A stretch of DNA of 64,000 nt from Halocalculus aciditolerans (lineage in GTDB: Archaea > Halobacteriota > Halobacteria > Halobacteriales > Halobacteriaceae): assembly GCF_014647475.1 (NCBI RefSeq), contig NZ_BMPG01000004.1:1-64000 (forward strand). Direction: 5' to 3'. The notes beneath the pieces are model-generated. The model was given only the letters and a program-made list of their open reading frames with translations, was not told the DNA's origin and did not search any database. Positions 1 through 64,000 of the stretch are shown here, one piece after another (the first letter of the stretch is position 1; the number at the start of each line of letters is the position of its first letter). Both the position numbers and the translations under genes were made by a program.

Positions 1-242
1 TCTACGAGCCCGCGTTCGCATTCATTTGTAGCCGACCGTCGTTATTTGTACCTTGTGTTTCGAGCGTCCGAAGCGGGCGAAGCGGGGGCGGACGGCAGGA
101 GTGTCGCCACTGTGGGGCGTGAAGAACGGGAGAGAGTGTGGAGAGAGAAGTCCGAGTGCGCGTAGCGCGTCCCACGCGCATCCACGCGGCGAACTTCGAT
201 GTGGCTGGAACGCGTCAGAGGGCGTTCGAGCCGGTGATGCGG

Positions 243-551
243 TTAGTCTTCCAAGACGATCTCGATGGAGACGTCGTTGGGGACCTGGATCCGCATGAGC
301 TGGCGGAGTGCGCGCTCGTCGGCGTCGATGTCGATGAGGCGCTTGTGGACGCGCATCTCCCAGTGCTCCCACGTCGCCGTCCCCTCACCGTCGGGGGACT
401 TGCGCGAGGGGACGTTCAGTTTCTTCGTCGGGAGCGGCACAGGGCCGCTCAGGCTGACGCCGGTCTTGTCCGCGATCTCCCGGACGTCGTCGCAGATGTC
501 GTCCAGGTCGTCGGGGCTAACGCCGGCGAGTCGCACTCGTGCCTGCTGCAT
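243..551 (-). CDS. rps10: 30S ribosomal protein S10
   Basis: This 102-residue protein matches archaeal/eukaryotic S10 (uS10) over its whole length, from the N-terminal [10 protein letters not shown] to the C-terminal [11 protein letters not shown], and includes the conserved PLPTKK loop that enters the 30S head. It starts 2 bases after the EF-1alpha stop, so the two are co-transcribed, as is usual in haloarchaea. About 240 bases follow to the window edge with no gene I can support; that stretch contains GC-rich inverted sequence but no clear tRNA. Confidence 0.97.
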
Positions 552-553
552 GC

Positions 554-1816
554 TTATTCGTTGACCGAGAGGACCTTCCCGGCCGCGATGGTCTGACCCA
601 TGTCACGGACAGCGAAGGAGCCGAGTTCCGGAATCTCGGAGGACGGTTCGATGCTGAGGGGCTTCTGCGGGCGCACGGTGACGACCGCAGCGTCGCCGGA
701 CTGGATGAAGTCCGGGTTCTCCTCGGCGACCTCGCCCGTGGACGGGTCCATCTTCTGGTCGATGGACTCGATGGTACACGCGACCTGTGCGGTGTGCGCG
801 TGGAAGACCGGCGTGTAGCCGGCCGTGATGACGGACGGGTGCTGCATGACGACGACCTGCGCCTGGAAGGTCTCGGCGACCGTCGGCGGTTCGTCGGCGG
901 GGCCACAGACGTCACCACGGCGGATGTCGTCCTTACCGATGCCGCGGACGTTGAACCCGACGTTGTCACCGGGCTCGGCCTCGGGGACCTCTTCGTGGTG
1001 CATCTCGATGGTCTTGACCTCGCCACCGACGTCGGACGGCTGGAAGCTGACGTTGTCGCCGACGTTCATGATGCCGGTCTCGATACGTCCGACGGGGACG
1101 GTACCGATGCCGGAGATGGTGTAGACGTCCTGAATCGGGAGGCGCAGCGGCGCGTCCGTCGGGGGCTGCGGCTCCGGAAGGTTGTTGAGGGATTCGAGGA
1201 GCGTGTCGCCGTCGTACCACGGCGTGTTCTCCGAGGGTTCGGAGACGTTGTCGCCCTCGAAGGCGGACGTCGGGACGAAGGAGGCGTCCTCCGTCGGGAA
1301 CGCGACCTGATTGAGGAGGTCGGTGACGTCGGAGACGACTTCCTTGTACTTGTTCTCGTCGTAGTCGACGACGTCCATCTTGTTGACAGCGACGATCATC
1401 TCGTCGATGCCGAGGGTGCGCGCGAGGAAGACGTGCTCGCGCGTCTGGGGCGCGACACCGTCGTCGGCGGCGACGACGAGGACGGCGTTGTCGGCCTGGG
1501 ACGCGCCGGTAATCATGTTCTTGACGAAGTCGCGGTGACCAGGACAGTCGACGATCGTGAAGTAGTATTCGTCGGTGTCGAACTCCTGGTGGGCGATGTC
1601 GATGGTGACACCGCGCTCACGCTCTTCGGCGAGGTTGTCCATGACGTAGGCGAACTCGAAGCCGCCCTTGCCCTTCTCTTCTGCTTCCTCGCGGTGCTGC
1701 TCGATGACGTGCTCGGGGACACTCCCGGTCTCGAAGAGGAGTCGCCCGACCATCGTACTCTTCCCGTGGTCAACGTGGCCGATGACGGCCAGGTTCTGGT
1801 GCGGTTTGTCGCTCAT
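554..1816 (-). CDS. tef1a: Translation elongation factor EF-1alpha
   Basis: The 420-residue GTPase delivers aminoacyl-tRNA to the ribosome. The P-loop GHVDHGKST lies at residues 13-21, followed by the DCPGH switch II motif near residue 90 and the NKMD guanine-specificity motif near residue 145. Two C-terminal beta-barrel domains complete the normal family length. The start is the ATG at 1816, giving the conserved N-terminus [13 protein letters not shown]. It heads a short operon with rps10 and has its own promoter and a small leader hairpin just upstream. Confidence 0.97.
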
Positions 1817-1826
1817 GGTGGGATAT

Positions 1827-1875
1827 CGCGCTAAGCGCGCTCTGTGGAATGTATTCGCCAGTTTCGATTAAAACC
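1827..1875 (-). promoter_or_regulatory. EF-1alpha promoter and leader hairpin
   Basis: On the minus strand a T/A-rich TATA element (GGTTTTAATC, plus-strand 1866-1875) lies about 50 bases before the EF-1alpha ATG. This would give a leader of roughly 25 bases. Within that leader a perfect 5-bp stem, CGCGC-TTA-GCGCG (1827-1839), sits 11 bases before the start codon. The TATA assignment is by eye; the hairpin is directly visible. Most haloarchaeal messages are leaderless, so a structured leader on a highly expressed gene is notable. Confidence 0.55.
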
Positions 1876-2005
1876 GTTTCGATACGCCCTGATACCGAGG
1901 TCGACGCCGTCTCCCGGTTTGCGCCACGCGACCTCGACCCACGCCACACCCAACCACGGGGCGGCAGTGAGTCGCCGCATCCACCGCCTGTCGGAGTCGG
2001 CGCGG

Positions 2006-2953
2006 TCAGTCGGCGAGCCGGTCGACGTCCGCGAGCACGGCCGTCGCGGTCTCCGGCCCGCCCGCCCCGCGGCCGCTGAGGTTCAGCCGGCCGGCGTTCG
2101 TCGTCTCCAACTGCACGATGTTCTGCGTCCCCGTGACGGCGAGCGTGTCGTTCTCCGGGAGGAGGCGCGGCGCGACCCGAGCGTTGCCGGCCTCGTCGAC
2201 CTCGCCGACGAGCCGCACCGTCCGCCCGTCCTCCGCCGCGAGCTCCAGCGCGCTCCCCGGGATGTCCGTGATGCCGCGGACGTCGACGTCGTCGAGCGTG
2301 TACCCGCCGCCGTGGAGGACGTTCGCCACGATGGCGCACTTCAACGCCGCGTCGATACCCTCCACGTCGAACGCCGGGTCGGCCTCGGCGACGCCGAGGT
2401 CCTGCGCTTCCGCGAGCACGTGCTCGTAGTCGAGCCCCTCCGCCGCCATGCGCGTGAGGATGAAGTTCGCCGTGCCGTTCAGCACGCCGCGAGCCGCCGT
2501 CACGCGGCCCGCGCCGACGCCGTCGATGGTGGCGATCGCGGGAATCGCGCCCGCGACCGTCGCCTCGAACCGGAGGTCGCCCGCGCTCTCGTCGACGAGC
2601 GCCTGGAGGTCGTCGTAGCGCTCCGCGACCGGCCCCTTGTTCGCGAGGACGACGTCGCGGTCGCGCGCCAAGGCCGCCTCGGCGTGCCCGAACCCGGGCT
2701 GTGCGTCGTCGAGCGTCGTCGGCGTCGCCTCCACGAGACAGTCGTAGTCCGCGTCGAGCACGGCCGCGACGTCCTTCTCGCCGACCACGCCGTCCGCGTC
2801 CTTCCGCTCGAAGACCGCGTCCGCGTCGAGGCCGCCCGCCTCGACCACACCGCTGGACGAGTCCGCGAGCGCGACGACCTCGTGGCCGTACTCGCCGGCG
2901 AGCTCCACGACGGACCGGCCGACCGCGCCCGCGCCGAGAACGGCGAGCTTCAT
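2006..2953 (-). CDS. hom: Homoserine dehydrogenase
   Basis: The 315-residue enzyme reduces aspartate semialdehyde to homoserine with NAD(P)H, on the route to threonine and methionine. It has an N-terminal Rossmann motif (GAGAVGRSVVE), the conserved ANKGPVAE segment and the homoserine-binding signature GVLNGTANFILTRM near residue 160. The length fits the short, ACT-free archaeal form. The start ATG overlaps the stop of the upstream ACT-domain gene by 4 bases (ATGA), so the two are translationally coupled, and the ACT protein may supply the regulatory function missing from this polypeptide. Confidence 0.95.
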   Translation of the reverse strand: MKLAVLGAGAVGRSVVELAGEYGHEVVALADSSSGVVEAGGLDADAVFERKDADGVVGEKDVAAVLDADYDCLVEATPTTLDDAQPGFGHAEAALARDRDVVLANKGPVAERYDDLQALVDESAGDLRFEATVAGAIPAIATIDGVGAGRVTAARGVLNGTANFILTRMAAEGLDYEHVLAEAQDLGVAEADPAFDVEGIDAALKCAIVANVLHGGGYTLDDVDVRGITDIPGSALELAAEDGRTVRLVGEVDEAGNARVAPRLLPENDTLAVTGTQNIVQLETTNAGRLNLSGRGAGGPETATAVLADVDRLAD

Positions 2954-3480
2954 CGGTCCGCCCCCACGAGCGGCTCGACGACAGTGAGGTCTTTCTCGTC
3001 CGCGAGGTCACGCACCTTCTCCAGCGTCTCGTCCACCGCGCCCGTCTCCGCCGCGAGGCGAACGCGCGCCGCGCTGATCCCCGCCATCCCGGACTCGTCG
3101 GTGAGCGAGAAGTCCACGACGGTCGCCCGCCCGCAGTCCTCGATGCGTTCGAGGGTGTCCGAGAGGTCGGTCTCCACGAGGTGGCCCGCGAGCAACACCG
3201 TGAGCTCTTCCCCGTAGCGTTCCGCGCCCGCCTGCACGACGTTCACGCCGTGGTCGCGGAGCGCCTCCACGATCCGGTCGAACTGCATCGGCGTACACTC
3301 CAGATCGACCTCCACGGGAATCCGCCCGCGCGGCGTCCGATGCCCGCGCTCGTGGAACACGCTCAGGAGGTTCCCGCCGTGCTCCGCCACCGGCTCCAAC
3401 GCCCCCAGCAGCTCCCCGGGCTCGTCGACCAGTTCGAGGCGGACCGTATGCGCCTGCCGCGACGTCTCCGCATCACTCAC
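2950..3480 (-). CDS. ACT-domain amino-acid-binding regulator
   Basis: This 176-residue protein carries an N-terminal ACT domain (HTVRLELVDEPGELLGALEP, about residues 9-80) and a second ACT-like half ending at the C-terminus. I chose the GTG at 3480 because homology to ACT proteins begins just after it and the longer in-frame extension is low-complexity and proline/arginine-rich. It overlaps homoserine dehydrogenase by 4 bases. Inference: it senses a product amino acid and modulates the dehydrogenase in trans. The start is uncertain by a few codons. Confidence 0.85.
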   Translation of the reverse strand: MSDAETSRQAHTVRLELVDEPGELLGALEPVAEHGGNLLSVFHERGHRTPRGRIPVEVDLECTPMQFDRIVEALRDHGVNVVQAGAERYGEELTVLLAGHLVETDLSDTLERIEDCGRATVVDFSLTDESGMAGISAARVRLAAETGAVDETLEKVRDLADEKDLTVVEPLVGADR

Positions 3481-3806
3481 CGCAACCACCCCCGAACGGA
3501 GCCGACCGCCGAACGGGACCGGTCCCGACCCGGCTGACGAATCGGCTCGTACCAATCTCTCCCCGTCTACTAATCCGGGCCGCAGCTGTCGCTCCCCGTC
3601 CGTCGAACCGGGTCGCCCCTGTTCCAGTCGCGGCGCTCTGTCGTCGCTTCCTGGCGATGCGAACACGAGGCGCGTCCGGATGCATACTTCGACTCACGGC
3701 CGGCGCGCGCTATAAGGCTTCGGCAGTGCCACGGTTTGCCGCTCCCGGCGAGGCCGCGGCTACCCGGTCGAAAAACGCGAAGAGAAGGCCGACGCGGCGT
3801 CGGTGG

Positions 3807-5993
3807 TTAGAAGTAGTTGATCGCTTCGGGCAGCTCGGTCTTCATGCCCTTGCGCTCGCGGATCTCGTTGATGATCTCCGGCTGGAGGTTGTCGGAGAGC
3901 ACGCGGAAGCCCGCGTTCTCCGTGTTCCAAGAGGCACGCCCCTCGGTGGCGGAGCGGATGTCGCTGGAGAACCCGATCATCTCGTCGACCGGCGCGATCC
4001 CCTCGACGACCATGAGGTCGCCCTCCTGGTACATGTCGTCGACGCGGCCGCGGCGACCCTGAATCTCGCCGGACGCCGCGCCCATGTGCTCCGTCGGGAC
4101 GTCGATGCGGACGTCCTGAATCGGTTCGAGGAGCCGGATTTCGGCGTCGATGAGGGCGTTGTGGACGGCCTGGCGGACGGCGGGGATGACCTGCGCGGGA
4201 CCGCGGTGGATGGCGTCCTCGTGGAGGCGAGCGTCGTGGAGGCGGATGAGCGCGCCCTGGACCGGCTCGGCGGCGAGCGGGCCGTCGTCGAGCGCCTCGG
4301 TGAGCCCCTCGTTCACGAGCTCCATCGTCTCGTTGAGGTGCTGAATCCCCTTCGTGTCGTCCACGAAGATGTTCGTCTTGTGGATGGTCTCGATGTTCTG
4401 CGAGGTGTCCTTGTCCATGCCGGCTTCCTGGAGGGCTTCGCGGCGCTCCTGCTCCGGCATGTCCATCGAGACGTCGCCGAGCTGGATGAGGTCGACGATC
4501 TCCTCGCTGAGCGGCTCCACGGTGATGTAGAACCGGTTGTGGTTGTTCGGCGAGCGACCCTCGACCTCGCGGGACTCCGTCGTCGGGGCCTCGCGGTAGA
4601 CGACGATCGGCTCACCGGTGTTGACGGGGATACCCTGGTTCCGCTCGATACGCTGCGTGATGACCTCGAGGTGGAGTTCACCCTGCCCGCTGATGAGGTG
4701 CTCGCCCGTGTCCTCGTTAATCTCGATGCGGATGGTCGGGTCTTCCTTCGCGACCTGCTGGAGCGTCTCGATGAGCTTCGGCAGGTCGTCCATGTTCTGC
4801 GCCTCGACGGACTTCGTGATGACCGGCTCCGAGATGTGTTCGATGGACTCGAACGGCGTCATCTCGACGGAGGAGACCGTGGACCCCGCGATGGCGTCCT
4901 TCAGGCCCGTGACGGCCGCGATGTTGCCCGCGGGGACCTTCTCCACTTCCTCGCGCTCGCCACCCATGTAGATGCCGACGGACTGCACGCGGTTCGTGCC
5001 GGCAGTCCCGGAGACGTAGAGGTCCTGGCCCTTCTCGATAGTCCCGGAGAAGACGCGGCCGGCGGCGATTTCGCCGGCGTGCGGGTCGATACCGATGTCG
5101 GTGACCATGAGGACGACCTCGCCGTCGGGGTCGACGTCACGCATGTCGTGTGCGAGGTCGGAGTCCGCGTCCCCGCGCCAGATGGTGGGGATACGACGCG
5201 GCTGTGCGTCGAACGGGTCGGGGAAGTGCTCCGCGACCATGTCGAGCACGACGTCCGAGAGCGGCGTGCGCTCGTGGAGCTCCTGGCGCTTGTCGGCGCG
5301 CTCGAGGTCGATGATGTCGCCGAAGTCGATCCCGGTGGCCTGCATCGACGGCATGGAGACGCCCCACTTGTAGAGGGCGGACCCGAACGCGACCGTGCCG
5401 TCCTCGACGGAGACCGTCCAGTCGTCGATGTCGTCCATGTCCTCCGTCATCCCGCGGATGAGCTCGTTGACGTCCTCGATGACGTCGAGGAGGCGCTGTT
5501 GCATCTCCTCCGGGCCCTCCTGGAGCTCGGAGATGAGGCGGTCGACCTTGTTGATGAAGAGCGCCGGCTTGACGCCCTCGCGGAGCGCCTGCCGAACGAC
5601 CGTCTCCGTCTGCGGCATCGCGCCCTCGACGGCGTCGACGACGACGAGCGCGCCGTCGACGGCGCGCATCGCGCGCGTCACGTCGCCGCCGAAGTCGACG
5701 TGGCCCGGCGTGTCGATGAGGTTCACGAGGTGGTCGTCGCCCTCGTACTCGTGCGTCATGGAGACGTTCGCGGCGTCGATCGTGATACCGCGTTCCTGCT
5801 CGTCCTCCTCCGTGTCCATCGCGAGCTGCTGGCCCGCGGTCTCGTCGGAGATCATCCCCGCGCCGGCGAGGAGGTTGTCAGTGAGCGTGGTCTTCCCGTG
5901 GTCGACGTGGGCGGCGATGGCGATGTTCCGGATCTGCTCCGGGTTGTCCATCAGCCGCTCACACTGTTCGACGATCTTCTTACGTCGGCCCAT
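3807..5993 (-). CDS. fusA: Translation elongation factor EF-2
   Basis: The 728-residue translocase GTPase has the P-loop [10 protein letters not shown] at residues 27-36, the DTPGH motif, and NKVD for guanine specificity. Near the C-terminus is [12 protein letters not shown], whose second histidine corresponds to the residue converted to diphthamide in archaea and eukaryotes. The ATG at 5993 ([10 protein letters not shown]) is preferred over an in-frame codon 10 residues upstream because it matches family N-termini. An A/T-rich element about 30 bases upstream (plus 6017-6031) could be the TATA box. Confidence 0.97.
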
Positions 5994-6092
5994 TATGGAC
6001 GCATATACCGCCAGTGGGTTCAAAAGGGTAGTGTTTCGCCGTCGGCAAACGCCGCTGTCTGCGGGCGTCTGACACGGTTCACCTCCGGAGGC

Positions 6093-6782
6093 CTACCGGA
6101 ACGGGTTGACCTGCCGCGCGGCCGACCCGAGGAGCTTCTTCCCGTACGTCACGGGCGACGGCGGGCGGGCGACGACGTTCGTGTCGCCGACCCACATCGC
6201 GTCGAGCACGGCCTGCCGCGTCGGTTCCTCGCCGGGCGGGAGGCGAACGGACGTCGCGGCCTGCCCGACGTCCGCGAGCGTCCGGGCGTTACTCCCCGCG
6301 TACGCGCCGCGGTCGCCCGTCCCCGCGACGCGCGCGGACTGCGTGTTCGTGATGCCGCGCATCGTGTCGGCGTCGTAGACTTCGAGCCCGACGCCGGGCG
6401 GGAGAGAGTCGAGGTCGACGCCGCCGAACTCGCGCTCCTGCACGGCGGGGACGACGGGGACGATGGTCTCGTCGAGGAGGGCGCGCGCGGTCTCCGCGAT
6501 GGGGCGGCCGGGCTCTGGCGTCGCCTCGGCACCGAGCGCGAGCAGCGGCCCGTCCGCCGTGGACACTTCGACGCCGGGAATCCCGAGCAGGCTGTGTTCG
6601 GCCGCGAGGTCCGGGAGGAGTTCCGTCGCCGCCGCCGCGGTATCCCGGTCCGTCACGACGAGGCCGTCGAGGCCGACGTCGGCCGCGCGCTCGACGACCG
6701 CCTCCAGCGACGGGTAGGACTCGTCCGTCCCCTCGGTGTGTACGTGCGTGTCGATGTAGAGCGTGTGACCCGCCCCGGTCAC
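6093..6782 (-). CDS. PHP-domain phosphoesterase-like protein
   Basis: This is a PHP (polymerase and histidinol phosphatase) domain protein of about 229 residues. The metal-binding motif DTHVH lies at residues 11-15, a second acidic/His-poor motif (GLVVTDRDT) follows near residue 45, and GIPGVEV near residue 74. Other family members hydrolyse phosphoesters such as RNA or nucleotide substrates; the substrate here is unknown. The GTG at 6782 is preferred because a TATA box lies 27 bp before it; an ATG at 6827 would add 15 residues. It diverges from the gene at 7130. Confidence 0.8.
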   Translation of the reverse strand: MTGAGHTLYIDTHVHTEGTDESYPSLEAVVERAADVGLDGLVVTDRDTAAAATELLPDLAAEHSLLGIPGVEVSTADGPLLALGAEATPEPGRPIAETARALLDETIVPVVPAVQEREFGGVDLDSLPPGVGLEVYDADTMRGITNTQSARVAGTGDRGAYAGSNARTLADVGQAATSVRLPPGEEPTRQAVLDAMWVGDTNVVARPPSPVTYGKKLLGSAARQVNPFR

Positions 6783-6803
6783 GGTTCCGACAGCTCCATG
6801 CGC

Positions 6804-6815
6804 GGAATAAAATCG
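6804..6815 (-). promoter_or_regulatory. TATA box for the PHP-domain gene
   Basis: On the minus strand CGATTTTATTCC is centred 27 bp before the GTG at 6782, the spacing expected if transcription starts at the start codon (leaderless). It decides between the GTG and the upstream ATG at 6827, which would place the TATA box inside the coding region. Confidence 0.55.
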
Positions 6816-6827
6816 ATGGAGGCTCAT

Positions 6828-7129
6828 AACTCCCCGTGCCGACCCACCCAAAGCCACGCATCCAGTGGTCGCGAGAATCCCCGGACGACCATCCCCATCA
6901 GGGATTATCCATCTCGGACGCGAGAGAGGGAAGTCGACCACCGGCTACGGCCAGTGAACCAACCACCCGTCCCGGCGGATTGAAAGGGCGAGGGCTTTCC
7001 CTCGTCGTCTCCGGATTCGCCGTTCTCGTTGTCGCTGTTCGCACGGGGGAAGGACGACACACGGACTCACACCGGCACGACTCACTCGAGGCGAAACACC
7101 CATACGCTACGGCCCTGTGAGGTAGTACC
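6828..7129. other. Divergent intergenic region
   Basis: About 300 bases separate the divergent PHP-domain gene and the HEXXH protein gene. No credible gene was seen. It holds an inverted repeat (GGGCGAGGG-CTTT-CCCTCG, about 6987-7004) following ATTGAAAGG, a motif type that recurs elsewhere in haloarchaeal intergenic DNA. Confidence 0.5.
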
Positions 7130-7891
7130 ATGGACGTTCGGGTACAGGGGGCCGTGCCGCCGGGGCCCTTCCTCGGCGCACGCGACCTCTTCGAAGCGAC
7201 ACACGACCTGGAGAAGCCCGTTCGCGTCCGCGTGCGCGACGACCCCGACGAGCGGACGTGGGCCGGCCACTACGACGACCACCACGTGCTCAACATCTCC
7301 CGGCAGGCCGCCACCTCAATCATGGCGCGCGAACTCGCCCTCCACGAGTACGCCCACATGCACCGCCACGAGGAAGCCCACCCCAGCCACACCTTCGACC
7401 TCCGGGAAGCCGTCTACCTCGGCCTCGCTGGGAAGTCCGTCGAGCGCCGCGTCCTCCACCAGTGCCGGCAGCTCGCGAACCACGCGAAGGACATCTACGC
7501 CGACGACATCACCCTCACCGTCGGCCCGACGGACAAACTCGTCACCTTCCTCGAATCCGAACTCGCCGCGTCCGTCGCCGACAACCCCCGGGAGCGCCGA
7601 CAGGGCCACCGCCTCACCGCGGGCGCGGACCCCACGATGACCGCCGTGAACGCCGCGTTCGCCGTCGCCCTCCTCGAACGCCACGACCTCCTCGACGACG
7701 ACCACCGCATCTACGCGCTCGCCCACGCCGCCAGCGAGGACGCCCCCAGCGTCGACGTCGACTGGTTCCGCACGCGCTTCAAGACGCTCGCGACCGACGT
7801 CGACGAATCCGCCTACCGCCGCGTCCTCGTCGACCTCGTCCAGGCGTTCGTCGACGCCCAGGACGCCACCGCCCGCCCCGCCGCCGACTGA
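7130..7891 (+). CDS. Haloarchaeal HEXXH-motif protein (DUF5781-like)
   Basis: The 253-residue cytoplasmic protein has no signal peptide. It contains a perfect HEXXH zinc-binding motif at residues 72-76 (LALHEYAHMHRHEE), within a helix-like stretch, as in zincin metalloproteases. I believe it belongs to the haloarchaeal DUF5781 family, but that assignment is from memory and no function is known to me. A third ligand is not certain; several histidines and glutamates follow directly (HMHRHEEAH). It converges with the small gene at 7917-8066. Confidence 0.8.
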   Translation: MDVRVQGAVPPGPFLGARDLFEATHDLEKPVRVRVRDDPDERTWAGHYDDHHVLNISRQAATSIMARELALHEYAHMHRHEEAHPSHTFDLREAVYLGLAGKSVERRVLHQCRQLANHAKDIYADDITLTVGPTDKLVTFLESELAASVADNPRERRQGHRLTAGADPTMTAVNAAFAVALLERHDLLDDDHRIYALAHAASEDAPSVDVDWFRTRFKTLATDVDESAYRRVLVDLVQAFVDAQDATARPAAD

Positions 7892-7916
7892 CCCTTCGAC
7901 TCGTCGCCCGATTCGG

Positions 7917-8066
7917 TCACGACTCCTCCGTGACGGAGTCGTGCACGCGCCGCAGAAACCCCGCGTAGCGTTCGAACGTCGACGTCTCACAGCCCACGAG
8001 CACGCCGTCCTCGATGCGGCAGGCCGCGCCCTCCGGATACTCGCGCTCTGCGTCCGACTCACTCAT
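7917..8066 (-). CDS. Small conserved-type hypothetical protein
   Basis: A 49-residue frame runs from the ATG at 8066 to the TGA at 7917. It has haloarchaeal codon use (GC-rich third positions) and an acidic composition: MSESDAEREYPEG at the start and HDSVTEES at the end, with two cysteines (residues 16 and 26). It lies between rps7 and the HEXXH gene and points the same way as rps7. No function is recognisable. The codon bias and position support a real gene over chance. Confidence 0.7.
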   Translation of the reverse strand: MSESDAEREYPEGAACRIEDGVLVGCETSTFERYAGFLRRVHDSVTEES

Positions 8067-8182
8067 GTACGCGACTGACGCGGTCGACGCCCCTTAGTCC
8101 CCGGGCTGGCGCGGAGAGCGAGCGCTATCCGGCGTGAATCCGGAGAGATAGAGACAGCAGAAACCGCTAACGACCGGCCGGG

Positions 8183-8797
8183 TTAGCGGGCGGCGGCCGC
8201 GACGCGTTCTTTCTCCTCTTTCTGACCGATTGCGTACGTCTGCATGTCGTAGTCGGCCGCGCCGAGGAGCTGCTGGGCGAGCGCTTCGGAGGCGGGCGTC
8301 GCCGACTTGTAGGACGCGGAGTGCGCGCCGTCGGCGAGGAACTTCAGCGCCTGGTCGACGCGGCGCTGCGGTGCGACGTCGACGGCTTTCGGCACCGAGA
8401 TGCCACCGTACTTGAGGCGGACGGTCTCCTCACGGGGCGCGGCGTTCTCGACCGCGCGAACGAGGATCTGCGCCGGGTTCTCCTCGGTCTGCTCGTGGAT
8501 CTGGTCGAAGGCGTCACGGACGATCTTGAGCGCCTTCTGCTTCTTCCCCGTGTTGTCCTCAGTCGCCATCAGGCGGTTCGTGAGCCGCTCGACGACGGAG
8601 ATCTGGGACTTCTGGAACTGCTTCGACGCGTGGCGACCCATCGTGTGGGCGATGGGCGTCACGGCGATGTAGCGCTTCGTGGACGGGTCGCGGAACTGGA
8701 TCTCGGAGACGTCCCACTTACCGAAGAGGTCGGCCTCGGTCTCCTGCTCTTCGCTCCCGGCCGGCTTCTCGGGTTCGGGTGCTTCGCTCTCGCTCAT
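8183..8797 (-). CDS. rps7: 30S ribosomal protein S7
   Basis: The 204-residue protein matches archaeal S7 (uS7), with the rRNA-binding stretch VERLTNRLM near residue 70 and the conserved KYGGISVPKAVDVAPQRR segment near residue 132. An acidic tail of about 25 residues precedes the core, typical of haloarchaeal ribosomal proteins. Its ATG follows the S12 stop with no gap (TAAATG), so the pair is translationally linked. Confidence 0.97.
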   Translation of the reverse strand: MSESEAPEPEKPAGSEEQETEADLFGKWDVSEIQFRDPSTKRYIAVTPIAHTMGRHASKQFQKSQISVVERLTNRLMATEDNTGKKQKALKIVRDAFDQIHEQTEENPAQILVRAVENAAPREETVRLKYGGISVPKAVDVAPQRRVDQALKFLADGAHSASYKSATPASEALAQQLLGAADYDMQTYAIGQKEEKERVAAAAR

Positions 8798-9226
8798 TTA
8801 TCGGACAGGTTTCTCCGCGTTCCCGCGGACGAGTTCGATCATCGAGACGCCGTTCACTTTCTCGACCTTGTAGTTGACACCGGACAGGTCGCCCATCGCA
8901 CGACCCTTCGCGCCACCGATACCGGCGATGGTGACTTCGTCGTGCTCGTCGATGAACGAGATTGCGCCGTCACCGGGACAGAACGCGGTGACCTGTTTCC
9001 CGTTCTTGATGAGCTGCACCCGGACGCATTTCCGGATGGCGGAGTTCGGCTGTTTCGCTTCGATACCGACCTTCTCCAGCACGATGCCGCGACCCTGAGG
9101 TGCGCCCTCGAGCGGGTCGGACTTCTGGGAGAGGCCCCGTTCGCGCCGCGCGTAGTCCGAGTCGGACCACCGCTGATTCTGGCGGTCCTTCTTCAGTTTG
9201 CGAGCGGCGTACTTACCGTTCGGCAT
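8798..9226 (-). CDS. rps12: 30S ribosomal protein S12
   Basis: The 142-residue decoding-centre protein (uS12) starts at [11 protein letters not shown] (ATG 9226) and carries the conserved [15 protein letters not shown] segment, whose residues line the A site. A longer in-frame start exists upstream but would remove the TATA box and add non-conserved sequence. It begins the S12-S7 unit with its own leaderless-type promoter, separate from the RNA polymerase/nusA operon further upstream. Confidence 0.97.
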
Positions 9227-9245
9227 ACGCACGAATTCCCGGTGC

Positions 9246-9258
9246 AGATACTTAAGCC
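9246..9258 (-). promoter_or_regulatory. TATA box for rps12-rps7
   Basis: On the minus strand GGGCTTAAGTATC is centred 26 bp before the S12 ATG, the classic haloarchaeal leaderless arrangement. It fixes the S12 start at 9226 and shows that the ribosomal pair can be transcribed independently of nusA. Confidence 0.65.
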
Positions 9259-9305
9259 CGGTCTTTTGCGGGCAAGCGTGTGACCCGGGACCACGCACTC
9301 AGTGG

Positions 9306-10160
9306 TCAGCGCCGGTCCTCGACGGCGACGGTCCCCGAGAGCTCCTGCTGGCTCGGGGGATTGATGCTGATACCGGCGTCGGCGAGGTCGGCGGCGACGC
9401 GTTCGACGAACGCCGTCCGCACCACGCCGACCGGCGTCTCCTCCGGGCTCCGAATCCAGTAGCGCGCCCGGAGGTCGATGGAGGTCGCGCCGAACCCGGA
9501 GACGCGGACGGTCGGTTCGGGCTCGGCGAGCACGCGGTCGTCGGCGGCCGCCGCCGCCTTCGTGAGCCGAATGGCCTCCTCGACGTCGTCCTCGTAGCGA
9601 ATCCCGAAGGTGTCCGTTATCCGGTAGCGGTTACCGCGGTACGGCGTCCGCAGCGCGTTCGTCGTCAGCTGGGAGTTCGGGACGGAGACGATTTCGCCGT
9701 TCGGCGTGCGGACGCGCGTCACCCGGAAGTCGATCTGCTCGACCGTCCCCGCCTGGTCCGCCCACTCGACGTAGTCGCCGACGTTGAAGTCCTCGTCCGC
9801 GACGAGGAAGACGCCGCTGACGAGGTTCCCGATGACGTCCTGACCGGCGACGCCGAGCGCGAGCGTCGCGGCGGCGACGACGAGCGCCGACCCCTGGAAC
9901 GCGCTCCCGAACCCGGCGAGCGCGGTCGCGAGCGCCACGCCGACGACGGCGACGGCGACCTTCGTGTAGAGCCGCGTCGCGTTCGCGAGCGTCGGATTCC
10001 CCCGGTTCCGCCGCGTCACGAGCTTGACGAGCGGCGGCACGAGGAGAAATCGACCCGCCGCGTACGTCACCGCGACGACGACGATGAACACGAGGCACTG
10101 GACGAGGAGGTCGTGGTACTGTGCGAGCACCGACTCGACGCCCGGCGGCACAGTCACCAC
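9306..10160 (-). CDS. Mechanosensitive ion channel, MscS family
   Basis: This small-conductance mechanosensitive channel of about 284 residues has two to three N-terminal membrane helices and the pore helix region (VVAAATLALGVAGQDVIGNLVSG). The beta domain (FNVGDYVEWADQAGTVEQIDFRVT) and a C-terminal alpha/beta domain follow. It would release solutes on hypo-osmotic shock. No in-frame ATG is available; GTGs at 10160, 10157 and 10151 are candidates. It lies between nusA and rps12, genes I expect to be adjacent in haloarchaea, so it looks inserted into the operon array. Confidence 0.9.
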   Translation of the reverse strand: MVTVPPGVESVLAQYHDLLVQCLVFIVVVAVTYAAGRFLLVPPLVKLVTRRNRGNPTLANATRLYTKVAVAVVGVALATALAGFGSAFQGSALVVAAATLALGVAGQDVIGNLVSGVFLVADEDFNVGDYVEWADQAGTVEQIDFRVTRVRTPNGEIVSVPNSQLTTNALRTPYRGNRYRITDTFGIRYEDDVEEAIRLTKAAAAADDRVLAEPEPTVRVSGFGATSIDLRARYWIRSPEETPVGVVRTAFVERVAADLADAGISINPPSQQELSGTVAVEDRR

Positions 10161-10508
10161 GCGACGAACACCCGAAGCATACCACGACTCCGCCCCCGCT
10201 CCACAAGAACCCACAGGCTACAGATTGCGTGCAGGCGACGCACTCCCCGATACTCAACGCTACGCCGCCGTCTCCGAACGAGGGCGTTAAGCCACCACGC
10301 GACTACATACCTCGGACTCGCCGCGCTATCACACTTGAAGGCTTACACCGCTAGGAAGCGGAAGCAGAATACTGCAAGCGTCCGCGAGCGAGCGGTTCGA
10401 AGAACTCGAGCGAAGCGGTTCACTCGCGCGAGCCAGCGAGCGCGAGGCCGACGACTGAACGGAACGAGCGAAGCGAGAGAAGTGAAGGAGGAGTGCTTTT
10501 AGCGTAGC

Positions 10509-10553
10509 TTTTACCGAGCGAGGCCGCCGGAGGCGGCCGAGCGCAGAGTAAAA
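10509..10553. repeat. Long imperfect inverted repeat after nusA
   Basis: The stem core GGCCGCC-GGA-GGCGGCC (10522-10538) is extended outward by partly matching GAGCG sequences and by TTTTAC at the left end pairing with GTAAAA at the right. It lies directly after the nusA stop; read on the minus strand there is a T-run (CCTTTTAC) just before the hairpin. It may end the RNA polymerase operon transcript. The rest of the 10161-10508 interval shows low-complexity GAGCGAAGCGAG-type sequence and no gene. Confidence 0.5.
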
Positions 10554-10557
10554 GGTA

Positions 10558-10989
10558 CTATGTCAGCTGAATGTCGTCGACGTCGTAGTGGCGTTTGGCG
10601 AGGTGTTTCGCCATCTCGATGTTCTTGCCGCCTTCGCCGATGGCGACGCCGCGGTCGTCGTGGTCGACTTCGGCGTAAGCGACGGTGTCCGCGCCCTCCA
10701 CCTCGCTGACGGTGACGTTATAGACGGCGGCGGGCGCGAGGGCGTTCGCGACGAAGCCCTTGGCCGTGGGGGCGTCTTCGACGAGTTCGATGTCGTGGCC
10801 GAGTTTCGCTTCGAGGTCGCGGATGCGGCTGCCGTCGGGGCCGATGGCCTGCCCCATCTCGCCGGCTTTGACGACGAAGACGATGCGGTCGTGGTCGTCG
10901 TCGACGACGCAGTCGAGGGCAGTCGCCTCGGTGGCGTCCTCGAACGCGGTGATGTACCGCCGCGCCTGGTCGTCGAGCGTGACGGGCAC
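10558..10989 (-). CDS. nusA: NusA-like KH-domain transcription factor
   Basis: The 143-residue archaeal NusA consists only of two KH RNA-binding domains. The first GXXG-type loop is in GQAIGPDGSRIRDLE and the second in VAIGEGGKNIEMAK. The S1 and N-terminal domains of bacterial NusA are absent, as normal for archaea. It starts 3 bases after rpoA'' and closes the RNA polymerase operon. Confidence 0.93.
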   Translation of the reverse strand: MPVTLDDQARRYITAFEDATEATALDCVVDDDHDRIVFVVKAGEMGQAIGPDGSRIRDLEAKLGHDIELVEDAPTAKGFVANALAPAAVYNVTVSEVEGADTVAYAEVDHDDRGVAIGEGGKNIEMAKHLAKRHYDVDDIQLT

Positions 10990-10992
10990 GAG

Positions 10993-12186
10993 CTAGTCGC
11001 TCCGGCTGGGCTTTGCGCCCATGCGTAGGTCGACGTCGCCGGTGCCGAGGCGGATGGGTTTCCCGACGATGACGTTCTCGATGACGCCGTCGAGGTCGTC
11101 GGCCTCGCCGTAGATGGCGGCGTCGAGCAGGTGGTTGACGGTGACTTCGAACGCGGCGCGGGCGAGCACTGAGTCCTTGTTCCCGGAGATGCCGTGCCGG
11201 CCGATGGACTGGATGGTGCCGTCGTTCGTCATGATGTCCGCGACGAGCATGAGGTGGCGGATGTTCACGTCGCCGAGCCCCTGCTCTTCGAGGGTGTCCA
11301 TCGTCTCCTCGATGATGGCCTCGCGGGCGGCCTCGATGCCGAGGGTCTTGTGGACTTCGTGGATGTTGTTACACGTGGTGCGCGTGGTGTCGACGCCGTC
11401 GATTTTGAGCGCCTTCTTCAGCGCGCTCCCCTCCGTGTAGAGGACGAACTCCTCGCCGTCCTCGGTCTCTTCCTTCCGGATGACGACGCGGTCGATGTCC
11501 TTCAGGCCCTTGAAGACGATGTCGCGGAGCTGCTCGATGAGCTGGAGGAGCTCGCGGTAGCTCGGCTGCTCCGGGCCGAACTCGAGGACGGTCCCGGACT
11601 GGTTGACCTGCACGCCGAGGGAGTCCTGAATGGTCTCCGCGACTTCCTGGGCGACGAGGGTGGCGTCGTCCATGCGCGGCCAGCGTTCGAGGAGCGTCTC
11701 GTCGTTCAGGTCGATGCGGACGATCATGTCCGCGACGTTCGTGGAGATGTCGCCGAGCGCGAGGATGCGCGTCGCCTCGATGTTCCAGACGACTTCGTGT
11801 GCGTTCTCGCGGTCCGTCGCGTACTCCTCCTCCAGGTGGACGGTCATCGTCGGCGTGTCCGGGGATTTCCGGGCGTCCACGAGCTCGATGAGTCGCGGGA
11901 GGCCCTGCGTGACGTCGAGTTCGGCGACGCCCGCGTAGTGGAAGGTGTTCATCGTCATCTGCGTCCCCGGCTCACCGATGGACTGCGCGGAGACGGTGCC
12001 GACCGGCTCCAGCGGGTCGACGCGGGAGTCGCGGTAGAACGCTTCGGTGGCGCTCGCGATCTGGTCGGCGTCCTCGACGGTGACGTCGTCGCGCGCTTCG
12101 ATGGTGTCGTAGACTTCGTCCTTGAGGCGTCGCGGGAGTTCCGTGTCCTCGACGACGGCTTCCATGTCCTCGGTGATGTCGGTCAT
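10993..12186 (-). CDS. rpoA2: RNA polymerase subunit A''
   Basis: The 397-residue C-terminal part of the split largest subunit includes the trigger-loop region ([22 protein letters not shown], about residues 61-82) and the clamp/cleft C-terminal elements. Its ATG directly follows the A' stop (TAAATG). It assembles with A', B', B'' and H in the core enzyme. Confidence 0.97.
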
Positions 12187-15096
12187 TTAGTCGTCCCCCT
12201 CGGCGGTCCAGGACTCGCCGTGCTCGGAGAGGTTGGTCGGCGGGCGTTTCTTCCCGATGAACTCGTCGAGGTCTTCCTGCGTGTCGAATTCGGCTTCGAG
12301 CACGCGGTCGGCGATGTGGTCGACGTCGATCTCGGTCTCCTCGCTGGAGGAGACGCGGACGGGACTGGTGCCGTCCTCGCCGAACTCGAACTGGACGATG
12401 GTGTCCGACGTGTCGCGGACGGTGCCGTCGTACTGCGTTTCGAGCTCGGAGAGCGCGTTGATGAGGCGGCGCTGGAGGTAGCCGGACTTCGACGTCCGGA
12501 CTGCGGTGTCGACGAGGCCCTCGCGGCCGCCCATCGCGTGGAAGAAGAACTCCTTCGGCGTCAGCCCGGACGTGTAGGAGTTCTCGACGAACCCGTGGGC
12601 TTCACTGGAGAGGTCGTTCTCCTCGAAGTGGCTGAGCGTGCGGTTCTCGTACCCGCGGTTGATGCGCTCGCCTCGGACTGCCTGCTGGCCGACACAGCCG
12701 GCCATCTGTGTGAGGTTGAGGAGGGAGCCACGCGCCCCGGAGTTCGCCATGACCACGGCGGGATTGTCGTCGGCGAAGTGGTCTTCGGCGATGGACCCGG
12801 CGGAGTCGCGCGCCTTCGAGAGCGCCTGCATGGCCTTCATCTCGAGCGTCTCGTCGACCGTGCGGCCGGGGAGGCTCTCGAGTTCGTCGGCCTCGTAGGT
12901 CTCGATGAGCTTCTGGACCTGGTCGTAGGCGTTGTCGATAGCGTCGTCGATCTGCTCTCGGGCTTCGCCCGGGATGGTCTCGTCGTCGATCCCGATACTG
13001 AACCCGAAGTGCATGATGGCGCGCATCGCGAGCGAGGCGACCTCGTTGATGAAGATGCGGCCACGCGTGTTGCCGTAGATCTTCGTGATGGAGTCGACGA
13101 TCTCGCTGCCGAACTCGCCGACGCCGTCCTCGTCAATCGTCCCTTCGACGAGCTGGCCGTCCTCGATGACGACGTCGTCGCCGGTCGAGGAGGAGAACTC
13201 GAGGTTGAGGTCGTCGGGGAGGAGTTCGCTGAAGAGCTGGCGGCCCGTCCAGTAGGGGACGCCGTCCTCCTCGCCCATCGCCTCGGGGAGTTCGTGGATG
13301 CGGGTCTCCCGGAGGAGGTCGAGCGCCTGCGTCTCGTTGAACCGGGGGTTCTCGTTCGTCAGGAGGTACATCCCGCTGATGTGGTCCTGAATCGCGCCGA
13401 TGATGTTCTCGCCGAAGCGCGGGCTGAGAATCTGCTCCTGGACGCGCATGAGGACGCGCGCTTCTGCACGGGCCTCCTCGTTCTGGAGGGCGTGCATGTT
13501 CATCTCGTCGCCGTCGAAGTCGGCGTTGTACGGCGGGCAGACGACCGTGTTCAGCCGGAACGTCTTGTACGGCATCACGACGACTTCGTGCGCCATAATG
13601 GACATCCGGTGGAGGGACGGCTGGCGGTTGAAGACGACGATGTCGCCGTCGATGAGGTGGCGCTGGACCTCCCAGCCGGGTTCCACGCGTTCCGCGAGCT
13701 CCTCACAGACCTTCTCGGTGACGCGGACGCGGCGGCCGTCGGGTCGCTTCACGTAGTTCGCGCCGGGGTGGCCTTCGGGGCCGTTCCGGACGTACTGGCG
13801 GGCGCGTTCGATGTTCGTCTCGTTGACGACCATCGTCTGCGTCATCTCCTTCGCGACGCGGTCGGGGACGCCGACCTCGTTCAGGCTGAGCGTCGGGTCG
13901 GGGGAGATGACCGTACGCGCGGAGAAGTTCACGCGCTTCCCGGAGAGGGAGTTACGGAACCGCCCCTCCTTCCCCTTGAGGCGCTGGGAGAGCGTCTTCA
14001 GGGGGCGGCCGGAGCGGTGGCGCGCCGGCGGCGTCCCGCTGATCTCGTTGTCCATGAACGTCGTGACGTGGTACTGGAGGAGCTCCCAGAGGTCCTCGAT
14101 GATGAGCTGGGGCGCACCCGCCTCGCGGTTCTCCATGAACCGCTGGTTGATGCGGATGATGTCCACCAGCTTGTGCGTCAGGTCGTCCTCGGAGCGCTGC
14201 CCGTTGTCGAGCGTGATGGACGGTCGCGCCGTGACGGGCGGAACCGGGAGGACGGTGAGGATGATCCACTCCGGTCGGCTGTGCTCGGCGTCGATGCCGA
14301 GCGCGTAGAGGTCCTCGTCCGGGATGTCCTCGAACCAGTCCCGGATGTCGCTCGGCATGAGCTTATTCATGTCCTCCGTCGTGAGGTCGGCGTCGAGCGC
14401 CTTCTCGAGGGCCTCGCGGTCCTCGCGTCGCGGCCGGAACTCCCCGCTGAGTATCTCGTTGATGCGGGAGAGCTCGAGGTCGGTCTCCTCGGAGAGCTCG
14501 ATGGGGCTGACGCCCTCGTCGTCCTCGTCGTCAGGCTGCATCGCGCCCGCGATGCGTTCCGAGTAGTCACCGGCGAGGACCTGCTGGACCTCGTAGTAGG
14601 TGGTTGGTTTCTCGTGTTTGACGTCGTACTGGACTTCGCCGCAGTACGGGCAGTTTGACTTCTTCCGCGCCTCCCGAATCGCGGCCTTCGTGACGTCGGA
14701 GACGTCCTGCTTGAGGCCCTTCGTCCGCTCGATGTCCGAGAGGTACTCGTCTTTCTCCTCTTCCGTGAGGAGGAGGCGACTGCAGTCGCGGCAGGTCCCG
14801 CGGAGCAGGCGGCGGATGAGCTTCGCGAACCCGACGTGGATGACGGGCGCGGCGAGCTCGATGTGGCCGAAGTGGCCGTTACACGACCCGCTGCGGTGCC
14901 CGCAGGTCTTACACTCCAGACCGGGGTCGATGACGCCGAGGCGCGGGTCCATCAGCCCCATGTCGATGGGGAAGCCGTCGTCGTCGTAGGTGTCGGCCGT
15001 GATGACCTTCGTCGCGCTCATCTCGCGGTACTCCTCGGGGTTCATCAGCCCGAAGCTGATCTCACCGATCTCCTTGGGGGCTTGTCCTGCACTCAT
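12187..15096 (-). CDS. rpoA1: RNA polymerase subunit A'
   Basis: The 969-residue N-terminal part of the largest subunit carries the catalytic magnesium motif NADFDGDEMNMH near residue 525. An N-terminal zinc site (CKTCGHRSGSCNGHFGH, residues 62-78) and a second cysteine pair (CPYCGE) follow. It lies 3 bases after B'. The A'/A'' split just after the funnel region is the standard archaeal arrangement. Confidence 0.97.
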   Translation of the reverse strand: MSAGQAPKEIGEISFGLMNPEEYREMSATKVITADTYDDDGFPIDMGLMDPRLGVIDPGLECKTCGHRSGSCNGHFGHIELAAPVIHVGFAKLIRRLLRGTCRDCSRLLLTEEEKDEYLSDIERTKGLKQDVSDVTKAAIREARKKSNCPYCGEVQYDVKHEKPTTYYEVQQVLAGDYSERIAGAMQPDDEDDEGVSPIELSEETDLELSRINEILSGEFRPRREDREALEKALDADLTTEDMNKLMPSDIRDWFEDIPDEDLYALGIDAEHSRPEWIILTVLPVPPVTARPSITLDNGQRSEDDLTHKLVDIIRINQRFMENREAGAPQLIIEDLWELLQYHVTTFMDNEISGTPPARHRSGRPLKTLSQRLKGKEGRFRNSLSGKRVNFSARTVISPDPTLSLNEVGVPDRVAKEMTQTMVVNETNIERARQYVRNGPEGHPGANYVKRPDGRRVRVTEKVCEELAERVEPGWEVQRHLIDGDIVVFNRQPSLHRMSIMAHEVVVMPYKTFRLNTVVCPPYNADFDGDEMNMHALQNEEARAEARVLMRVQEQILSPRFGENIIGAIQDHISGMYLLTNENPRFNETQALDLLRETRIHELPEAMGEEDGVPYWTGRQLFSELLPDDLNLEFSSSTGDDVVIEDGQLVEGTIDEDGVGEFGSEIVDSITKIYGNTRGRIFINEVASLAMRAIMHFGFSIGIDDETIPGEAREQIDDAIDNAYDQVQKLIETYEADELESLPGRTVDETLEMKAMQALSKARDSAGSIAEDHFADDNPAVVMANSGARGSLLNLTQMAGCVGQQAVRGERINRGYENRTLSHFEENDLSSEAHGFVENSYTSGLTPKEFFFHAMGGREGLVDTAVRTSKSGYLQRRLINALSELETQYDGTVRDTSDTIVQFEFGEDGTSPVRVSSSEETEIDVDHIADRVLEAEFDTQEDLDEFIGKKRPPTNLSEHGESWTAEGDD

Positions 15097-15099
15097 GTA

Positions 15100-16926
15100 T
15101 TAGACTGCGTCCTCCAGTTCCAGGCGCGGGGCGATGCCGAGCGCCTTCATCTCGTCGAGCAGGAGCTTGAACGCGTAGCTCATCTCGAGTTCGTGTACGT
15201 CCGTCTCCTCCTCGCAGTTCGGACAGTACACGCGGCGTTGCTCGCGGTTCTCCACGGCCGTCATCCCACAGTTCCCGCAGATGTGGACGTACTCCTGGTC
15301 GGAGGACTCGAGGAGCCGCTCCTTGATGACGAGCGCCGCGCCGTGCCCGATGACGGCGTCACGCTCCATCTCACCGAGGCGGAGACCACCTTCACGCGCA
15401 CGCCCCTCCGTGGGCTGGCGCGTGAGGACCTGCACGGGGCCTTTCGAGCGCGCGTGCATCTTGTTCGACACCATGTGGTACAGCTTGTGGTAGAAGATCT
15501 CCCCGGTGAAGATCTCTGCCTCGACCTTCTCCCCGGAGATGCCGGAGTAGAAGACCTCCTTCCCGCCGCCGTCGAACCCGCGTTTTTCGAGCATCTCGCG
15601 GAGTTCCTCCTCATCCTCGCCCGTGAAGGCGGTGCCGTCGACGGGGCGGCCTTCCATCGCGCCGGCCTTCCCGCCGAGCATCTCCAGCACGTGGCCGACC
15701 GTCATGCGGGACGGGAGCGCGTGCGGGTTCAGGACGAGGTCGGGGACGACGCCGTCCTGCGTGAACGGCATGTCCTCGTGCGGCGCGAGGTGGCCGATAA
15801 CGCCCTTCTGCCCGTGGCGGGACGCGAACTTGTCCCCGAGCTCGGGGACGCGTTCGTCGCGCACGGAGACTTTCGCGAGCTTCGAGCCGTCCTCGCCCTC
15901 CATGAGCGTGACGGTGTCGACGACGCCGTCCTCGCCGGACCGCATCGTCACCGACGTCTCGCGGCGCTTCTGCGGGCTGAGCCCGCCCATCTCGTCGGGC
16001 TCCTCTAAGAACCGCGGCGGGCTCGTTTTACCCACTAAGACGGAGTTCTCGTCCACCGGCGTCTCCGGGTTGACGAGGCCGTCGTCGTCGAGGTGCTTGT
16101 AGGCGTCCTCGCCGCGTGCGCCGCGCACGTCGGTGTCCGGACGCTCGAAGCGGTCTTCCTGCCCGCCGGGGTAGCGGCGTTCCTCGCCCTCGTAGGTGCG
16201 GAAGAAGTGCGAGCGGCCGAGCGCGCGCTCGACGGACGCCTTGTTCATGACGAGCGCGTCCTCGATGTTGAAGCCCTCGTAGCTCATCACGGCGACCGTG
16301 AAGTTCTGGCCCGCGGGGCGGTCGTCGTAGCCGATCTGCTTCGTCGTCTGCGTGTTCACCATCGCCGCCTGCGGGTAGTGCATCAGGTGCTGGCGGGTGT
16401 CCGGGCGAATCCGGTAGTTCGCAGACGGGAGGCCGAGGGACTGCTTCATCATCCCCGCGCCCATCGTAATGCGCGGCGAGGCGTTGTGCTCGGGGTACGG
16501 AACCATCCCCGCGCCGATACCGAAGATGAGCTGCGGGTCGATTTCGAGGTGCGTGTGGTTCTCCGTGAGCTCGTCGCGCTCGACGCCGACGAGGATGTCC
16601 TCCTCTTCCTCGGCGTCGATGAACTCGATCTTCCCGGCGTCGACGAGCGACTCGAAGTCGAGGTCGCCGTCGCCGACGGCCTCCATCTCCTCCTCGCTGA
16701 TGATGGGCTCGCCGTCCTCGACGACGAGGAGCGGGCGGCGGGCGCGGCCGGCGTCGGCGTTGACGATGACTTCGCCCGTGCGCTCCTTGACGGAGACGTT
16801 CACCATCTCGCTGACGTCGCCGCGGCGGCGTGCTTCTCGGATCTGTTCTGCGAGCTCGTGCGGGTCCTCGTGGGTCCCGACGAGACTCCCGTTGACGTAG
16901 ACTTTCGCGTCTCGTGCCTGACTCAT
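15100..16926 (-). CDS. rpoB1: RNA polymerase subunit B'
   Basis: The 608-residue C-terminal half of the split second-largest subunit includes the hybrid-binding region with [15 protein letters not shown] and the clamp zinc site near the C-terminus (CGNCGM and CPNCEEE). It ends with a conserved C-terminal tail. The separation from B'' is the state found in haloarchaea and several other euryarchaeal lineages. The start ATG is 4 bases after the B'' stop. Confidence 0.97.
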
Positions 16927-16930
16927 GTAG

Positions 16931-18493
16931 TTAGTCGTCCGCGGAGATTGCCTCGGTCGCGAGGCCGGGGACGCCCTCGACGCCCATAGAGGCGAGTTCC
17001 TGTTTGAGTTCCGATTCGTCGTCGACGTTCTGTGAGAGCTCCATCGCCTGCGCGAAGTTCTTCACCAGCCCGCAGTTCGGGCCCTCCGGCGTCTCGGAGG
17101 GACAGATGCGACCCCACTGGGTCGCGTGCAGGTCACGCGCCTCGAAGTGCGGCTGACTGCGACTGAGCGGGCTGCGGAGCCGCCGGAGGTGAGAGAGCAC
17201 GCCCATGAAGTCGGTTCGGTCGACGAGCTGGGAGACCCCAGACCGCCCGCCGACCCAGTTCCCCGTCGCGATGGGGTGTTCGAGGCGCTCCGTGAGCACG
17301 TCGGACCGGACGACCGTGTTCACGTTCAGCTGGCGGTTCCGCATGTTCGCCCGCTCCAGCTGGTACTTCACGTCACGCGCGAGCTTGTTCAGCGCCGTGC
17401 GGAACAGGTCGCGCATCAGGTCGCCGGAGACCTTCAGGCGCTTGTTCGCGTAGTGGTCTTTGTCGTCGGACTCGCGGCGGCCGAGCGCGAGCTCGAAGCA
17501 CGCCTCCGCCATCCGGCAGAGGTAGAACGCCTTGTTCATCCGCGTCTCCTCCTCCTCGATGCCCTCCTCGTGGAGGTGCGGCAGGAGGTAGCGGTCGATG
17601 ACGTAGTTCGCGCGCTTCAGCTGGTAGTTCTTCCCCTGACCGGAGGCGACGCGCTTCCCGAGCGTCTCGATGGCTTCCTCCTGGGACTGGACGTCCGCTT
17701 CCTCCAGGTTCTCCAGCATGAACTTCACGATCTCCGGGTCCTCGGAGACGCGGTGGACGATCTCCTCGTCGGATTCGAGGCCGAGCGCCCGAACGAGCGT
17801 CACGAAGTTGATCGAGCCCGAGACGGACGGGAAGGAGACTTCGAGGATGCCGGAGCGGTTCCGCTCACAGAGCACGAGCGCGCGGTAGCCGCGGCGCTGA
17901 CTGAACGTCTTGGCGACCTGAATCTCGTCGCCGTACTTCGTGTCGTACTCCGCGAGGATCTTGTTCGGCGCGAGGTCCTCGCTCGTCATCAGCACGCGCT
18001 CCGAGCCGTTGACGATGAAGTAGCCACCGGGGTCGGCGGGGTCCTCGCCGATGTCGATGAGCTCCTCGTCGCTGAACCCGTGGATGTTACACTTCTGCGA
18101 CCCGACCATTATCGGCATGCGGCCGACCTTCGTCTCGGTCGTGTCGAGGACCTTCTCCTCTTCTTCTTCGCCGCCGCGGACGATGCTCATCTCCATGAAC
18201 ACCGGCGCGGAGTACGTGATGTTCCGGAGGCGGGCTTCCTGCGGGTAGAGGAGCTCCTCCGACCCGTCGGCCTCCCGAACGCGCGGCGTGACGACGCGCA
18301 CGTCGCCCAGCTCGACCCACACCGGCTCTTCTTCTTCCTTGTCGCCGATGTCGGTCTCGATTCGCTCTTTCTCCGTCACGACTTCCTGCATCCCGCGTTC
18401 CAGGAAGGCGTTGTAGGAGCGGAAGTGGTGTTCCGCGAGTCGTTCCTTCGAGAAATACGCCTTCGACAGCTCTCTTCTGTTATCTTCCATCAT
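16931..18493 (-). CDS. rpoB2: RNA polymerase subunit B''
   Basis: The 520-residue N-terminal half of the second-largest subunit contains the lobe and protrusion. It ends in the fork region with [20 protein letters not shown], as expected just before the B''/B' break. Two adjacent ATG codons (18493 and 18490) overlap the rpoH stop; either can be used. Confidence 0.97.
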
Positions 18494-18720
18494 TCGATGA
18501 CTAATCGGTACACAGTCGCTTTATCCGTCGTGCGCGAGTCCCGAACGATCTCGATGACGTCCCCGACCTCTGCGTCATCGGGCAGCGCGGGGTCCTTGCG
18601 CTTGATTTTCGGGAGCGATGTCCGCTCGATGTCGTACTCGTCGAGCACCTCCTCGACGTCCTCCTCGTCGAGGATGTTGTGCTCGGGAACGAGTTCGTGG
18701 TTGCTTACGTCATTAACCAT
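18490..18720 (-). CDS. rpoH: RNA polymerase subunit H
   Basis: The 76-residue jaw subunit is homologous to the C-terminal domain of eukaryotic Rpb5: [18 protein letters not shown], then [23 protein letters not shown]. The ATG at 18720 gives the family N-terminus; an in-frame start 7 codons upstream lies in the promoter area. It is the first gene of the RNA polymerase operon, and A/T-rich elements 45-75 bases upstream (plus 18763-18796) are the likely promoter. Confidence 0.95.
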
Positions 18721-18848
18721 GGATGCACCTGAGGGGGCCAAAGTCGGCTCTCACGAGATACTACAGTTTAGTTTGAAGGGGCGGCATTTATTTCTTCGCA
18801 AATCAACGCGTGCGTGCGTAGCTCTTCCACGCAGACCGGCGGTTCGCA

Positions 18849-18862
18849 AGTCTTAATTATGT
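18849..18862 (+). promoter_or_regulatory. TATA box of the tRNA-Asp gene
   Basis: The stretch AGTCTTAATTATGT is about 40 bp before the mature 5' end of tRNA-Asp, leaving a short 5' leader for RNase P. It also lies in the spacer between the divergent rpoH operon and the tRNA. Confidence 0.5.
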
Positions 18863-18896
18863 ACCCCGGTTACGAAGAAGTGCAGCAAGGCAGCGT

Positions 18897-18969
18897 GCCC
18901 GGATGGTGTAGTGGCCCATCATACAACCCTGTCACGGTTGTGACGCGGGTTCAAATCCCGCTCCGGGCG
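18897..18969 (+). tRNA. tRNA-Asp (anticodon GUC)
   Basis: The 73-nt cloverleaf has a 7-bp acceptor stem, GCCCGGA with TCCGGGC, and the discriminator base G. The anticodon stem CAACC/GGTTG encloses the loop CTGTCAC with anticodon GTC at 18931-18933. The T-stem/loop is GCGGGTTCAAATCCCGC. No intron is present and CCA is not encoded. A T4 run directly downstream (18973-18976) is the likely terminator. Confidence 0.97.
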
Positions 18970-19133
18970 TACTTTTACCGAAACCAACTCACGAGCGACG
19001 CTTGTCGTCGCGGAACGCGGGTCGCCGTTAGTCGACGGGAGCGTGGAGGGTGGTGAGTGCGCCGTCGACGCGACGGGTGTCGTCGTGGGTGCGAACCAGA
19101 AGGCGGTAGGCGTGGGGGTGAGGAGGAGGGAGT

Positions 19134-19448
19134 ATGTCGTGGTTCCTGCTGGTCGTCGCGGGGTTGTTCGAGGTGGCGTGGGCGATCGGGTTAGAGTATT
19201 CGGAGGGGTTGTCGCGGCCGGTGCCGGCGACGGCGGTGGCGATGGTGGTGAGTCTGGTGTTGCTGGCGCAGGCGGTGAAGGAGTTGCCCATCGGGACGGC
19301 GTACGCGGTGTGGACGGGAATCGGGGCGGTGGGGACGGCGCTCCTGGGAATCGTGTTGTTCGACGAGTCGGCGTCGCTGGCGCGGCTGGGGTTCATCTCG
19401 GTCATCGTGTTCGGCATCGTGGGGTTGCATTTCGTGTCGGGGCAGTGA
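19134..19448 (+). CDS. SMR-family exporter, SugE/Gdx type
   Basis: The 104-residue, four-helix inner-membrane protein has the family's essential glutamate in helix 1 ([16 protein letters not shown], Glu13). It also has the [14 protein letters not shown] signature that separates SugE/Gdx guanidinium exporters from EmrE drug exporters. It would work as a dual-topology dimer, exchanging a cation for protons. I saw no guanidine riboswitch upstream. It lies 50 bases before deoxyhypusine synthase on the same strand. Confidence 0.88.
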
Positions 19449-19497
19449 GCGAGGGCGTCCCGAGCGATTGAAGCCGTCGCTCCCGCTAGGGTGGCGT

Positions 19498-20487
19498 ATG
19501 AGCGAGGAGAACGTGGACGAGACGAAGGAGAACGTGATTCCGGGTTCCGAGGAGGAGCTCGACACGAAGGACGTGCGCGGGTACGATTTCCGCGGGGAGT
19601 TCGATTTCGCGGAGCTGCTCGCGAGCTACGAGACGACGGGCTTTCAGGCGACGCAGCTCGCTGAAGCCGTCGAGATTGCGGAGGAGATGCAAGAAGAGGA
19701 CGCGACGGTCTACCTCACGCTGACGTCGAACATCATCTCGTCGGGCCTCCGGGAGACGGTCGCGTACCTCGTCCGAGAGGGGTACGTCGACGTCATCATC
19801 ACGACCTCCGGCTCGCTGACGGAGGACGTCATCAAAACGGCGAAGCCGTTCAAGATGGGGGAGTGGGACGCAGACGAGGCAGAGCTCCGCGAGCGCGGCA
19901 TCAACAGATTAGGAAATATCTACGTCCCCTCGGACCGGTACGTGTGGCTGGAGGAGTACCTCTACGACTTCTTCGAGGATTTCTTCGCGGAGGAGAAGGT
20001 GCGGACGCCGACGGAGTTCGCGGCCGAGCTGGGCGCGACGCTCGACGACGAGGACAGCGTCCTCAAGCAGGCGGCGGACAACGACGTCCCGATCTTCTGC
20101 CCGGCGCTCACGGACGCCGAAGTCGGGAACTTCCTCTACTACTACCGGAACGGCTACGACTCGGAGGTCGGCATCGAAATCCTCGACGACTACGATACGC
20201 TCATCGAGAACGGCCTGCTCGCGGATACGACGGGGCTCATCGCGGTCGGCGGCGGCGTGCCGAAACACCACGCCATCATGACGAACCTCTTCCGCGGCGG
20301 CGCGGACTACGCCATCTACATCTCCACCGGGATGGAGGGCGACGGCTCGCTCTCCGGCGCGCCGCCGAACGAGGCGGTGTCGTGGGGGAAGATCAAGCAG
20401 GAGAACAAGAACTACACGCAGGTGGAGGCGGAGGCGACGCTCGTCTTCCCGCTGCTCGTCGCGGGCGCGTTCAAACTCAACGGCTGA
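19498..20487 (+). CDS. dys: Deoxyhypusine synthase
   Basis: The 329-residue NAD-dependent enzyme transfers the aminobutyl group of spermidine (or agmatine in some archaea) to the lysine of aIF5A. The NAD-binding and active-site features are present: TTSGSLTEDVIKT near residue 100, AVGGGVPKHH near residue 247, and the catalytic lysine in SWGKI (Lys298). The ATG at 19498 is favoured over an in-frame start 10 codons upstream. The length fits the archaeal family. Confidence 0.95.
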   Translation: MSEENVDETKENVIPGSEEELDTKDVRGYDFRGEFDFAELLASYETTGFQATQLAEAVEIAEEMQEEDATVYLTLTSNIISSGLRETVAYLVREGYVDVIITTSGSLTEDVIKTAKPFKMGEWDADEAELRERGINRLGNIYVPSDRYVWLEEYLYDFFEDFFAEEKVRTPTEFAAELGATLDDEDSVLKQAADNDVPIFCPALTDAEVGNFLYYYRNGYDSEVGIEILDDYDTLIENGLLADTTGLIAVGGGVPKHHAIMTNLFRGGADYAIYISTGMEGDGSLSGAPPNEAVSWGKIKQENKNYTQVEAEATLVFPLLVAGAFKLNG

Positions 20488-20558
20488 GAGAGATAGAGCT
20501 CGGGGCGTCGTCGGGTCGTCATTGGGATCGGGTCGTCCTCGGGTCGTCGGGTCGTGAG

Positions 20559-21158
20559 TCAGTCGGCGCGGACGTGGGAGCGGATGAAGCCGTCGACGGC
20601 GGCGCGGGTGGTGTCGATGGCGTCGTCGTCGTCGAAGACGATGGTTCTGGTGCGTGCGCCTTCGGCGAGGACGAGGATGGTTTCGGCGACGCGGGTGGGG
20701 TCGACGTCGGCGAAGTCGCCGGCGTCGACGCCGTCGCGGACGATGTCGGCGATGAAGCCCCGGAGGTGGGCGTCGTTCTCGACGAACTGTTCGCGGTAGG
20801 CTTCGACGTAGGGGGCTTGCGAGCGGAGTTCGAGGAGGGCGGTCTGGAAGTCGGAGTGGGCTTCGGGGTCGGAGAGGAGGAGGTCGACGGTGGCGTCGAG
20901 GCGTTCGCGGGGCGTGTCGGCGTCGGCTGATTCGACGGCGTCAACGAGGCGGTCGAGGAAGGTTCCGACGAAGGCGACGAGGAGGTCCTGTTTGGTGTCG
21001 TAGTGGTAGTGGAGGAGGCTCTGTGACTTCTCGAACTCGTCGGCGATGGTCTCCATCGTGAGGTCGGCGTAGCCGTGTTCGCGGAGCGCCTCGTAGGTGG
21101 CGTCCATGATCTGTTGTCGCGTCTCGGGCGGCGGGCCGCTCTCGTTCGACTCGCTCAT
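20559..21158 (-). CDS. TetR/AcrR-family transcriptional regulator
   Basis: The 199-residue repressor has an N-terminal helix-turn-helix (residues about 12-58, ADLTMETIADEFEKSQSLLHYHY) and a C-terminal ligand/dimerisation domain that includes a TetR-type conserved segment. A perfect 20-bp palindrome starts 2 bases upstream of its ATG, strongly suggesting autorepression. It diverges from the fluoride-channel genes; there is no adjacent transporter on its own strand. Confidence 0.92.
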   Translation of the reverse strand: MSESNESGPPPETRQQIMDATYEALREHGYADLTMETIADEFEKSQSLLHYHYDTKQDLLVAFVGTFLDRLVDAVESADADTPRERLDATVDLLLSDPEAHSDFQTALLELRSQAPYVEAYREQFVENDAHLRGFIADIVRDGVDAGDFADVDPTRVAETILVLAEGARTRTIVFDDDDAIDTTRAAVDGFIRSHVRAD

Positions 21159-21159
21159 T

Positions 21160-21179
21160 GTGACTGACTAGTCAGTCAC
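21160..21179. promoter_or_regulatory. TetR operator, perfect 20-bp palindrome
   Basis: GTGACTGACT-AGTCAGTCAC is perfectly self-complementary and begins 2 bases before the tetR start codon, within the presumed start site of a leaderless transcript. A repressor bound here would block initiation. Confidence 0.8.
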
Positions 21180-21268
21180 CCCGGGTAAGGGTTGTGCTTC
21201 AGGCGGTTGCACGAGTCGCCCCGGAACCGCCGGGGTTTTTGCTGACGCGCCGCGTCCGGGCCGGTAAC

Positions 21269-21322
21269 GGGCGATGGGGTCCGCCTCGGTAACCGCCGGA
21301 CACGCCGGCTGATGACTCCTTC
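21269..21322 (+). ncRNA. Fluoride riboswitch (crcB RNA motif)
   Basis: All core elements of the crcB motif can be traced. The first stem GGGCG (21269-21273) pairs with CGCCU (21282-21286). The loop GGGGTC (21276-21281) forms the long-range pseudoknot with GACTCC (21314-21319). The second stem GCCGG/CCGGC is at 21295-21309, followed by the conserved TGATG. It ends about 9 bases before the ATG of the first fluoride-channel gene. A T-run at 21236-21240 (GGTTTTTGC) would serve as TATA and place the RNA start at the aptamer. I cannot see a separate expression platform. Confidence 0.85.
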
Positions 21323-21330
21323 TCACAGCC

Positions 21331-21717
21331 ATGTCCAGACACCCGCTGCTCACGGTCGAAGTCGTCGTCCTCGTCGCCATCGGCGGGTTCGCCGGTGCGA
21401 ACCTCCGGTATCTCGCCGCGGAACTCCTCCCCGGTCTCCCCGGCACCCTCCTGGCGAACGTCCTCGGCGCGACGCTCCTGGGATTCCTCCTCTACGAGGC
21501 CGAGCTCACCGGGCTGCTCGCGGAGCGCACGCACGTCGTCGTCGGCACCGGCTTCCTCTCCTCCTTCACGACGTACAGCACGTTCGTCGTGCAGTCCCTC
21601 CAGCAGTCGCCGCTCCTGCTCGCGGGGAACGTCGTCGCGACCTACGCGCTCGGGTTCGCTGGCGTGCTCGTCGGCCGCCGCGCCGCTCGCGCCGTCGACG
21701 CGAGGTGGGCGGCGTGA
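21331..21717 (+). CDS. crcB: Fluoride channel subunit CrcB/Fluc (first copy)
   Basis: The 128-residue, four-helix membrane protein has the family signatures GGFAGANLRYL near the N-terminus, LLANVLGATLLG, and the fluoride-pore segment GTGFLSSFTTYSTFVVQ. It exports toxic fluoride passively. It is followed with a 4-base overlap (GTGA) by a second, divergent crcB, so the pair probably builds a heterodimeric channel in which each half has one fixed orientation. Confidence 0.93.
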   Translation: MSRHPLLTVEVVVLVAIGGFAGANLRYLAAELLPGLPGTLLANVLGATLLGFLLYEAELTGLLAERTHVVVGTGFLSSFTTYSTFVVQSLQQSPLLLAGNVVATYALGFAGVLVGRRAARAVDARWAA

Positions 21718-22073
21718 TCGCGTTCGACGCGGCACAGCTCGTCGGCGCGGGCGGCGCGCTCGGCGCGCTCTGTCGGCACGCCGTCAGCACGCGCCTCCCC
21801 GCCGAGGACTACCCGCTCGGCACGCTCGCCGTGAACGTCCTCGGGAGCTTCACGCTCGGTCTCCTCACGTTCTCCGGCGTCGGCGGCGACGCTCTCCTCT
21901 TCCTCGGGACGGGCGCGTGCGGCGCGTTCACCACCTTCTCCTCGTTCGCCTACGAGACGATGCGGTTCGTCGAAGCCGACGACTACGCGCGCGCCATCAT
22001 CTACGGCGGCGGTACCTTCCTCGCCGCGAGCGCCGCCGTCCTCCTCGCGTGGGTCGTCACCCGCGCGCTCTGA
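21714..22073 (+). CDS. crcB: Fluoride channel subunit CrcB/Fluc (second copy)
   Basis: This 119-residue protein starts at a GTG that overlaps the first copy's stop. Signatures: GAGGALGALCRHAV, LAVNVLGSFTLGLLTF, and GTGACGAFTTFSSFAYET for the pore. Paired small Fluc genes are known in archaea and Gram-positive bacteria as heterodimers with opposed topology. Both copies lie under the riboswitch-like leader. Confidence 0.92.
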   Translation: MIAFDAAQLVGAGGALGALCRHAVSTRLPAEDYPLGTLAVNVLGSFTLGLLTFSGVGGDALLFLGTGACGAFTTFSSFAYETMRFVEADDYARAIIYGGGTFLAASAAVLLAWVVTRAL

Positions 22074-22120
22074 CCCGGGTTCCGGTAGAGCCAACTCCCT
22101 GCCGCGTCGTGATACCGGTA

Positions 22121-22774
22121 ATGTCCCGGCCGGACGAGATTCATCGATCCGACGCCGCGCGCGCCGTCGTCGACCGCTACCACCGGCGTGAACGCGCGCT
22201 GAGCGCGCTCCTCGTCGTGGTCGTCGTCGCCGTCTTCCTCGCCGCGTACGTCACGCTCCCGACCCTCTACGGTCTCGCCGTCGCCGCCCTCCTTATTCTC
22301 GTCGCCCGCGCGCCGATCCTCCACTCGCGGGGGACGATTCGCCTCCGCACCGACGACGACCCCGACGCCGTCGCCGACGCCTTCACCGGGCCGACGCCGC
22401 CCGTGCTCGCCTTCCAGTGGGGCGTCGCCGACGACATCACGCGAGCGGACGAAACCACCTACCACGTCTCCTACCTCTTCGGTCTGCGCTCCGTCGAGAT
22501 GACCGTCGAAACGACCGAGACGACCACGGAAGACGGCGAGCGACGCGTTACGCTCGACGTCGCGGCGAACGACCGCCCGTGGGCGACGTACACCGCGAGA
22601 ATTCACGTCGAGGGCGACGCGACAGTCGTCGACGTCGACTACGCGGGCGAGCGCCGCTTCGGCCTCCGCCGCCTCCCCCAGCAACTCCTCACCGAACGCT
22701 ACCGCGACGACGCCCTCCACGCACAGGGCTACACGGTCCTCGACCGCGACGCCCACTTCGGCGTCGGCCGCTGA
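22121..22774 (+). CDS. Conserved haloarchaeal membrane protein
   Basis: The 217-residue protein has two adjacent N-terminal membrane helices (about residues 30-66) and a C-terminal soluble domain that is rich in beta strands (YHVSYLFGLRSVEMTVET and onward). I do not recognise a family. It follows the crcB pair by 47 bases on the same strand and may be co-transcribed. Nothing in the sequence links it to fluoride directly. Confidence 0.75.
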   Translation: MSRPDEIHRSDAARAVVDRYHRRERALSALLVVVVVAVFLAAYVTLPTLYGLAVAALLILVARAPILHSRGTIRLRTDDDPDAVADAFTGPTPPVLAFQWGVADDITRADETTYHVSYLFGLRSVEMTVETTETTTEDGERRVTLDVAANDRPWATYTARIHVEGDATVVDVDYAGERRFGLRRLPQQLLTERYRDDALHAQGYTVLDRDAHFGVGR

Positions 22775-22820
22775 ACGCTCGTGTCCGTGACACGGCCGTC
22801 AGCGCCGAAACAACACGTTC

Positions 22821-23066
22821 TCAAGAATGCTCGGCAATCCACGCACACCACTCGTGGAAATCGTCAGCGCCACACTGTTCCGCGATGGAGTGCAGTGTCC
22901 CGATTTTCACTTCGTCGTGCTGAGGGACATCAACGTTCCGAACCTCCCCAGTATCCGGGTTCTCGTAGCGGAGTCGAACGTGACTCCCGGTTCGAGAGGT
23001 GGGGACGTAGTTGAAATCGGTGAGAACACCGATGATTTCGCGGCCGGAGAACGTCGTCCGCACCAT
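22821..23066 (-). CDS. hicA: HicA-family mRNA interferase toxin
   Basis: The 81-residue protein has the HicA double-stranded-RNA-binding-like fold signature: a GREIIGVLTDFNY helix, then RTGSHVRLRYENP containing the catalytic histidine in the GSH motif, and VPQHDEVKIGTLHSIAEQ. Its ATG follows directly on the hicB stop. Toxin activity would be cleavage of mRNA, neutralised by HicB. Confidence 0.88.
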   Translation of the reverse strand: MVRTTFSGREIIGVLTDFNYVPTSRTGSHVRLRYENPDTGEVRNVDVPQHDEVKIGTLHSIAEQCGADDFHEWCAWIAEHS

Positions 23067-23330
23067 CTACTGCAGGAAGTCGGGAAGTTCCTTCTCCTCG
23101 TCGGACGGCTCGATACCTAACTCATCTCGAAGAAACTCGTCGGGGTCGTCAATAGGCTCTCCACCGCCTTCATGGAGTGTGAGTGCCTCTGCCAACTGTG
23201 AGAGGGCTTCGGCTTTCGTGTTCCCCCCTCGGGCAATCCCCGTTTCCCCGTCGATGGCGGTAATGGTACCGTCGTCCTCGTGGACGAATTCGACGCCCTC
23301 ACCGCCGTTATCTCGGGACGCGCTCGCCAT
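23067..23330 (-). CDS. hicB: HicB-family antitoxin
   Basis: The 87-residue protein is acidic. A partially degraded RNase-H-like HicB core is visible as DDGTITAIDGETGIARGGNTKAEALSQLAEAL, the typical HicB pattern ahead of an acidic tail. It precedes and abuts hicA. The order antitoxin-toxin is the less common order for HicAB in bacteria but frequent in archaea. Confidence 0.85.
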   Translation of the reverse strand: MASASRDNGGEGVEFVHEDDGTITAIDGETGIARGGNTKAEALSQLAEALTLHEGGGEPIDDPDEFLRDELGIEPSDEEKELPDFLQ

Positions 23331-23461
23331 GACGGTGAGAGATACCGCGTCCTCGGGTAAAAGCCTTCGTGGGGTCGCTGCTCCGACCTTCGAGGGTGAA
23401 TCGTCCGCGCCGCGTTCGCCGGGAGCAGAAGGGCTATTGTGCGGCTCTCCCGAGGCGGCGT

Positions 23462-24532
23462 ATGGAGCTTCCGCCGTTCGAACTGGAGCGCTGGCTGGAC
23501 GAGTACGAGCCGGACGCGGACCTGATGCTCGCGGAGAGCGGCGTTCGGAGTCTCGCGTCGACGCGGTTCGACCTCGACGTCGACGACCTCGGGTACGTCA
23601 TCCCGACGGACGGAACGCCCGAGTTCCGCGCGGAGATCGCCGAGCGCTACGGGCGGGACGCGGAGAACGTCGTGCTCACCTGCGGGACGCAGGAGGCGGA
23701 CTTCCTGACGTTCATGGCCCTGCTCGACGAGGGCGACCACTCGGTCGTCGTGTCGCCGACGTACCAGTCGCTCGCGAGCGTCCCCGGCTCGGTCGGCGAC
23801 GTGACGGAGGTTCGGACGGAGCCGCCCGAGTGGGAGCTCTCCGTGGACGCGGTGGCCGAGGCGATGCGTCCGGAGACGACGCTCGTCGTGCTCACGAACC
23901 CGAGCAACCCGACCGGGAAGTACCTCGGCGAGGAGACGATGCGGGCGCTCTACGACCTCGTCGCGGACCGCGACGCCTACCTCCTCGTCGACGAAGTCTA
24001 CCGAATGCTCGCCGACGACCCGCACCCGCCCGCCGCCGCGCTCGGCCCGCGCGCCATCTCGACGGCCGGCGTCTCGAAATCCTACGGGCTCGCCGGCGCG
24101 CGCGTCGGCTGGGTCGTCGCCGACGAGCCCCTCGCCGACGACGTCCGGAAGTGGAAGGATTACACGACCATCTCCCCGCCGAAACTCGGCGCGCGCGTCG
24201 CCCGGCGAGCCCTCGGCGAGGAAGAAGCAGAGATCCTCAACGCGAACCGAGCGCACGCGAAGGCGAACCGCGAGCGCGTCGCGGACTTCCTCGACTCCTA
24301 CGACCTCGACTGGTTCGAACCCACCGGCGTCAACGGCTTCCCCACGGTTCCCGACGGCTTCGAGAACGGGAAGGAGTTCTGTCGCACGCTCTTCGAGGCG
24401 GAGAGCGTCGTGCTCGCGCCCGGCGGGGTCTTCGGGTATCCCGACCGCTTCCGCATCGGTTTCGGCCTCCACACCGACGAACTCGAAGCCGGCTTAGAAC
24501 GCATCGGCCGACACATCGAGACGCGGCAGTAG
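23462..24532 (+). CDS. PLP-dependent aminotransferase, class I/II
   Basis: The 356-residue fold-type I enzyme shows NPSNPTGKYL near residue 142 and the aspartate pairing with the PLP nitrogen in LLVDEVYRML. The Schiff-base lysine is in STAGVSKSYGLAGARVGW near residue 205, and the phosphate-binding arginine region is RFRIGFGLH near the C-terminus. Substrate cannot be fixed from sequence. The ATG at 23462 is 131 bases from hicB and divergent from it. Confidence 0.9.
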   Translation: MELPPFELERWLDEYEPDADLMLAESGVRSLASTRFDLDVDDLGYVIPTDGTPEFRAEIAERYGRDAENVVLTCGTQEADFLTFMALLDEGDHSVVVSPTYQSLASVPGSVGDVTEVRTEPPEWELSVDAVAEAMRPETTLVVLTNPSNPTGKYLGEETMRALYDLVADRDAYLLVDEVYRMLADDPHPPAAALGPRAISTAGVSKSYGLAGARVGWVVADEPLADDVRKWKDYTTISPPKLGARVARRALGEEEAEILNANRAHAKANRERVADFLDSYDLDWFEPTGVNGFPTVPDGFENGKEFCRTLFEAESVVLAPGGVFGYPDRFRIGFGLHTDELEAGLERIGRHIETRQ

Positions 24533-24584
24533 TCGGGAGCACGTCGGAGTCCACTCGAGCGAGCGGAGGGCGAGGAAAAGCGCG

Positions 24585-26552
24585 CTACTGCATCCGGTAG
24601 CGGACGATGGCGACGAGGGCGATGGCGAGCGCGACGAGGAGGGCGATCCACTGGAGGCCGGCGGCGGAGCCGCGGGGGTCGGGGTTCTCCTGGTTCGCGC
24701 GCGTCTGCGCCGCGGTCGTGGTTTGCTGGTCGTCGACGACGCGGATTAGCGCGGTGTCGGTGACGTCGGTGCCGTTGCGCTCGTAGGCGGTGTCGTTCTG
24801 CGTGTACGCCGTCGCGTTGTCCGTGTTCTCGTAGGTGACGGCGGTGAGTCGCGTGTCGTCGTCGAGCGCGTCGACGGTGACGGTGACGTTCGCGTGGTCA
24901 CCGGCGTCGAGGAGAGACGTGTGCCCGACGAGACGCCCCGACTCGGCTTCGAGGACGACGTAGCCCCCATCGGGGAGCGTGAGGTTCCCGACGCGGACGG
25001 CCTCGTCGTCACCGAGCGTCTGGTTCGCGAACGTGACGCTCGCGGACGGCCCGGCCGCCGGCCCGTCGAACGACGTTTCGTTCGGCTGCGCCGTCTCGTC
25101 CGACGACTCAGCGCTCCCGGTGTTCGTGGACGACGAGTCGGTCGAACTCGAACTCGTGTCGTCGGAGGAGTCGTCCGTCGACGAATCCGTGTTCGACGAA
25201 TCCGTGTTCGTCGAATCGTCAGACGTGTCCGAAGACGTCGTCGTGGTATCGCTCGTCGTTGTCGTAGTATCGCTGGACGTCGTCGTCGTCGTGGTATCGT
25301 CCGTCGTTGTCGTCGTGGTATCGCTGGATGTCGTTGTCGTCGTGGTATCGTCCGTCGTTGTCGTCGTGGTGTCTTCGTGCGTGAGTGTGAGGGCGGCGTC
25401 GTCGCTGTTGTCGGTCTGGAGGTCGGTCGCGTGGAAGGTGTAGTCTCCCGTGTAGTCGGAGACGTTCAGTTCGTGGGTGACCGATTCGCCGCCGGGAACG
25501 GTGACCGTGTCTTGGCTACTGCTGCTGGCGACGACGGCGTCGCCGAACATCGTGCGGAGGTCGCTCGCGGTGAGGTTGTCCGCGCTCACGCGGACGTCGT
25601 AGCCGCCGTGGTCCGCGGTCAGGGTGAGGTTCGCGTGGTCGGCGTTAGTGCGCGTCGAGTCCTCGAAGGCCGCGGCGAAGTCGTAGTCGAGGGCGACGCT
25701 CCCGTCGTCGGTGACGGTGGAGCCGTCGTTGGTGGCGTAGGCGTCGCCGTCTGGCTGGCGCGCGACCGCGGTGTACGTCCCGGGTTCGGCGTCAGCGGGG
25801 AGCGTTACGGTGAGGTTCTCGTAGGAGCCCGGGTCGAGCGAGCCCGTGCTCGCGACTTGCGTACCGGACGCGTTCTGCACGGTGACGCTCCCGCCCTCGG
25901 GGAGGTAGGCGGACGCGACGGTGAGTTCCTGACTCCCGTTCACGGTCTGGTCGTCGAGGGCGACGGACGCGGGCGGGTGGTAGGTGACGTTGTCCGTGCG
26001 GTCGTAGTCCGAGCTCTGCGGGTTGGCGACGAGGTTCACGGGTTCGGTCTGCGCCGAGCTCGGGTTCTGGACGTCCTCGTAGACGACGACGAGTTCGTCG
26101 CCGTTCTCGACGTCGTACTGGCCGCCGAGGGTGACGACGAGGGAGTGGCCGTTGTTCTTCGCGGAGACGTCTGCGACGTCCGTCATCGCGTTCGTGTCGA
26201 CGGCGCGGCCGGCGTCGTCGTTCCCCGCGTCGATTCCGACGACGAGGAGGTCGGACTGGTCGACGTCACTCACGTCCGCCGTGTCGTAGTTCACGCGGTA
26301 GCCGGTCCACGACGACCCGGAGACGCTCGAGGAGCCGGCGTCGACGCCGAGGTGGGTTTCGTGCGTGCTGTTCGCCCCGACGCGTGCGGGTTGGGCGTCG
26401 ACGATTGCGCCGTTCACCGCGTCGCCGGCCGTCGTGTTCGCCGCGGCCGCCGTCCCGCCGAAGGTCGCGACGCCGGCGACCGCGGCGAGCAGCAGGAACG
26501 CGGACAGTACGACCGCCGAGAGCGGTCGCTGCGTTGTGAGTGTCGTAGACAT
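24585..26552 (-). CDS. Surface protein with DUF7282-like domains and Thr/Ser/Asp linker
   Basis: This secreted or membrane-anchored protein has about 655 residues. A signal peptide lies at residues 1-38 (hydrophobic run ending TAAAANTT). Beta-rich domains include two copies resembling the haloarchaeal DUF7282 fold (around SVALDDQTVNGSQELTVASAY, and again at ASVTFANQTLGDDEAVRVG). A linker of roughly 90 residues of Thr, Ser and Asp and a C-terminal membrane helix plus RYRMQ complete it. The linker is a likely O-glycosylation site. Function unknown; an S-layer-associated or adhesion role is inference. Confidence 0.8.
   Translation of the reverse strand: MSTTLTTQRPLSAVVLSAFLLLAAVAGVATFGGTAAAANTTAGDAVNGAIVDAQPARVGANSTHETHLGVDAGSSSVSGSSWTGYRVNYDTADVSDVDQSDLLVVGIDAGNDDAGRAVDTNAMTDVADVSAKNNGHSLVVTLGGQYDVENGDELVVVYEDVQNPSSAQTEPVNLVANPQSSDYDRTDNVTYHPPASVALDDQTVNGSQELTVASAYLPEGGSVTVQNASGTQVASTGSLDPGSYENLTVTLPADAEPGTYTAVARQPDGDAYATNDGSTVTDDGSVALDYDFAAAFEDSTRTNADHANLTLTADHGGYDVRVSADNLTASDLRTMFGDAVVASSSSQDTVTVPGGESVTHELNVSDYTGDYTFHATDLQTDNSDDAALTLTHEDTTTTTTDDTTTTTTSSDTTTTTTDDTTTTTTSSDTTTTTSDTTTTSSDTSDDSTNTDSSNTDSSTDDSSDDTSSSSTDSSSTNTGSAESSDETAQPNETSFDGPAAGPSASVTFANQTLGDDEAVRVGNLTLPDGGYVVLEAESGRLVGHTSLLDAGDHANVTVTVDALDDDTRLTAVTYENTDNATAYTQNDTAYERNGTDVTDTALIRVVDDQQTTTAAQTRANQENPDPRGSAAGLQWIALLVALAIALVAIVRYRMQ
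25270..25371. repeat. Tandem 51-bp repeat inside the Thr/Ser-rich linker
   Basis: Two direct copies of a 51-bp unit (25270-25320 and 25321-25371) differ at about four bases, each built of 24- and 27-bp subunits ending GTCGTCGTGGT. They encode the Thr-rich linker (TTTTTTSSD / TTTTTTDD), and the copy number is likely to vary between strains. Confidence 0.8.
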
Positions 26553-26669
26553 GGGGAACACAGCCGGCGGGTTCGCCGCCGAGATATACGTAAAAAATAC
26601 TGTAAGCCGGAAGAGGGTTTTGGCCGACTCGACCGGAACGCGGAGAACGCAGCGTGGAGAGCGCGCGGT

Positions 26670-27443
26670 CTACCGGACCTGTGCTCGAACGCCGGTCGTA
26701 TCCGCGTCGGATTCGTCGGTGGCGTCGACGAGCTGTCGGTACGCGCCGACGAGAAGCGCGATGGAGTACACGGAGAAGACGCCCGTGACGACCGAGGAGA
26801 CGACGTTCCCGAGCGCGGGGCTGGCGGGGTTCAGGAAGCCGACGATCGCGCCGACGACGAGTGCGATGGTGAAGACCGCGACGCCGAGGAAGAAGAGGCG
26901 GAGGCGGTGGCCGGACGTGAGCGCCCAGCTGCGCTCGAGGGATTCGACGACGCCGGCGTCCTCGATGGTGACGGCGAGCTGTGCGAAGACGAGGCTCACC
27001 GCGAGGAAGATGCCCGGGACGAAGAGCGCGATGGTCCCGAGGAGCACCGCGATGGTGGTGATGATGGAGACGGCGACGAGCACGAGGACGGTGCGCACGA
27101 GGTTGCGGGTGTGCTCGGCCGTCGGGACGTTGTCGATGTCGTGGTAGAGCGCGCGCATCGCGACGATGCTGAGGACGATGCCGCCGACGCCGAGGAGAAC
27201 GGTGAGCACCCCGCTGACCGCGGCCGGCATTCCGACGGCGAGCGGGTAGGACGACGCGAGTTCGCCGCTCGGAACGCGGCCCGCGACGAGCGACGCGCCG
27301 AGCGACTGGACGCTCACCTGCATCGCGAGCTGGTAGAGGACGTACACTGCGGCGAGGATCATCCCGCCGCGCGTGGTCAGTCGGCCGCCGGCGTAGCTGA
27401 ACGCGGCCGACAGACTGAGTTTGGTGTTGTCTGTGGAGGACAC
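26670..27443 (-). CDS. Multi-pass membrane protein (DUF7847-like)
   Basis: The 257-residue protein has about six predicted membrane helices and the conserved-looking segment VVESLERSWALTSGHRLRLFFLG. That segment recalls haloarchaeal membrane proteins of the glycerophosphodiester-phosphodiesterase-membrane-domain type. No catalytic domain is present. It is 72 bases downstream of the PQQ lipoprotein gene on the same strand. Confidence 0.7.
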   Translation of the reverse strand: MSSTDNTKLSLSAAFSYAGGRLTTRGGMILAAVYVLYQLAMQVSVQSLGASLVAGRVPSGELASSYPLAVGMPAAVSGVLTVLLGVGGIVLSIVAMRALYHDIDNVPTAEHTRNLVRTVLVLVAVSIITTIAVLLGTIALFVPGIFLAVSLVFAQLAVTIEDAGVVESLERSWALTSGHRLRLFFLGVAVFTIALVVGAIVGFLNPASPALGNVVSSVVTGVFSVYSIALLVGAYRQLVDATDESDADTTGVRAQVR

Positions 27444-27515
27444 GTCCGGAAGTGGACACTAATCACGTATATAGCCGGGTGGTTCGTCCGCGAATCCGGC
27501 AACTATCGCTGGGAG

Positions 27516-28721
27516 TTAGTCGGCGACGCGGAAGACGCCGTGAGTGCGGCCGGGGCCGGCGTAGTAGAGTTCGCCGTCGCGGACGGCCGGCGCGGTGGAG
27601 AGCGCGGGGCGGGCGTCGAGGGTGAGCGACCACTGGTCGTCGCCGGTCGCGGCGTCGAACGCGTAGAGCGCGTTCCGGCCGAGAGCGAAGCGGGTGTCCG
27701 CGGCGACGACGGGCGGCCGGGGGCCGAAAGAGGCGTTCACGGACCGCTCCCAGACGCGGTCGCCCGTCTGCGCGTCGAAGGCCGCGAGCGCACCGTCGCT
27801 ACTCTGCGCGTGGAGTCGGCCGTCCGCGAGTGCGAGCCGGGCGCTTCCGTCCTCGGGGAGCGAGAGCGACGCCTGCCACCGTGTCGAGCCGTCGTCGAGG
27901 GCGAGCGCGTACACGTCGCCGCGGTGCGCCGCGTAGTAGAGGTGCGTGTCGCCGACGGCGAGTGGCACGCCGCTCTGCGGGAGCGTGTCGCGCCGCCAGC
28001 GCACGTCCCCCGTCGCGGGGTCGAGCGCCGCGACGCCGGTCTGTTCGCGGTCTTCTCCCGTCGGCGTGTAGACGACGCCGTCACGGGCGGTGAGACCCGG
28101 GTACGTCCCGCCCGCGTCGTACGACCACTGCGTCGCCCCCGTCACGGGGTCGCGGCCGTAGACCGTGCGTCCGCCGACGTCGACGACCGTGTCCGCGGCG
28201 AGCGCGGGCGCGTTCGCCGACGCGCCGTACCCGCCCGCGGTCGTCTTCCAGCAGAGCGCGCCGTCCCGCGCGTCGTACGCCGCGACGTGCTCTGCAGTCG
28301 AGACGAACACCGCGTCCCCGGCGACCGTCGGCGTCGACTTCCCGTGCGGGTAGTCGACCGTCCACGACGCCGCCCCGTCGAGTCCGAAGCCGCGGTAGGA
28401 ACCAGTCTCGCCGTCGCCGTCGCTCCGCCCGACGAAACCCCGGCCGTCGGCGAGTGAAACCCCTGAGGCGACGGCCGACGGCCGCGGCACGACGCCCTCG
28501 ACGGTCGCTCCGTCGGACGGGCCGCTCGCCGCCGTGAAGCCGGTGTTCGCGAAGTCGTATTGGTACGTCGGCCACGCACCGTCGACGGGTCCGACGGGCG
28601 CGTTCCGCTCGTACGTGCGTGAGTCACCGAGACCGACGCCGAGGCAGCCGGAGAGGGTGAGCGCAGCCGTCGAGCCGAGCGCGGCGAGCGCTGACCGCCG
28701 CGTGATGCTGTTGGAGGGCAT
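27516..28721 (-). CDS. PQQ-like beta-propeller lipoprotein
   Basis: The 401-residue Tat-exported lipoprotein has a twin-arginine signal (SNSITRRSALAAL) followed by the lipobox LSGC (cysteine near residue 25). Repeated outer blades of the PQQ-binding-like propeller follow, each with an AxD/GxxxW pattern (YDARDGALCWKTT, LDPATGDVRWRRD, FDAQTGDRVWERS and others). It probably acts as an extracellular sensor or scaffold; cofactor binding is not proven by the sequence. Confidence 0.88.
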   Translation of the reverse strand: MPSNSITRRSALAALGSTAALTLSGCLGVGLGDSRTYERNAPVGPVDGAWPTYQYDFANTGFTAASGPSDGATVEGVVPRPSAVASGVSLADGRGFVGRSDGDGETGSYRGFGLDGAASWTVDYPHGKSTPTVAGDAVFVSTAEHVAAYDARDGALCWKTTAGGYGASANAPALAADTVVDVGGRTVYGRDPVTGATQWSYDAGGTYPGLTARDGVVYTPTGEDREQTGVAALDPATGDVRWRRDTLPQSGVPLAVGDTHLYYAAHRGDVYALALDDGSTRWQASLSLPEDGSARLALADGRLHAQSSDGALAAFDAQTGDRVWERSVNASFGPRPPVVAADTRFALGRNALYAFDAATGDDQWSLTLDARPALSTAPAVRDGELYYAGPGRTHGVFRVAD

Positions 28722-28910
28722 ACGGGTTCGTGTCGTGACAGCGAGGGTAAATAGCTACGGACTGAGCAGGCCGCGGATACGGTGTCAGTAGACAGTCATC
28801 GAGTCCGACTCGCCACGCCCGGACACGGCGACGGCGACCCGGCATGACTCCACGGGAATCCCCCCGAGGGGCGAGCGGGCGGAGCGTGCGACGGCGGCGA
28901 CAGCGGGCGG

Positions 28911-29435
28911 TCAGTCGCGGCGGTAGAAGTCGGATTTCAGCCGCGGGTTGACGTCTTCCGGAAGGGGTTTACGGACGAGCACGACGTTGTACTCTTGCTC
29001 GGTCGAGACGCGCGCGCCGACGCTCATCATCGGGGTGGCGATGCGGCCCGCGTTCTCGCTCCCGACGAAGACGGTGCTCGCGCCGAGCGACCGGGCTTTC
29101 CGTCGGAGTTTCTGCCCGATGGTCCCCGCCGCCGACGTGCCCGTTCGCTCGTAGTCGAACGACGCGTTCGGCGCGATGTCCGTCACCTGCTCGTGCAGGC
29201 GCTCGACGACGACTCGGTGGTCGAACTCCTCGTCCTCACCGATCCACCCCTTCTTCCTCGCGTACGACGCTCGCTCGGGGATGACGCTCACTGCGGTGAC
29301 CTTCGGTGGGTCTTCTCGCTGCGCGAACGTCTGCAGTTCCCGCGGGAGGTTCTCGAATCCGACCTCGTGAATCCGAGCGTTGACGAGCGCCGCCTCCGAG
29401 AGCGGGGACCCGTCGAACGGAACGACGAAAGGCAT
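28911..29435 (-). CDS. Universal stress protein (UspA) family
   Basis: The 174-residue alpha/beta protein begins MPFVVPFDGSPLSEAALVNA, the Usp first strand and ATP-loop region. A nucleotide-binding-like segment near the end includes GASTVFVGSENAGR and YNVVLVRKP. The usual GxxGxxxxxxxxGS(T/S) pattern is weak. It diverges from the zinc-finger gene, with a promoter region of about 200 bases between them. Confidence 0.82.
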   Translation of the reverse strand: MPFVVPFDGSPLSEAALVNARIHEVGFENLPRELQTFAQREDPPKVTAVSVIPERASYARKKGWIGEDEEFDHRVVVERLHEQVTDIAPNASFDYERTGTSAAGTIGQKLRRKARSLGASTVFVGSENAGRIATPMMSVGARVSTEQEYNVVLVRKPLPEDVNPRLKSDFYRRD

Positions 29436-29639
29436 ACCAAAGCGACAGCGTGCAGAAACATAGAGGTTGAGTAAGATAGCAGATACTTCTCGGCCACAAA
29501 TATGCGGACCCCGCGACTGGAACGCCTCTATCCGACGCGACCGACTGCGACGGTATCGAACGCGAACCCCCGAGGATATAGCGTCCTATAGAGAGGTACG
29601 GCGGGAAAGTATTTGTTCACCCGGCGAAAACCCCGAGGT

Positions 29640-29795
29640 ATGAGTTCGACTCACACCTCGACGTCGCTCGTCGGCCGGCTCGACGGCGACGACTGCGCCT
29701 TCTGCGACGACGGCACGCTCGTGCGGGGAACCTACAAGGACAACGACGCCGTCCTCTGCGAAGCGTGCGGCACCCCGACCCTCCAGCGGTTCTGA
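29640..29795 (+). CDS. Small zinc-finger protein (HVO_A0556-like)
   Basis: The 51-residue protein has two CxxC pairs, CAFC at 19-22 and CEAC at 40-43, forming a single zinc ribbon, and a conserved middle GTLVRGTYKDNDAVLC. It resembles the haloarchaeal zinc-finger micro-protein family I know as HVO_A0556 (name from memory). A TATA-like TATTTGTT lies about 28-34 bp before the ATG, so the message is probably leaderless. Confidence 0.85.
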   Translation: MSSTHTSTSLVGRLDGDDCAFCDDGTLVRGTYKDNDAVLCEACGTPTLQRF

Positions 29796-29815
29796 TCCTG
29801 GGCGTTCGCAGACGG

Positions 29816-29845
29816 ACACACCGAGCGTCGTCTGTTCTCGGCGTC
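29816..29845. repeat. Upstream copy of the ACACACC-GTCGTC-GTTCT repeat
   Basis: ACACACCGAGCGTCGTCTGTTCTCGGC at this position is an approximate copy of a motif occurring three more times downstream of the siderophore-binding gene (31197-31390), in the same orientation. Confidence 0.5.
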
Positions 29846-29937
29846 GCCGAGCGGTCGCCGTCCGGGCATCACTAACCGGTTCCGCGGTCCGGTGCTGTCA
29901 GCGTCGCCCGCGGACAGAACCGAAGCGGTTTTCAATA

Positions 29938-29953
29938 TTTAGGCGCGCCTAAA
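29938..29953. promoter_or_regulatory. Palindromic operator over the TATA/start of the siderophore-binding gene
   Basis: TTTAGGCG-CGCCTAAA is a perfect 16-bp palindrome ending 4 bases before the ATG at 29958 and overlapping an ATATTTA TATA element (29934-29940). The TTAGG-CCTAA half-sites resemble DtxR/Idr-type iron-regulator boxes of haloarchaea. Iron repression is inferred from that resemblance and the downstream gene. Confidence 0.7.
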
Positions 29954-29957
29954 GCGC

Positions 29958-31151
29958 ATGGCAGGTGACGCCAACCGAACGGAGCCGACGCGACGGAGCT
30001 ACATCAAGTACGGGAGCGGAGTCGTCGCGAGCGGCCTGCTCGCGGGCTGCTCCGGAAGCGGCGGCGAGCAGCCGACCGAGAAAGAGACGGGAACGGGGAC
30101 GACCACCGGTACGACCGCGGACGCGAGCTACTCGGTGACGATGGAGCCGATGGGGACGGTCACCTTCGACGAGCCGCCCGAGACCTGGCTCTCCTTCCTC
30201 AGCACGTACGGCGACATGGGAATCGCCCTCGGGAAAGCCGACGGACTCCGCGGCCTCTGGGACCCGTCGAACGTCCCCACCGTCTTCTACGATTACCTCC
30301 CGGGCGTCGACGTCTCGCTCGACGACGTCGCGAAAGTCGGCGGCGACGGCGGCCTGGACAAGGAGATTTTCTACAGCCTCGACTGCGACGTGCACGTCGT
30401 CGACCCGAACTGGCTCGGCGTCCTCGACGAGAACTGGACGGCCGACGACACGGCGGAGATCGAACGCGAGGTCGGTCCGTTCATCGGGAACTACATCCGG
30501 CGGCGCGGCGACGAGTGGCACGACTACCGCTACTACTCGCTGTACGAGGCGTTCGAACTCGTCGCCGACGCGTTCGACGAATCCGCGCGGTACGACGCCT
30601 ATCACGCCGCACACGAGGAGATGCAGTCCACGATTCAATCGACGCTCCCGCCGATGAGCGAGCGCCCGACCGTCGGCTTGCTCTCCGTGAACTCCGACTT
30701 CGAAACCGGGTCGTTCTGGGCGTACCCCGTCCAGCCCGGGAACAACCACAAGCAGTACCGCGACCTCGAAATCCGCGGGGCCTTCGACGCGCACATCGAC
30801 GGCAGCTACGCGAACTGGGACTACGAACAACTCCTGGAAGTCGACCCCGACGCCATCGTGTTCCAGTACGGCCTCACCCACGTCTCCACGGAGGAGTTCG
30901 AAGCGAAAGTCGAGCGGATGCGCGACGACCCGGTCGGCAAACAGCTGAGCGCCGTGCAGAACGACCGCCTCTACCGCGGCGGCGGCTCCTACCAGGGCCC
31001 CATCGTCAACCTCTTCCAGACCGAAGCCGCCGCCCGCCAGTTCTACCCGGACGCCTTCGGCGAGTGGAACGGCCTCGAAACGCTCGCGGACGACTCGCTC
31101 ACGCTCTTCGACCGCCAGCGAATCGCCGACATCCTCAACGGCGACATCTAA
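29958..31151 (+). CDS. Iron-siderophore-type ABC transporter binding lipoprotein
   Basis: The 397-residue Tat lipoprotein has a signal with RRSYIKYGSG and lipobox LAGC (cysteine near residue 31), then a Thr/Gly linker. A periplasmic-binding-protein domain of the FepB/BtuF type follows: MGTVTFDEPPETWLS, YGDMGIALGK, and a long helix and C-lobe with VDPDAIVFQYG. It would capture ferric siderophore or a similar chelate outside the cell. No permease or ATPase gene is adjacent, so it must share a transporter encoded elsewhere. Confidence 0.88.
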   Translation: MAGDANRTEPTRRSYIKYGSGVVASGLLAGCSGSGGEQPTEKETGTGTTTGTTADASYSVTMEPMGTVTFDEPPETWLSFLSTYGDMGIALGKADGLRGLWDPSNVPTVFYDYLPGVDVSLDDVAKVGGDGGLDKEIFYSLDCDVHVVDPNWLGVLDENWTADDTAEIEREVGPFIGNYIRRRGDEWHDYRYYSLYEAFELVADAFDESARYDAYHAAHEEMQSTIQSTLPPMSERPTVGLLSVNSDFETGSFWAYPVQPGNNHKQYRDLEIRGAFDAHIDGSYANWDYEQLLEVDPDAIVFQYGLTHVSTEEFEAKVERMRDDPVGKQLSAVQNDRLYRGGGSYQGPIVNLFQTEAAARQFYPDAFGEWNGLETLADDSLTLFDRQRIADILNGDI

Positions 31152-31196
31152 CGACCACGGGGAGGCGTGCGCCGCTTCGACGAGAACGACACCGCC

Positions 31197-31425
31197 CCCA
31201 CACACCTCACGTCGGTTGTTCTTCCGGCGTGCAGTCGCCCCAGTTCGACGAGCGGGTTCGGCTCACGAGCGCGACACCCCCACACCGGACGTCGTCCGTT
31301 CCCACGGCGTCGACGAGACGGTAACCGACCCTCACGAGAGCCACCACCCGCCAACACACACCTCGCGTCGTCTGTTCTTCGGCCTCACGCCCGTCGACGA
31401 CGCCCGGTGTGGGGGTGACGCGCGT
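31197..31425. repeat. Degenerate tandem repeat, 3 units of about 73-83 bp
   Basis: Units begin near 31197, 31278 and 31351 with CCCACACAC-type sequence, then ACGTCG-C-GTTCTTC-GGC. Units 1 and 2 both continue to GACGAG and CTCACGAG before the next unit. An inverted match also occurs: the 22-bp segment at 31275-31296 recurs reversed at 31396-31417 with one mismatch. This fills the 357-base gap after the binding-protein gene; no coding sequence was seen in it. Confidence 0.6.
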
Positions 31426-31508
31426 CGAGAGAGTCGACGAGAATCGGGTGTCCATGTATCTGACCGGTACGTCGATACGGCGAAGTGTCGTTAACGAGGG
31501 TGATTCCG

Positions 31509-31895
31509 ATGAGTCGACCGAGAGCGGGCGAAACTCGGACGTTCGAGCGGACGTTCACCGTCGAGGACGTCCAGCGGTTCGCCGACCTGAGCGGCGACGA
31601 CCAGCCCCGGCACGCCGAGCCGGACGAGGACGAGCGCGTGATGGTACAGGGGTCGTTGACCGCGACGCTCCCGACGAAACCGGTGAGCGATAGCGAAGTG
31701 CTGGCCAGCACGACGGAGTTCGACTTCCACCGGCCCGTCTACACCGGCGAGCGAATCGCCTGCCGCTCGACCGGCGAGTCCGTCGCGGAGCGCGACGACC
31801 GCTACGAGTTCACGACCGACGTCGTCTGCGAGAACGACGACGGCGAAACCGTGTTGACCTCGACGACGGACGGCATCATCTGGAAGGAGGGGTGA
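31509..31895 (+). CDS. MaoC-like hot-dog dehydratase-family protein
   Basis: The 128-residue protein matches the (R)-specific enoyl-CoA hydratase/MaoC hot-dog fold: the start TRTFERTFTVEDVQRFADLSGDDQP, then a central helix region and FDFHRPVYTGERIACRS. The usual hydratase D-x5-H signature is only partly present (DLSGDDQPRH), so catalysis is uncertain. The ATG at 31509 is chosen by family match. Confidence 0.8.
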   Translation: MSRPRAGETRTFERTFTVEDVQRFADLSGDDQPRHAEPDEDERVMVQGSLTATLPTKPVSDSEVLASTTEFDFHRPVYTGERIACRSTGESVAERDDRYEFTTDVVCENDDGETVLTSTTDGIIWKEG

Positions 31896-31943
31896 GGTGG
31901 GACGCGAGTGGGTTTTTTCGCCGTGGAACGCGAAGGCGAGAGT

Positions 31944-32330
31944 ATGGCGTCCAGTGATTCCGGTTCGCGTCCGTCTCGACTCGGCCGCATCGCGCTCGGG
32001 CTCGGGCTCGCGCTCCAGGCGAGCGAGGATTTCCGCGACCTCGACGACCACGTGGAGTACGCGAAGTCGGGCGGCGTCCCGGTGCCCGAGATTCTCGCGC
32101 CGCTCGGGTCGGCGACGATGATCGCCGCGGGACTCGGCATCGCGCTCTGGCGACTCCCCCGTCTCTCGACGGCCGCCGCCGCCGGCGCGCTCTCCGCCAT
32201 CACCCTCACCATGCACGACTTCTGGACGAAAGACCCCGACGACCGGAGCGGCGACCGCCTCGCCTTCTTCGGGAACCTCACCATGTTCGGCGGCGTCCTC
32301 GTCTTCCTCCGCGAGGCCTACCGCGAGTAG
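31944..32330 (+). CDS. DoxX-family membrane protein
   Basis: The 128-residue protein has about four membrane helices and the DoxX pattern EDFRDLDDHVEYAKSGGVPVPEI, GSATMIAAGLGIALW and ITLTMHDFWTK. A T-rich element 27-33 bases upstream may be its TATA box. No partner gene identifies its role. Confidence 0.82.
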   Translation: MASSDSGSRPSRLGRIALGLGLALQASEDFRDLDDHVEYAKSGGVPVPEILAPLGSATMIAAGLGIALWRLPRLSTAAAAGALSAITLTMHDFWTKDPDDRSGDRLAFFGNLTMFGGVLVFLREAYRE

Positions 32331-32378
32331 TCATATTTTGGGATAAGTTCTTTGTTTCTCCCAACTATACGCTATTCT

Positions 32379-32654
32379 ATGGCAGTGGAAACGGATTCGC
32401 ACGGGAGACTCTATCTCTCAGCAGACCTGAGGAAGAAGTACGGCGAGAAATTCCACGTCGTCGAGTATGCAGACCGGATAGAACTCATACCCATCGACGA
32501 CGACCCCCTCCAAGCGGTCCGCGAAGCCACCGGTGGGGCATTCAAAGACAAATCTATCGAGGAACTTCGAGATGAAACCCGAGAGCAGGCTAAAAGCGAC
32601 GCTGAAGCCGGATTCGAGCGAGGGCGACAGTCCTCAAAGAGTAGCGATAGATGA
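32379..32654 (+). CDS. vapB: AbrB/VapB-family antitoxin
   Basis: The 91-residue protein has an N-terminal swapped-hairpin AbrB domain (ETDSHGRLYLSADLRKKYG, VVEYADRIELIPI) and a charged C-terminal tail that would wrap the toxin. Its stop overlaps the PIN gene start by 4 bases (ATGA). Confidence 0.88.
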   Translation: MAVETDSHGRLYLSADLRKKYGEKFHVVEYADRIELIPIDDDPLQAVREATGGAFKDKSIEELRDETREQAKSDAEAGFERGRQSSKSSDR

Positions 32655-33034
32655 CCGTGTACGTCGAGACAGACTTCCTTCTGGCGCTCGCTAAGGATTC
32701 TGATTGGCTCAAAAAACAGGCCGAGGAGGCCTTAGAAGAATATGACGTCGTCACGTCGACGTACGCCTATCTGGAACTCCTCCTCATTCGTGAGCGGTAC
32801 GAGTTCGATTCCGTCAAGCTGTTTTCGAATATGCTCGAGCTCGTTCCCGTCGAAACCGAGGAAGAACACCAGATTGTCCTCAAAGCGGTGAACTACTTTG
32901 ACGATGGAATGTCGGCGTTCGACGCTTTCCACGCAGCAACCGCCGAAACGCGTGACCATCAAATTCTCGGCTCAGACAGCGCATACGATGCCGTCGACGT
33001 GGATCGAATTCGGTTAGAGCCCGACGACGAATGA
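32651..33034 (+). CDS. vapC: VapC toxin, PIN-domain ribonuclease
   Basis: The 127-residue PIN protein has acidic residues at family positions: the N-terminal Asp in VYVETDFLLAL (Asp8), the Glu in TYAYLELLLI near residue 40, and the C-terminal cluster FDDGMSAFDAFHAATAE and ILGSDSAYDAV. It would cleave RNA (often tRNA or rRNA) with magnesium. It completes an intact vapBC module. Confidence 0.9.
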   Translation: MTVYVETDFLLALAKDSDWLKKQAEEALEEYDVVTSTYAYLELLLIRERYEFDSVKLFSNMLELVPVETEEEHQIVLKAVNYFDDGMSAFDAFHAATAETRDHQILGSDSAYDAVDVDRIRLEPDDE

Positions 33035-33073
33035 CCGAAAACCGCTTTAGGCGACGTCGGAGATGAACGAGTG

Positions 33074-33886
33074 ATGGAACTCTCGGTCGTCGTCGCGTTC
33101 GTTCTCGGGGTCTTGCAGGGCGTGTTGGAGTGGCTGCCGGTGTCGAGCGAGGGGAACGTTTCCCTAGTTCTCACGCTCCTCGGCGAGGACCCGGTGGTGG
33201 CGACGAAACTCGCGCTCTTCCTCCACCTGGGTACAGGAATCGCGGCGCTCGCGTACTACCGCGACGACGTCCGCGACCTCCTGTACGATGTCCCCGAGTG
33301 GCGGCCGTCGACGTGGTTCGACGCGGAGAGCGCCGACCTCTCCTTCATCGTGCTCGCCACGCTCGCCTCGGGAATCGTCGGCGTCGTCGTCTACGGCGCG
33401 CTCGAAGCCGTCGTCACCGGCACGACGACGAACGGCTTCGTCGTCATCGTCGCCGTCCTCCTCCTCCTCACCGGCCTCCTCCAGAAGTTCGCCGCCGGCT
33501 TCATGGCCGAACGCGAAACCCCCACCGCCCTCGACGCCGTCCTCGTCGGCGCTGGCCAAGGCCTCGCCCTCCTCCCGGGCGTGTCTCGCTCCGGCACCAC
33601 CGTCAGCATCCTCCTCCTCCGGGGCTACGACGAGAACGCCGCCCTCCGCCTCTCCTTCGTCCTCGCCATCCCCGCCTCCGTCGCCGCCGCCGGCCTCACC
33701 CTCGTCACCGACGGCCTCATCGTCGCCGGCGTCCTCCCCACGCTCGTCATGGTCGCCGCCGCCGCCACCGTCGGCTACCTCACTATCGACGCCCTCACCC
33801 GCCTCGTCGACCGCGTCGCCTTCTGGCTCGTCTGCGTCGCCTTCGCCCTCCTCATGCTCGCCGGCGTCTTCTTCCTCTCCGGGTAG
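33074..33886 (+). CDS. uppP: Undecaprenyl-diphosphatase-type phosphatase (UppP/BacA)
   Basis: The 270-residue polytopic membrane enzyme has both family motifs: GVLQGVLEWLPVSSEGN near the N-terminus and PGVSRSGTT near residue 170. In haloarchaea the substrate would be a dolichyl/polyprenyl diphosphate released during glycan transfer, connecting it to the glycosylation locus at 45-62 kb. A GTG one codon upstream is an alternative start. Confidence 0.92.
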   Translation: MELSVVVAFVLGVLQGVLEWLPVSSEGNVSLVLTLLGEDPVVATKLALFLHLGTGIAALAYYRDDVRDLLYDVPEWRPSTWFDAESADLSFIVLATLASGIVGVVVYGALEAVVTGTTTNGFVVIVAVLLLLTGLLQKFAAGFMAERETPTALDAVLVGAGQGLALLPGVSRSGTTVSILLLRGYDENAALRLSFVLAIPASVAAAGLTLVTDGLIVAGVLPTLVMVAAAATVGYLTIDALTRLVDRVAFWLVCVAFALLMLAGVFFLSG

Positions 33887-33986
33887 GACCAGCATCGAAG
33901 CTGTCTGATCGCGTGTCGAGTATTGCTGGACGACATGTTGCAGGCACGCAATCTTTAATTATCAGGATGATTGTCTGTAGCACAGA

Positions 33987-36900
33987 ATGGAACGTGGGAG
34001 CGTCGCGGGCATATTCGTCGTCAGCATCCTTGTCTTGAGTGCGGTTGCAGGGGTCGGACTCTCGGCGGGGTTCGCGAGCGATGGCGATCCGCCGACGGCA
34101 ATGAATGCTCGTAGCGACGGGGCAGGGGAGTCAGTCAGAGAGGGAGTCGAGTACGCGAGACCGGCAGAGCGTCCGGCACTGGGTCGTACGGGGGGAACAC
34201 GACCGGCTACAGACCCAGAAGACCCGGACCCCTCTATCGTAACTGTCCAAGCACCAGACGAGATCTCGGTCGGGGACTCCGCGATCATCGACGTCTATGT
34301 CGACAACGAGGGCGGAACCGCGGGGTCTTCGTCAACGATTTCGATGAGTTTCCCGGCGTTCGACAGCAGTCGCGACACCGACCGGTTACAGGTTCGCCGG
34401 AACGAACTCACGTCGCGGAATATCGTCGGTGCGGGTGAGACGATTCACACGAGGAGCGGAGACTCGGCGTCCGCGGACTACGCATTGGTTGAAGGATCAA
34501 CGGAGAGCAACGAATGGGGCAGCGGAGCGCAGAAACGACTCTCGGTGAGTGTCACACCGGAGACAGCGGGAACGTTCACCGTATACGTTCGAGCGACGCT
34601 TACCGACGACGGCGACTGGAAGACGAAGTTCAGTGCGCCTGATGCAGGAGCTGTCGATCAACAGGGATACGTTGTTCGTGAGATTACAATTGACGTCGTC
34701 GAGCCGAAAGAGAGTATATCTATCTTCCCGGAAGATGAGAACGGAGAAGTTCCAAACGACCCCGATATCCTCCTAAGACGCGCTTCCGATGGAGAGACAA
34801 AGAGTCTCGAGTTAAACGCACGCGGAAAATGCACGAACTGCGCGTGGTTCAAAGATTCGTTCGTCGACCCGGGATCGTATCGAGCGTATGTCAAAGTCGA
34901 TTCAAACTACTGGGGGTGGCGGGACGTTACCGTCTCCGAGGGTGAAGGCGAGTACATCACCTTCGATCGTGGAGGAACGTGGATTCGAGACATCGAACTC
35001 GACACCGACGAGTCTGGTGGAAACCCCAGAGTCGCACCGGGGAGTGAGATTCCAGTGACGATCGACACGTACAAGCAGAACCACGGCTCGGACGTGAGAG
35101 TGAAATTATACGCCCACGAGGAAGGCACGAGCCGGCCGGAGACGCCGACCAAAACCATCTCTCGCGGCGTCAGCAATGGTGCGAACACGTATCAGGCGGA
35201 GTTGTCAGCACCATACGACGAGGGAACGTACGAAATTGATTACGTCGTCGAGACGTACTTCTCCGAGTTCGGCGGGTATCGAGTTACCGATGTCGTCGAC
35301 GGGCAGACGGTTCGCGTGGAGGCGTACGAGCCACCGCAGATCGATGGCTCATCTCCGGGGACACGCGAACTCACCGTGAAGCCGGGGGAGACGTCGACGT
35401 TCTCAGTGTCAGCGTCCGACCCCGATACGGCGAGTTCGCGCCTCGACGTGCAGTGGTTCGTCGACGGGACACAGACGGTCTCGGGCTCCAAGTTCCAGTT
35501 GAACCCCGAGAAGTACAGCGCTGGGGAGCACGACGTGTCGGTCGTCGTCGGGGACGGCTCGGCGCGAACGGAGGATGCGCGGGCATCGTGGACGGTCTCG
35601 GTCGTGAAGCCGCCGCACGTGACATCAGTGACGCCGACAGACGGGACGGTCGCTCCAGGGGAACCCATCGAATTCTCGGTCCGCGCGGACGACCCGAACG
35701 GATACGCGATTACGGACTACTCTTGGAGCATCGGCGGGAAACACCTCGTCGGAGAACGAGTGAGCTACACTTTCGGGAAAACCGGAACGGTCACTGCGGA
35801 GGTGACCGCGACGAACAGCAAGGGCGTGTCGACGACGAAAACGTTCGAAGTGACGGTCTCGGGGACGAGCCCGGATATCACCGAAGTCGGCCCCGAGAAC
35901 AGGACCGTTCGAATCGGTGAATCGGTGTCGTTCGCCGCCAAAGCGGTCGATCCCGCAGGGCGAGACGTGTCTATGTCGTACCAGTGGCGTATCGATGGTG
36001 AAGACGCGTTCACGACTCGAACGGGGTCGCGGTCGTTCACAGAAGCGGGAACGCACCGGGTCACGGTCGTCGCGACGAACGAGTTCGGGATGAAGTCGAC
36101 CGAATCATTCGACGTCAAGGTGTTGAACGACCAGCCCGAACTGTCCGTCATGTCGCCATCGGGCGGTGCAGCGACAGTACAGTCGAAGAAGACCGTGCAG
36201 TTCGTTGGTCGAGTCGTGAACGAGGACGCGTCGAACGTTCGGGTAAATCTACGAGTCGACGGAGAGGTCATCGACCGGAAGGACGTCAGCGATTCGCCCG
36301 GACAAGTGACGTTTCGGACGAAGTTCGAGAACCCGGGTTCGCATTCGGTCGAACTCGTGGGGAGGGACGGTCACGGAGCGTCATCGTCGGTGTCGTGGGA
36401 CGTCAAGGTCACAAGCCGGAAGCCCGTGTTCGAATCGTGGAGTCCAGAGGTGGGAAGGATGACTGCACTGACGCCGTCGACGTGGAACTTCTCAGCGGAG
36501 GCGCGAGACCCAGAGGGACAGAGTGTCACGTACGAGTGGTCGGTCGACGGGAGTTACGTCTCGGACGGAACGGAACTCCGGAAGCAGTTCACGACACACG
36601 GTGAACACACCGTCTCGGTGACGGCAATAGACCCGCAGGGAGTGAATCGGACGCATGAGTGGGCGGTCGTGACGAAGAGTTTCACCGTCGAGCCGAACGT
36701 CCGGAATCACGCGACAGAACAAGAGGTGAACGTGGATAACGGGACGACGACGTTCCTCTCGGTGTCGATGCAGAACCCGCAGGTGAACAATCGGAGCGCG
36801 GAGGTCGAGTTCGTGATCGACCTCCCGAGCGGCGTGGCGATCAAGCGGATGGCGAACGTGCACGCGTCCTCAACCGGGGACGCGGTCGGCTCGGCAACGT

Positions 36901-37190
36901 TGCGTCCCGGTGACGAGAAGTCGATGCGTCTAGGAATCTTCGTGAAAGACGAGAGTCTCCGCGGAGAGTCCGTGACGGTCGATTACGAGGTCCGGTACTA
37001 TCCCAGCGGGCGGAAAGGCGACTACCACTCGGTGCTTGATCAGTCGTCGACGATCGATCTGGTCGGAAACCAAGAGACGCAAGCCGAGAAGGCGAACCAG
37101 TTGACTGTTACGGGGAGTCCAGGATTCACGGTCGTGTCGGGGTTGCTTGCGCTGGGTGTCGGGATATTGGTCGCACTCCGTCGACAGTGA
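33987..37190 (+). CDS. Large PKD-repeat surface protein with C-terminal sorting signal
   Basis: The 1067-residue exported protein has a signal sequence at residues 1-30, a CARDB/Ig-like region (DPDPSIVTVQAPDEISVGDSA), and a Cys pair at 290-293. About five PKD/Ig repeats at roughly 450-870 have patterns such as QWFVDGTQTVSG, DYSWSIGGKHL, YQWRIDGEDAF and YEWSVDGSYV. A terminal Ig-like domain (900-1030) and SPGFTVVSGLLALGVGIL followed by RRQ complete it, fitting a PGF-CTERM archaeosortase signal. A TATA element CTTTAATTATC lies about 27 bp before the ATG. It heads the JAMM cassette. Confidence 0.85.
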   Translation: MERGSVAGIFVVSILVLSAVAGVGLSAGFASDGDPPTAMNARSDGAGESVREGVEYARPAERPALGRTGGTRPATDPEDPDPSIVTVQAPDEISVGDSAIIDVYVDNEGGTAGSSSTISMSFPAFDSSRDTDRLQVRRNELTSRNIVGAGETIHTRSGDSASADYALVEGSTESNEWGSGAQKRLSVSVTPETAGTFTVYVRATLTDDGDWKTKFSAPDAGAVDQQGYVVREITIDVVEPKESISIFPEDENGEVPNDPDILLRRASDGETKSLELNARGKCTNCAWFKDSFVDPGSYRAYVKVDSNYWGWRDVTVSEGEGEYITFDRGGTWIRDIELDTDESGGNPRVAPGSEIPVTIDTYKQNHGSDVRVKLYAHEEGTSRPETPTKTISRGVSNGANTYQAELSAPYDEGTYEIDYVVETYFSEFGGYRVTDVVDGQTVRVEAYEPPQIDGSSPGTRELTVKPGETSTFSVSASDPDTASSRLDVQWFVDGTQTVSGSKFQLNPEKYSAGEHDVSVVVGDGSARTEDARASWTVSVVKPPHVTSVTPTDGTVAPGEPIEFSVRADDPNGYAITDYSWSIGGKHLVGERVSYTFGKTGTVTAEVTATNSKGVSTTKTFEVTVSGTSPDITEVGPENRTVRIGESVSFAAKAVDPAGRDVSMSYQWRIDGEDAFTTRTGSRSFTEAGTHRVTVVATNEFGMKSTESFDVKVLNDQPELSVMSPSGGAATVQSKKTVQFVGRVVNEDASNVRVNLRVDGEVIDRKDVSDSPGQVTFRTKFENPGSHSVELVGRDGHGASSSVSWDVKVTSRKPVFESWSPEVGRMTALTPSTWNFSAEARDPEGQSVTYEWSVDGSYVSDGTELRKQFTTHGEHTVSVTAIDPQGVNRTHEWAVVTKSFTVEPNVRNHATEQEVNVDNGTTTFLSVSMQNPQVNNRSAEVEFVIDLPSGVAIKRMANVHASSTGDAVGSATLRPGDEKSMRLGIFVKDESLRGESVTVDYEVRYYPSGRKGDYHSVLDQSSTIDLVGNQETQAEKANQLTVTGSPGFTVVSGLLALGVGILVALRRQ

Positions 37191-37205
37191 TTACGTGTAA
37201 TCTCT

Positions 37206-37237
37206 ACTAGTATGCCAAACACTTATGGTGTACTAGT
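37206..37237. promoter_or_regulatory. Hyphenated palindrome bracketing a TATA box
   Basis: ACTAGTATGCC and GGTGTACTAGT (9 of 11 positions complementary) are separated by exactly 10 bases that contain ACTTAT, the likely TATA box, about 35-40 bp before the ATG at 37262. A dimeric repressor bound to both arms would cover the promoter. The winged-helix protein at 38811 is a candidate binder. Confidence 0.6.
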
Positions 37238-37261
37238 CTGTTGGTGTTGGTGGAGCCGAAG

Positions 37262-38029
37262 ATGAAACTGAGTCCACACAAATCAGTCACCGTCGCCGTG
37301 CTCGCCACGGTGCTGCTCACCGCGAGTATCGCTGGCCCGGCCGCCGCCGCAACCGGTGGTGTACAGTTCGCCGCGACGAATAACACGACGACTACGACCC
37401 AAGCCCAGACGACGCAGACGAGTGAACAGTGCGACCCCTCGAATCCCGAGCTACAGCAGGCGCGCCTCTACACTGACGATCCAACTATCACGAAGGACAG
37501 CCCCGGCGTCATCTCGGGTTCGCTCGTGACGGACATCACGAACGACTGCCGGATCGTCGTGCAGCTTACGCTTACCGTCCCGAACGGGATGTACATCCAG
37601 GGTTCGAGTGACGTCGGCAGCGGCGGTGGTGGTCTCGTCACGAACACCATCGAAGTCGACCCCGGTGAGAGTAAGTCACTCCGAGCGACTGTCTTCAGCA
37701 ACAACCTCGGGACGAAGACCGTCACCGCCGACCTGACCTACTTCCCCAAGGGCCACAAGGATATGGCCCGCGAGCTCGACGGCCAGATGCTCGAGTTCAC
37801 CACCGAGGAGAAGGCGATGCCGGATACCAAGAGCGACGGCGGAAACGAATCCGTGAACGACGCGAGCACCCCCAACGAGGGGAGGAATACGCTGCTCGGC
37901 GGCGAGTCCGTGTGGTCGAAAAATATGTTGACGATCGTCATCGTCGGCTTACTCCTGCTCCTCGGTGCCGCGATGTACGTCATGGTTCCGGACACGTTCA
38001 AGTTCGACTTCGACATCGGGAAACGGTAG
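37262..38029 (+). CDS. Single-pass membrane protein sharing a domain with the PKD protein
   Basis: The 255-residue protein has a signal peptide (1-30, AGPAAAATGG), a Thr/Gln-rich stretch, one extracellular Ig-like domain (about 75-180), a polar linker, a C-terminal membrane helix (MLTIVIVGLLLLLGAAMYVMV) and a 14-residue cytoplasmic tail. Its domain aligns by eye with the last domain of the upstream protein: LTVPNGMYI / IDLPSGVAI, VDPGESKSLR / LRPGDEKSMR and YFPKGHKD / YYPSGRKGD. The JAMM gene begins 6 bases after it. Confidence 0.85.
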   Translation: MKLSPHKSVTVAVLATVLLTASIAGPAAAATGGVQFAATNNTTTTTQAQTTQTSEQCDPSNPELQQARLYTDDPTITKDSPGVISGSLVTDITNDCRIVVQLTLTVPNGMYIQGSSDVGSGGGGLVTNTIEVDPGESKSLRATVFSNNLGTKTVTADLTYFPKGHKDMARELDGQMLEFTTEEKAMPDTKSDGGNESVNDASTPNEGRNTLLGGESVWSKNMLTIVIVGLLLLLGAAMYVMVPDTFKFDFDIGKR

Positions 38030-38034
38030 AGAGG

Positions 38035-38814
38035 ATGTTCGGGAACTGGTTCGGCGGCGACGACGAGAACGAGCAGGAAGCAGACGAGGGCGAGTGGAGC
38101 GTCTCAGTCAGCTCGAACGTCGACCACCTCGCGGATACGGACGTCACGCTGTCCGTGGACCACGTCTACAGTCGAGAACGCGACGGCGGTACGTCGACAA
38201 CAGGGAGCGTCTCGCCGAGCACGCCGCGAAAGCCGTCTAAGCCGGGGACCGAAGACGGACCGGAGGACGTGACACGAGGAAAGATGGCGTTCCCGCGCGA
38301 TAAGCCGTTCATGCAGGCGATGGAAATTCGCGGGAAGAACGGCGCGCATCCGCGTGTCGAAACCGTGTACGTCGTCACAGGCGACACGTATACGCGACCA
38401 ACTGACGTGTTCGCGCTCGACGATCCAAAGTTCTTCTCGAAGGCGACACCGACGGCGGTATCGTCGTACGGGAAGCAGATGGCCAAGCAGGTCGCCGCGA
38501 ATTTCGCGGACGGCGAGGCTCCGCGGCTCGTCGCGCGATTCCACACCCACCCCAGCGGGAAGGTGATTCCGAGCGCAACCGACCAGAAGAGCGCCGAGAA
38601 GATTCGCACGCAGTTCGAGGAGGCGCTCGGAACGACGGATTTCGAGTTCTTCCACGGAATCCACGCCTATCGGGAGGCGTCTGTCGGGCCAGGTGAACGC
38701 CACGCTCCGGAGCAGACCGGAAGCAACGTATGCTGGTACGGCGAACAGTACCGGCATGAACTCGGCGTCTTTGACGCTCGCTTCCAGACACCGAAAGAGG
38801 TCGTCGTGGAATGA
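38035..38814 (+). CDS. JAMM/MPN-domain metalloprotease-like protein
   Basis: This 259-residue protein has no signal peptide. It contains a perfect JAMM zinc motif, HTH-x7-S-x2-D, at residues 170-183 (His170, His172, Ser180, Asp183). A glutamate candidate in QAMEIRGKNG (Glu97) is the upstream general base. In archaea this fold includes desampylases that remove ubiquitin-like SAMP proteins. The N-terminal 80 residues are acidic and low-complexity, with a possible strand pair at 22-45. It overlaps the winged-helix gene by 4 bases. Confidence 0.88.
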   Translation: MFGNWFGGDDENEQEADEGEWSVSVSSNVDHLADTDVTLSVDHVYSRERDGGTSTTGSVSPSTPRKPSKPGTEDGPEDVTRGKMAFPRDKPFMQAMEIRGKNGAHPRVETVYVVTGDTYTRPTDVFALDDPKFFSKATPTAVSSYGKQMAKQVAANFADGEAPRLVARFHTHPSGKVIPSATDQKSAEKIRTQFEEALGTTDFEFFHGIHAYREASVGPGERHAPEQTGSNVCWYGEQYRHELGVFDARFQTPKEVVVE

Positions 38815-39353
38815 CTGAGGCGTTCGACGTCCGCGACATCGACCCGGAGTTCCGGGACGCGCTTCACCGCGCGCTCGAAGAACGCCCGGAGGAGTTACGC
38901 GAGTTCCTCGCGCGACAGGGATATCTCGAACCGGACGAGGACGCCGACGAGATCGTCGGCAACGAACAGGAACTCTCGGAGTCCGAGCGTCACCTCCTCG
39001 GCGTGGTCGAGGAACTCGCCTCTCCCCACTCCACCCAGCAGATCATCAACGTCATCCAGCGTGAAGACCAGTACGAGAGCCTCCGGAACCAGTACGAGTC
39101 GCTCAAACACCGCCCGTGGGTCAGCGACAAGCTGAACAAGCTCGTCCGGAAGGGCCGAATCGGACGATACCGGGATGGCCGCACGGTGATGTACACGTCG
39201 GATCCCGCGGAGGCGATTCGTCACTGGGCACTCCACAACAACCGATTCGTCGACGAACTCTCTGGTTCGGATATCGACGAAATCGTCTCCGCGACCAATA
39301 TGAATCGCGAAACGGTTCGCGCCGGCCTCTACGAACTGATCGATCGCGAGTAA
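38811..39353 (+). CDS. Winged-helix DNA-binding protein
   Basis: The 180-residue protein has an acidic N-terminal region. A winged helix runs over about residues 60-135 (ERHLLGVVEELASPHSTQQIINVI, then KLNKLVRKGRIGRYRDGRTVMY as recognition helix and wing). A C-terminal helix-turn-helix-like stretch follows (SGSDIDEIVSATNMNRETVRAGLYELI). It is translationally coupled to the JAMM gene and is probably the cassette's regulator. A T6 run 18 bases downstream ends the unit. Confidence 0.85.
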   Translation: MTEAFDVRDIDPEFRDALHRALEERPEELREFLARQGYLEPDEDADEIVGNEQELSESERHLLGVVEELASPHSTQQIINVIQREDQYESLRNQYESLKHRPWVSDKLNKLVRKGRIGRYRDGRTVMYTSDPAEAIRHWALHNNRFVDELSGSDIDEIVSATNMNRETVRAGLYELIDRE

Positions 39354-39367
39354 CTCACCGCAAGACG

Positions 39368-39380
39368 ACCGTTTTTTCTC
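39368..39380 (+). terminator. T-rich terminator after the JAMM cassette
   Basis: ACCGTTTTTTCTC (T6 at 39372-39377) follows the winged-helix stop and matches the intrinsic U-tract terminators of archaea. No stem is required. Confidence 0.5.
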
Positions 39381-39453
39381 CAGAATGCGTGTAGAGACGC
39401 GACTCAGCGCCGCGAGACAGCACGAGCGCGTTCGAGAGGGTTAACTCCGACAG

Positions 39454-40170
39454 CTAAAGGAATTCGGTCGTCTGCGGGCCGTTCGTGAGGTGGACTTCGA
39501 AGGCCTGCGTGCTCGCGTCCTGCTCGACGAGGTGACAGTAGGTGTCGGCGATGTCGTCGGGGTCGAGGAAGGTGTCGTCGTCGCGGTCGGGGTGGTGGTC
39601 GCGCGTGCGCGGGTTGTCGATCTGGCCGTCGACGACGACGTGGGCGGCGTGCACGCCCTCGTCGCCGTACTCTTGGGCGATGTCCATGGCCATACCGCGC
39701 GCGCCGAACTTCCCGGCAGTGAAGCTGATCGCGCCGCCGCGGCTGCGGACGGCGGAGGTCGCGCCCGTGAAGATGACGGTGCCGCCGTCCTCGTCGCGCA
39801 TGTCGCCGACGGCTTCCTGCGCGCAGACGAACGCGCCGCGCTGATTGACCTTCCAGGCGTTCTCGAACTCGTCTTCCGTGGTGTCCATGAGGCCGCGCCA
39901 GGACGCCGAGCTCGCGTTGTAGACGAGGACGTCGATGCTCCCGAAGAACCCGCGCACGGTATCGAACGCCTGCCGAACCTCCTCGGGCTCCCGGAGGTCG
40001 ACGGGGACGGCGAGGCCGTCGCCCGGCCCGTCGAGGTCCTCTGCGAGCTCGCCGATGTACTCCTCCGTCCGCGCGAACGACGCCACGTCGCAGCCCTCGT
40101 TCGAGAATTTGCGCGCGAGCGACGCACCCAGTCCCGGGCCGACCCCGGCGACGACGACGGTTCGTGCCAT
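39454..40170 (-). CDS. Short-chain dehydrogenase/reductase-like protein
   Basis: The 238-residue Rossmann protein begins MARTVVVAGVGPGLGASLARKF (glycine-rich NAD(P) loop). The NAG equivalent is YNASS and the active-site region contains SFTAGKFGARG. The catalytic tyrosine of the YxxxK motif is replaced by phenylalanine (F-T-A-G-K), so ordinary SDR catalysis is doubtful unless another residue serves. Substrate unknown. ATG 40170 is chosen because the fold begins there. Confidence 0.88.
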   Translation of the reverse strand: MARTVVVAGVGPGLGASLARKFSNEGCDVASFARTEEYIGELAEDLDGPGDGLAVPVDLREPEEVRQAFDTVRGFFGSIDVLVYNASSASWRGLMDTTEDEFENAWKVNQRGAFVCAQEAVGDMRDEDGGTVIFTGATSAVRSRGGAISFTAGKFGARGMAMDIAQEYGDEGVHAAHVVVDGQIDNPRTRDHHPDRDDDTFLDPDDIADTYCHLVEQDASTQAFEVHLTNGPQTTEFL

Positions 40171-40358
40171 ACTCGGTGATTTTCCGGCGACCACATAGGC
40201 GTGATGACCGCCGTGGACGTCGTCTTGGCTCGCTGCGGAACGACCGTTCGGCGACCCCGCCGCCGTACGCTCCAACGACGATGTCGAACGGATCCGGGAG
40301 CGGCGACGCGAGAGAAGAGAGCAGACACACTAATACACCCGTCATTCAACTTCAGTCT

Positions 40359-40970
40359 ATGGAACTCAACGAAGGCGAGCTTCAGGTGTCTCGTGAGTTG
40401 TCTGCGCTCGACGAGGAGGTGGTCGAGTTCGTTAGCGTCCTCAATGATTGTGGTATCAATTACGTTATCGTGAGTGGGTATGTCGCAATCCTCACTGGCC
40501 GCTCTCGGGCAACGGAAGATGTCGATATTGTTCTAGAGCGTTTAACTCAACAGCGAACTGAATATTTGGCTAAGACGCTCAAACAGAGGGGGTATTGGGG
40601 AATGGCAATGCCTCTCGACAAAATGTACGAGATGATGAGTAATGGTGATCGGATCCGCGTAGCCGAAGAGGGAGAGCTGATTCCGAACTTCGAACTCTGG
40701 TTTGCGAAAAACGAGGTTGAACGAGAAGCACTCAACAAGGCGATCACAGCAGTGCCCGGTGATTCTCAGCTCAACATTAGTCCGCTCGAACTCCGAATCG
40801 CCTACAAGCTTCGTCTCGCCCAGCACGCCGGAAGCACGTCAGGGAAAGATTTCGAAGACGCACTCCACCTATACGAGACATTCGAGGAATCGCTTAATAC
40901 GGAGCAACTCGAAGAGTATCTCAGAGACCTCGAAGTTGAGGACTACTATGATCAGCTCCGACGAGCTTAA
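40359..40970 (+). CDS. Nucleotidyltransferase-like protein (AbiEii/DUF6036 type)
   Basis: The 203-residue protein has the minimal nucleotidyltransferase signature YVIVSGYVAILTGRSRATEDVDIVLE near residue 45. DVD fits the second catalytic acidic pair, and the GG/GS motif is reduced to SGY. A helical C-terminal half follows. Such proteins act as toxins or tRNA-modifying nucleotidyltransferases in two-gene modules. It overlaps the following 65-residue gene by 23 bases. Confidence 0.8.
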   Translation: MELNEGELQVSRELSALDEEVVEFVSVLNDCGINYVIVSGYVAILTGRSRATEDVDIVLERLTQQRTEYLAKTLKQRGYWGMAMPLDKMYEMMSNGDRIRVAEEGELIPNFELWFAKNEVEREALNKAITAVPGDSQLNISPLELRIAYKLRLAQHAGSTSGKDFEDALHLYETFEESLNTEQLEEYLRDLEVEDYYDQLRRA

Positions 40971-41145
40971 CGATGAGATTGAGCGGAATGTTGAGAACCG
41001 CCGGTCGTTCATCAAGCAGTGGGCTGCCTACATCCGTGAGCACGACGACGAGGAGTGGTCACGGCAGCAAAACAAGCTCATCAACCCTCAGATTCAGCGC
41101 GCAAACGAACTCGCCAAGAAGGGCGAAATTGGCCGCGTAGAGTGA
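40948..41145 (+). CDS. Small partner of the nucleotidyltransferase
   Basis: The 65-residue helical, highly charged protein (DELNDEIERNVENRRSFIKQ, WSRQQNKLINPQIQRANEL) begins inside the end of the nucleotidyltransferase gene. No recognised family. The tight overlap suggests a toxin-antitoxin or effector/partner pair. Confidence 0.72.
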   Translation: MISSDELNDEIERNVENRRSFIKQWAAYIREHDDEEWSRQQNKLINPQIQRANELAKKGEIGRVE

Positions 41146-41210
41146 AGGCCTGCTCCGACGGGATGGATTTTGATTCTGGATATCTGTCGCCGGTTCACGC
41201 TCTATGACGC

Positions 41211-41459
41211 ATGAATGAGACTATCGACTTCGAAAGTACGGTCTCGGAGAACCGAGTGAATATTCCGGGCCGTATTCGTCGAGAGCTCGATATCGACGAT
41301 GGGGACCGGCTGCGCTGGCAGATCGAAGACGACGGAGTGCTCCGTGTTTGTGTCGTCCAGCAGCGAAGCGGTACGTTCAGTGATTTCGATGGCTACGACG
41401 GTGATGGTGACACCGACGTCGAGACTGAACACGACGCGTGGGGCGTCAACGTCAGCTAG
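41211..41459 (+). CDS. AbrB/MazE-like antitoxin (orphaned)
   Basis: The 82-residue protein has an AbrB swapped hairpin (SENRVNIPGRIRRELDIDDGDRLRWQIEDD) and an acidic C-terminal tail. Its stop is followed with no gap by the ATG of a 28-codon PIN remnant, so it is the surviving half of a vapBC module. Confidence 0.87.
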   Translation: MNETIDFESTVSENRVNIPGRIRRELDIDDGDRLRWQIEDDGVLRVCVVQQRSGTFSDFDGYDGDGDTDVETEHDAWGVNVS

Positions 41460-41546
41460 ATGCCGCGAGCACTCGTCGATACGACCGCCCTCTTCGCCGC
41501 TGCCTATCGACTGGACACCGCAACCAATCCCTATCAGCCAGGATAG
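41460..41546 (+). pseudogene. VapC (PIN) N-terminal remnant
   Basis: The frame encodes 28 residues (MPRALVDTTALFAAAYRLDT...) ending in TAG. The beginning fits the first strand and Asp of a PIN ribonuclease; the remaining 90-100 residues are absent. The DNA after the stop leads straight into the next gene's promoter, so the toxin was deleted. Confidence 0.8.
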
Positions 41547-41608
41547 TCGCCATCGTATCCGCCGCCCGTCGCCTATTTACTGCGTCCCTCGGTAGGACGG
41601 AGGGAAGG

Positions 41609-42658
41609 ATGACTCCGATCGAGGTGAGCGTTCGGCTGCTCGCGGGGCTGGGGTTGATTCTCGCGAACGGTTTCTTCGTCGCGATCGAGTTCGGGTTGAC
41701 GCGCGCGCGCCAGTTCAGCGAAGCGGAGTTCGTCGACGGGAACCCCGCGCTGGAGCGGGCGTGGGAGATGACGAACGACCTCGAAGTCTATCTGACGACG
41801 TGCCAGGTGGGGATCACGGCGTCGAGTATCGCGGTGGGGATCGTCGCGGAGCCCGCGCTCGCCGCGCTCTTCGAACCCTACTTCTCGGGAACGGGGCTGG
41901 CGTCGGTGGGTGCGGGCGCGATTCTCGCGTTCGCCATCATCAACCTCCTCCACCTCACGCACGGCGAGCAGACGCCGACGTATCTCGGCGTCGAGCGCTC
42001 CCGGACCGTCTGCCGGTACGGGGCCGCGCCGCTCTACTGGTTCCACTGGATGATTTCTCCAATTATTACGCTCGGCGACGGCATCGCGAAAGGGACACTG
42101 AAGCTCTTCGGCGTCGAGATGACGGGCGCGTGGCTCGAAACCGAACAGGACGTCCTCGAGTCCCGCGCGGACCTTCGGAACCGCCTCGACTCCCTCCTCG
42201 AACGCGGCGAGCTCCCCGAGGAACGCCGCGAGGAAGTGATGAACGCCCTCGACGCCGACGAGCTCGCGATCAGCGAGATCATGGTGCCCGAAGCGGACAT
42301 CATCTCGCTCTCCGTGACCGCGTCCGTCGAGGAGAACATGGACCGCGTCCGGCACAGCCCCCACACGCGCTTCCCGCTCGTCGGCGACGACCTCACGGAC
42401 TTCCACGGCATCGTCTACGCCCCTCAGATCATCCACCACTACGAGGGCCTCAAAGCGGGTTCGACGTCCTTCGAGGAGATCGCCGCACCGCCCATGACGC
42501 TCGCGGCGAACACGACGGTGAGCGACGCCTTCGACCAGTTCCAGGCCGAAGACCAGGAAATCGCCCTCGTCATCCGCGACGGCGACGTCGTCGGCCTGTT
42601 GACGGCGACCGACGCGCTAGAGACAGTGATGGGGAACCTCGAAGACCCACTCGACTAA
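41609..42658 (+). CDS. CNNM/CorC-type DUF21 and CBS-domain membrane protein
   Basis: The 349-residue protein has an N-terminal DUF21 membrane domain of about three helices (LLAGLGLILANGFFVAIEFGLTRARQF, TTCQVGITASSIAVGI). An acidic linker and two CBS domains follow (MVPEADIISLSVTASVEENM and LVIRDGDVVGLLTATDALE). The family handles magnesium/sodium efflux or regulation. ATG 41609 gives the conserved N-terminus. Confidence 0.9.
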   Translation: MTPIEVSVRLLAGLGLILANGFFVAIEFGLTRARQFSEAEFVDGNPALERAWEMTNDLEVYLTTCQVGITASSIAVGIVAEPALAALFEPYFSGTGLASVGAGAILAFAIINLLHLTHGEQTPTYLGVERSRTVCRYGAAPLYWFHWMISPIITLGDGIAKGTLKLFGVEMTGAWLETEQDVLESRADLRNRLDSLLERGELPEERREEVMNALDADELAISEIMVPEADIISLSVTASVEENMDRVRHSPHTRFPLVGDDLTDFHGIVYAPQIIHHYEGLKAGSTSFEEIAAPPMTLAANTTVSDAFDQFQAEDQEIALVIRDGDVVGLLTATDALETVMGNLEDPLD

Positions 42659-42710
42659 CTGGGGTGGGTGCGAAACACGAAGGCGGCGTTCGCAGTCCTC
42701 GTCGGTGGCG

Positions 42711-43136
42711 CTACGTGTCCCAGACAGCGCCGAGTCGCTCGTCGACGTCGTCGAGAACGGTGTCGAGGACGACGAAGAAATCGGCGGGATAGTTAGCGTC
42801 CACCGCATCGGATGTTCCCGCGTCCGGTGGCCGGTGAAAGTGATCGCGGCGATTATGCGGGTTCTCGTGGCGGTCCCAGCGACACATCCACGTGCGGTCC
42901 TCCCAGGCTTCCCGGTACGTGACGAAGAACGCACCGTCGGTGTAAGCTCGGAGCTCGAGTGTTGCCACCTGGAGAGCGTTGGGGAAGTACTGGTCGTCGA
43001 GTGTGGCGACGACGGATTCGGGTTTCTCCCGAGGGAACACGGAGACAGTTTCGACGTGCGAGAGTCGACCGAGACGTTGTGCGACCGCACGCAGGAGTGG
43101 TTCATCGAGGACGCGGTCGGGTGGCTCGTTCGCCAT
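42711..43136 (-). CDS. Partner protein of winged-helix gene (possible toxin)
   Basis: The 141-residue protein is beta-strand-like at its start (VETVSVFPREKPESVVATL) and has a His/Asp-rich core (RWDRHENPHNRRDHFHRPP) typical of small toxin families such as DUF6516. It starts 1 base overlapping the winged-helix stop. I give the toxin role as a hypothesis only. Confidence 0.7.
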   Translation of the reverse strand: MANEPPDRVLDEPLLRAVAQRLGRLSHVETVSVFPREKPESVVATLDDQYFPNALQVATLELRAYTDGAFFVTYREAWEDRTWMCRWDRHENPHNRRDHFHRPPDAGTSDAVDANYPADFFVVLDTVLDDVDERLGAVWDT

Positions 43137-43651
43137 TAAGCGTGGGCGGGAGCGTCGTCCGCACGGGATTGACGGGCGCGTTCGAGTTCGCGGATGCGAC
43201 GTCGGACGGTCCGCCACGCTTGCACCGCCTCCCAGACGTCCTCGACACCCGTGTAGTCGCCGTGTTTGAGCGCGTCGACGTCACTCGGATTCTCGACATC
43301 GAATCGGTCTCGGTACGCTCGCTCTTGCTCGGTGAGATCTTCGAGTTTCGCTCGGAGCGCCTCTTCCGGTTGTGAGCGGAGTCGCTCGATACGCCGCCAC
43401 TCGAAGTACTGTTCGTTCCGCGTAAACTCGTCCGGGGACGTGTTCGTCTGCTCGACGACGCCGAGTTCCGCGAACCACTGGAGGTAGTCTCGCGCCGTCT
43501 CCTTCGAGACGTCGGCTCGCTCAGCGATCGCTCGGACGCGCGTCGGTTCCGTAAGCTGGAGCGCGACCCGATACAGCCGGTCACGCGTCGACTCGTTCTC
43601 TCGTTGCTCTCGCCACTCCTCCCCCATCGACGGTGCATTCTCCCCGCTCAT
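43136..43651 (-). CDS. Winged-helix regulator (DUF7342-like)
   Basis: The 171-residue protein has an ArsR/MarR-like helix-turn-helix (EPTRVRAIAERADVSKETARDYLQWFAELGVVEQ, about residues 35-70) followed by a helical, charged C-terminal half. It is the upstream member of a two-gene module whose second member is 42711-43136. An ATG 8 codons further in is an alternative start. Confidence 0.78.
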   Translation of the reverse strand: MSGENAPSMGEEWREQRENESTRDRLYRVALQLTEPTRVRAIAERADVSKETARDYLQWFAELGVVEQTNTSPDEFTRNEQYFEWRRIERLRSQPEEALRAKLEDLTEQERAYRDRFDVENPSDVDALKHGDYTGVEDVWEAVQAWRTVRRRIRELERARQSRADDAPAHA

Positions 43652-43722
43652 CGCAGGATAATACGAGCGATCGGCAAGTATAGTTTGCGGTCGGTAGAGT
43701 AGTCGATAGGCGAGACGCCGAA

Positions 43723-43905
43723 TCAGACGTCGTGGTCTCGGAACGCGAAGAGATCGATGTCGTCGAAGTCGTCGTCGGCACCGACGACGAGCGTGGCGTC
43801 GCGTTCGCGGGCCAGGGCGACCGCGTGCGCGTCCGCGATGGAGATGTGGCCGTCGGCCGTCACCTCGCCGGCGAGCTGCCAGTCGGGTGGAAGCGTGTGG
43901 CGCGT
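43723..43905 (-). pseudogene. C-terminal fragment of a PIN-domain toxin
   Basis: The minus-strand frame (60 codons after an in-frame TGA at 43906-43908) includes GHISIADAHAVALARERDATLVVGADDDF, which is the C-terminal half of a PIN domain with its Asp residues. No start codon with an N-terminal strand and Asp is present. The bases upstream (43909-44047) encode only charged, unidentifiable sequence, so the module has lost its first half. Confidence 0.72.
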
Positions 43906-44047
43906 TCAGTCCTCGCGTTCACGTTCGGCGTCGCGCTCGTCGCGGACTCGCTCGGTAATCTCACCAGGTTCACGACCGTCGCTGTGAATGCCGTGGATCG
44001 ACACGAGAAGAAACCGCGCCAGCAACGACTGCGTCGGGGGACTCCCC

Positions 44048-44314
44048 TCAGTCGTCGTCTCCTCGATACGCACTCCCTCGCTTCCGAATGATGAGTACGT
44101 ACAGAACCTCGTCCTCGCGGTCTGCACGACAGCCGAGGCGGAAGGGGCCGATACGGGGTTTCTGATGCGGCGTACCCTGAAGCGGTTCGAGGTAGGCGGT
44201 CGGCTCGCGCCACGGATCGTCGACGATCTCGTCCAGCTTCGACGTGATTCGCTCGCGTCCGTACGCGTCGAGGCTGTCGAACTGACGGCGGGCGCGGTCG
44301 GTTAGCTCCCAGTC
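44048..44314 (-). pseudogene. RelE/ParE-family toxin frame without a start codon
   Basis: The 88-codon frame encodes DWELTDRARRQFDSLDAYGR, then PWREPTAYLEPLQGTPHQK and RIGPFRLGCRADREDEVLYV, a complete RelE core ending in an acidic tail. It begins directly after the antitoxin TGA, in the same frame, and has no ATG, GTG or TTG of its own. An ATG 12 bases upstream (ATGGCGGAG) is in the same frame but separated by that TGA. It is either a nonsense-mutated toxin, a translational-readthrough fusion, or a sequencing error. Confidence 0.75.
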
Positions 44315-44605
44315 TCAGCCCTCCGCCATCGATTCGCCCTCGCCGTCGAGACCGTACTCCGCTTTCACCTCGTCACTGGAGTGCGTGCGGCCCTTCTGGA
44401 TGTCGACCTCGCTCGCGAGCATCGCCTTCAGGTCGGCGCGGTCGAACTCGGGGTGTTTCACCGCGTCCCGGAGGACGGCGCGAATGAACTCACTACGGTT
44501 CGTGTACCCGAGTTCCTCCCACGTCGCGTCGACGTCGTCGAGAACGGTGTCGGGCATCCGAATCTGAACCGTCGTCTGGTTCGAGGAACTATCGGCTTCA
44601 GACAT
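44315..44605 (-). CDS. Ribbon-helix-helix (CopG-like) antitoxin
   Basis: The 96-residue protein has a ribbon-helix-helix signature (TTVQIRMPDTVLDDVDATWEEL, NRSEFIRAVLRDAV) and a C-terminal toxin-binding tail (EVKAEYGLDGE). It precedes the RelE-family frame. Its tail ends MAEG then TGA in the same frame as the toxin. Confidence 0.85.
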   Translation of the reverse strand: MSEADSSSNQTTVQIRMPDTVLDDVDATWEELGYTNRSEFIRAVLRDAVKHPEFDRADLKAMLASEVDIQKGRTHSSDEVKAEYGLDGEGESMAEG

Positions 44606-45024
44606 ACCGTTGTAATGGTGATTACCACACAGAGCCATCACGCTAGTGAGATGAGTATGCACGGGAACGCTTCGAGTTCCGGTTGTCCTACCCCGCAGTG
44701 GTTTGTGGCAACGTTCTACACAGCGTTCAGTGAAGCAGGTTCGGCCGGACGAGACCACGAAGTCGACGTTTCCGAAAGCCCCCTCGCGCAAACCGCAGGA
44801 GTGTGCTTGGACGTCGTCGTTTCCGAAAGCCCCCTCGTTCTCGACGGCTGCGACTCGCTGCGCGCGCTCGCTTCACTCGCGTGCTTGCGTCGTCTCGCTC
44901 GCCGAGAACTCGGCCCCTTTCGATGCCCCACCCGGAGTGGATGTGTCGGCTGCTGGAGCGCGTCGTGTTGGTGGGTGTCCGGTAGTCCGCGCGTTTTAAC
45001 TGCCAGTCCCTCTCGTATGCTTGT
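44606..45024. other. Intergenic region with direct repeats and AglB promoter
   Basis: No gene was seen. It contains a 20-bp direct repeat (see next entry), a purine/pyrimidine-biased CTCGCTTCACTCGCG-type stretch, and at the right end TTTTAAC (44993-45000), a TATA box about 25-30 bp before the ATG at 45025. Confidence 0.6.
44767..44837. repeat. 20-bp direct repeat, two copies 51 bp apart
   Basis: CGTTTCCGAAAGCCCCCTCG occurs exactly at 44767-44786 and 44818-44837. It lies in intergenic DNA upstream of the AglB-like gene. Confidence 0.9.
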
Positions 45025-47949
45025 ATGACTGACGTGCGCGCGGCGGCCGCGGCGTTCGCCGCCGACCGCGACGGCGGCGACGACGCCCTCCGCGCCGTGC
45101 TCGCCGTCGACGAATCCGGTGACGCCTGGACGTTCGACGACGTCGATATCGACTCCGGGACGTTCGGCGAGCTCGTGTCGCGAGGCATCGTCGAGAAGGA
45201 AGACGGCGGGTATCGCGTCGCCGACCGCGCTGCGGTGCGGGCCGCCCTCGACGGCGAAGAAGTCGCGGAGGCAGAGCCGCGCGAGTTCGGGTTCTCACTC
45301 CCCAGCGTTGATCGCCGTACTGCCGGCGCGCTCTCCGGGTCGCTCCTCGTCCTCCTCGCCTTCCGACTGTTCGCGCTCCCGGACGTCTACCAGCTCGGCC
45401 GCACCGTCCTCCTCGCGAACGACCCCTACTACTACCGCTACTGGCTCTTCCAGTTCCTCCAGACCGGTGGGAGTCCGCTGACCGTTCCCGAGGGGATTCG
45501 CATCGGCGAACCCCTCTACGTCCTCTTCCTCCAAGTTCTCACGACGCTGCTCGGCGGGACGGAGCGCGCCGCGAACCTCGTCCTCGCCTGGTATCCCGTG
45601 GTCACTGCACTCGTCACCGGCGTCGCCGTGTATCTCACTGCCGTTCGGCTCACGGACGACCGCCGCGTCGGGGTCGCGAGTGTGTTGATTCTGGCTGTCA
45701 CGCCCGCACACGCCTACCGAACGGCGATCGGGTTCTCCGACCACCACCCCTTCGACTTCTTCGTTCTTTCCCTCAGTCTGCTCGCCGTCGTCGCCCTCAC
45801 CGCGAAGAAGACCGACACGTTCGACGACGTCCTCCGCGCGGACGTGCTTCCGTGGGCCGCCGCCTTCGGTATCACTGTCGGCTTCCAGGTCCTCGCCTGG
45901 AACGCCGGCCCCCTCCTCCTCCTTCCGCTCGCCGTCTACGCGCTTCTCGCTTCGCTCGCCGCCGTCGACGGCGATACCTCACCACTCGCCCGACTCACAC
46001 CGCTCGCGATCGGGCTCGCGCTCGGCTCCGTGGTTTCCCTCCTCGGCCACTACGGCGCAGGCTGGCAGGAAACCTACATGGCCATCACGCCCCTCCTCCT
46101 GCTCGCCGGGACGGTTGCCGTCGCGCTCGTCGCCGAAGGAGCGAGCCGCCGTGGCCTCGGCGTCCGCGTCGTCGCCGCGAGCGTCTTCGGCGCAGGCCTC
46201 GTCGTCTTCGCGCTCTCGTACGTCCTGCTCCCCGAGTTCGGCTCCGAGTTCGTCCAGCAGGTCAGTCAGCTCTTCCTCCACACCGGCCAAGAGAACATCG
46301 CCGAGGTTCGCAGCCTCTTCTCCACCCAGTTCGGCATTATCACCGGCCCCTTCTTCTTCTTCGGCCTCTCCCTCTTCTTCGCCATCCCCGCCTTCGCCTG
46401 GGCCGCCTGGCACGGCTGGAACCACGACCGCCCCGCGTGGCTCGTCGCGTCCGCCTACGCCTGGGTCTTCTTCGTCCTCACTATCGCCCAGGTCCGGTTT
46501 GCGGGGGAATTGGCGATTGTCGGGGCGGTGTTTGGTGGGTTCGCCTTTGTGTGGCTGGCGAATCGGCTGGAGTTAGCCGCCGCTCCAGGGATCGGCGAGT
46601 CGTCGACGTCGAACCCCTGGCGCGACGACGACTCTGAAGAAGCCACGTTCACGCTTCCAGACGCGCGGACTGTGGGGTCACTCTTCGTGGTGTTCCTGCT
46701 CATCGGCGGCCTCTGCGCGATGATGACGCCCATTCGGACCGGGGCAATCACCCACGACGCCAGTACGGTGCAGACGGCGAACGCCATGAACGAGTACGCC
46801 GAGACGCACAACCAGACCTGGCCCGAGAACTACGTGTTCAGTGAATGGAGCAATAATCGGGTGTATAACGCGTTTGTGAGTGGGCAGTCGAAGAGTTATG
46901 GGTATGCCCGCGCGAACTACGTGGACTTCCTCACCAGCACGAACGGGAGCGAGTGGTACCAGACGCTCGGGTCTAGACGCGGATTCGTCGTGACGCAGCC
47001 GTACCCCGCCGTGAACGCCTCCGAGGACTCGCTCTACTACAAACTCCAAGAGCAGTGGGGCGTTGGCACTAAGCACTACCGAGCCATCTACGGCAGCGAG
47101 AACGGCAAGAAAGCCTTCGAGACCGTCGAAGGAGCGACAATTACTGGCCCTGCGAACGGAAGTCAAAGCCAGCTCTCCGGAACAATCACTGTTGACGGGC
47201 AGTCCGTCGACGTCAATCAGAACGTCGACGTCAATCACGGCGTCTACGTGACGAATATCTCCAACCCCGGTACATACACTGTGAACGGGCAATCAGTGAC
47301 CGTGAGCGAAGACGACGTCGCCGACGGCGACCGCGTCTCCACATTCGACGGCCCCGGCGTCGCCTCCTACTCCTTCAACGAAGGCGAAGGCGACGTAGCC
47401 TACGACCGCTGGGGCGGCCATCACGCCAAATTGCACAACGTTAGCTGGACAGAGGGTGTGAACGGGAGCGCCGTCGAATTCAACGGGAGCGGATACGTGC
47501 AAGCCCCCGTCCCGAGTCAAGACGAATTTACTGTGAGTTTGTGGGTGAAACCGGACGAGTTGGACACGACGAGCGGGAACGACTATCGGCACTTAGTGCG
47601 TGGTTCGACCGGGGCGATGTTAATTCTCGAAGAGAATGGTCGGGTGTCGTTTCGGATTCCAGGAGGAGAGAGACGTCTCTGGATGGCAGGTCAAATCTCT
47701 AACGACGAGTGGAGCCATATCACAGCAGTCTACAACGGAGAGTCACGAAGTCTCTACATCAATGGGGAGAACGTTGGCACACAGGAAGTCAGTAACGAGA
47801 ACGCAGACTGGGGCCCGTGGATTCGAATTGGCGGTAACGCAGGTCTCAGCCACACCTTTAACGGCAGTATCGACTCGACACAGGTCTATGGACGCGCGTT
47901 AACGGAGGGCGAAGTGAAGAACCAGACATCACGGGCGGGTGGGCAGTGA
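45025..47949 (+). CDS. STT3/AglB-like oligosaccharyltransferase with LamG domain
   Basis: The 974-residue protein has an N-terminal wHTH-like soluble region (1-85), a GT-C membrane domain with about 12-13 helices, and an extracellular part. The metal/substrate motifs are there: NDPYY (132-136) and SDHHP (238-242). The WWDYG acceptor-recognition motif, however, reads SEWSNNR at about residue 609. A LamG/concanavalin-type domain fills 775-970, unlike ordinary AglB. A glycan-transfer role is inferred from fold and locus; activity is doubtful without WWDYG. Confidence 0.85.
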   Translation: MTDVRAAAAAFAADRDGGDDALRAVLAVDESGDAWTFDDVDIDSGTFGELVSRGIVEKEDGGYRVADRAAVRAALDGEEVAEAEPREFGFSLPSVDRRTAGALSGSLLVLLAFRLFALPDVYQLGRTVLLANDPYYYRYWLFQFLQTGGSPLTVPEGIRIGEPLYVLFLQVLTTLLGGTERAANLVLAWYPVVTALVTGVAVYLTAVRLTDDRRVGVASVLILAVTPAHAYRTAIGFSDHHPFDFFVLSLSLLAVVALTAKKTDTFDDVLRADVLPWAAAFGITVGFQVLAWNAGPLLLLPLAVYALLASLAAVDGDTSPLARLTPLAIGLALGSVVSLLGHYGAGWQETYMAITPLLLLAGTVAVALVAEGASRRGLGVRVVAASVFGAGLVVFALSYVLLPEFGSEFVQQVSQLFLHTGQENIAEVRSLFSTQFGIITGPFFFFGLSLFFAIPAFAWAAWHGWNHDRPAWLVASAYAWVFFVLTIAQVRFAGELAIVGAVFGGFAFVWLANRLELAAAPGIGESSTSNPWRDDDSEEATFTLPDARTVGSLFVVFLLIGGLCAMMTPIRTGAITHDASTVQTANAMNEYAETHNQTWPENYVFSEWSNNRVYNAFVSGQSKSYGYARANYVDFLTSTNGSEWYQTLGSRRGFVVTQPYPAVNASEDSLYYKLQEQWGVGTKHYRAIYGSENGKKAFETVEGATITGPANGSQSQLSGTITVDGQSVDVNQNVDVNHGVYVTNISNPGTYTVNGQSVTVSEDDVADGDRVSTFDGPGVASYSFNEGEGDVAYDRWGGHHAKLHNVSWTEGVNGSAVEFNGSGYVQAPVPSQDEFTVSLWVKPDELDTTSGNDYRHLVRGSTGAMLILEENGRVSFRIPGGERRLWMAGQISNDEWSHITAVYNGESRSLYINGENVGTQEVSNENADWGPWIRIGGNAGLSHTFNGSIDSTQVYGRALTEGEVKNQTSRAGGQ

Positions 47950-47950
47950 A

Positions 47951-49036
47951 ATGATTCGAGTTGGTGTAAATAGCCGTTCGCTCTCGAAGCCCGAGCCGAC
48001 TGGTGTGAGCCGATATACGCGGAATATCGTTGAAGCATTAAATCGTCGAGACGACGTTGAGTTGGTTCTGCTTGGCGTAGACGAACGACCGGAAGGGGTT
48101 AGCAGTGAGGCCGATGTCTTGAGTACGGGAGCAGCACCACACAGCGGTCTGAGAGCCCACTTCTGGGAACAGTTTATTCTTCCGCGGACCGCATCACAAA
48201 TCGACATTGACGTCCTCTACGTCCCGTCTGGAAACCCTCCGATATACGCTCCTGTTCCAGTCGTGGGGACAATTCATGACTTGAGCCCGATCCGACACCC
48301 AGAATGGTTCTCAAACAAGTACGCTCTCCTCTACCGAATTGTAACACCACTCGCTATCCGAGGAACCTCGCATATCGTCGCGATATCTGAGTTCACTCGA
48401 CAAGAGATTGACTCCCTCTACGACACTCAATCTCCGATAAGTGTGGTCCATAACGGGATACCAGGACGTGTAGAGCCTACCAAGCCCGATGACGCACCGG
48501 CTACCGAGTCATACTTTCTGTACGTCGGAAGTACGAATCCCAGAAAGAACCTGAATCGACTGGTATCTGCCTATCAAACCTACCGAGAAGGTAGGTCCGA
48601 TCCCAAATCACTGGTGCTAGTTGGGCCTGACAAAGACGTTCACGGACAAACCGCGCTTAGAAATGGTAGTGGTGTCCAAAGAATGGGATACGTAAGTGAC
48701 GCCGAGCTGGAGTGGCTATACCAGAACGCCGTTGGCTTCGTTTACCCGAGCCTCTACGAGGGGTTCGGAATGCCAATTCTTGAATCAATGCGAGCAGGCA
48801 CCCCCGTTCTGACGAGTCGTAATGGGGCAACAGAAGAGGTTGCAGACGATGCGGCAGTGCTCGTCGACCCGACAGACACGGCAGCTATCGCACAAGGACT
48901 TACCGAGGTCATCAAGCGTAGATCGGAACTAATCGATGCAGGCAGAGAACGAACACAGATGTTCTCTTGGGACCGAGCGGCCGAACAGTATGTGGAAGTT
49001 TTCCACCAAGCCGCAAGTTCGGAGGGCGCAAAATGA
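47951..49036 (+). CDS. Glycosyltransferase family 4 (first)
   Basis: The 361-residue GT-B enzyme starts MIRVGVNSRSLSKPEPTGVSRY and has HDLSPIRHPEWF in the N-lobe. The C-lobe has YVGSTNPRKNLNRLV (nucleotide-binding) and YEGFGMPILESM, the E-x7-E motif. It adds a sugar to a lipid-linked glycan. ATGA overlap with the next gene. It is the first gene of the AT-rich block. Confidence 0.92.
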   Translation: MIRVGVNSRSLSKPEPTGVSRYTRNIVEALNRRDDVELVLLGVDERPEGVSSEADVLSTGAAPHSGLRAHFWEQFILPRTASQIDIDVLYVPSGNPPIYAPVPVVGTIHDLSPIRHPEWFSNKYALLYRIVTPLAIRGTSHIVAISEFTRQEIDSLYDTQSPISVVHNGIPGRVEPTKPDDAPATESYFLYVGSTNPRKNLNRLVSAYQTYREGRSDPKSLVLVGPDKDVHGQTALRNGSGVQRMGYVSDAELEWLYQNAVGFVYPSLYEGFGMPILESMRAGTPVLTSRNGATEEVADDAAVLVDPTDTAAIAQGLTEVIKRRSELIDAGRERTQMFSWDRAAEQYVEVFHQAASSEGAK

Positions 49037-50127
49037 AGATAGTTCACGCCGGGAAATACTACTACCCGGATAAAGGAGGAATTGAACAAGTCATACAGAC
49101 ACTCGCCGAGGGAGCGGCCGATAGAGGACACGACGCGAACGTAGTTGCGGCAGCGTCCGGTTGGCGGGGGGGATCATTCAAGCACAACGGCGTTGATGTG
49201 ACGAAGTCCGGGGAGATGGCACAAATGATGGGAGTTCCTGCAGCACCGACTTATCCACTCAAACTCCGCCGAGCTGCTCAAAGCGCTGATGTCGTTCATC
49301 ACCACCTCCCCAATCCGCTTGACGTTGGTTCGTCATTCATTCTAAACCACGATGGTGTTGATATCGTCACGTATCACAGCGATATCGTCCGCCAGTCAGA
49401 GTTCTTGCGAGCTTATCGCCCTATCCTCCGAAAGTTCCTCAAATCCGTTGACGGGATTATCACCACCTCTCCACAGCTCCGAGAGAACTCCTCAATACTG
49501 AAAGAGTTTCAGGAGAAAACGACGGTCATCCCACTTGGAATCGACTTAGAGCAATATCGGCCAGACGAAATCCAATCCTACGATATTGACAAGCCAGTTG
49601 TCCTTTTCGTCGGACGGCTGAACTACTATAAGGGCGTAGAATATCTGGTTCGCGCAGCGGCACAAATCAACGCAAGAGTCGTCATCGTTGGCGATGGCGA
49701 CCGACGAGAGTCTCTTGAAGAGCTTACTACCGAGCTCGGCGTCGACGACTGCGTCTCCTTTGAAGGGAAGGTCAGCGAGCAGAGTTTAAAGCGATGGTAC
49801 AAGACAGCAGACGTATTCGCCCTCCCCAGCATTGAACCCAGTGAAGCCTTCGGCGTCGTTCAGCTCGAAGCGATGGCGTTCGAAACGCCCGTCGTAAATA
49901 CGGATTTACCAACTGGGGTTCCCTGGGTGAGTAAGGACGGTGAAACCGGTTTTACCATCCACTCCTCGTCATCAGAACAGCTATCCGAGGCTCTAAGAAA
50001 ACTGTTACTGGATGAGGGACTGCGTAACCATCTTGGAACTAAAGCCCGCCAACGAGTAGAAGAGAAATTCGAAAAAAACCATATGGTAAATAAGACGATC
50101 AAGTTTTACGAACAGAATAATGAGTGA
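49033..50127 (+). CDS. Glycosyltransferase family 4 (second)
   Basis: The 364-residue retaining GT-B enzyme has the GG loop YYPDKGGIEQVIQTL and the UDP/GDP-sugar lobe LFVGRLNYYKGVEYLV. It also has the E-x7-E motif EPSEAFGVVQLEAMA. It overlaps the first GT4 by 4 bases and the ligase gene by 8 bases, so the three form one translation unit. Confidence 0.93.
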   Translation: MKIVHAGKYYYPDKGGIEQVIQTLAEGAADRGHDANVVAAASGWRGGSFKHNGVDVTKSGEMAQMMGVPAAPTYPLKLRRAAQSADVVHHHLPNPLDVGSSFILNHDGVDIVTYHSDIVRQSEFLRAYRPILRKFLKSVDGIITTSPQLRENSSILKEFQEKTTVIPLGIDLEQYRPDEIQSYDIDKPVVLFVGRLNYYKGVEYLVRAAAQINARVVIVGDGDRRESLEELTTELGVDDCVSFEGKVSEQSLKRWYKTADVFALPSIEPSEAFGVVQLEAMAFETPVVNTDLPTGVPWVSKDGETGFTIHSSSSEQLSEALRKLLLDEGLRNHLGTKARQRVEEKFEKNHMVNKTIKFYEQNNE

Positions 50128-51736
50128 ACCTAATCCGATAAAAGTGGTAAGAAAGCTCTGTTCAGACACGGGGAAGACGGACCAATTTGTTAGACTTACA
50201 TTAGCTCTTACAATAGGAATATTTATAATAGTTCCAACACTTACAGTGGCTCTCCGGTTTGTAATACCACAACCACTAGCGTCGTTGACTTCCTTGGGAC
50301 TAGTGGTTGGAAGCTACTCATTAGGGGCGATATACAGGCAGCACACGAGGCAGGGAATTGTAGCCGCACTATTAGTATTCATTACAATATCAGCAAATGT
50401 TCCTTTAGGGACAGAAGAGGCAATCCTATTTTCAATAGGGCCACAGATACTACTTGCTCAAGTTCCGATGGTAATGGCGGTTTTCGCATTATGGCACAAA
50501 TTTGAACGGGTCTCAGTAAGTACAGTAGTATTTTTATTAGGAATCAGCGTGTGGCCGATAATCTCCGCGCCCGTTATCCCAGGACCACGACCAACTATGG
50601 CGGTTTACTACGGGATCTACCTAGCACAAGCTGCAGTCACATATTATATATTTCACCAATCCATAATATCTAAGATAATTACAATTGAAGAGTTCATACA
50701 AAGCACACTAGTTGTTGTGTTTGGACATATAATATTCAGCATCATGCAATTGATTAATTCTCAACCAATCGGGTTATCATATCTAGGTGAGTCTACTAGA
50801 GGGACAATTGCCACAATCACACAATTTGGGGTGACAGTTCAAATAGGACCCTATATTAGTGGATTGGCCGGGGGGGGAGCACTTACAGTTCTATTAGTAA
50901 GCACGCTTCCAGCGGCGATTATCTTGGGAGTGGTTAAGACAGATTTACGTTGGATGTTGGTCGCGATCGCATCTACTGCAATTATCCGTATGACTGCGTG
51001 GGATTCAGCAAAAGGGGGGGCGCTTATTGGACTCACAGTCACCCTATTGATAATCATACATTATGGGTATTATAAGAAACGTGAGTATATACAAGGAGCA
51101 TTCGTTACAGTCATTCTGTCAGTTGGTGTCCTACTGCTCTCAGCTCGGCGCACCATTTCGAAAAGGTCAGCAGCCACACAGAACAAGAATGAGAATCCAA
51201 CCAATAGTACGGTTGGACAAAAACAACCAGAAACCCATGGCACATCAGCTGGTTCAACACCAGAATGGCAGAGGAAGTTCCTCCAAGGGGAGTGGTCAAA
51301 CAAGATTAATGCCAATATACCAATATTCGATACATCGAATCTTTCGCCAAGAATTCACCAATATATCAGTGGAATTGATCTGGCGCTACAATATCCGGTA
51401 ACAGGCATCGGAGGTGCAAATTATTACTATATTTCATCTCAAGTAGATGGAAAAGAGAGAGTCATGCATAATATAACTATAGCAATACTGGCTGAGACAG
51501 GAATTATTGGCTTATTACTGTGGGGAGGGCTGTTTCTAACATCAATTAAACAAGGGCTAAATACTATCATACAAACCAGTGACACCACGAAATCATATAC
51601 ATTATTAGCCATTATCGCAGGCCTAATATCGACGCTCGCTCAGTTACAATTTAGCCCCCATCTAATTAGCCATACAGCTCTGTTCCCATTAATGGCGATG
51701 CTTGGAGCGCTAGCGGGTACAGGTCGAAGAGACTGA
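50120..51736 (+). CDS. O-antigen ligase/polymerase-like membrane protein (Wzy/WaaL type)
   Basis: The 538-residue polytopic protein has about 12 membrane segments and a large soluble loop between 360 and 440. Features of the family: SAKGGALIGLTVTLL and MHNITIAILAETGIIGLLLWGG, the common Wzy_C-type stretch with the conserved His and Glu. It would polymerise or transfer a lipid-linked glycan. Confidence 0.83.
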   Translation: MSEPNPIKVVRKLCSDTGKTDQFVRLTLALTIGIFIIVPTLTVALRFVIPQPLASLTSLGLVVGSYSLGAIYRQHTRQGIVAALLVFITISANVPLGTEEAILFSIGPQILLAQVPMVMAVFALWHKFERVSVSTVVFLLGISVWPIISAPVIPGPRPTMAVYYGIYLAQAAVTYYIFHQSIISKIITIEEFIQSTLVVVFGHIIFSIMQLINSQPIGLSYLGESTRGTIATITQFGVTVQIGPYISGLAGGGALTVLLVSTLPAAIILGVVKTDLRWMLVAIASTAIIRMTAWDSAKGGALIGLTVTLLIIIHYGYYKKREYIQGAFVTVILSVGVLLLSARRTISKRSAATQNKNENPTNSTVGQKQPETHGTSAGSTPEWQRKFLQGEWSNKINANIPIFDTSNLSPRIHQYISGIDLALQYPVTGIGGANYYYISSQVDGKERVMHNITIAILAETGIIGLLLWGGLFLTSIKQGLNTIIQTSDTTKSYTLLAIIAGLISTLAQLQFSPHLISHTALFPLMAMLGALAGTGRRD

Positions 51737-51737
51737 T

Positions 51738-53165
51738 TTAGGTAGATATCGGTGAGAACTCCCGTAAGAGGCGTATATCTTCCTCGTCAAGAACCCTCAT
51801 CAGCAAACACAAAACCGTGTATGTGAATATTCCAACTGTCACATGAACAAAAAGGCCACCAGGAGAATGGAGAACGACCAAGGCCATAGCAAATGAACAA
51901 ACAATAGATTTCAATATGCTAACTAATATCGTGTTGCTAATAAAATAGCCTAGGCACTTAGCCGCATAAGACGTATAGGCGAGACCAATTGCTGCGGTGA
52001 TAACAGTCGCAATCGCAGCACCAAGAACACCAACGTGCACAATCAAGATTGCATTGAGTATAACGTTAGACGTCAGTTCAATTGCCGAAGCCCGTAGATT
52101 TGCAGACTGTGCATCTAAGGCCTTTAGTAAATATGCAAAGGGCCAAGAGAGGGAGATCAAGACAAAATTCCAGATTAGTATTCGAAGAATTATTGAAGAA
52201 CGATCGTATTGTGGGCCGAAGAGAAGTGATATCAAATTTGGAGAGATACAGACAACTCCGAAACCCATTGGAATAGAAATAATTGACACATATTTTATTA
52301 GGCGTCCAAATAAGAAGGAGAGTTCCACCTCATCTGATTTACGAGACATCATTGGATAGACACTCAAAACCAGAGGAGACATCACAGACACAAGCCCCAT
52401 CATGATTTTATATGGTGCACTGTACATCCCAACCGAACTAGTACCGATTAATTTGGAAAGCATGAGAACATCAATATTGTTATAGAGTGTCACTAATCCA
52501 CCAGAAAGGGCGAATGGGATCGTAGCAGAAAGTATTGTTCTAATTCCGATAAAAGATATTGAGAGATGAGTGTTGTCAAACACATGGCAGTAAAGAGCAA
52601 ATGAGAAGGCCAAAGAAATGAGATTCGAGAGGATATAAATTGATGAAAGCATGAAAATACCACCGGAAGACTGCATGAGGAACCAACCACCACCGAGTTT
52701 GATAGAAGCACGCAGTACCTCTGAGAGAGCTGTAATCCACATCAAGTCATGACCGTTGAATGTAGAATGAAACGAACGGGTTAGATACCGAAATACAAGG
52801 CTGACCGCGAAGAGAGCAGAGCAAATGAGAACGACAGACGAATATCCAAGCAATAGTGACGATACAACAACAAGAGGAACCATAATAACTCCCGCAAAGA
52901 ATCGAATAGAAAGTAGCGAAGTTGTATAACGTGCGGTCAGGGAGGACGACCGTGCGACTTCCCGAGTAACAACTTCATCTGCACCAAGGCTAACGAGAAT
53001 TGAGAAGACGGATGCAAGAGAGAGAGCGGCAGCAAATGAGCCAAAATCATCAGGTCCAAGATACCAAACAACAAGCGTAAAAAACCAAAAGTCGAATGCC
53101 TTAGATATTAGGTTAGAGGTAAATAAAGAGGAGACGTTACGGAGAACAGGAGGAAGACGCACCAT
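51738..53165 (-). CDS. Polysaccharide flippase (MATE/MviN-like, Wzx type)
   Basis: The 475-residue protein has about 12-14 hydrophobic segments. It begins VRLPPVLRNVSSLFTSNLISKAFDFWFF and has the flippase pattern LGPDDFGSFAAALSLASV, GADEVVTREVARSS. It moves lipid-linked glycan across the membrane. It is on the opposite strand between two plus-strand transferases; its start diverges from the GT4 at 53253 with an 87-base spacer. Confidence 0.88.
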   Translation of the reverse strand: MVRLPPVLRNVSSLFTSNLISKAFDFWFFTLVVWYLGPDDFGSFAAALSLASVFSILVSLGADEVVTREVARSSSLTARYTTSLLSIRFFAGVIMVPLVVVSSLLLGYSSVVLICSALFAVSLVFRYLTRSFHSTFNGHDLMWITALSEVLRASIKLGGGWFLMQSSGGIFMLSSIYILSNLISLAFSFALYCHVFDNTHLSISFIGIRTILSATIPFALSGGLVTLYNNIDVLMLSKLIGTSSVGMYSAPYKIMMGLVSVMSPLVLSVYPMMSRKSDEVELSFLFGRLIKYVSIISIPMGFGVVCISPNLISLLFGPQYDRSSIILRILIWNFVLISLSWPFAYLLKALDAQSANLRASAIELTSNVILNAILIVHVGVLGAAIATVITAAIGLAYTSYAAKCLGYFISNTILVSILKSIVCSFAMALVVLHSPGGLFVHVTVGIFTYTVLCLLMRVLDEEDIRLLREFSPIST

Positions 53166-53252
53166 AGAGGCACATGACTGTCTGTCTTAATAAAGAGATG
53201 GCGATTGCGATATCGAAACGACGATGATATACAAGAAGTTAGAACCACTATA

Positions 53253-54338
53253 ATGAGTGTGAAACGAGTGCTCTTGTTCACACCGAAGTATCCACCTTAC
53301 CAAGGTGGTGCACCGACCTATTATTCAAACTTGGTTCAAGAATTAGAGCGTACCGAAATCACGGTAGTTACTCAGGCTCATCCAAACAAGCCACTAAGAG
53401 AGAATAAAGAAGGTACATCGATCTATCGTACAGTCTATCGGCCACATTGGGGCGGCAAAATGATGGGTACCCTTGTCGGGGTCTTTAGTCTGTTCCTTAC
53501 GATCATTGCGGTATATTGTATAAACAAGCAGGACACAATAATAGCGCATGCTTCGTCTATTTCAACCTTTGCGGCGTCGGTTACGTCGGAAGTTACACGT
53601 ACGCCAATCATCTATGACTGCCGCGATCTATCAATTCGAGAGTGCTTAGTCAAGATTGGATATGACCGTGAGTATATCAGTTGTTCACCTAGTGTGGACC
53701 AGATGTTGATTTCATTTGGTGTTAAAGATGAGAATATTAAACGAGTAGAAATAGTGAATCCGGAATACACGTCGAGATTTGAGCGAGAACCCCATATAAC
53801 AAACAACGAGAGTGGAGAATACTATCGATGTATATATGTAGGTGCTTTGGAACCGCATAAGAATGTCCACTCGTTGGTAAAAGCGCTTCAGTTAGTGCCA
53901 AGTGGAGAAATTAAGTTAGATATCGTAGGGAACGGCTCTGAGCGAGAGCGATTACAAGACCTAGTGGAGAGAAGGGACCTAACAGACACGGTAGACTTTC
54001 ATGGTGAGCTTGACCACAGAACAGTACTCAAGATGATTCGTGATTCGAATCTTTTGATCCACCCATCAAAGAGAGAAACAGGCCCAAGAACGGTTCAAGA
54101 AGCACAACAGATTGGGACGCCGGTAATAGCAACACCAGTGGGGAAAACGCCAGAACTCATTAGCCACATGAAAAATGGACTCCTCACAAGAGACGATCCA
54201 GAAAATATCGCAGAGAATATCAACTATGCATTAAATAATCAAAGAGAGATGAGGGAAATGGCTATTGAAGGGCAGAAGAGTTTCTCGCCAGCGGAATGGG
54301 ATAAGACTGTCAAGACAATAAATAAACTAGTTAATTGA
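53253..54338 (+). CDS. Glycosyltransferase family 4 (third)
   Basis: The 361-residue GT-B enzyme begins LLFTPKYPPYQGGAPTYYSNL and has IYVGALEPHKNVHSLVKAL. It closes with the E-x7-E region RETGPRTVQEAQQIGTPVIA. The ATG at 53253 is chosen because the family N-terminus follows; a start 16 codons upstream lies in the spacer. It converges with the GT2 gene one base downstream. Confidence 0.92.
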   Translation: MSVKRVLLFTPKYPPYQGGAPTYYSNLVQELERTEITVVTQAHPNKPLRENKEGTSIYRTVYRPHWGGKMMGTLVGVFSLFLTIIAVYCINKQDTIIAHASSISTFAASVTSEVTRTPIIYDCRDLSIRECLVKIGYDREYISCSPSVDQMLISFGVKDENIKRVEIVNPEYTSRFEREPHITNNESGEYYRCIYVGALEPHKNVHSLVKALQLVPSGEIKLDIVGNGSERERLQDLVERRDLTDTVDFHGELDHRTVLKMIRDSNLLIHPSKRETGPRTVQEAQQIGTPVIATPVGKTPELISHMKNGLLTRDDPENIAENINYALNNQREMREMAIEGQKSFSPAEWDKTVKTINKLVN

Positions 54339-54339
54339 A

Positions 54340-55203
54340 TCATCTGAACAGATATGGGTGTCGCAGGCCATCAACAGCAATACAATGTCTCTCTTCGATA
54401 TCAGTCAGTGTAACAGACTCCGCATCGATCCTTGCGTTTAGATCGCCTTTAGAAGAGTAGTCATTAGGTGTAGAATATTTTTCTCGGGGTAGAGATAAGA
54501 CCTTGGCATATATACTGGATAGAACTTCCCAGAGAACTCGAGAAACGGAGTAGTGAGACAAGGACCAACGAATCCAGCTCATTAGAGATATTCCGACTTG
54601 AAAGTCAGTGATCTTCTGGGAAATCCCATTACGTATTTTCTGCATGAATCCAGGATCGTATCCGATCGAGACACAAACAGGATCGTGTTCTAGCCAGATT
54701 AGTTGGTTCTGTTCAAATAGTCGCCGCCAGAGATCACGATCTTCTCCACGCTGAAGGTTCCGGTAAGGGCCATACCTTAACAACAGATCTTTCGAAGATA
54801 CGTTAAGGTTATTCCCTTTTAGGTACACATCCTCACAAACAGAATCGCGGATCTTTTCGTAGATAGTGACGAAATCCAAGATTCCAGCATAGTAACAGTC
54901 GTCTGCGTCCAATTGGAGGAGAATATGTTCTCCTTTAGCATGTTGGACAGCAATATTTCGGTCTTCGCCAAGCCGCCTTGAAGGATTACGATTTAAGTAA
55001 ACCACACGAATCTGCTGATAATTCTCTTCTAATTCAGAGAGAATCGTAGTGGTGGAATCAACCGAACCTCCATCCACAACAATAATTTCGAATCGATTAT
55101 CGACTTGATTCAGTATCGATAGCAATGACTCACGAACCGTATTTTCCATATCTAAGCAACAAACAGTAATGGAATATTCTGGATCTATAGATGTGATTTC
55201 CAT
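54340..55203 (-). CDS. Glycosyltransferase family 2
   Basis: The 287-residue GT-A enzyme has SITVCCLDMENTVRESL at the N-terminus, the first Asp in VDGGSVDSTTTIL, and the metal-binding DADD (LLQLDADDCY) near residue 101. ATG 55203 matches the family; it shares a divergent 52-base promoter region with the deacetylase gene. Confidence 0.92.
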   Translation of the reverse strand: MEITSIDPEYSITVCCLDMENTVRESLLSILNQVDNRFEIIVVDGGSVDSTTTILSELEENYQQIRVVYLNRNPSRRLGEDRNIAVQHAKGEHILLQLDADDCYYAGILDFVTIYEKIRDSVCEDVYLKGNNLNVSSKDLLLRYGPYRNLQRGEDRDLWRRLFEQNQLIWLEHDPVCVSIGYDPGFMQKIRNGISQKITDFQVGISLMSWIRWSLSHYSVSRVLWEVLSSIYAKVLSLPREKYSTPNDYSSKGDLNARIDAESVTLTDIEERHCIAVDGLRHPYLFR

Positions 55204-55255
55204 GTGAAGGTAATTGGTACGGAAGTATTTTGATGATTCGAAAACAAGCGTGAGT

Positions 55256-56182
55256 ATGGTTGGAAGGGGTGCGATGGTAATCTCTCTTGACACGGAACTT
55301 AAATGGGGCTATCATGGATTTCCTACGAGAAAGACATGGGAAAGCAGTGGAGAAGAAATTAGGAGGAAGGTAAGCCGATTATTGGATATGTTTAGTGAAT
55401 TGGACGTTCCAGCCACATGGGCAATTGTTGGCCACTTATTTTTAGATAGTTGTAATGGAGAACATGAGAATATGCCGAAGCCGGAGTATAAGAATCGATC
55501 TGGGGACTGGTATGACGAAGATCCTGGAGGTGATTTTGATGAATCAAGCTGCTATTTCGCCCCAGATATCGTAGATAGAATACACTCATCAAACCAAAGC
55601 CACGAGATTGGTTCACACACCTTCTCACATATTCTATGTCAAGAAGATGGAATCAGTGCTGGCGTGGTAAAAGAAGAGATTCAAGCGTGTATAGAGATAG
55701 CGAGACGCAAAGGAATTGAGATTAGCTCATTAGTATTCCCCCGAAACCAAGTTAATTTCATAGATGAGGTTGGGGAGACAGGCATAGTTGCCTATCGAGG
55801 GGTCTCCCCCGAAGAAAGTCTCCGAGACAAAAGGTTTGGAAGATATCGGTCGTTTCTCCGTTATATTCGAAGAAAATCTGCTCCTGTAGTTAAACCAGTG
55901 AAAAGGGGACAAGGAATTTGGGAGATCCCAGCTTCACAATATCTTCAAGAAGATCCCGGTCCGAAAGTTGCAAATTGGGGAAGAAGGCGTCACCCTAGAG
56001 TCACGCGGGCTATGAAATCGATACGTAAGGCAAAACAGGCAGGCGGAGTATATCACGTGTGGTCTCATCCTCAAGATTTTACTGAGGAAAGCTTTCAAGA
56101 TTTAAATAATATTATAGAATATGCCAATAACATTTCTCTCCCTGTAATCACAATGAGAGAGGTAATAAACCAGTACCGATAA
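55256..56182 (+). CDS. Polysaccharide deacetylase (CE4-like)
   Basis: The 308-residue protein has the NodB-homology start MVISLDTELKWGYHG (the conserved Asp), a second block EIGSHTFSHILC (H-x3-H metal ligands), and VFPRNQVNF. The C-terminal catalytic block VYHVWSHPQDF carries the general acid His. It would remove acetyl groups from an amino sugar in the glycan. ATG 55256 is favoured; 55274 is possible. Confidence 0.9.
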   Translation: MVGRGAMVISLDTELKWGYHGFPTRKTWESSGEEIRRKVSRLLDMFSELDVPATWAIVGHLFLDSCNGEHENMPKPEYKNRSGDWYDEDPGGDFDESSCYFAPDIVDRIHSSNQSHEIGSHTFSHILCQEDGISAGVVKEEIQACIEIARRKGIEISSLVFPRNQVNFIDEVGETGIVAYRGVSPEESLRDKRFGRYRSFLRYIRRKSAPVVKPVKRGQGIWEIPASQYLQEDPGPKVANWGRRRHPRVTRAMKSIRKAKQAGGVYHVWSHPQDFTEESFQDLNNIIEYANNISLPVITMREVINQYR

Positions 56183-56199
56183 AATAGTCGCTGAGTACC

Positions 56200-56379
56200 A
56201 TGGAGATACCCGTCAGCGAGGATATCAGAAAGAAACTAAAAGAACGTGCACAAAAGAAGGGATTCAGCAGTACCGAAGAGTATTGCTCAGAGATACTGAG
56301 AACAGTAATCTTGGAATTAGATAATGAGAAGCATGATCAGAAAGTACAGCAGAGGTTAGAAGATTTGGGATACCTTTAG
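56200..56379 (+). CDS. Small ribbon-helix-helix-like protein
   Basis: The 59-residue protein IPVSEDIRKKLKERAQKK, FSSTEEYCSEILRTVILEL looks like a CopG/Arc-type DNA-binding or anchoring module. It opens 17 bases after the deacetylase stop. Its TAG overlaps the TAA of the convergent phosphatase gene by 2 bases, which is extremely tight. Codon use agrees with its AT-rich neighbours. Confidence 0.8.
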   Translation: MEIPVSEDIRKKLKERAQKKGFSSTEEYCSEILRTVILELDNEKHDQKVQQRLEDLGYL

Positions 56380-57908
56380 AGCGGGCTGTCCCTCGCAATA
56401 TTACGAATGCGAGCGATTTCAGTAATATATTCATAACTATCAGTATATTCGATATCACGATTTGCGAGACCAGATTCAGGAGAAAAAACGTCTTTCCGTA
56501 CACAACCATCCATGTCAGACGGGATAGGATTCCCGTATAGATGAAGTATTGTCGGAGTGAGATCTAAGATCGAGAGTCCATCAATAGAGCCGCTCCGGAA
56601 ACTGGGCCCAAGTGCGGCGAACAATCCATTCCGCTTGTTCTCCGCTCTCCAATTACCATCCGAGGGATTAGAAAATATTTCATTTCTTCCGATTCCGCCC
56701 TGAATGTGTACACCCGGTGTTTGATTAATACATAAATCAGGGGCTTCATCAAGATAGGGTCCAGAATAGATATCTTCACCTTTAACCACCTCTTTTGCCA
56801 CAGCGGTCCCAGAAGGCCCACGAATATCAGTTAGTTCATCAATTAGTTTTTCCCGAATTATGTGGTACTCTTTCGAGTCCTTAGGGGCATTTATATAAAC
56901 AGGCCCTTGCCCACTTGCGAGGGCAAGAGTGTCAGTCCAATTAATGTGGTTGGTTTTTTGTCCACGTTTAAGTTCTCCCTGTTCATCAGGTAATGAATTC
57001 AGAAGACGATCTGGAGCGAGATTTCTAGCTAAGTTTCCAACACCGACAGAATCAACAAATTTCCCAATTCGTTCTCGCGATAGGCCTAGCTCTTGTAATT
57101 TGGACGAGATTCCAGTGTTGACTGAAAGATAACCATTGTTCGCAAGCCATGTGTTGATATGAAATACTGTGTCTATTTTGGTAGAACCATGGTCACTCAT
57201 AAGGATAACATCTGTTTCATCATCAAGAAATTCACCAATATGATTGTCAATTATTTTCCACCCTTTCAAAGTATCTTCAGATCTCCAGAGGAAGTGCTGA
57301 AGAACATTTATATAAAAAGTGGTTACTTGCAGGAAGGATAAGTCGTACTCATCGGCTAATAGTTTCGCAGCACGGAATCGAGAGTCAATCACATCATATA
57401 TTTCAGATAAAGACTCTGAGTCACGAGGATTTATACGGTGTTCTGGCATGACGCGATAGTCCAGTTTACGGTCCAATAACTTCTCAACTTCAGGAGGAGA
57501 GGCATATCCGGTATTATCTCCATCAGGAGCCCCAGAGACCACAAATCCATTTATTGATTTCGGTGGATGAGTAGTAGGAACACCAATAACCCCAACAGGG
57601 GAATCCTGGGCCAAAATCTCCCATAATTCAATCGTATTGTGTTTTCTATCTTCAGGGTAATACACTCGTTTCTCATCAAGGTCGATATTCTCCCACCAAA
57701 AAATCCCAAACTTTCCCGGGTTCTTTCCGGTAGAGTAAGCTTTCCAGTTTGGGGACGTTACCGGTGGTAGAACAGACTCAAGATCGCTAGTCAGACCCGA
57801 TTCGAATATTCTTTGAAGGTTTGGTAGTTCTCCAGCATCAATCCAAGGTTCAAGAATCTCAAAGTGAGCACCATCCAGGCCAACAACAACTGTATTAGGG
57901 GAACTCAT
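56376..57908 (-). CDS. Alkaline-phosphatase-superfamily phosphodiesterase/sulfatase-like enzyme
   Basis: This protein has about 510 residues. The N-terminal metal site is VVVGLDGAHFEIL (Asp), the nucleophile region PPVTSPNWKAYSTGKNPG (Thr), the second metal site ILMSDHGSTK, and the C-terminal His is in PGVHIQGG. It resembles nucleotide pyrophosphatase/type I phosphodiesterase proteins common in haloarchaeal glycan loci. It could add or remove a phosphate-linked group on the glycan. Start ATG 57908 is selected over an upstream in-frame codon. Confidence 0.86.
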   Translation of the reverse strand: MSSPNTVVVGLDGAHFEILEPWIDAGELPNLQRIFESGLTSDLESVLPPVTSPNWKAYSTGKNPGKFGIFWWENIDLDEKRVYYPEDRKHNTIELWEILAQDSPVGVIGVPTTHPPKSINGFVVSGAPDGDNTGYASPPEVEKLLDRKLDYRVMPEHRINPRDSESLSEIYDVIDSRFRAAKLLADEYDLSFLQVTTFYINVLQHFLWRSEDTLKGWKIIDNHIGEFLDDETDVILMSDHGSTKIDTVFHINTWLANNGYLSVNTGISSKLQELGLSRERIGKFVDSVGVGNLARNLAPDRLLNSLPDEQGELKRGQKTNHINWTDTLALASGQGPVYINAPKDSKEYHIIREKLIDELTDIRGPSGTAVAKEVVKGEDIYSGPYLDEAPDLCINQTPGVHIQGGIGRNEIFSNPSDGNWRAENKRNGLFAALGPSFRSGSIDGLSILDLTPTILHLYGNPIPSDMDGCVRKDVFSPESGLANRDIEYTDSYEYITEIARIRNIARDSPL

Positions 57909-57983
57909 GATCTGGCAATATGGGTTAGAAAGGTAGTAATGTTTTTGCATGCATAAGAGGAACGGTATAGCGCAGATCTGCCA

Positions 57984-59354
57984 CTAAGTCCAGATAGACC
58001 ATAATTGCCTCACAACAATTCCTAAGTCGTACCAGAAATCCTGCTTCCGGATATACTCAAGATCGTACCGTAATTTCTGCTCGGGTTCTTCACTGGACAC
58101 ACCGTTAATCTGCGCCAACCCCGTTAGGCCCGGTTTGACGAACCATCGTTTACGCCAAGCCCCAACGTCTCCCTCCAAAACCTCCTCTTCATCGGTCCAC
58201 GCGGCTCTTGGCCCGACGACGCTCATGTCGCCGACGAGGATTGACCAGAGCTGTGGGATTTCGTCGAGGTGCGTCGACCGGATGAAGCGACCGACACGAG
58301 TTACGCGGTCTTCATCCTCGCCGGGGTCGACGTCTTCACTCTCGGGGACCATACTCCGGAATTTGTACACCGTAAACGTCTCGCCGAATTCGGCAGTGCG
58401 TTCCTGACTGTACAACACGGGACCGGGTGAGTCCACCTTAATCGCGACGGCGACGACCACCATCACGGGAAGCGCACAGAGCAACGCGAATCCTGCGAAC
58501 AGAACGTCGAACAGCCGCTTCACGATTCGTTCCTGCCAGTCCCAGGGTTCGAGGTCGACGTCGACGAGGTCCCCGTCGGCACTCGGGGCAGTGAGTACAC
58601 TATCCGTGTGATTCCGATGCACCTTCACGTCGACGCCGTGGTCGTGACAGTCGGCAAGGGCAGTGAAGAACTCCCCGCGAGATGGTTCGCTGAAGGCGAA
58701 GATGGCGGTGTCGACGTCGTGGTCGACAAGGATCTCCCCGAGGGACCGGAGGTCGCCGAGGACGGGGAGCATGCCGAGGGGATGTCCGCCGTCGGCGATC
58801 GCGGGTGGGGCGTCGGTGTCGACGTTGTAGGCGCTGGGTGGGGAGACGAAGCCGATGAGGGGGAGGTCGGTGGTTTCGATGATGTCGTGGATCTCCTGGG
58901 CGTCGTCGCCGACGACGATGGCGCGCGCCTCGCCGTCGCGGGGGCGGCGGCGGAGCGCGACGAACCACGCGGGGACGGCGATGAAGGTCACGAGGCCGAG
59001 GACGATGAGGGTGGCGCGCGGGAGGCGGTAGGAGTAGTCGAAGTACCCGAGGGTGGCGAGCGCGAGAAGCCCCGAGAGGGTGCGACGCGAGGCGAGCGTG
59101 AGCGTGTCGAGGACGCGTCGCGGGCGAGGTTTGAACAGCGGGGTGAGGGCGACGAGGAACGCGCCGACGCAGATGACCGCGGACACGACGGCATCGGTAC
59201 CCGAAAGAACCTGTGGCCGGAGGCGCGCCAGGACGGGAACGGCGTCCGTCACGGCTGCTTGGACCGCCGCGTGGTTCGCGAGGAGGAACGCGAGGAGGAC
59301 TACGGCGACAGTACCAGACACGCTCGCGAGCCGGTACCGCGTATTCGACGCCAT
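57984..59354 (-). CDS. Polyprenyl-phosphate sugar-1-phosphate transferase
   Basis: The 456-residue protein has four N-terminal membrane helices, a CoA-binding-like middle domain, a fifth helix and the conserved C-terminal transferase domain: KRLFDVLFAGFALL, DSPGPVLYSQERTAEFGETF, YKFRSMVPESE, THLDEIPQLWSILVGDMSVVGPR and PGLTGLAQINGVSS. It places the first sugar-1-phosphate on a polyprenyl phosphate. ATG 59354 gives the correct N-terminus. The last 120-150 bases are noticeably AT-richer than the rest of the gene. Confidence 0.93.
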   Translation of the reverse strand: MASNTRYRLASVSGTVAVVLLAFLLANHAAVQAAVTDAVPVLARLRPQVLSGTDAVVSAVICVGAFLVALTPLFKPRPRRVLDTLTLASRRTLSGLLALATLGYFDYSYRLPRATLIVLGLVTFIAVPAWFVALRRRPRDGEARAIVVGDDAQEIHDIIETTDLPLIGFVSPPSAYNVDTDAPPAIADGGHPLGMLPVLGDLRSLGEILVDHDVDTAIFAFSEPSRGEFFTALADCHDHGVDVKVHRNHTDSVLTAPSADGDLVDVDLEPWDWQERIVKRLFDVLFAGFALLCALPVMVVVAVAIKVDSPGPVLYSQERTAEFGETFTVYKFRSMVPESEDVDPGEDEDRVTRVGRFIRSTHLDEIPQLWSILVGDMSVVGPRAAWTDEEEVLEGDVGAWRKRWFVKPGLTGLAQINGVSSEEPEQKLRYDLEYIRKQDFWYDLGIVVRQLWSIWT

Positions 59355-59550
59355 CGAACTACACCTCAGTATGACGACGGCCAGCATAAGGCCTTTGACG
59401 TGCACATCCGCCCAACGCGAAACGGAGTCCACTCCGCCGTAAACGAGGGGGCCACGAGCGTCGAACTCTGACGCCCACCGAGCGTCCGGGGGTGAGAGAC
59501 GTCGACGCCACATTCATGGGCGAATAGGGTGACGAGTCAGTGCACGAGAC

Positions 59551-60423
59551 ATGTCCACGGTACTGGTCGTCGTCGGCGTCGTCCTCCTGTTCGTCGCGGC
59601 GTTCGCTGGGGTGTACGGTCGACGGCAGCATCGAAAGAGCGCGCTAGTCGAAGGGACCGAGACGACGTCTGTCCGGGACATCGACGAGGAGGGGCGCGTG
59701 GAGGTGAAGGGGACCGTGCGCGCGGAGGAGGGGTTCGAGTCACCGATTGCGGGTGAGCGGAGCGTGCTCTCGGCGTGGGAGGTCGAGGAGTGGGACGAGC
59801 GCGGGGGGTCCGAGATGTGGGAGACGCGCGCCGCGGGCGTGTACGCGACGCCGTTCGAAGTCGATGACGGGACGGACAGCGTTCGCGTCGACGTCGGTAG
59901 TCACGTGGACGATGCGTCGTCGGGGACGGGAATCGACGATGTCCAGGTGGGCGTCGTCGACGTCGACCGATTCCTCTCGAACGGCGTGGCCGTCGACGGG
60001 GTGCACGCAGCCCTTGAGGGTTTCTCCGTCGAGGCGAGCGTGCCACCGGACGCGGAGCCGCCCGAGCGAATCGCGGCGTTCGTTCGCGGCGAGACGAGCG
60101 TCGAGACACAGACGAATTCGATCACGAACGTCCTGGACGTCGGGACTGTGCACGGCGAGCGACGGTACTACGAGGGCACGCTCACGCCGGGCGACGAGAT
60201 CTACCTCCTCGGGGAGGTTCGCGCCGCCGAGAACGCGACGTACCCGTTGAAGCCCGACGACGTCACCGTCGCGCCGCCCGACGACGGCCACCTCATCGTC
60301 TCGGACGAATCCGAAGCCGAGCTCGTCGACTCCTTCGGGCAGTACACGTACGCGTATGCGGGAGCCGCCGTCGCGGCCGTCGCCGGCGCTATCGCGCTCG
60401 CCATCGGAGCCGGCGTCGTATAA
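59551..60423 (+). CDS. GIDE-domain membrane protein (MAPL-like)
   Basis: The 290-residue protein has an N-terminal helix, a GIDE-type domain (RVEVKGTVRAEEGFESPIAGERSVLSAWEVEEW), and a C-terminal membrane helix (YTYAYAGAAVAAVAGAIALAIG). GIDE domains occur in E3 ubiquitin ligase MAPL and in prokaryotic membrane proteins; the RING finger of MAPL is absent here. No function can be assigned. Confidence 0.78.
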   Translation: MSTVLVVVGVVLLFVAAFAGVYGRRQHRKSALVEGTETTSVRDIDEEGRVEVKGTVRAEEGFESPIAGERSVLSAWEVEEWDERGGSEMWETRAAGVYATPFEVDDGTDSVRVDVGSHVDDASSGTGIDDVQVGVVDVDRFLSNGVAVDGVHAALEGFSVEASVPPDAEPPERIAAFVRGETSVETQTNSITNVLDVGTVHGERRYYEGTLTPGDEIYLLGEVRAAENATYPLKPDDVTVAPPDDGHLIVSDESEAELVDSFGQYTYAYAGAAVAAVAGAIALAIGAGVV

Positions 60424-60457
60424 CTGGAGGATTCGCCGGGCCGCCTCTCGTCGAGCG

Positions 60458-61444
60458 CTACGAGTCGCGGACGAGGGGTTCGTACCAGTCGCGGTTGGCT
60501 TGGTACCAGTCGATGAACTCGCTGACGCCCTCGCGAATCGAATGAGTGGCTTCGTAGCCGATGCGGTCGTGGGCTTTCGAGACGTCGGCGTGCGTGTGTT
60601 CGGCGTCGGCGTCGTTGCGCTCGGCGTACTCGATGTCGAGCTCGGGGGCGAGTTGGTCGCGGATCTCGGTGGCGAGTTCGTTGATGGAGATGTTGTCCGT
60701 GCTTCCGATGTTCATGATTTCGCCGTCGGCGCTGTCGTCGTCGAGGAGGGTGTCGTTGGCGCGGACGATGTCGTCGATGTAGGTGAAGTCACGGGTCTGT
60801 TCGCCGCTCCCGTAGACGACGGGGGGTTCGTCGTTCACGCAGCGCGAGACGAAGTTCGAGATCGCCATGTTGGGGCGCATCCGCGGGCCGTAGACGGTGA
60901 AGTAGCGAAGCGCCACTGTGGGAAGCCCGTAAATCTCGTTGTAGACGCGCGTATATTGCTCGCCGGCGAGTTTGGAGACGCCGTACGGGCTCACTGGCGT
61001 CGTGGGGTGGTCTTCGTCGTAGGGGAGGTACTCGGGCTTCCCGTACACCGAGGAAGAGGACGCGACGACGACGCGTTCGATGCCCGTGTCGCGGGCGGCG
61101 TCGAGGACGTTGAGCGTGCCGTCGACGTTGATGCTGTTCGGCTTCCGTGGGTTGTCGACGCTCGTTCGCACGCCCGCCTGCGCGGCCTCGTGGAAGACGT
61201 AGTCGACGTCTTCGACGAGGTCGTAGACGAGGTCCTCGTCGCGCACGTCGCCCTCGACGAGCTCGTACGAGCCCTCGGTCTCCTCGGCCGCCTCGCGGGC
61301 GACTTCGACGTTGTGCTCTTTCAGCTGGACGTTGTAGTACGGGTCGAAGTTATCGACGACGACGACGTCGTGGCCCTCCCGCACGAAGTGCTCGGCGAGA
61401 TGCCCGCCGATGAAGCCAGCACCGCCAGTGACGAGAATGCTCAT
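60458..61444 (-). CDS. NAD-dependent nucleotide-sugar epimerase
   Basis: The 328-residue SDR begins MSILVTGGAGFIGGHLAEHF (NAD loop). It has SSSSVYGKPEYLPYDE and the catalytic YxxxK in SPYGVSKLAGEQ (Tyr149 region), then VYGPRMRPNMAISNF and TRDFTYIDDIV. This fits UDP-glucose/UDP-glucuronate 4-epimerases. It supplies an activated sugar to the locus. A leaderless promoter precedes it. Confidence 0.94.
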   Translation of the reverse strand: MSILVTGGAGFIGGHLAEHFVREGHDVVVVDNFDPYYNVQLKEHNVEVAREAAEETEGSYELVEGDVRDEDLVYDLVEDVDYVFHEAAQAGVRTSVDNPRKPNSINVDGTLNVLDAARDTGIERVVVASSSSVYGKPEYLPYDEDHPTTPVSPYGVSKLAGEQYTRVYNEIYGLPTVALRYFTVYGPRMRPNMAISNFVSRCVNDEPPVVYGSGEQTRDFTYIDDIVRANDTLLDDDSADGEIMNIGSTDNISINELATEIRDQLAPELDIEYAERNDADAEHTHADVSKAHDRIGYEATHSIREGVSEFIDWYQANRDWYEPLVRDS

Positions 61445-61468
61445 TACACGATACCGCCCGCGGGAAGG

Positions 61469-61477
61469 GTAAAAAGA
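61469..61477 (-). promoter_or_regulatory. TATA box of the epimerase gene
   Basis: TCTTTTTAC on the minus strand is centred 28 bp from the ATG at 61444, typical of a leaderless haloarchaeal message. Confidence 0.6.
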
Positions 61478-61772
61478 CACCGGAGCACGTGCTACTGGAA
61501 AGCCAATCACTCCGCAAACGACCGCCTCCGTGCACTCGCCGCAACGGCTTAAGGCCCGCATCGAGTAGACTCAGCGCAGACACGGCGTCCGGCAGCGATT
61601 CCGCAACCCCGTTGACGATGAAGGCCGTCAGGTTAGCTCGACGAGCGCTATCAAGCCGCCGAGAGCGACGGGGAGCGCCGCGAGATCGCGCTAGACTAGA
61701 GATGGGGGAGCTTGATGGACGCCGCCACGCCGACATCGACGCGGCGCTCGAAGACGGATACCTACAGACGCC
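61478..61772. other. Intergenic region between aglF-like and epimerase genes
   Basis: No supportable gene. A 20-codon minus-strand stretch ending in TGA (about 61632-61694) encodes a hydrophobic run (LAALPVALGGLIALVELT) that may be the tail of a lost membrane protein. Confidence 0.5.
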
Positions 61773-62501
61773 TTATTCTGCGGCGCGCGCCGTCCCTTCG
61801 AGGCGTTCTTCGGCTTCTTCCTGGTCTTCGGGGTAGCCGACGTCGATGCGCCAGCCCTTCATCCGGATGGCGTCGATGGTGCGGCCGCTCTGAATCAACA
61901 GGTCGATGGCCTCGGAGATTTCGTACTCGCCGCGGTTCGACGGCTGGACGAGGTGGCAGGCGTGGAAGATCGCGGGCGTGAACGTGTAGAATCCGGTCAT
62001 GACGAGGTTCGACGGCGGGTCGTCGGGTTTCTCGACGACGTCCGTGATTTCGCCGTACTTGTTCGTCACGCAGACGCCGTAGCGACTCGCCTCCTCGTAG
62101 GGGACTTCCTCGACGAGGAACGCCGCGTCGGCGCGCTCTTCTTCCTGTCGACGCACGACGTCTTCGAGGTTGGCGTCGAAGATGTTGTCGCCGAGCATGA
62201 GCATGAAGTCGTCGTCGATGTACTCCTCGACGGTGAGGAGGGCGTGCGCGAGCCCCTTCTGCTCGCGCTGGTGCGCGTAGGTGATGGGGATGCCCTGGAA
62301 CTCATCGCCGTAGTGCTCGATGATCTTCTCCTTCATGTAGCCGACGACGACGACGAACTCGTCAGCGCCGAGGTCGGCGAGCTGCTCGAAGCAGTGCGTG
62401 AGAATCGGCTTCCCGGCGACCTCCACCATTCCCTTCGGTTTGTCCTCCGTGAGGGGGCGGAGTCGCGTTCCTTCGCCAGCCGCGAGGACGACAGCCTGCA
62501 T
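61773..62501 (-). CDS. aglF: Sugar-1-phosphate nucleotidyltransferase (AglF-like)
   Basis: The 242-residue enzyme begins MQAVVLAAGEGTRLRPLTEDKPKGMVEVAGKPIL, the NTP-transferase signature, and has a catalytic-site Asp in MLMLGDNIFD. The second conserved site is VVEKPDDPPS. It makes UDP- or dTDP-glucose-type donors. It is homologous to Haloferax AglF, which acts in S-layer N-glycosylation. It has a leaderless promoter and runs in the same direction as the epimerase. Confidence 0.9.
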   Translation of the reverse strand: MQAVVLAAGEGTRLRPLTEDKPKGMVEVAGKPILTHCFEQLADLGADEFVVVVGYMKEKIIEHYGDEFQGIPITYAHQREQKGLAHALLTVEEYIDDDFMLMLGDNIFDANLEDVVRRQEEERADAAFLVEEVPYEEASRYGVCVTNKYGEITDVVEKPDDPPSNLVMTGFYTFTPAIFHACHLVQPSNRGEYEISEAIDLLIQSGRTIDAIRMKGWRIDVGYPEDQEEAEERLEGTARAAE

Positions 62502-62523
62502 ACGGGGACCGAACGCACCGAGT

Positions 62524-62533
62524 GCTAAATACC
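62524..62533 (-). promoter_or_regulatory. TATA box of the aglF-like gene
   Basis: GGTATTTAGC on the minus strand is centred about 27-29 bp upstream of the ATG at 62501, indicating a leaderless transcript. Confidence 0.6.
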
Positions 62534-62585
62534 TTGTACTCTCTCAGACTCGACGCATCGACACACGCTCGGGTCGAAGAGCGGG

Positions 62586-62948
62586 CTACTTCTCGCGAGT
62601 CTCAGGTGGTTCGAGAACGGACGCGATTGCCCGCCCAACCCGAGTCTGCGCGAGACGCGCTCCCTGCCGACCGACCCAGACGAATCCCGAATGGAGCGTC
62701 GACCCCATCCAGATCGGGTGGAGTTTCTCGACGACGAAATCGAGGAGTCGGATGAATGGTCCGACAGTGTAGGTTTCGCGGAGGTCGATGACGATGACTT
62801 CGGGTTCGGGTTCCGCGGTCAGCCACTGGTAGAGCGCGGACTGCTTCGTCACGGCGGCGACCGCGCTCGCCCACCGATTCAGCGTCGAGACGATGACGGA
62901 GCTGGCGATGATGCGTTGGATCACGGACTGCCATCGGTGCTCGCTCAT
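62586..62948 (-). CDS. Conserved hypothetical protein
   Basis: The 120-residue protein has an N-terminal amphipathic/hydrophobic region (VIQRIIASSVIVSTLNRWASAV) and a strand-helix core with EPEVIVIDLRETYTVGPFIRLLDFV. No family recognised. It lies 7 bases downstream of the DUF4330-like gene and is co-transcribed with it. Confidence 0.7.
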   Translation of the reverse strand: MSEHRWQSVIQRIIASSVIVSTLNRWASAVAAVTKQSALYQWLTAEPEPEVIVIDLRETYTVGPFIRLLDFVVEKLHPIWMGSTLHSGFVWVGRQGARLAQTRVGRAIASVLEPPETREK

Positions 62949-62955
62949 AGCGTTC

Positions 62956-64000
62956 TCACAGTGCGGTGACGGTCGCGCGAATCGTTATCGTGCCGAGGTC
63001 GAGCGTTACGGTGCTCCCCTGCTGGATGGGCTGTCCTTTGAACTGGGTGGTGCTCGCGGTTTCGCGGACCCGCAGGGTCGCCTGCATGGTGACGGTCTTC
63101 TTTCGGGGGTTGTCGCGGAGGTAGACGTTCCCGTCCTGACTCACGAGCACCATCTCGGTCGGCTGCACGGACACGGAGTCGATCGTCGCGATGGCTTCAC
63201 CATCGAACTGTTCGACCATGCCCTCGTGGATGCTGTTCGCGGTCTCGGGGTTCACGTCTTCCAGTTGCAGTGTGACCGAGCGAGTGGCCTCCGTCCCGGC
63301 CTGCTGAGCGGCGTTCGTCCGAACCACTTTGCCCGAGAACTCGTAGGAGTCAGTGCGGAACGGGAGGGTCGCGCCGTCCTCGACGACCGTGCCCGCGAAC
63401 CGGGGAGTGGAGGAGCGCTCGTAGGTCACGTAGGAGACGCCGACGTAGACCGTGTTGACGCTCGGGTTGTCCGTACCGTAGACGGAGACGGATTCGACGG
63501 TCCCGAGCGTCCGGTTGTTCACGGTGTACGTGTCGCCGACGTCGATATCCGCGGCAGCCTCAGACGGAACGGTGCTTCGGAGCACAACCTGCGTCTCCGT
63601 GAGCGGGAGTTCCGACCCGGCGTCGCTCACGCTCACGATGTTGCCAGCGACCCGGTACTGGGGCGTGGTGAGCGTGAGTTCGCGATTGATTCGGAGTGGC
63701 TCGCCGGCGAACTCGAACGGCGACGTCCCGGCGACGTCTTCGAGGGCGACGCGAGCGAGGACGTGCTGGTTCCCGTTCACTTCGGTGGCGTAGACGTCGG
63801 TGATGGTGAGTTCCGATTGGCCGCCGAAGGAGATGTTCTCCCCGGGCTCAACGAGGCTCGCGACGTAATCGGGGTGCGTGCCGAGGTCGAGCGTCGCGTA
63901 CTGAGTCGTCGTCTCCGGTTCCTCCGGCGCGGGCGCAGGACGCAAGACGAACGACGCGCCCGCGACGACGACGGCGAGGACTAACAGAACGACGAGGGCG
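62956..64000 (-). CDS. DUF4330-like membrane-anchored protein (5' end outside window)
   Basis: The frame is open to the right edge of the window, so the N-terminus is missing. The visible part has one membrane helix (LVVLLVLAVVVAGASFVL) followed by about 330 residues of repeating beta-strand blocks (SELTITDVYAT, RELTLTTPQYRVAGNIVSVSD, NRTLGTVESVSVYG). This resembles DUF4330 proteins, but the naming is from memory. Probably exported to the cell surface; linked to the exopolysaccharide/glycan genes by position. Confidence 0.75.
   Translation of the reverse strand, partial: ALVVLLVLAVVVAGASFVLRPAPAPEEPETTTQYATLDLGTHPDYVASLVEPGENISFGGQSELTITDVYATEVNGNQHVLARVALEDVAGTSPFEFAGEPLRINRELTLTTPQYRVAGNIVSVSDAGSELPLTETQVVLRSTVPSEAAADIDVGDTYTVNNRTLGTVESVSVYGTDNPSVNTVYVGVSYVTYERSSTPRFAGTVVEDGATLPFRTDSYEFSGKVVRTNAAQQAGTEATRSVTLQLEDVNPETANSIHEGMVEQFDGEAIATIDSVSVQPTEMVLVSQDGNVYLRDNPRKKTVTMQATLRVRETASTTQFKGQPIQQGSTVTLDLGTITIRATVTAL

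Follow-up and report, generated by a model that had tools for sequence, protein, structure and literature searches.

Four consecutive genes on one strand of the window (the whole 64-kb stretch of DNA analyzed here) form a conserved unit encoding a surface protein, a transmembrane (TM) protein, a JAMM/MPN+ protease, which is of the zinc-dependent type that removes ubiquitin, and a winged-helix (wHTH) protein. We tentatively propose, at somewhat less than an even chance, that this cassette is a transmembrane circuit, split over several proteins and operating in the manner of BlaR1-BlaI, in which the JAMM protein would act on the wHTH protein and thereby relieve repression. Slightly less likely is the broader reading that it represents an undescribed archaeal signaling class, in which an MPN+ enzyme, tethered by a receptor tail, would control a BlaI-like repressor via proteolysis or SAMP removal. 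Like the first-pass annotation, which had recognized no described system with such a layout, our literature search found no description of one, most subscription journals and all preprints being outside its scope.

Table 1. Genes and upstream repeats of the cassette in the window.
Feature	Position	Strand	Length and features
Gene 1, surface protein P0001	33987..37190	+	1067 aa; signal peptide, Ig/PKD-like repeats, C-terminal ECD, PGF-CTERM-like signal
Gene 2, TM protein P0002	37262..38029	+	255 aa; type I single-pass: signal peptide, ECD, TM helix, cytosolic tail
Gene 3, JAMM/MPN+ protease P0003	38035..38814	+	259 aa; catalytic domain 83-259
Gene 4, BlaI/MecI-like wHTH P0004	38811..39353	+	180 aa; N-terminal helical part and C-terminal helical (HTH-like) part
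Operator-like palindrome TTACGTGTAA	37191..37200		First base directly follows gene 1 stop
Second site TACTAGTA, core TACnnGTA	37205..37212		13 bp beyond first site
Inverted repeat ACTAGTATGCCA-N8-TGGTGTACTAGT	37206..37237		12-nt arms, 83% complementary; upstream of gene 2

Gene order and distribution of the cassette

All four open reading frames are present as first described, and genes 3 and 4 do share 4 bases (38811 vs 38814). Genes 2 and 3, however, are separated by 5 bases rather than 6; the ATG at 37262 is the most likely start of gene 2. The first-pass annotation would have been contradicted by genes scattered in other haloarchaea or by a JAMM gene with other partners. Instead, every complete relative that has a proper JAMM homolog showed the TM, JAMM and wHTH genes grouped in this order. 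The common order did not extend to the surface gene, which lies upstream in the window and in L022, downstream in L018, L020 and L025, and between the JAMM and wHTH genes in L089 and L090. At least one surface protein nevertheless adjoins the cassette everywhere except on one short contig, and in L091 two small genes part the JAMM gene from the wHTH gene.

The cassette occurs in salt-loving and some heat-loving archaea, namely in the Halobacteria (Halorussus, Halorubrum and Halobellus, with one copy on a Halobellus plasmid) and in genomes of another class, probably the Archaeoglobi. In the Halobacteria the JAMM and wHTH reading frames overlap by 4-11 bases, and homologs of the JAMM protein and true homologs of the wHTH protein are confined to the same 6 of 292 genomes (Fisher 1e-12, a value that ignores kinship among genomes). 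Because the genes co-occur in unrelated genomes, their grouping exceeds chance. The distribution is patchy (6/292 and 10/392 genomes), and none turned up in the genomes sampled from the window's family. Weak matches to the wHTH profile in G002, G165, G154, G047 and G041 had no adjoining JAMM gene and are not cassettes, and weak matches to the JAMM profile in G017, G030, G218 and G275 (~20 bits) were taken, judging by score, as ordinary JAMM proteins.

Properties of the encoded proteins and the upstream repeats

The claim that gene 1 encodes a PKD protein with a sorting signal held for the PKD part, which scores well above the Pfam cut-off, and less fully for the signal, since the C-terminus (SPGF-TM-RRQ) scores 20.5 bits with TIGR04126 against an NCBIfam cut-off of 24.5. 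As first described, the product of gene 2 is a single-pass membrane protein, with a signal peptide and one C-terminal TM segment; its ectodomain carries a conserved Cys pair (C57 and C96) and its cytosolic tail, PDTFKFDFDIGKR, has 13 residues. A new observation is that the ectodomain of the TM protein and the C-terminal part of the surface protein are one and the same domain, ECD (about residues 910-1028 of the gene 1 product; iE 2.7e-9, and 5e-27 in a second comparison). This ectodomain pair is DUF11/BatD-like, and the outer repeats vary among surface proteins, being PKD, PQQ propeller, TSP3 or CARDB. Also new is that a longer cytosolic tail tracks JAMM linkage, with a median of ~13 residues in JAMM-linked TM proteins vs ~3 in unlinked ones (p = 5.5e-5), as measured with a fixed 20-residue TM window and dependent on the hydropathy window. 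Some tails are short (6-9 residues), and most JAMM-less homologs stop at the membrane. The JAMM-linked TM proteins do not form a single clade, since at least three label changes are forced.

The exact JAMM motif noted at the outset is borne out: HTHPSGKVIPSATD supplies H170, H172, S180 and D183, all invariant in 12 relatives. The catalytic Glu is likely E109 (in VETVYVVTG), which is kept in 11 of the 12 and lies in a segment equivalent to EECCGILVG in the JAMM1-type protein of the same genome. The AlphaFold2 model of P0003 (pLDDT mostly 80-95 across the catalytic part, with residues 1-78 at low confidence) matched CSN5, BRCC36, Rpn11 and RadC in Foldseek with probability 1.00, and by this prediction its fold is MPN+/JAMM. 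The Prok-JAB model scored above its cut-off in L089 and L091 and at 21.6 against a cut-off of 25 for P0003; the Prok-JAB proteins that the same genome encodes in L001 and L002 are separate from it. The nearest solved structure by sequence profile is the RadC-like JAB domain 2qlc, whose partners differ from those of the cassette JAMM, and a weak Pfam RadC match leaves P0003 under the RadC cut-off.

The winged-helix identity of the gene 4 product also stood. With Penicillinase_R (PF03965), the wHTH protein of L090 scored 23.4 against a cut-off of 22.6, while P0004 (17.5) and the others fell under it. Among the leading PDB matches of the wHTH profile the only related protein was BlaI (1P6R), and the top Foldseek match was MecI (1OKR; probability 0.99, but weak, with E 0.016), followed by MarR and RosR folds. 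By sequence profile and predicted fold, the wHTH protein thus appears closest to BlaI/MecI repressors, an assignment not made before.

Upstream of gene 2, TTACGTGTAA is the sole exact TTACNNGTAA in the window, and TACTAGT recurs at 37231, within the longer inverted repeat and 26 bp past the second site. In front of the TM gene, a TTACnnGTAA inverted repeat occurs in 11/11 cassettes of haloarchaea vs 0/10 JAMM-less homologs, and this cassette specificity is a new observation; TTACNNGTAA was found upstream of none of the 10 JAMM-less TM homologs even allowing one mismatch. Across 10 genomes, 15 of 55 TTACNNGTAA sites fall within ~1.7 kb of sequence upstream of TM genes, where 0.002 were expected, the motif having been first spotted by eye and counted afterwards. 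The remaining sites in these genomes precede a CheY-like gene or lie in rRNA-like regions and at gene ends, with no consistent target across genera, and the site survey identified no output gene beyond the cassette proteins; the regulon seems not to extend past the cassette. The repeat of the two probable Archaeoglobi reads GTAAnnTTAC, which is weak evidence in AT-rich DNA, and a search of L091 found no repeat. Upstream of surface genes, operator-like sites were found only in L019, where divergent genes have one common intergenic region.

A possible signaling circuit and its alternatives

In the circuit that we propose, the surface and TM proteins would probably pair outside the cell through their common beta-sandwich-type ectodomain, and the variable surface repeats would bind ligand. 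Since tail length correlates with JAMM linkage, the cytosolic tail of the TM protein may dock or gate the cytosolic JAMM protease, which in turn would cut the wHTH protein or strip a SAMP conjugate from it. The wHTH protein would repress the TM-JAMM-wHTH operon by binding the TTACnnGTAA repeats before it. Because the JAMM protein would act on the wHTH protein repressing that operon, an outside signal would derepress the operon, and with it the surface protein where its gene is downstream. That the JAMM protein processes the wHTH protein to switch expression had been suggested by the first-pass annotation, and the BlaI/MecI-like wHTH, the operator-like repeats and the JAMM-associated tail all point in this direction. 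On a SAMP conjugate as substrate, which it had also suggested, the evidence points neither way, since no Ubl, E1 or E2 gene was recognized in the cassettes and the JAMM protein scores far under the desampylase cut-off. To our knowledge, the JAMM enzymes known to date are mainly isopeptidases, which counts against the proposed circuit.

The same genes could instead serve envelope quality control or surface assembly, with the JAMM protein as a desampylase-like or processing enzyme whose targets in the cytosol would be the TM tail or surface precursors tagged with SAMP, and the wHTH protein only autoregulating rather than being a substrate. We consider this unlikely, although TM and surface pairs without JAMM or wHTH genes in other genomes indicate that the pair has its own function, five Halorussus cassettes adjoin secretion- or pilus-like DUF7261/DUF7263 genes, and a tail that tracks the JAMM gene is what would be expected of a substrate. 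Such a role leaves unexplained why the JAMM gene is always accompanied by a BlaI/MecI-like wHTH gene, with overlapping frames in Halobacteria, and why the operator-like site is exclusive to JAMM cassettes.

Less probable still is a defense against viruses or other elements, with attack sensed by the surface pair and an effector response governed by the JAMM and wHTH proteins. This would be akin to CBASS Cap3 or Bil-type systems, in which Ubl conjugates are removed by a JAMM enzyme. The patchy distribution, the absence from the relatives sampled in the window's family, the plasmid copy and the presence of JAMM domains in known defense systems would fit this role, but no E1, E2, Ubl, CD-NTase or effector gene was recognized in any cassette. 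PADLOC returned weak generic JAB matches only and PHROGs only generic JAB/HTH matches, P0003 scored 14.3 with the Cap3 model NF050170 (cut-off 200), and no relatives were found in viral contigs (JAMM profile) or phage records (P0003). Finally, it is very improbable that there is no circuit, the cluster being chance or historical and the JAMM protein a stand-alone housekeeping peptidase. A JAMM homolog in G566 (L092), which has no TM, surface or wHTH genes and a shifted active-site Glu, could be read in this way, but conservation contradicts it, with the same order in two archaeal classes and perfect co-occurrence, as do the common ECD and the cassette-specific tail and upstream motif.

Relation to known systems

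The proposed circuit resembles BlaR1-BlaI and MecR1-MecI (Staphylococcus, Bacillus licheniformis) in combining an outside sensor, the membrane, a cytosolic zinc protease and a BlaI/MecI-type wHTH protein in one operon, and in having palindromic TAC/GTA-type sites, here a putative operator, before the operon. BlaR1 cuts BlaI directly (PMC9834060), whereas in the cassette a corresponding cleavage of the putative repressor is a prediction. In addition, the cassette protease is a separate soluble JAMM/MPN+ protein rather than an M56 integral membrane gluzincin, and its sensor is a DUF11/BatD-like ectodomain pair rather than a penicillin-binding domain; neither M56 protease nor penicillin-binding sensor domains were found in cassette TM or surface proteins. 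BlaI/MecI/CopY binding sites are TACA/TGTA (PMC7253601), and the cassette repeat differs in spacing from the bacterial TACA-N2-TGTA. The cassette is therefore not a BlaR1-BlaI member, but it may work like one.

The archaeal JAMM/MPN+ desampylase HvJAMM1, described with SAMP1 from Haloferax volcanii (PMC4443979), has the same E, HxH, S, D active site. P0003, in contrast, belongs to a different subfamily (14.6 bits with the haloarchaeal desampylase model NF041370, far under the cut-off of 130) and has fixed TM and wHTH partners. In ImmA-ImmR and IrrE-DdrO, a soluble metalloprotease (COG2856) adjoins the XRE repressor that it cuts, much as the JAMM gene lies beside a repressor-like gene, but these systems have no surface or membrane sensor. 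Type II CBASS Cap3 and prokaryotic E1-E2-JAB operons likewise place a JAB/JAMM enzyme in an accessory operon, but no E1, E2, Ubl or CD-NTase partner was recognized in the cassette. According to section 3.4 of PMC2948915, linkage to Ubl-pathway genes is rare for Jab genes in archaea. The sole association named there, Jab-cytidylyltransferase, is like the cassette a conserved context of an archaeal Jab gene, with a different partner.

Beyond two-component systems and taxis, we know of few routes of outside-in signaling in archaea. The variable outer repeats and constant ectodomain suggest interchangeable sensors, and the cassette parts, being small and soluble or single-pass, are amenable to study in Haloferax. 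If the proposed circuit is true, the logic of BlaR1-BlaI would have arisen again with an unrelated protease fold, and, with a receptor acting on a JAMM protease, a single operon would connect the archaeal surface to proteolysis (or ubiquitin-like modification) and to transcription.

Gene set, order and distribution

ORF calls bear out the four genes proposed by the first-pass annotation, as does the 4-base overlap joining the last two, while the supposed 6-base gap before the JAMM gene is actually 5 bases.

Features of the cassette and its flanks in the window
Feature	Position	Remark
Small AbrB/MraZ-like gene overlapping PIN-domain gene	32352-33034	VapBC-type toxin-antitoxin pair just upstream of cassette
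BacA/UppP-type undecaprenyl-diphosphatase family gene	33071-33886	directly before gene 1
Surface protein P0001 (gene 1)	33987-37190	+ strand
Operator-like inverted repeats TTACnnGTAA/TACTAGT	37186-37240	before TM-JAMM-wHTH operon; shared by every haloarchaeal cassette
TTACNNGTAA	37191-37200	between genes 1 and 2; single occurrence in 64-kb window
Transmembrane (TM) protein P0002 (gene 2)	37262-38029	+ strand
Gap	38030-38034	5 bases
JAMM protein P0003 (gene 3)	38035-38814	+ strand
Overlap	38811-38814	4 bases
Winged-helix (wHTH) protein P0004 (gene 4)	38811-39353	+ strand
DUF2204/AbiEii-like nucleotidyltransferase	40275-40970	weak match; possible type IV toxin-antitoxin-like gene

P0003 has homologues in 6 of the 292 Halobacteria-class genomes and, at order level, in 10 of 392; the listed members of the window organism's own family have none. 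The homologues with a named host come from Halorussus aquaticus, Halorussus ruber, Halorubrum californiense and a Halobellus ramosii plasmid; a phylum-wide profile search added genomes G522, G633, G488 and G566. The closest structures to the G633 TiaS protein are 4RVZ/3AMT, and since 3AMT comes from Archaeoglobus fulgidus, we infer that G633 and its congener G522 are Archaeoglobi. The plasmid copy (NZ_CP101826.1, L088) has TM and wHTH genes nearly identical to those of genome G094, which is evidence for cassette mobility.

Wherever a relative's locus is complete and has a proper JAMM homologue, the genes run TM, JAMM, wHTH on a single strand, and the H. californiense cassette, broken by a contig end, is consistent with this order. 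The proposed four-gene order fails only for the surface gene, whose place varies; for example, a PGF-CTERM-like surface gene is inserted, with overlapping frames, between the JAMM and wHTH genes of the non-haloarchaeal loci L089 and L090. In L091 the JAMM and wHTH genes are kept apart by two small genes. Except for L091, a 7-kb contig, all loci have one or more surface proteins no further than about 7 kb away. The JAMM homologue of G566 is an orphan with a shifted active-site Glu (L092:5075-5605); another JAMM-like ORF in that locus (L092:8095-8502) is shorter and lacks HxH. TIM barrel, metallophosphoesterase and coiled-coil-like protein genes, limited to Halorussus or Halobellus-type cassettes, are accessory. 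Five Halorussus genomes have a DUF7261/DUF7263 gene run immediately ahead of the cassette (L020:373-8354), a possible secretion or pilus apparatus tied to the surface pair, and an AAA ATPase and VWA-domain gene pair on the opposite strand (L089:5521-8203) adjoins a probable Archaeoglobi cassette.

JAMM active site, shared ectodomain and cytosolic tail

The JAMM motif HTHPSGKVIPSATD is exact in P0003, as originally claimed. The Prok-JAB profile scores 21.6 bits, under the Pfam cut-off of 25, and exceeds the cut-off in two distant relatives. In the AlphaFold2 model the catalytic part (about residues 83-259; pLDDT mostly 80-95) matches CSN5, BRCC36, Rpn11 and RadC, and the first 78 residues have no confident fold. 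By motif, E109 (VETVYVVTG) corresponds to the catalytic Glu in the JAMM1-type protein that the genome itself encodes (EECCGILVG); E97, in the preceding helix, is invariant as well.

The TM profile (A3) also matches surface protein residues 906-1044 (iE 2.7e-9). Iterated within these loci, it defines an ectodomain some 115 residues long that is present in 54 ORFs, near DUF11/BatD/CARDB in Pfam and in most cases ahead of a TM helix or sorting signal, with differing outer parts (PKD, PQQ propeller, TSP3, PEGA, CARDB). One such surface gene (propeller-like repeats, PKD and ectodomain; L019:6297-8491) lies in two overlapping frames, either an assembly frameshift or a real pseudogene.

JAMM-linked TM proteins extend 6-16 residues past the TM helix, in many cases with hydrophobic and polar residues in alternation (MSPRDINIGVKK, RKKPPQIRIEE, PDTFKFDFDIGKR), whereas unlinked homologues stop after 0-5 residues or, where they bear PGF signals, after up to 10 (Mann-Whitney p = 5.5e-5, close relatives being among the counts). 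JAMM-linked proteins do not form one clade in the ectodomain tree, which forces at least three label changes; simple descent therefore does not explain the correlation.

Upstream repeats and the wHTH family

The inverted repeats were absent from the first-pass annotation. Ten haloarchaeal genomes contain 55 exact TTACNNGTAA sites. The 170 bp in front of the TM genes hold 15 of these against 0.002 expected, a significance that is overstated because sites were treated as independent; the sites were counted after the motif had been spotted. Adjacent sites within one cassette often have a spacing of about 12-13 or 25-26 bp, and none occurs at ten JAMM-less TM homologues, even allowing one mismatch. 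By the same measure GTAAnnTTAC lies about 25 bp upstream in the two probable Archaeoglobi, which is weak evidence because the DNA is AT-rich.

Penicillinase_R is over cut-off for the L090 wHTH protein and slightly under for that of L091. MecI is the first Foldseek match (E 0.016), and the related PDB profile match, BlaI 1P6R, ranks under a designed repeat protein. BlaI, MecI and CopY bind TACA/TGTA palindromes (PMC7253601); the cassette repeats have the same TAC/GTA core but different spacing.

A candidate inward-signalling circuit

The sequence comparisons establish the gene set and its conservation, the catalytic residues, the ectodomain common to both proteins, the association of tail with JAMM, and repeats peculiar to the cassettes. 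On this basis the surface and TM proteins may pair outside the cell, with the JAMM protein docking on the TM tail and the wHTH protein, which would bind the repeats, as its target. We consider this whole chain, each step of which is inferred, plausible at slightly below even chances. The JAMM protein might cut the wHTH protein directly, or act through a SAMP conjugate, and the data are equally compatible with both. SAMPs, the archaeal ubiquitin-like modifiers, are present in haloarchaea, and no ubiquitin-like, E1 or E2 genes were recognised within the cassettes. On the proposed reading the cassette would work like the bacterial BlaR1-BlaI circuit, in which BlaR1 cleaves BlaI directly (PMC9834060). 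Tests run on the cassette ruled out membership of the desampylase family, Cap3 and BlaR1.

The one association that Makarova and Koonin report for archaeal Jab genes is with a cytidylyltransferase (PMC2948915). Targeted text searches did not find this layout in the passages retrieved from Iyer et al. 2006 (PMC1779556) or a dark-matter survey (PMC4158269); no prior description was found in literature mostly outside subscription journals, and an earlier account is possible.

Finally, because ten other genomes have TM homologues without JAMM or wHTH genes, mostly with an adjoining surface partner, JAMM-wHTH looks like an add-on that would make a TM/surface pair signal inwards.
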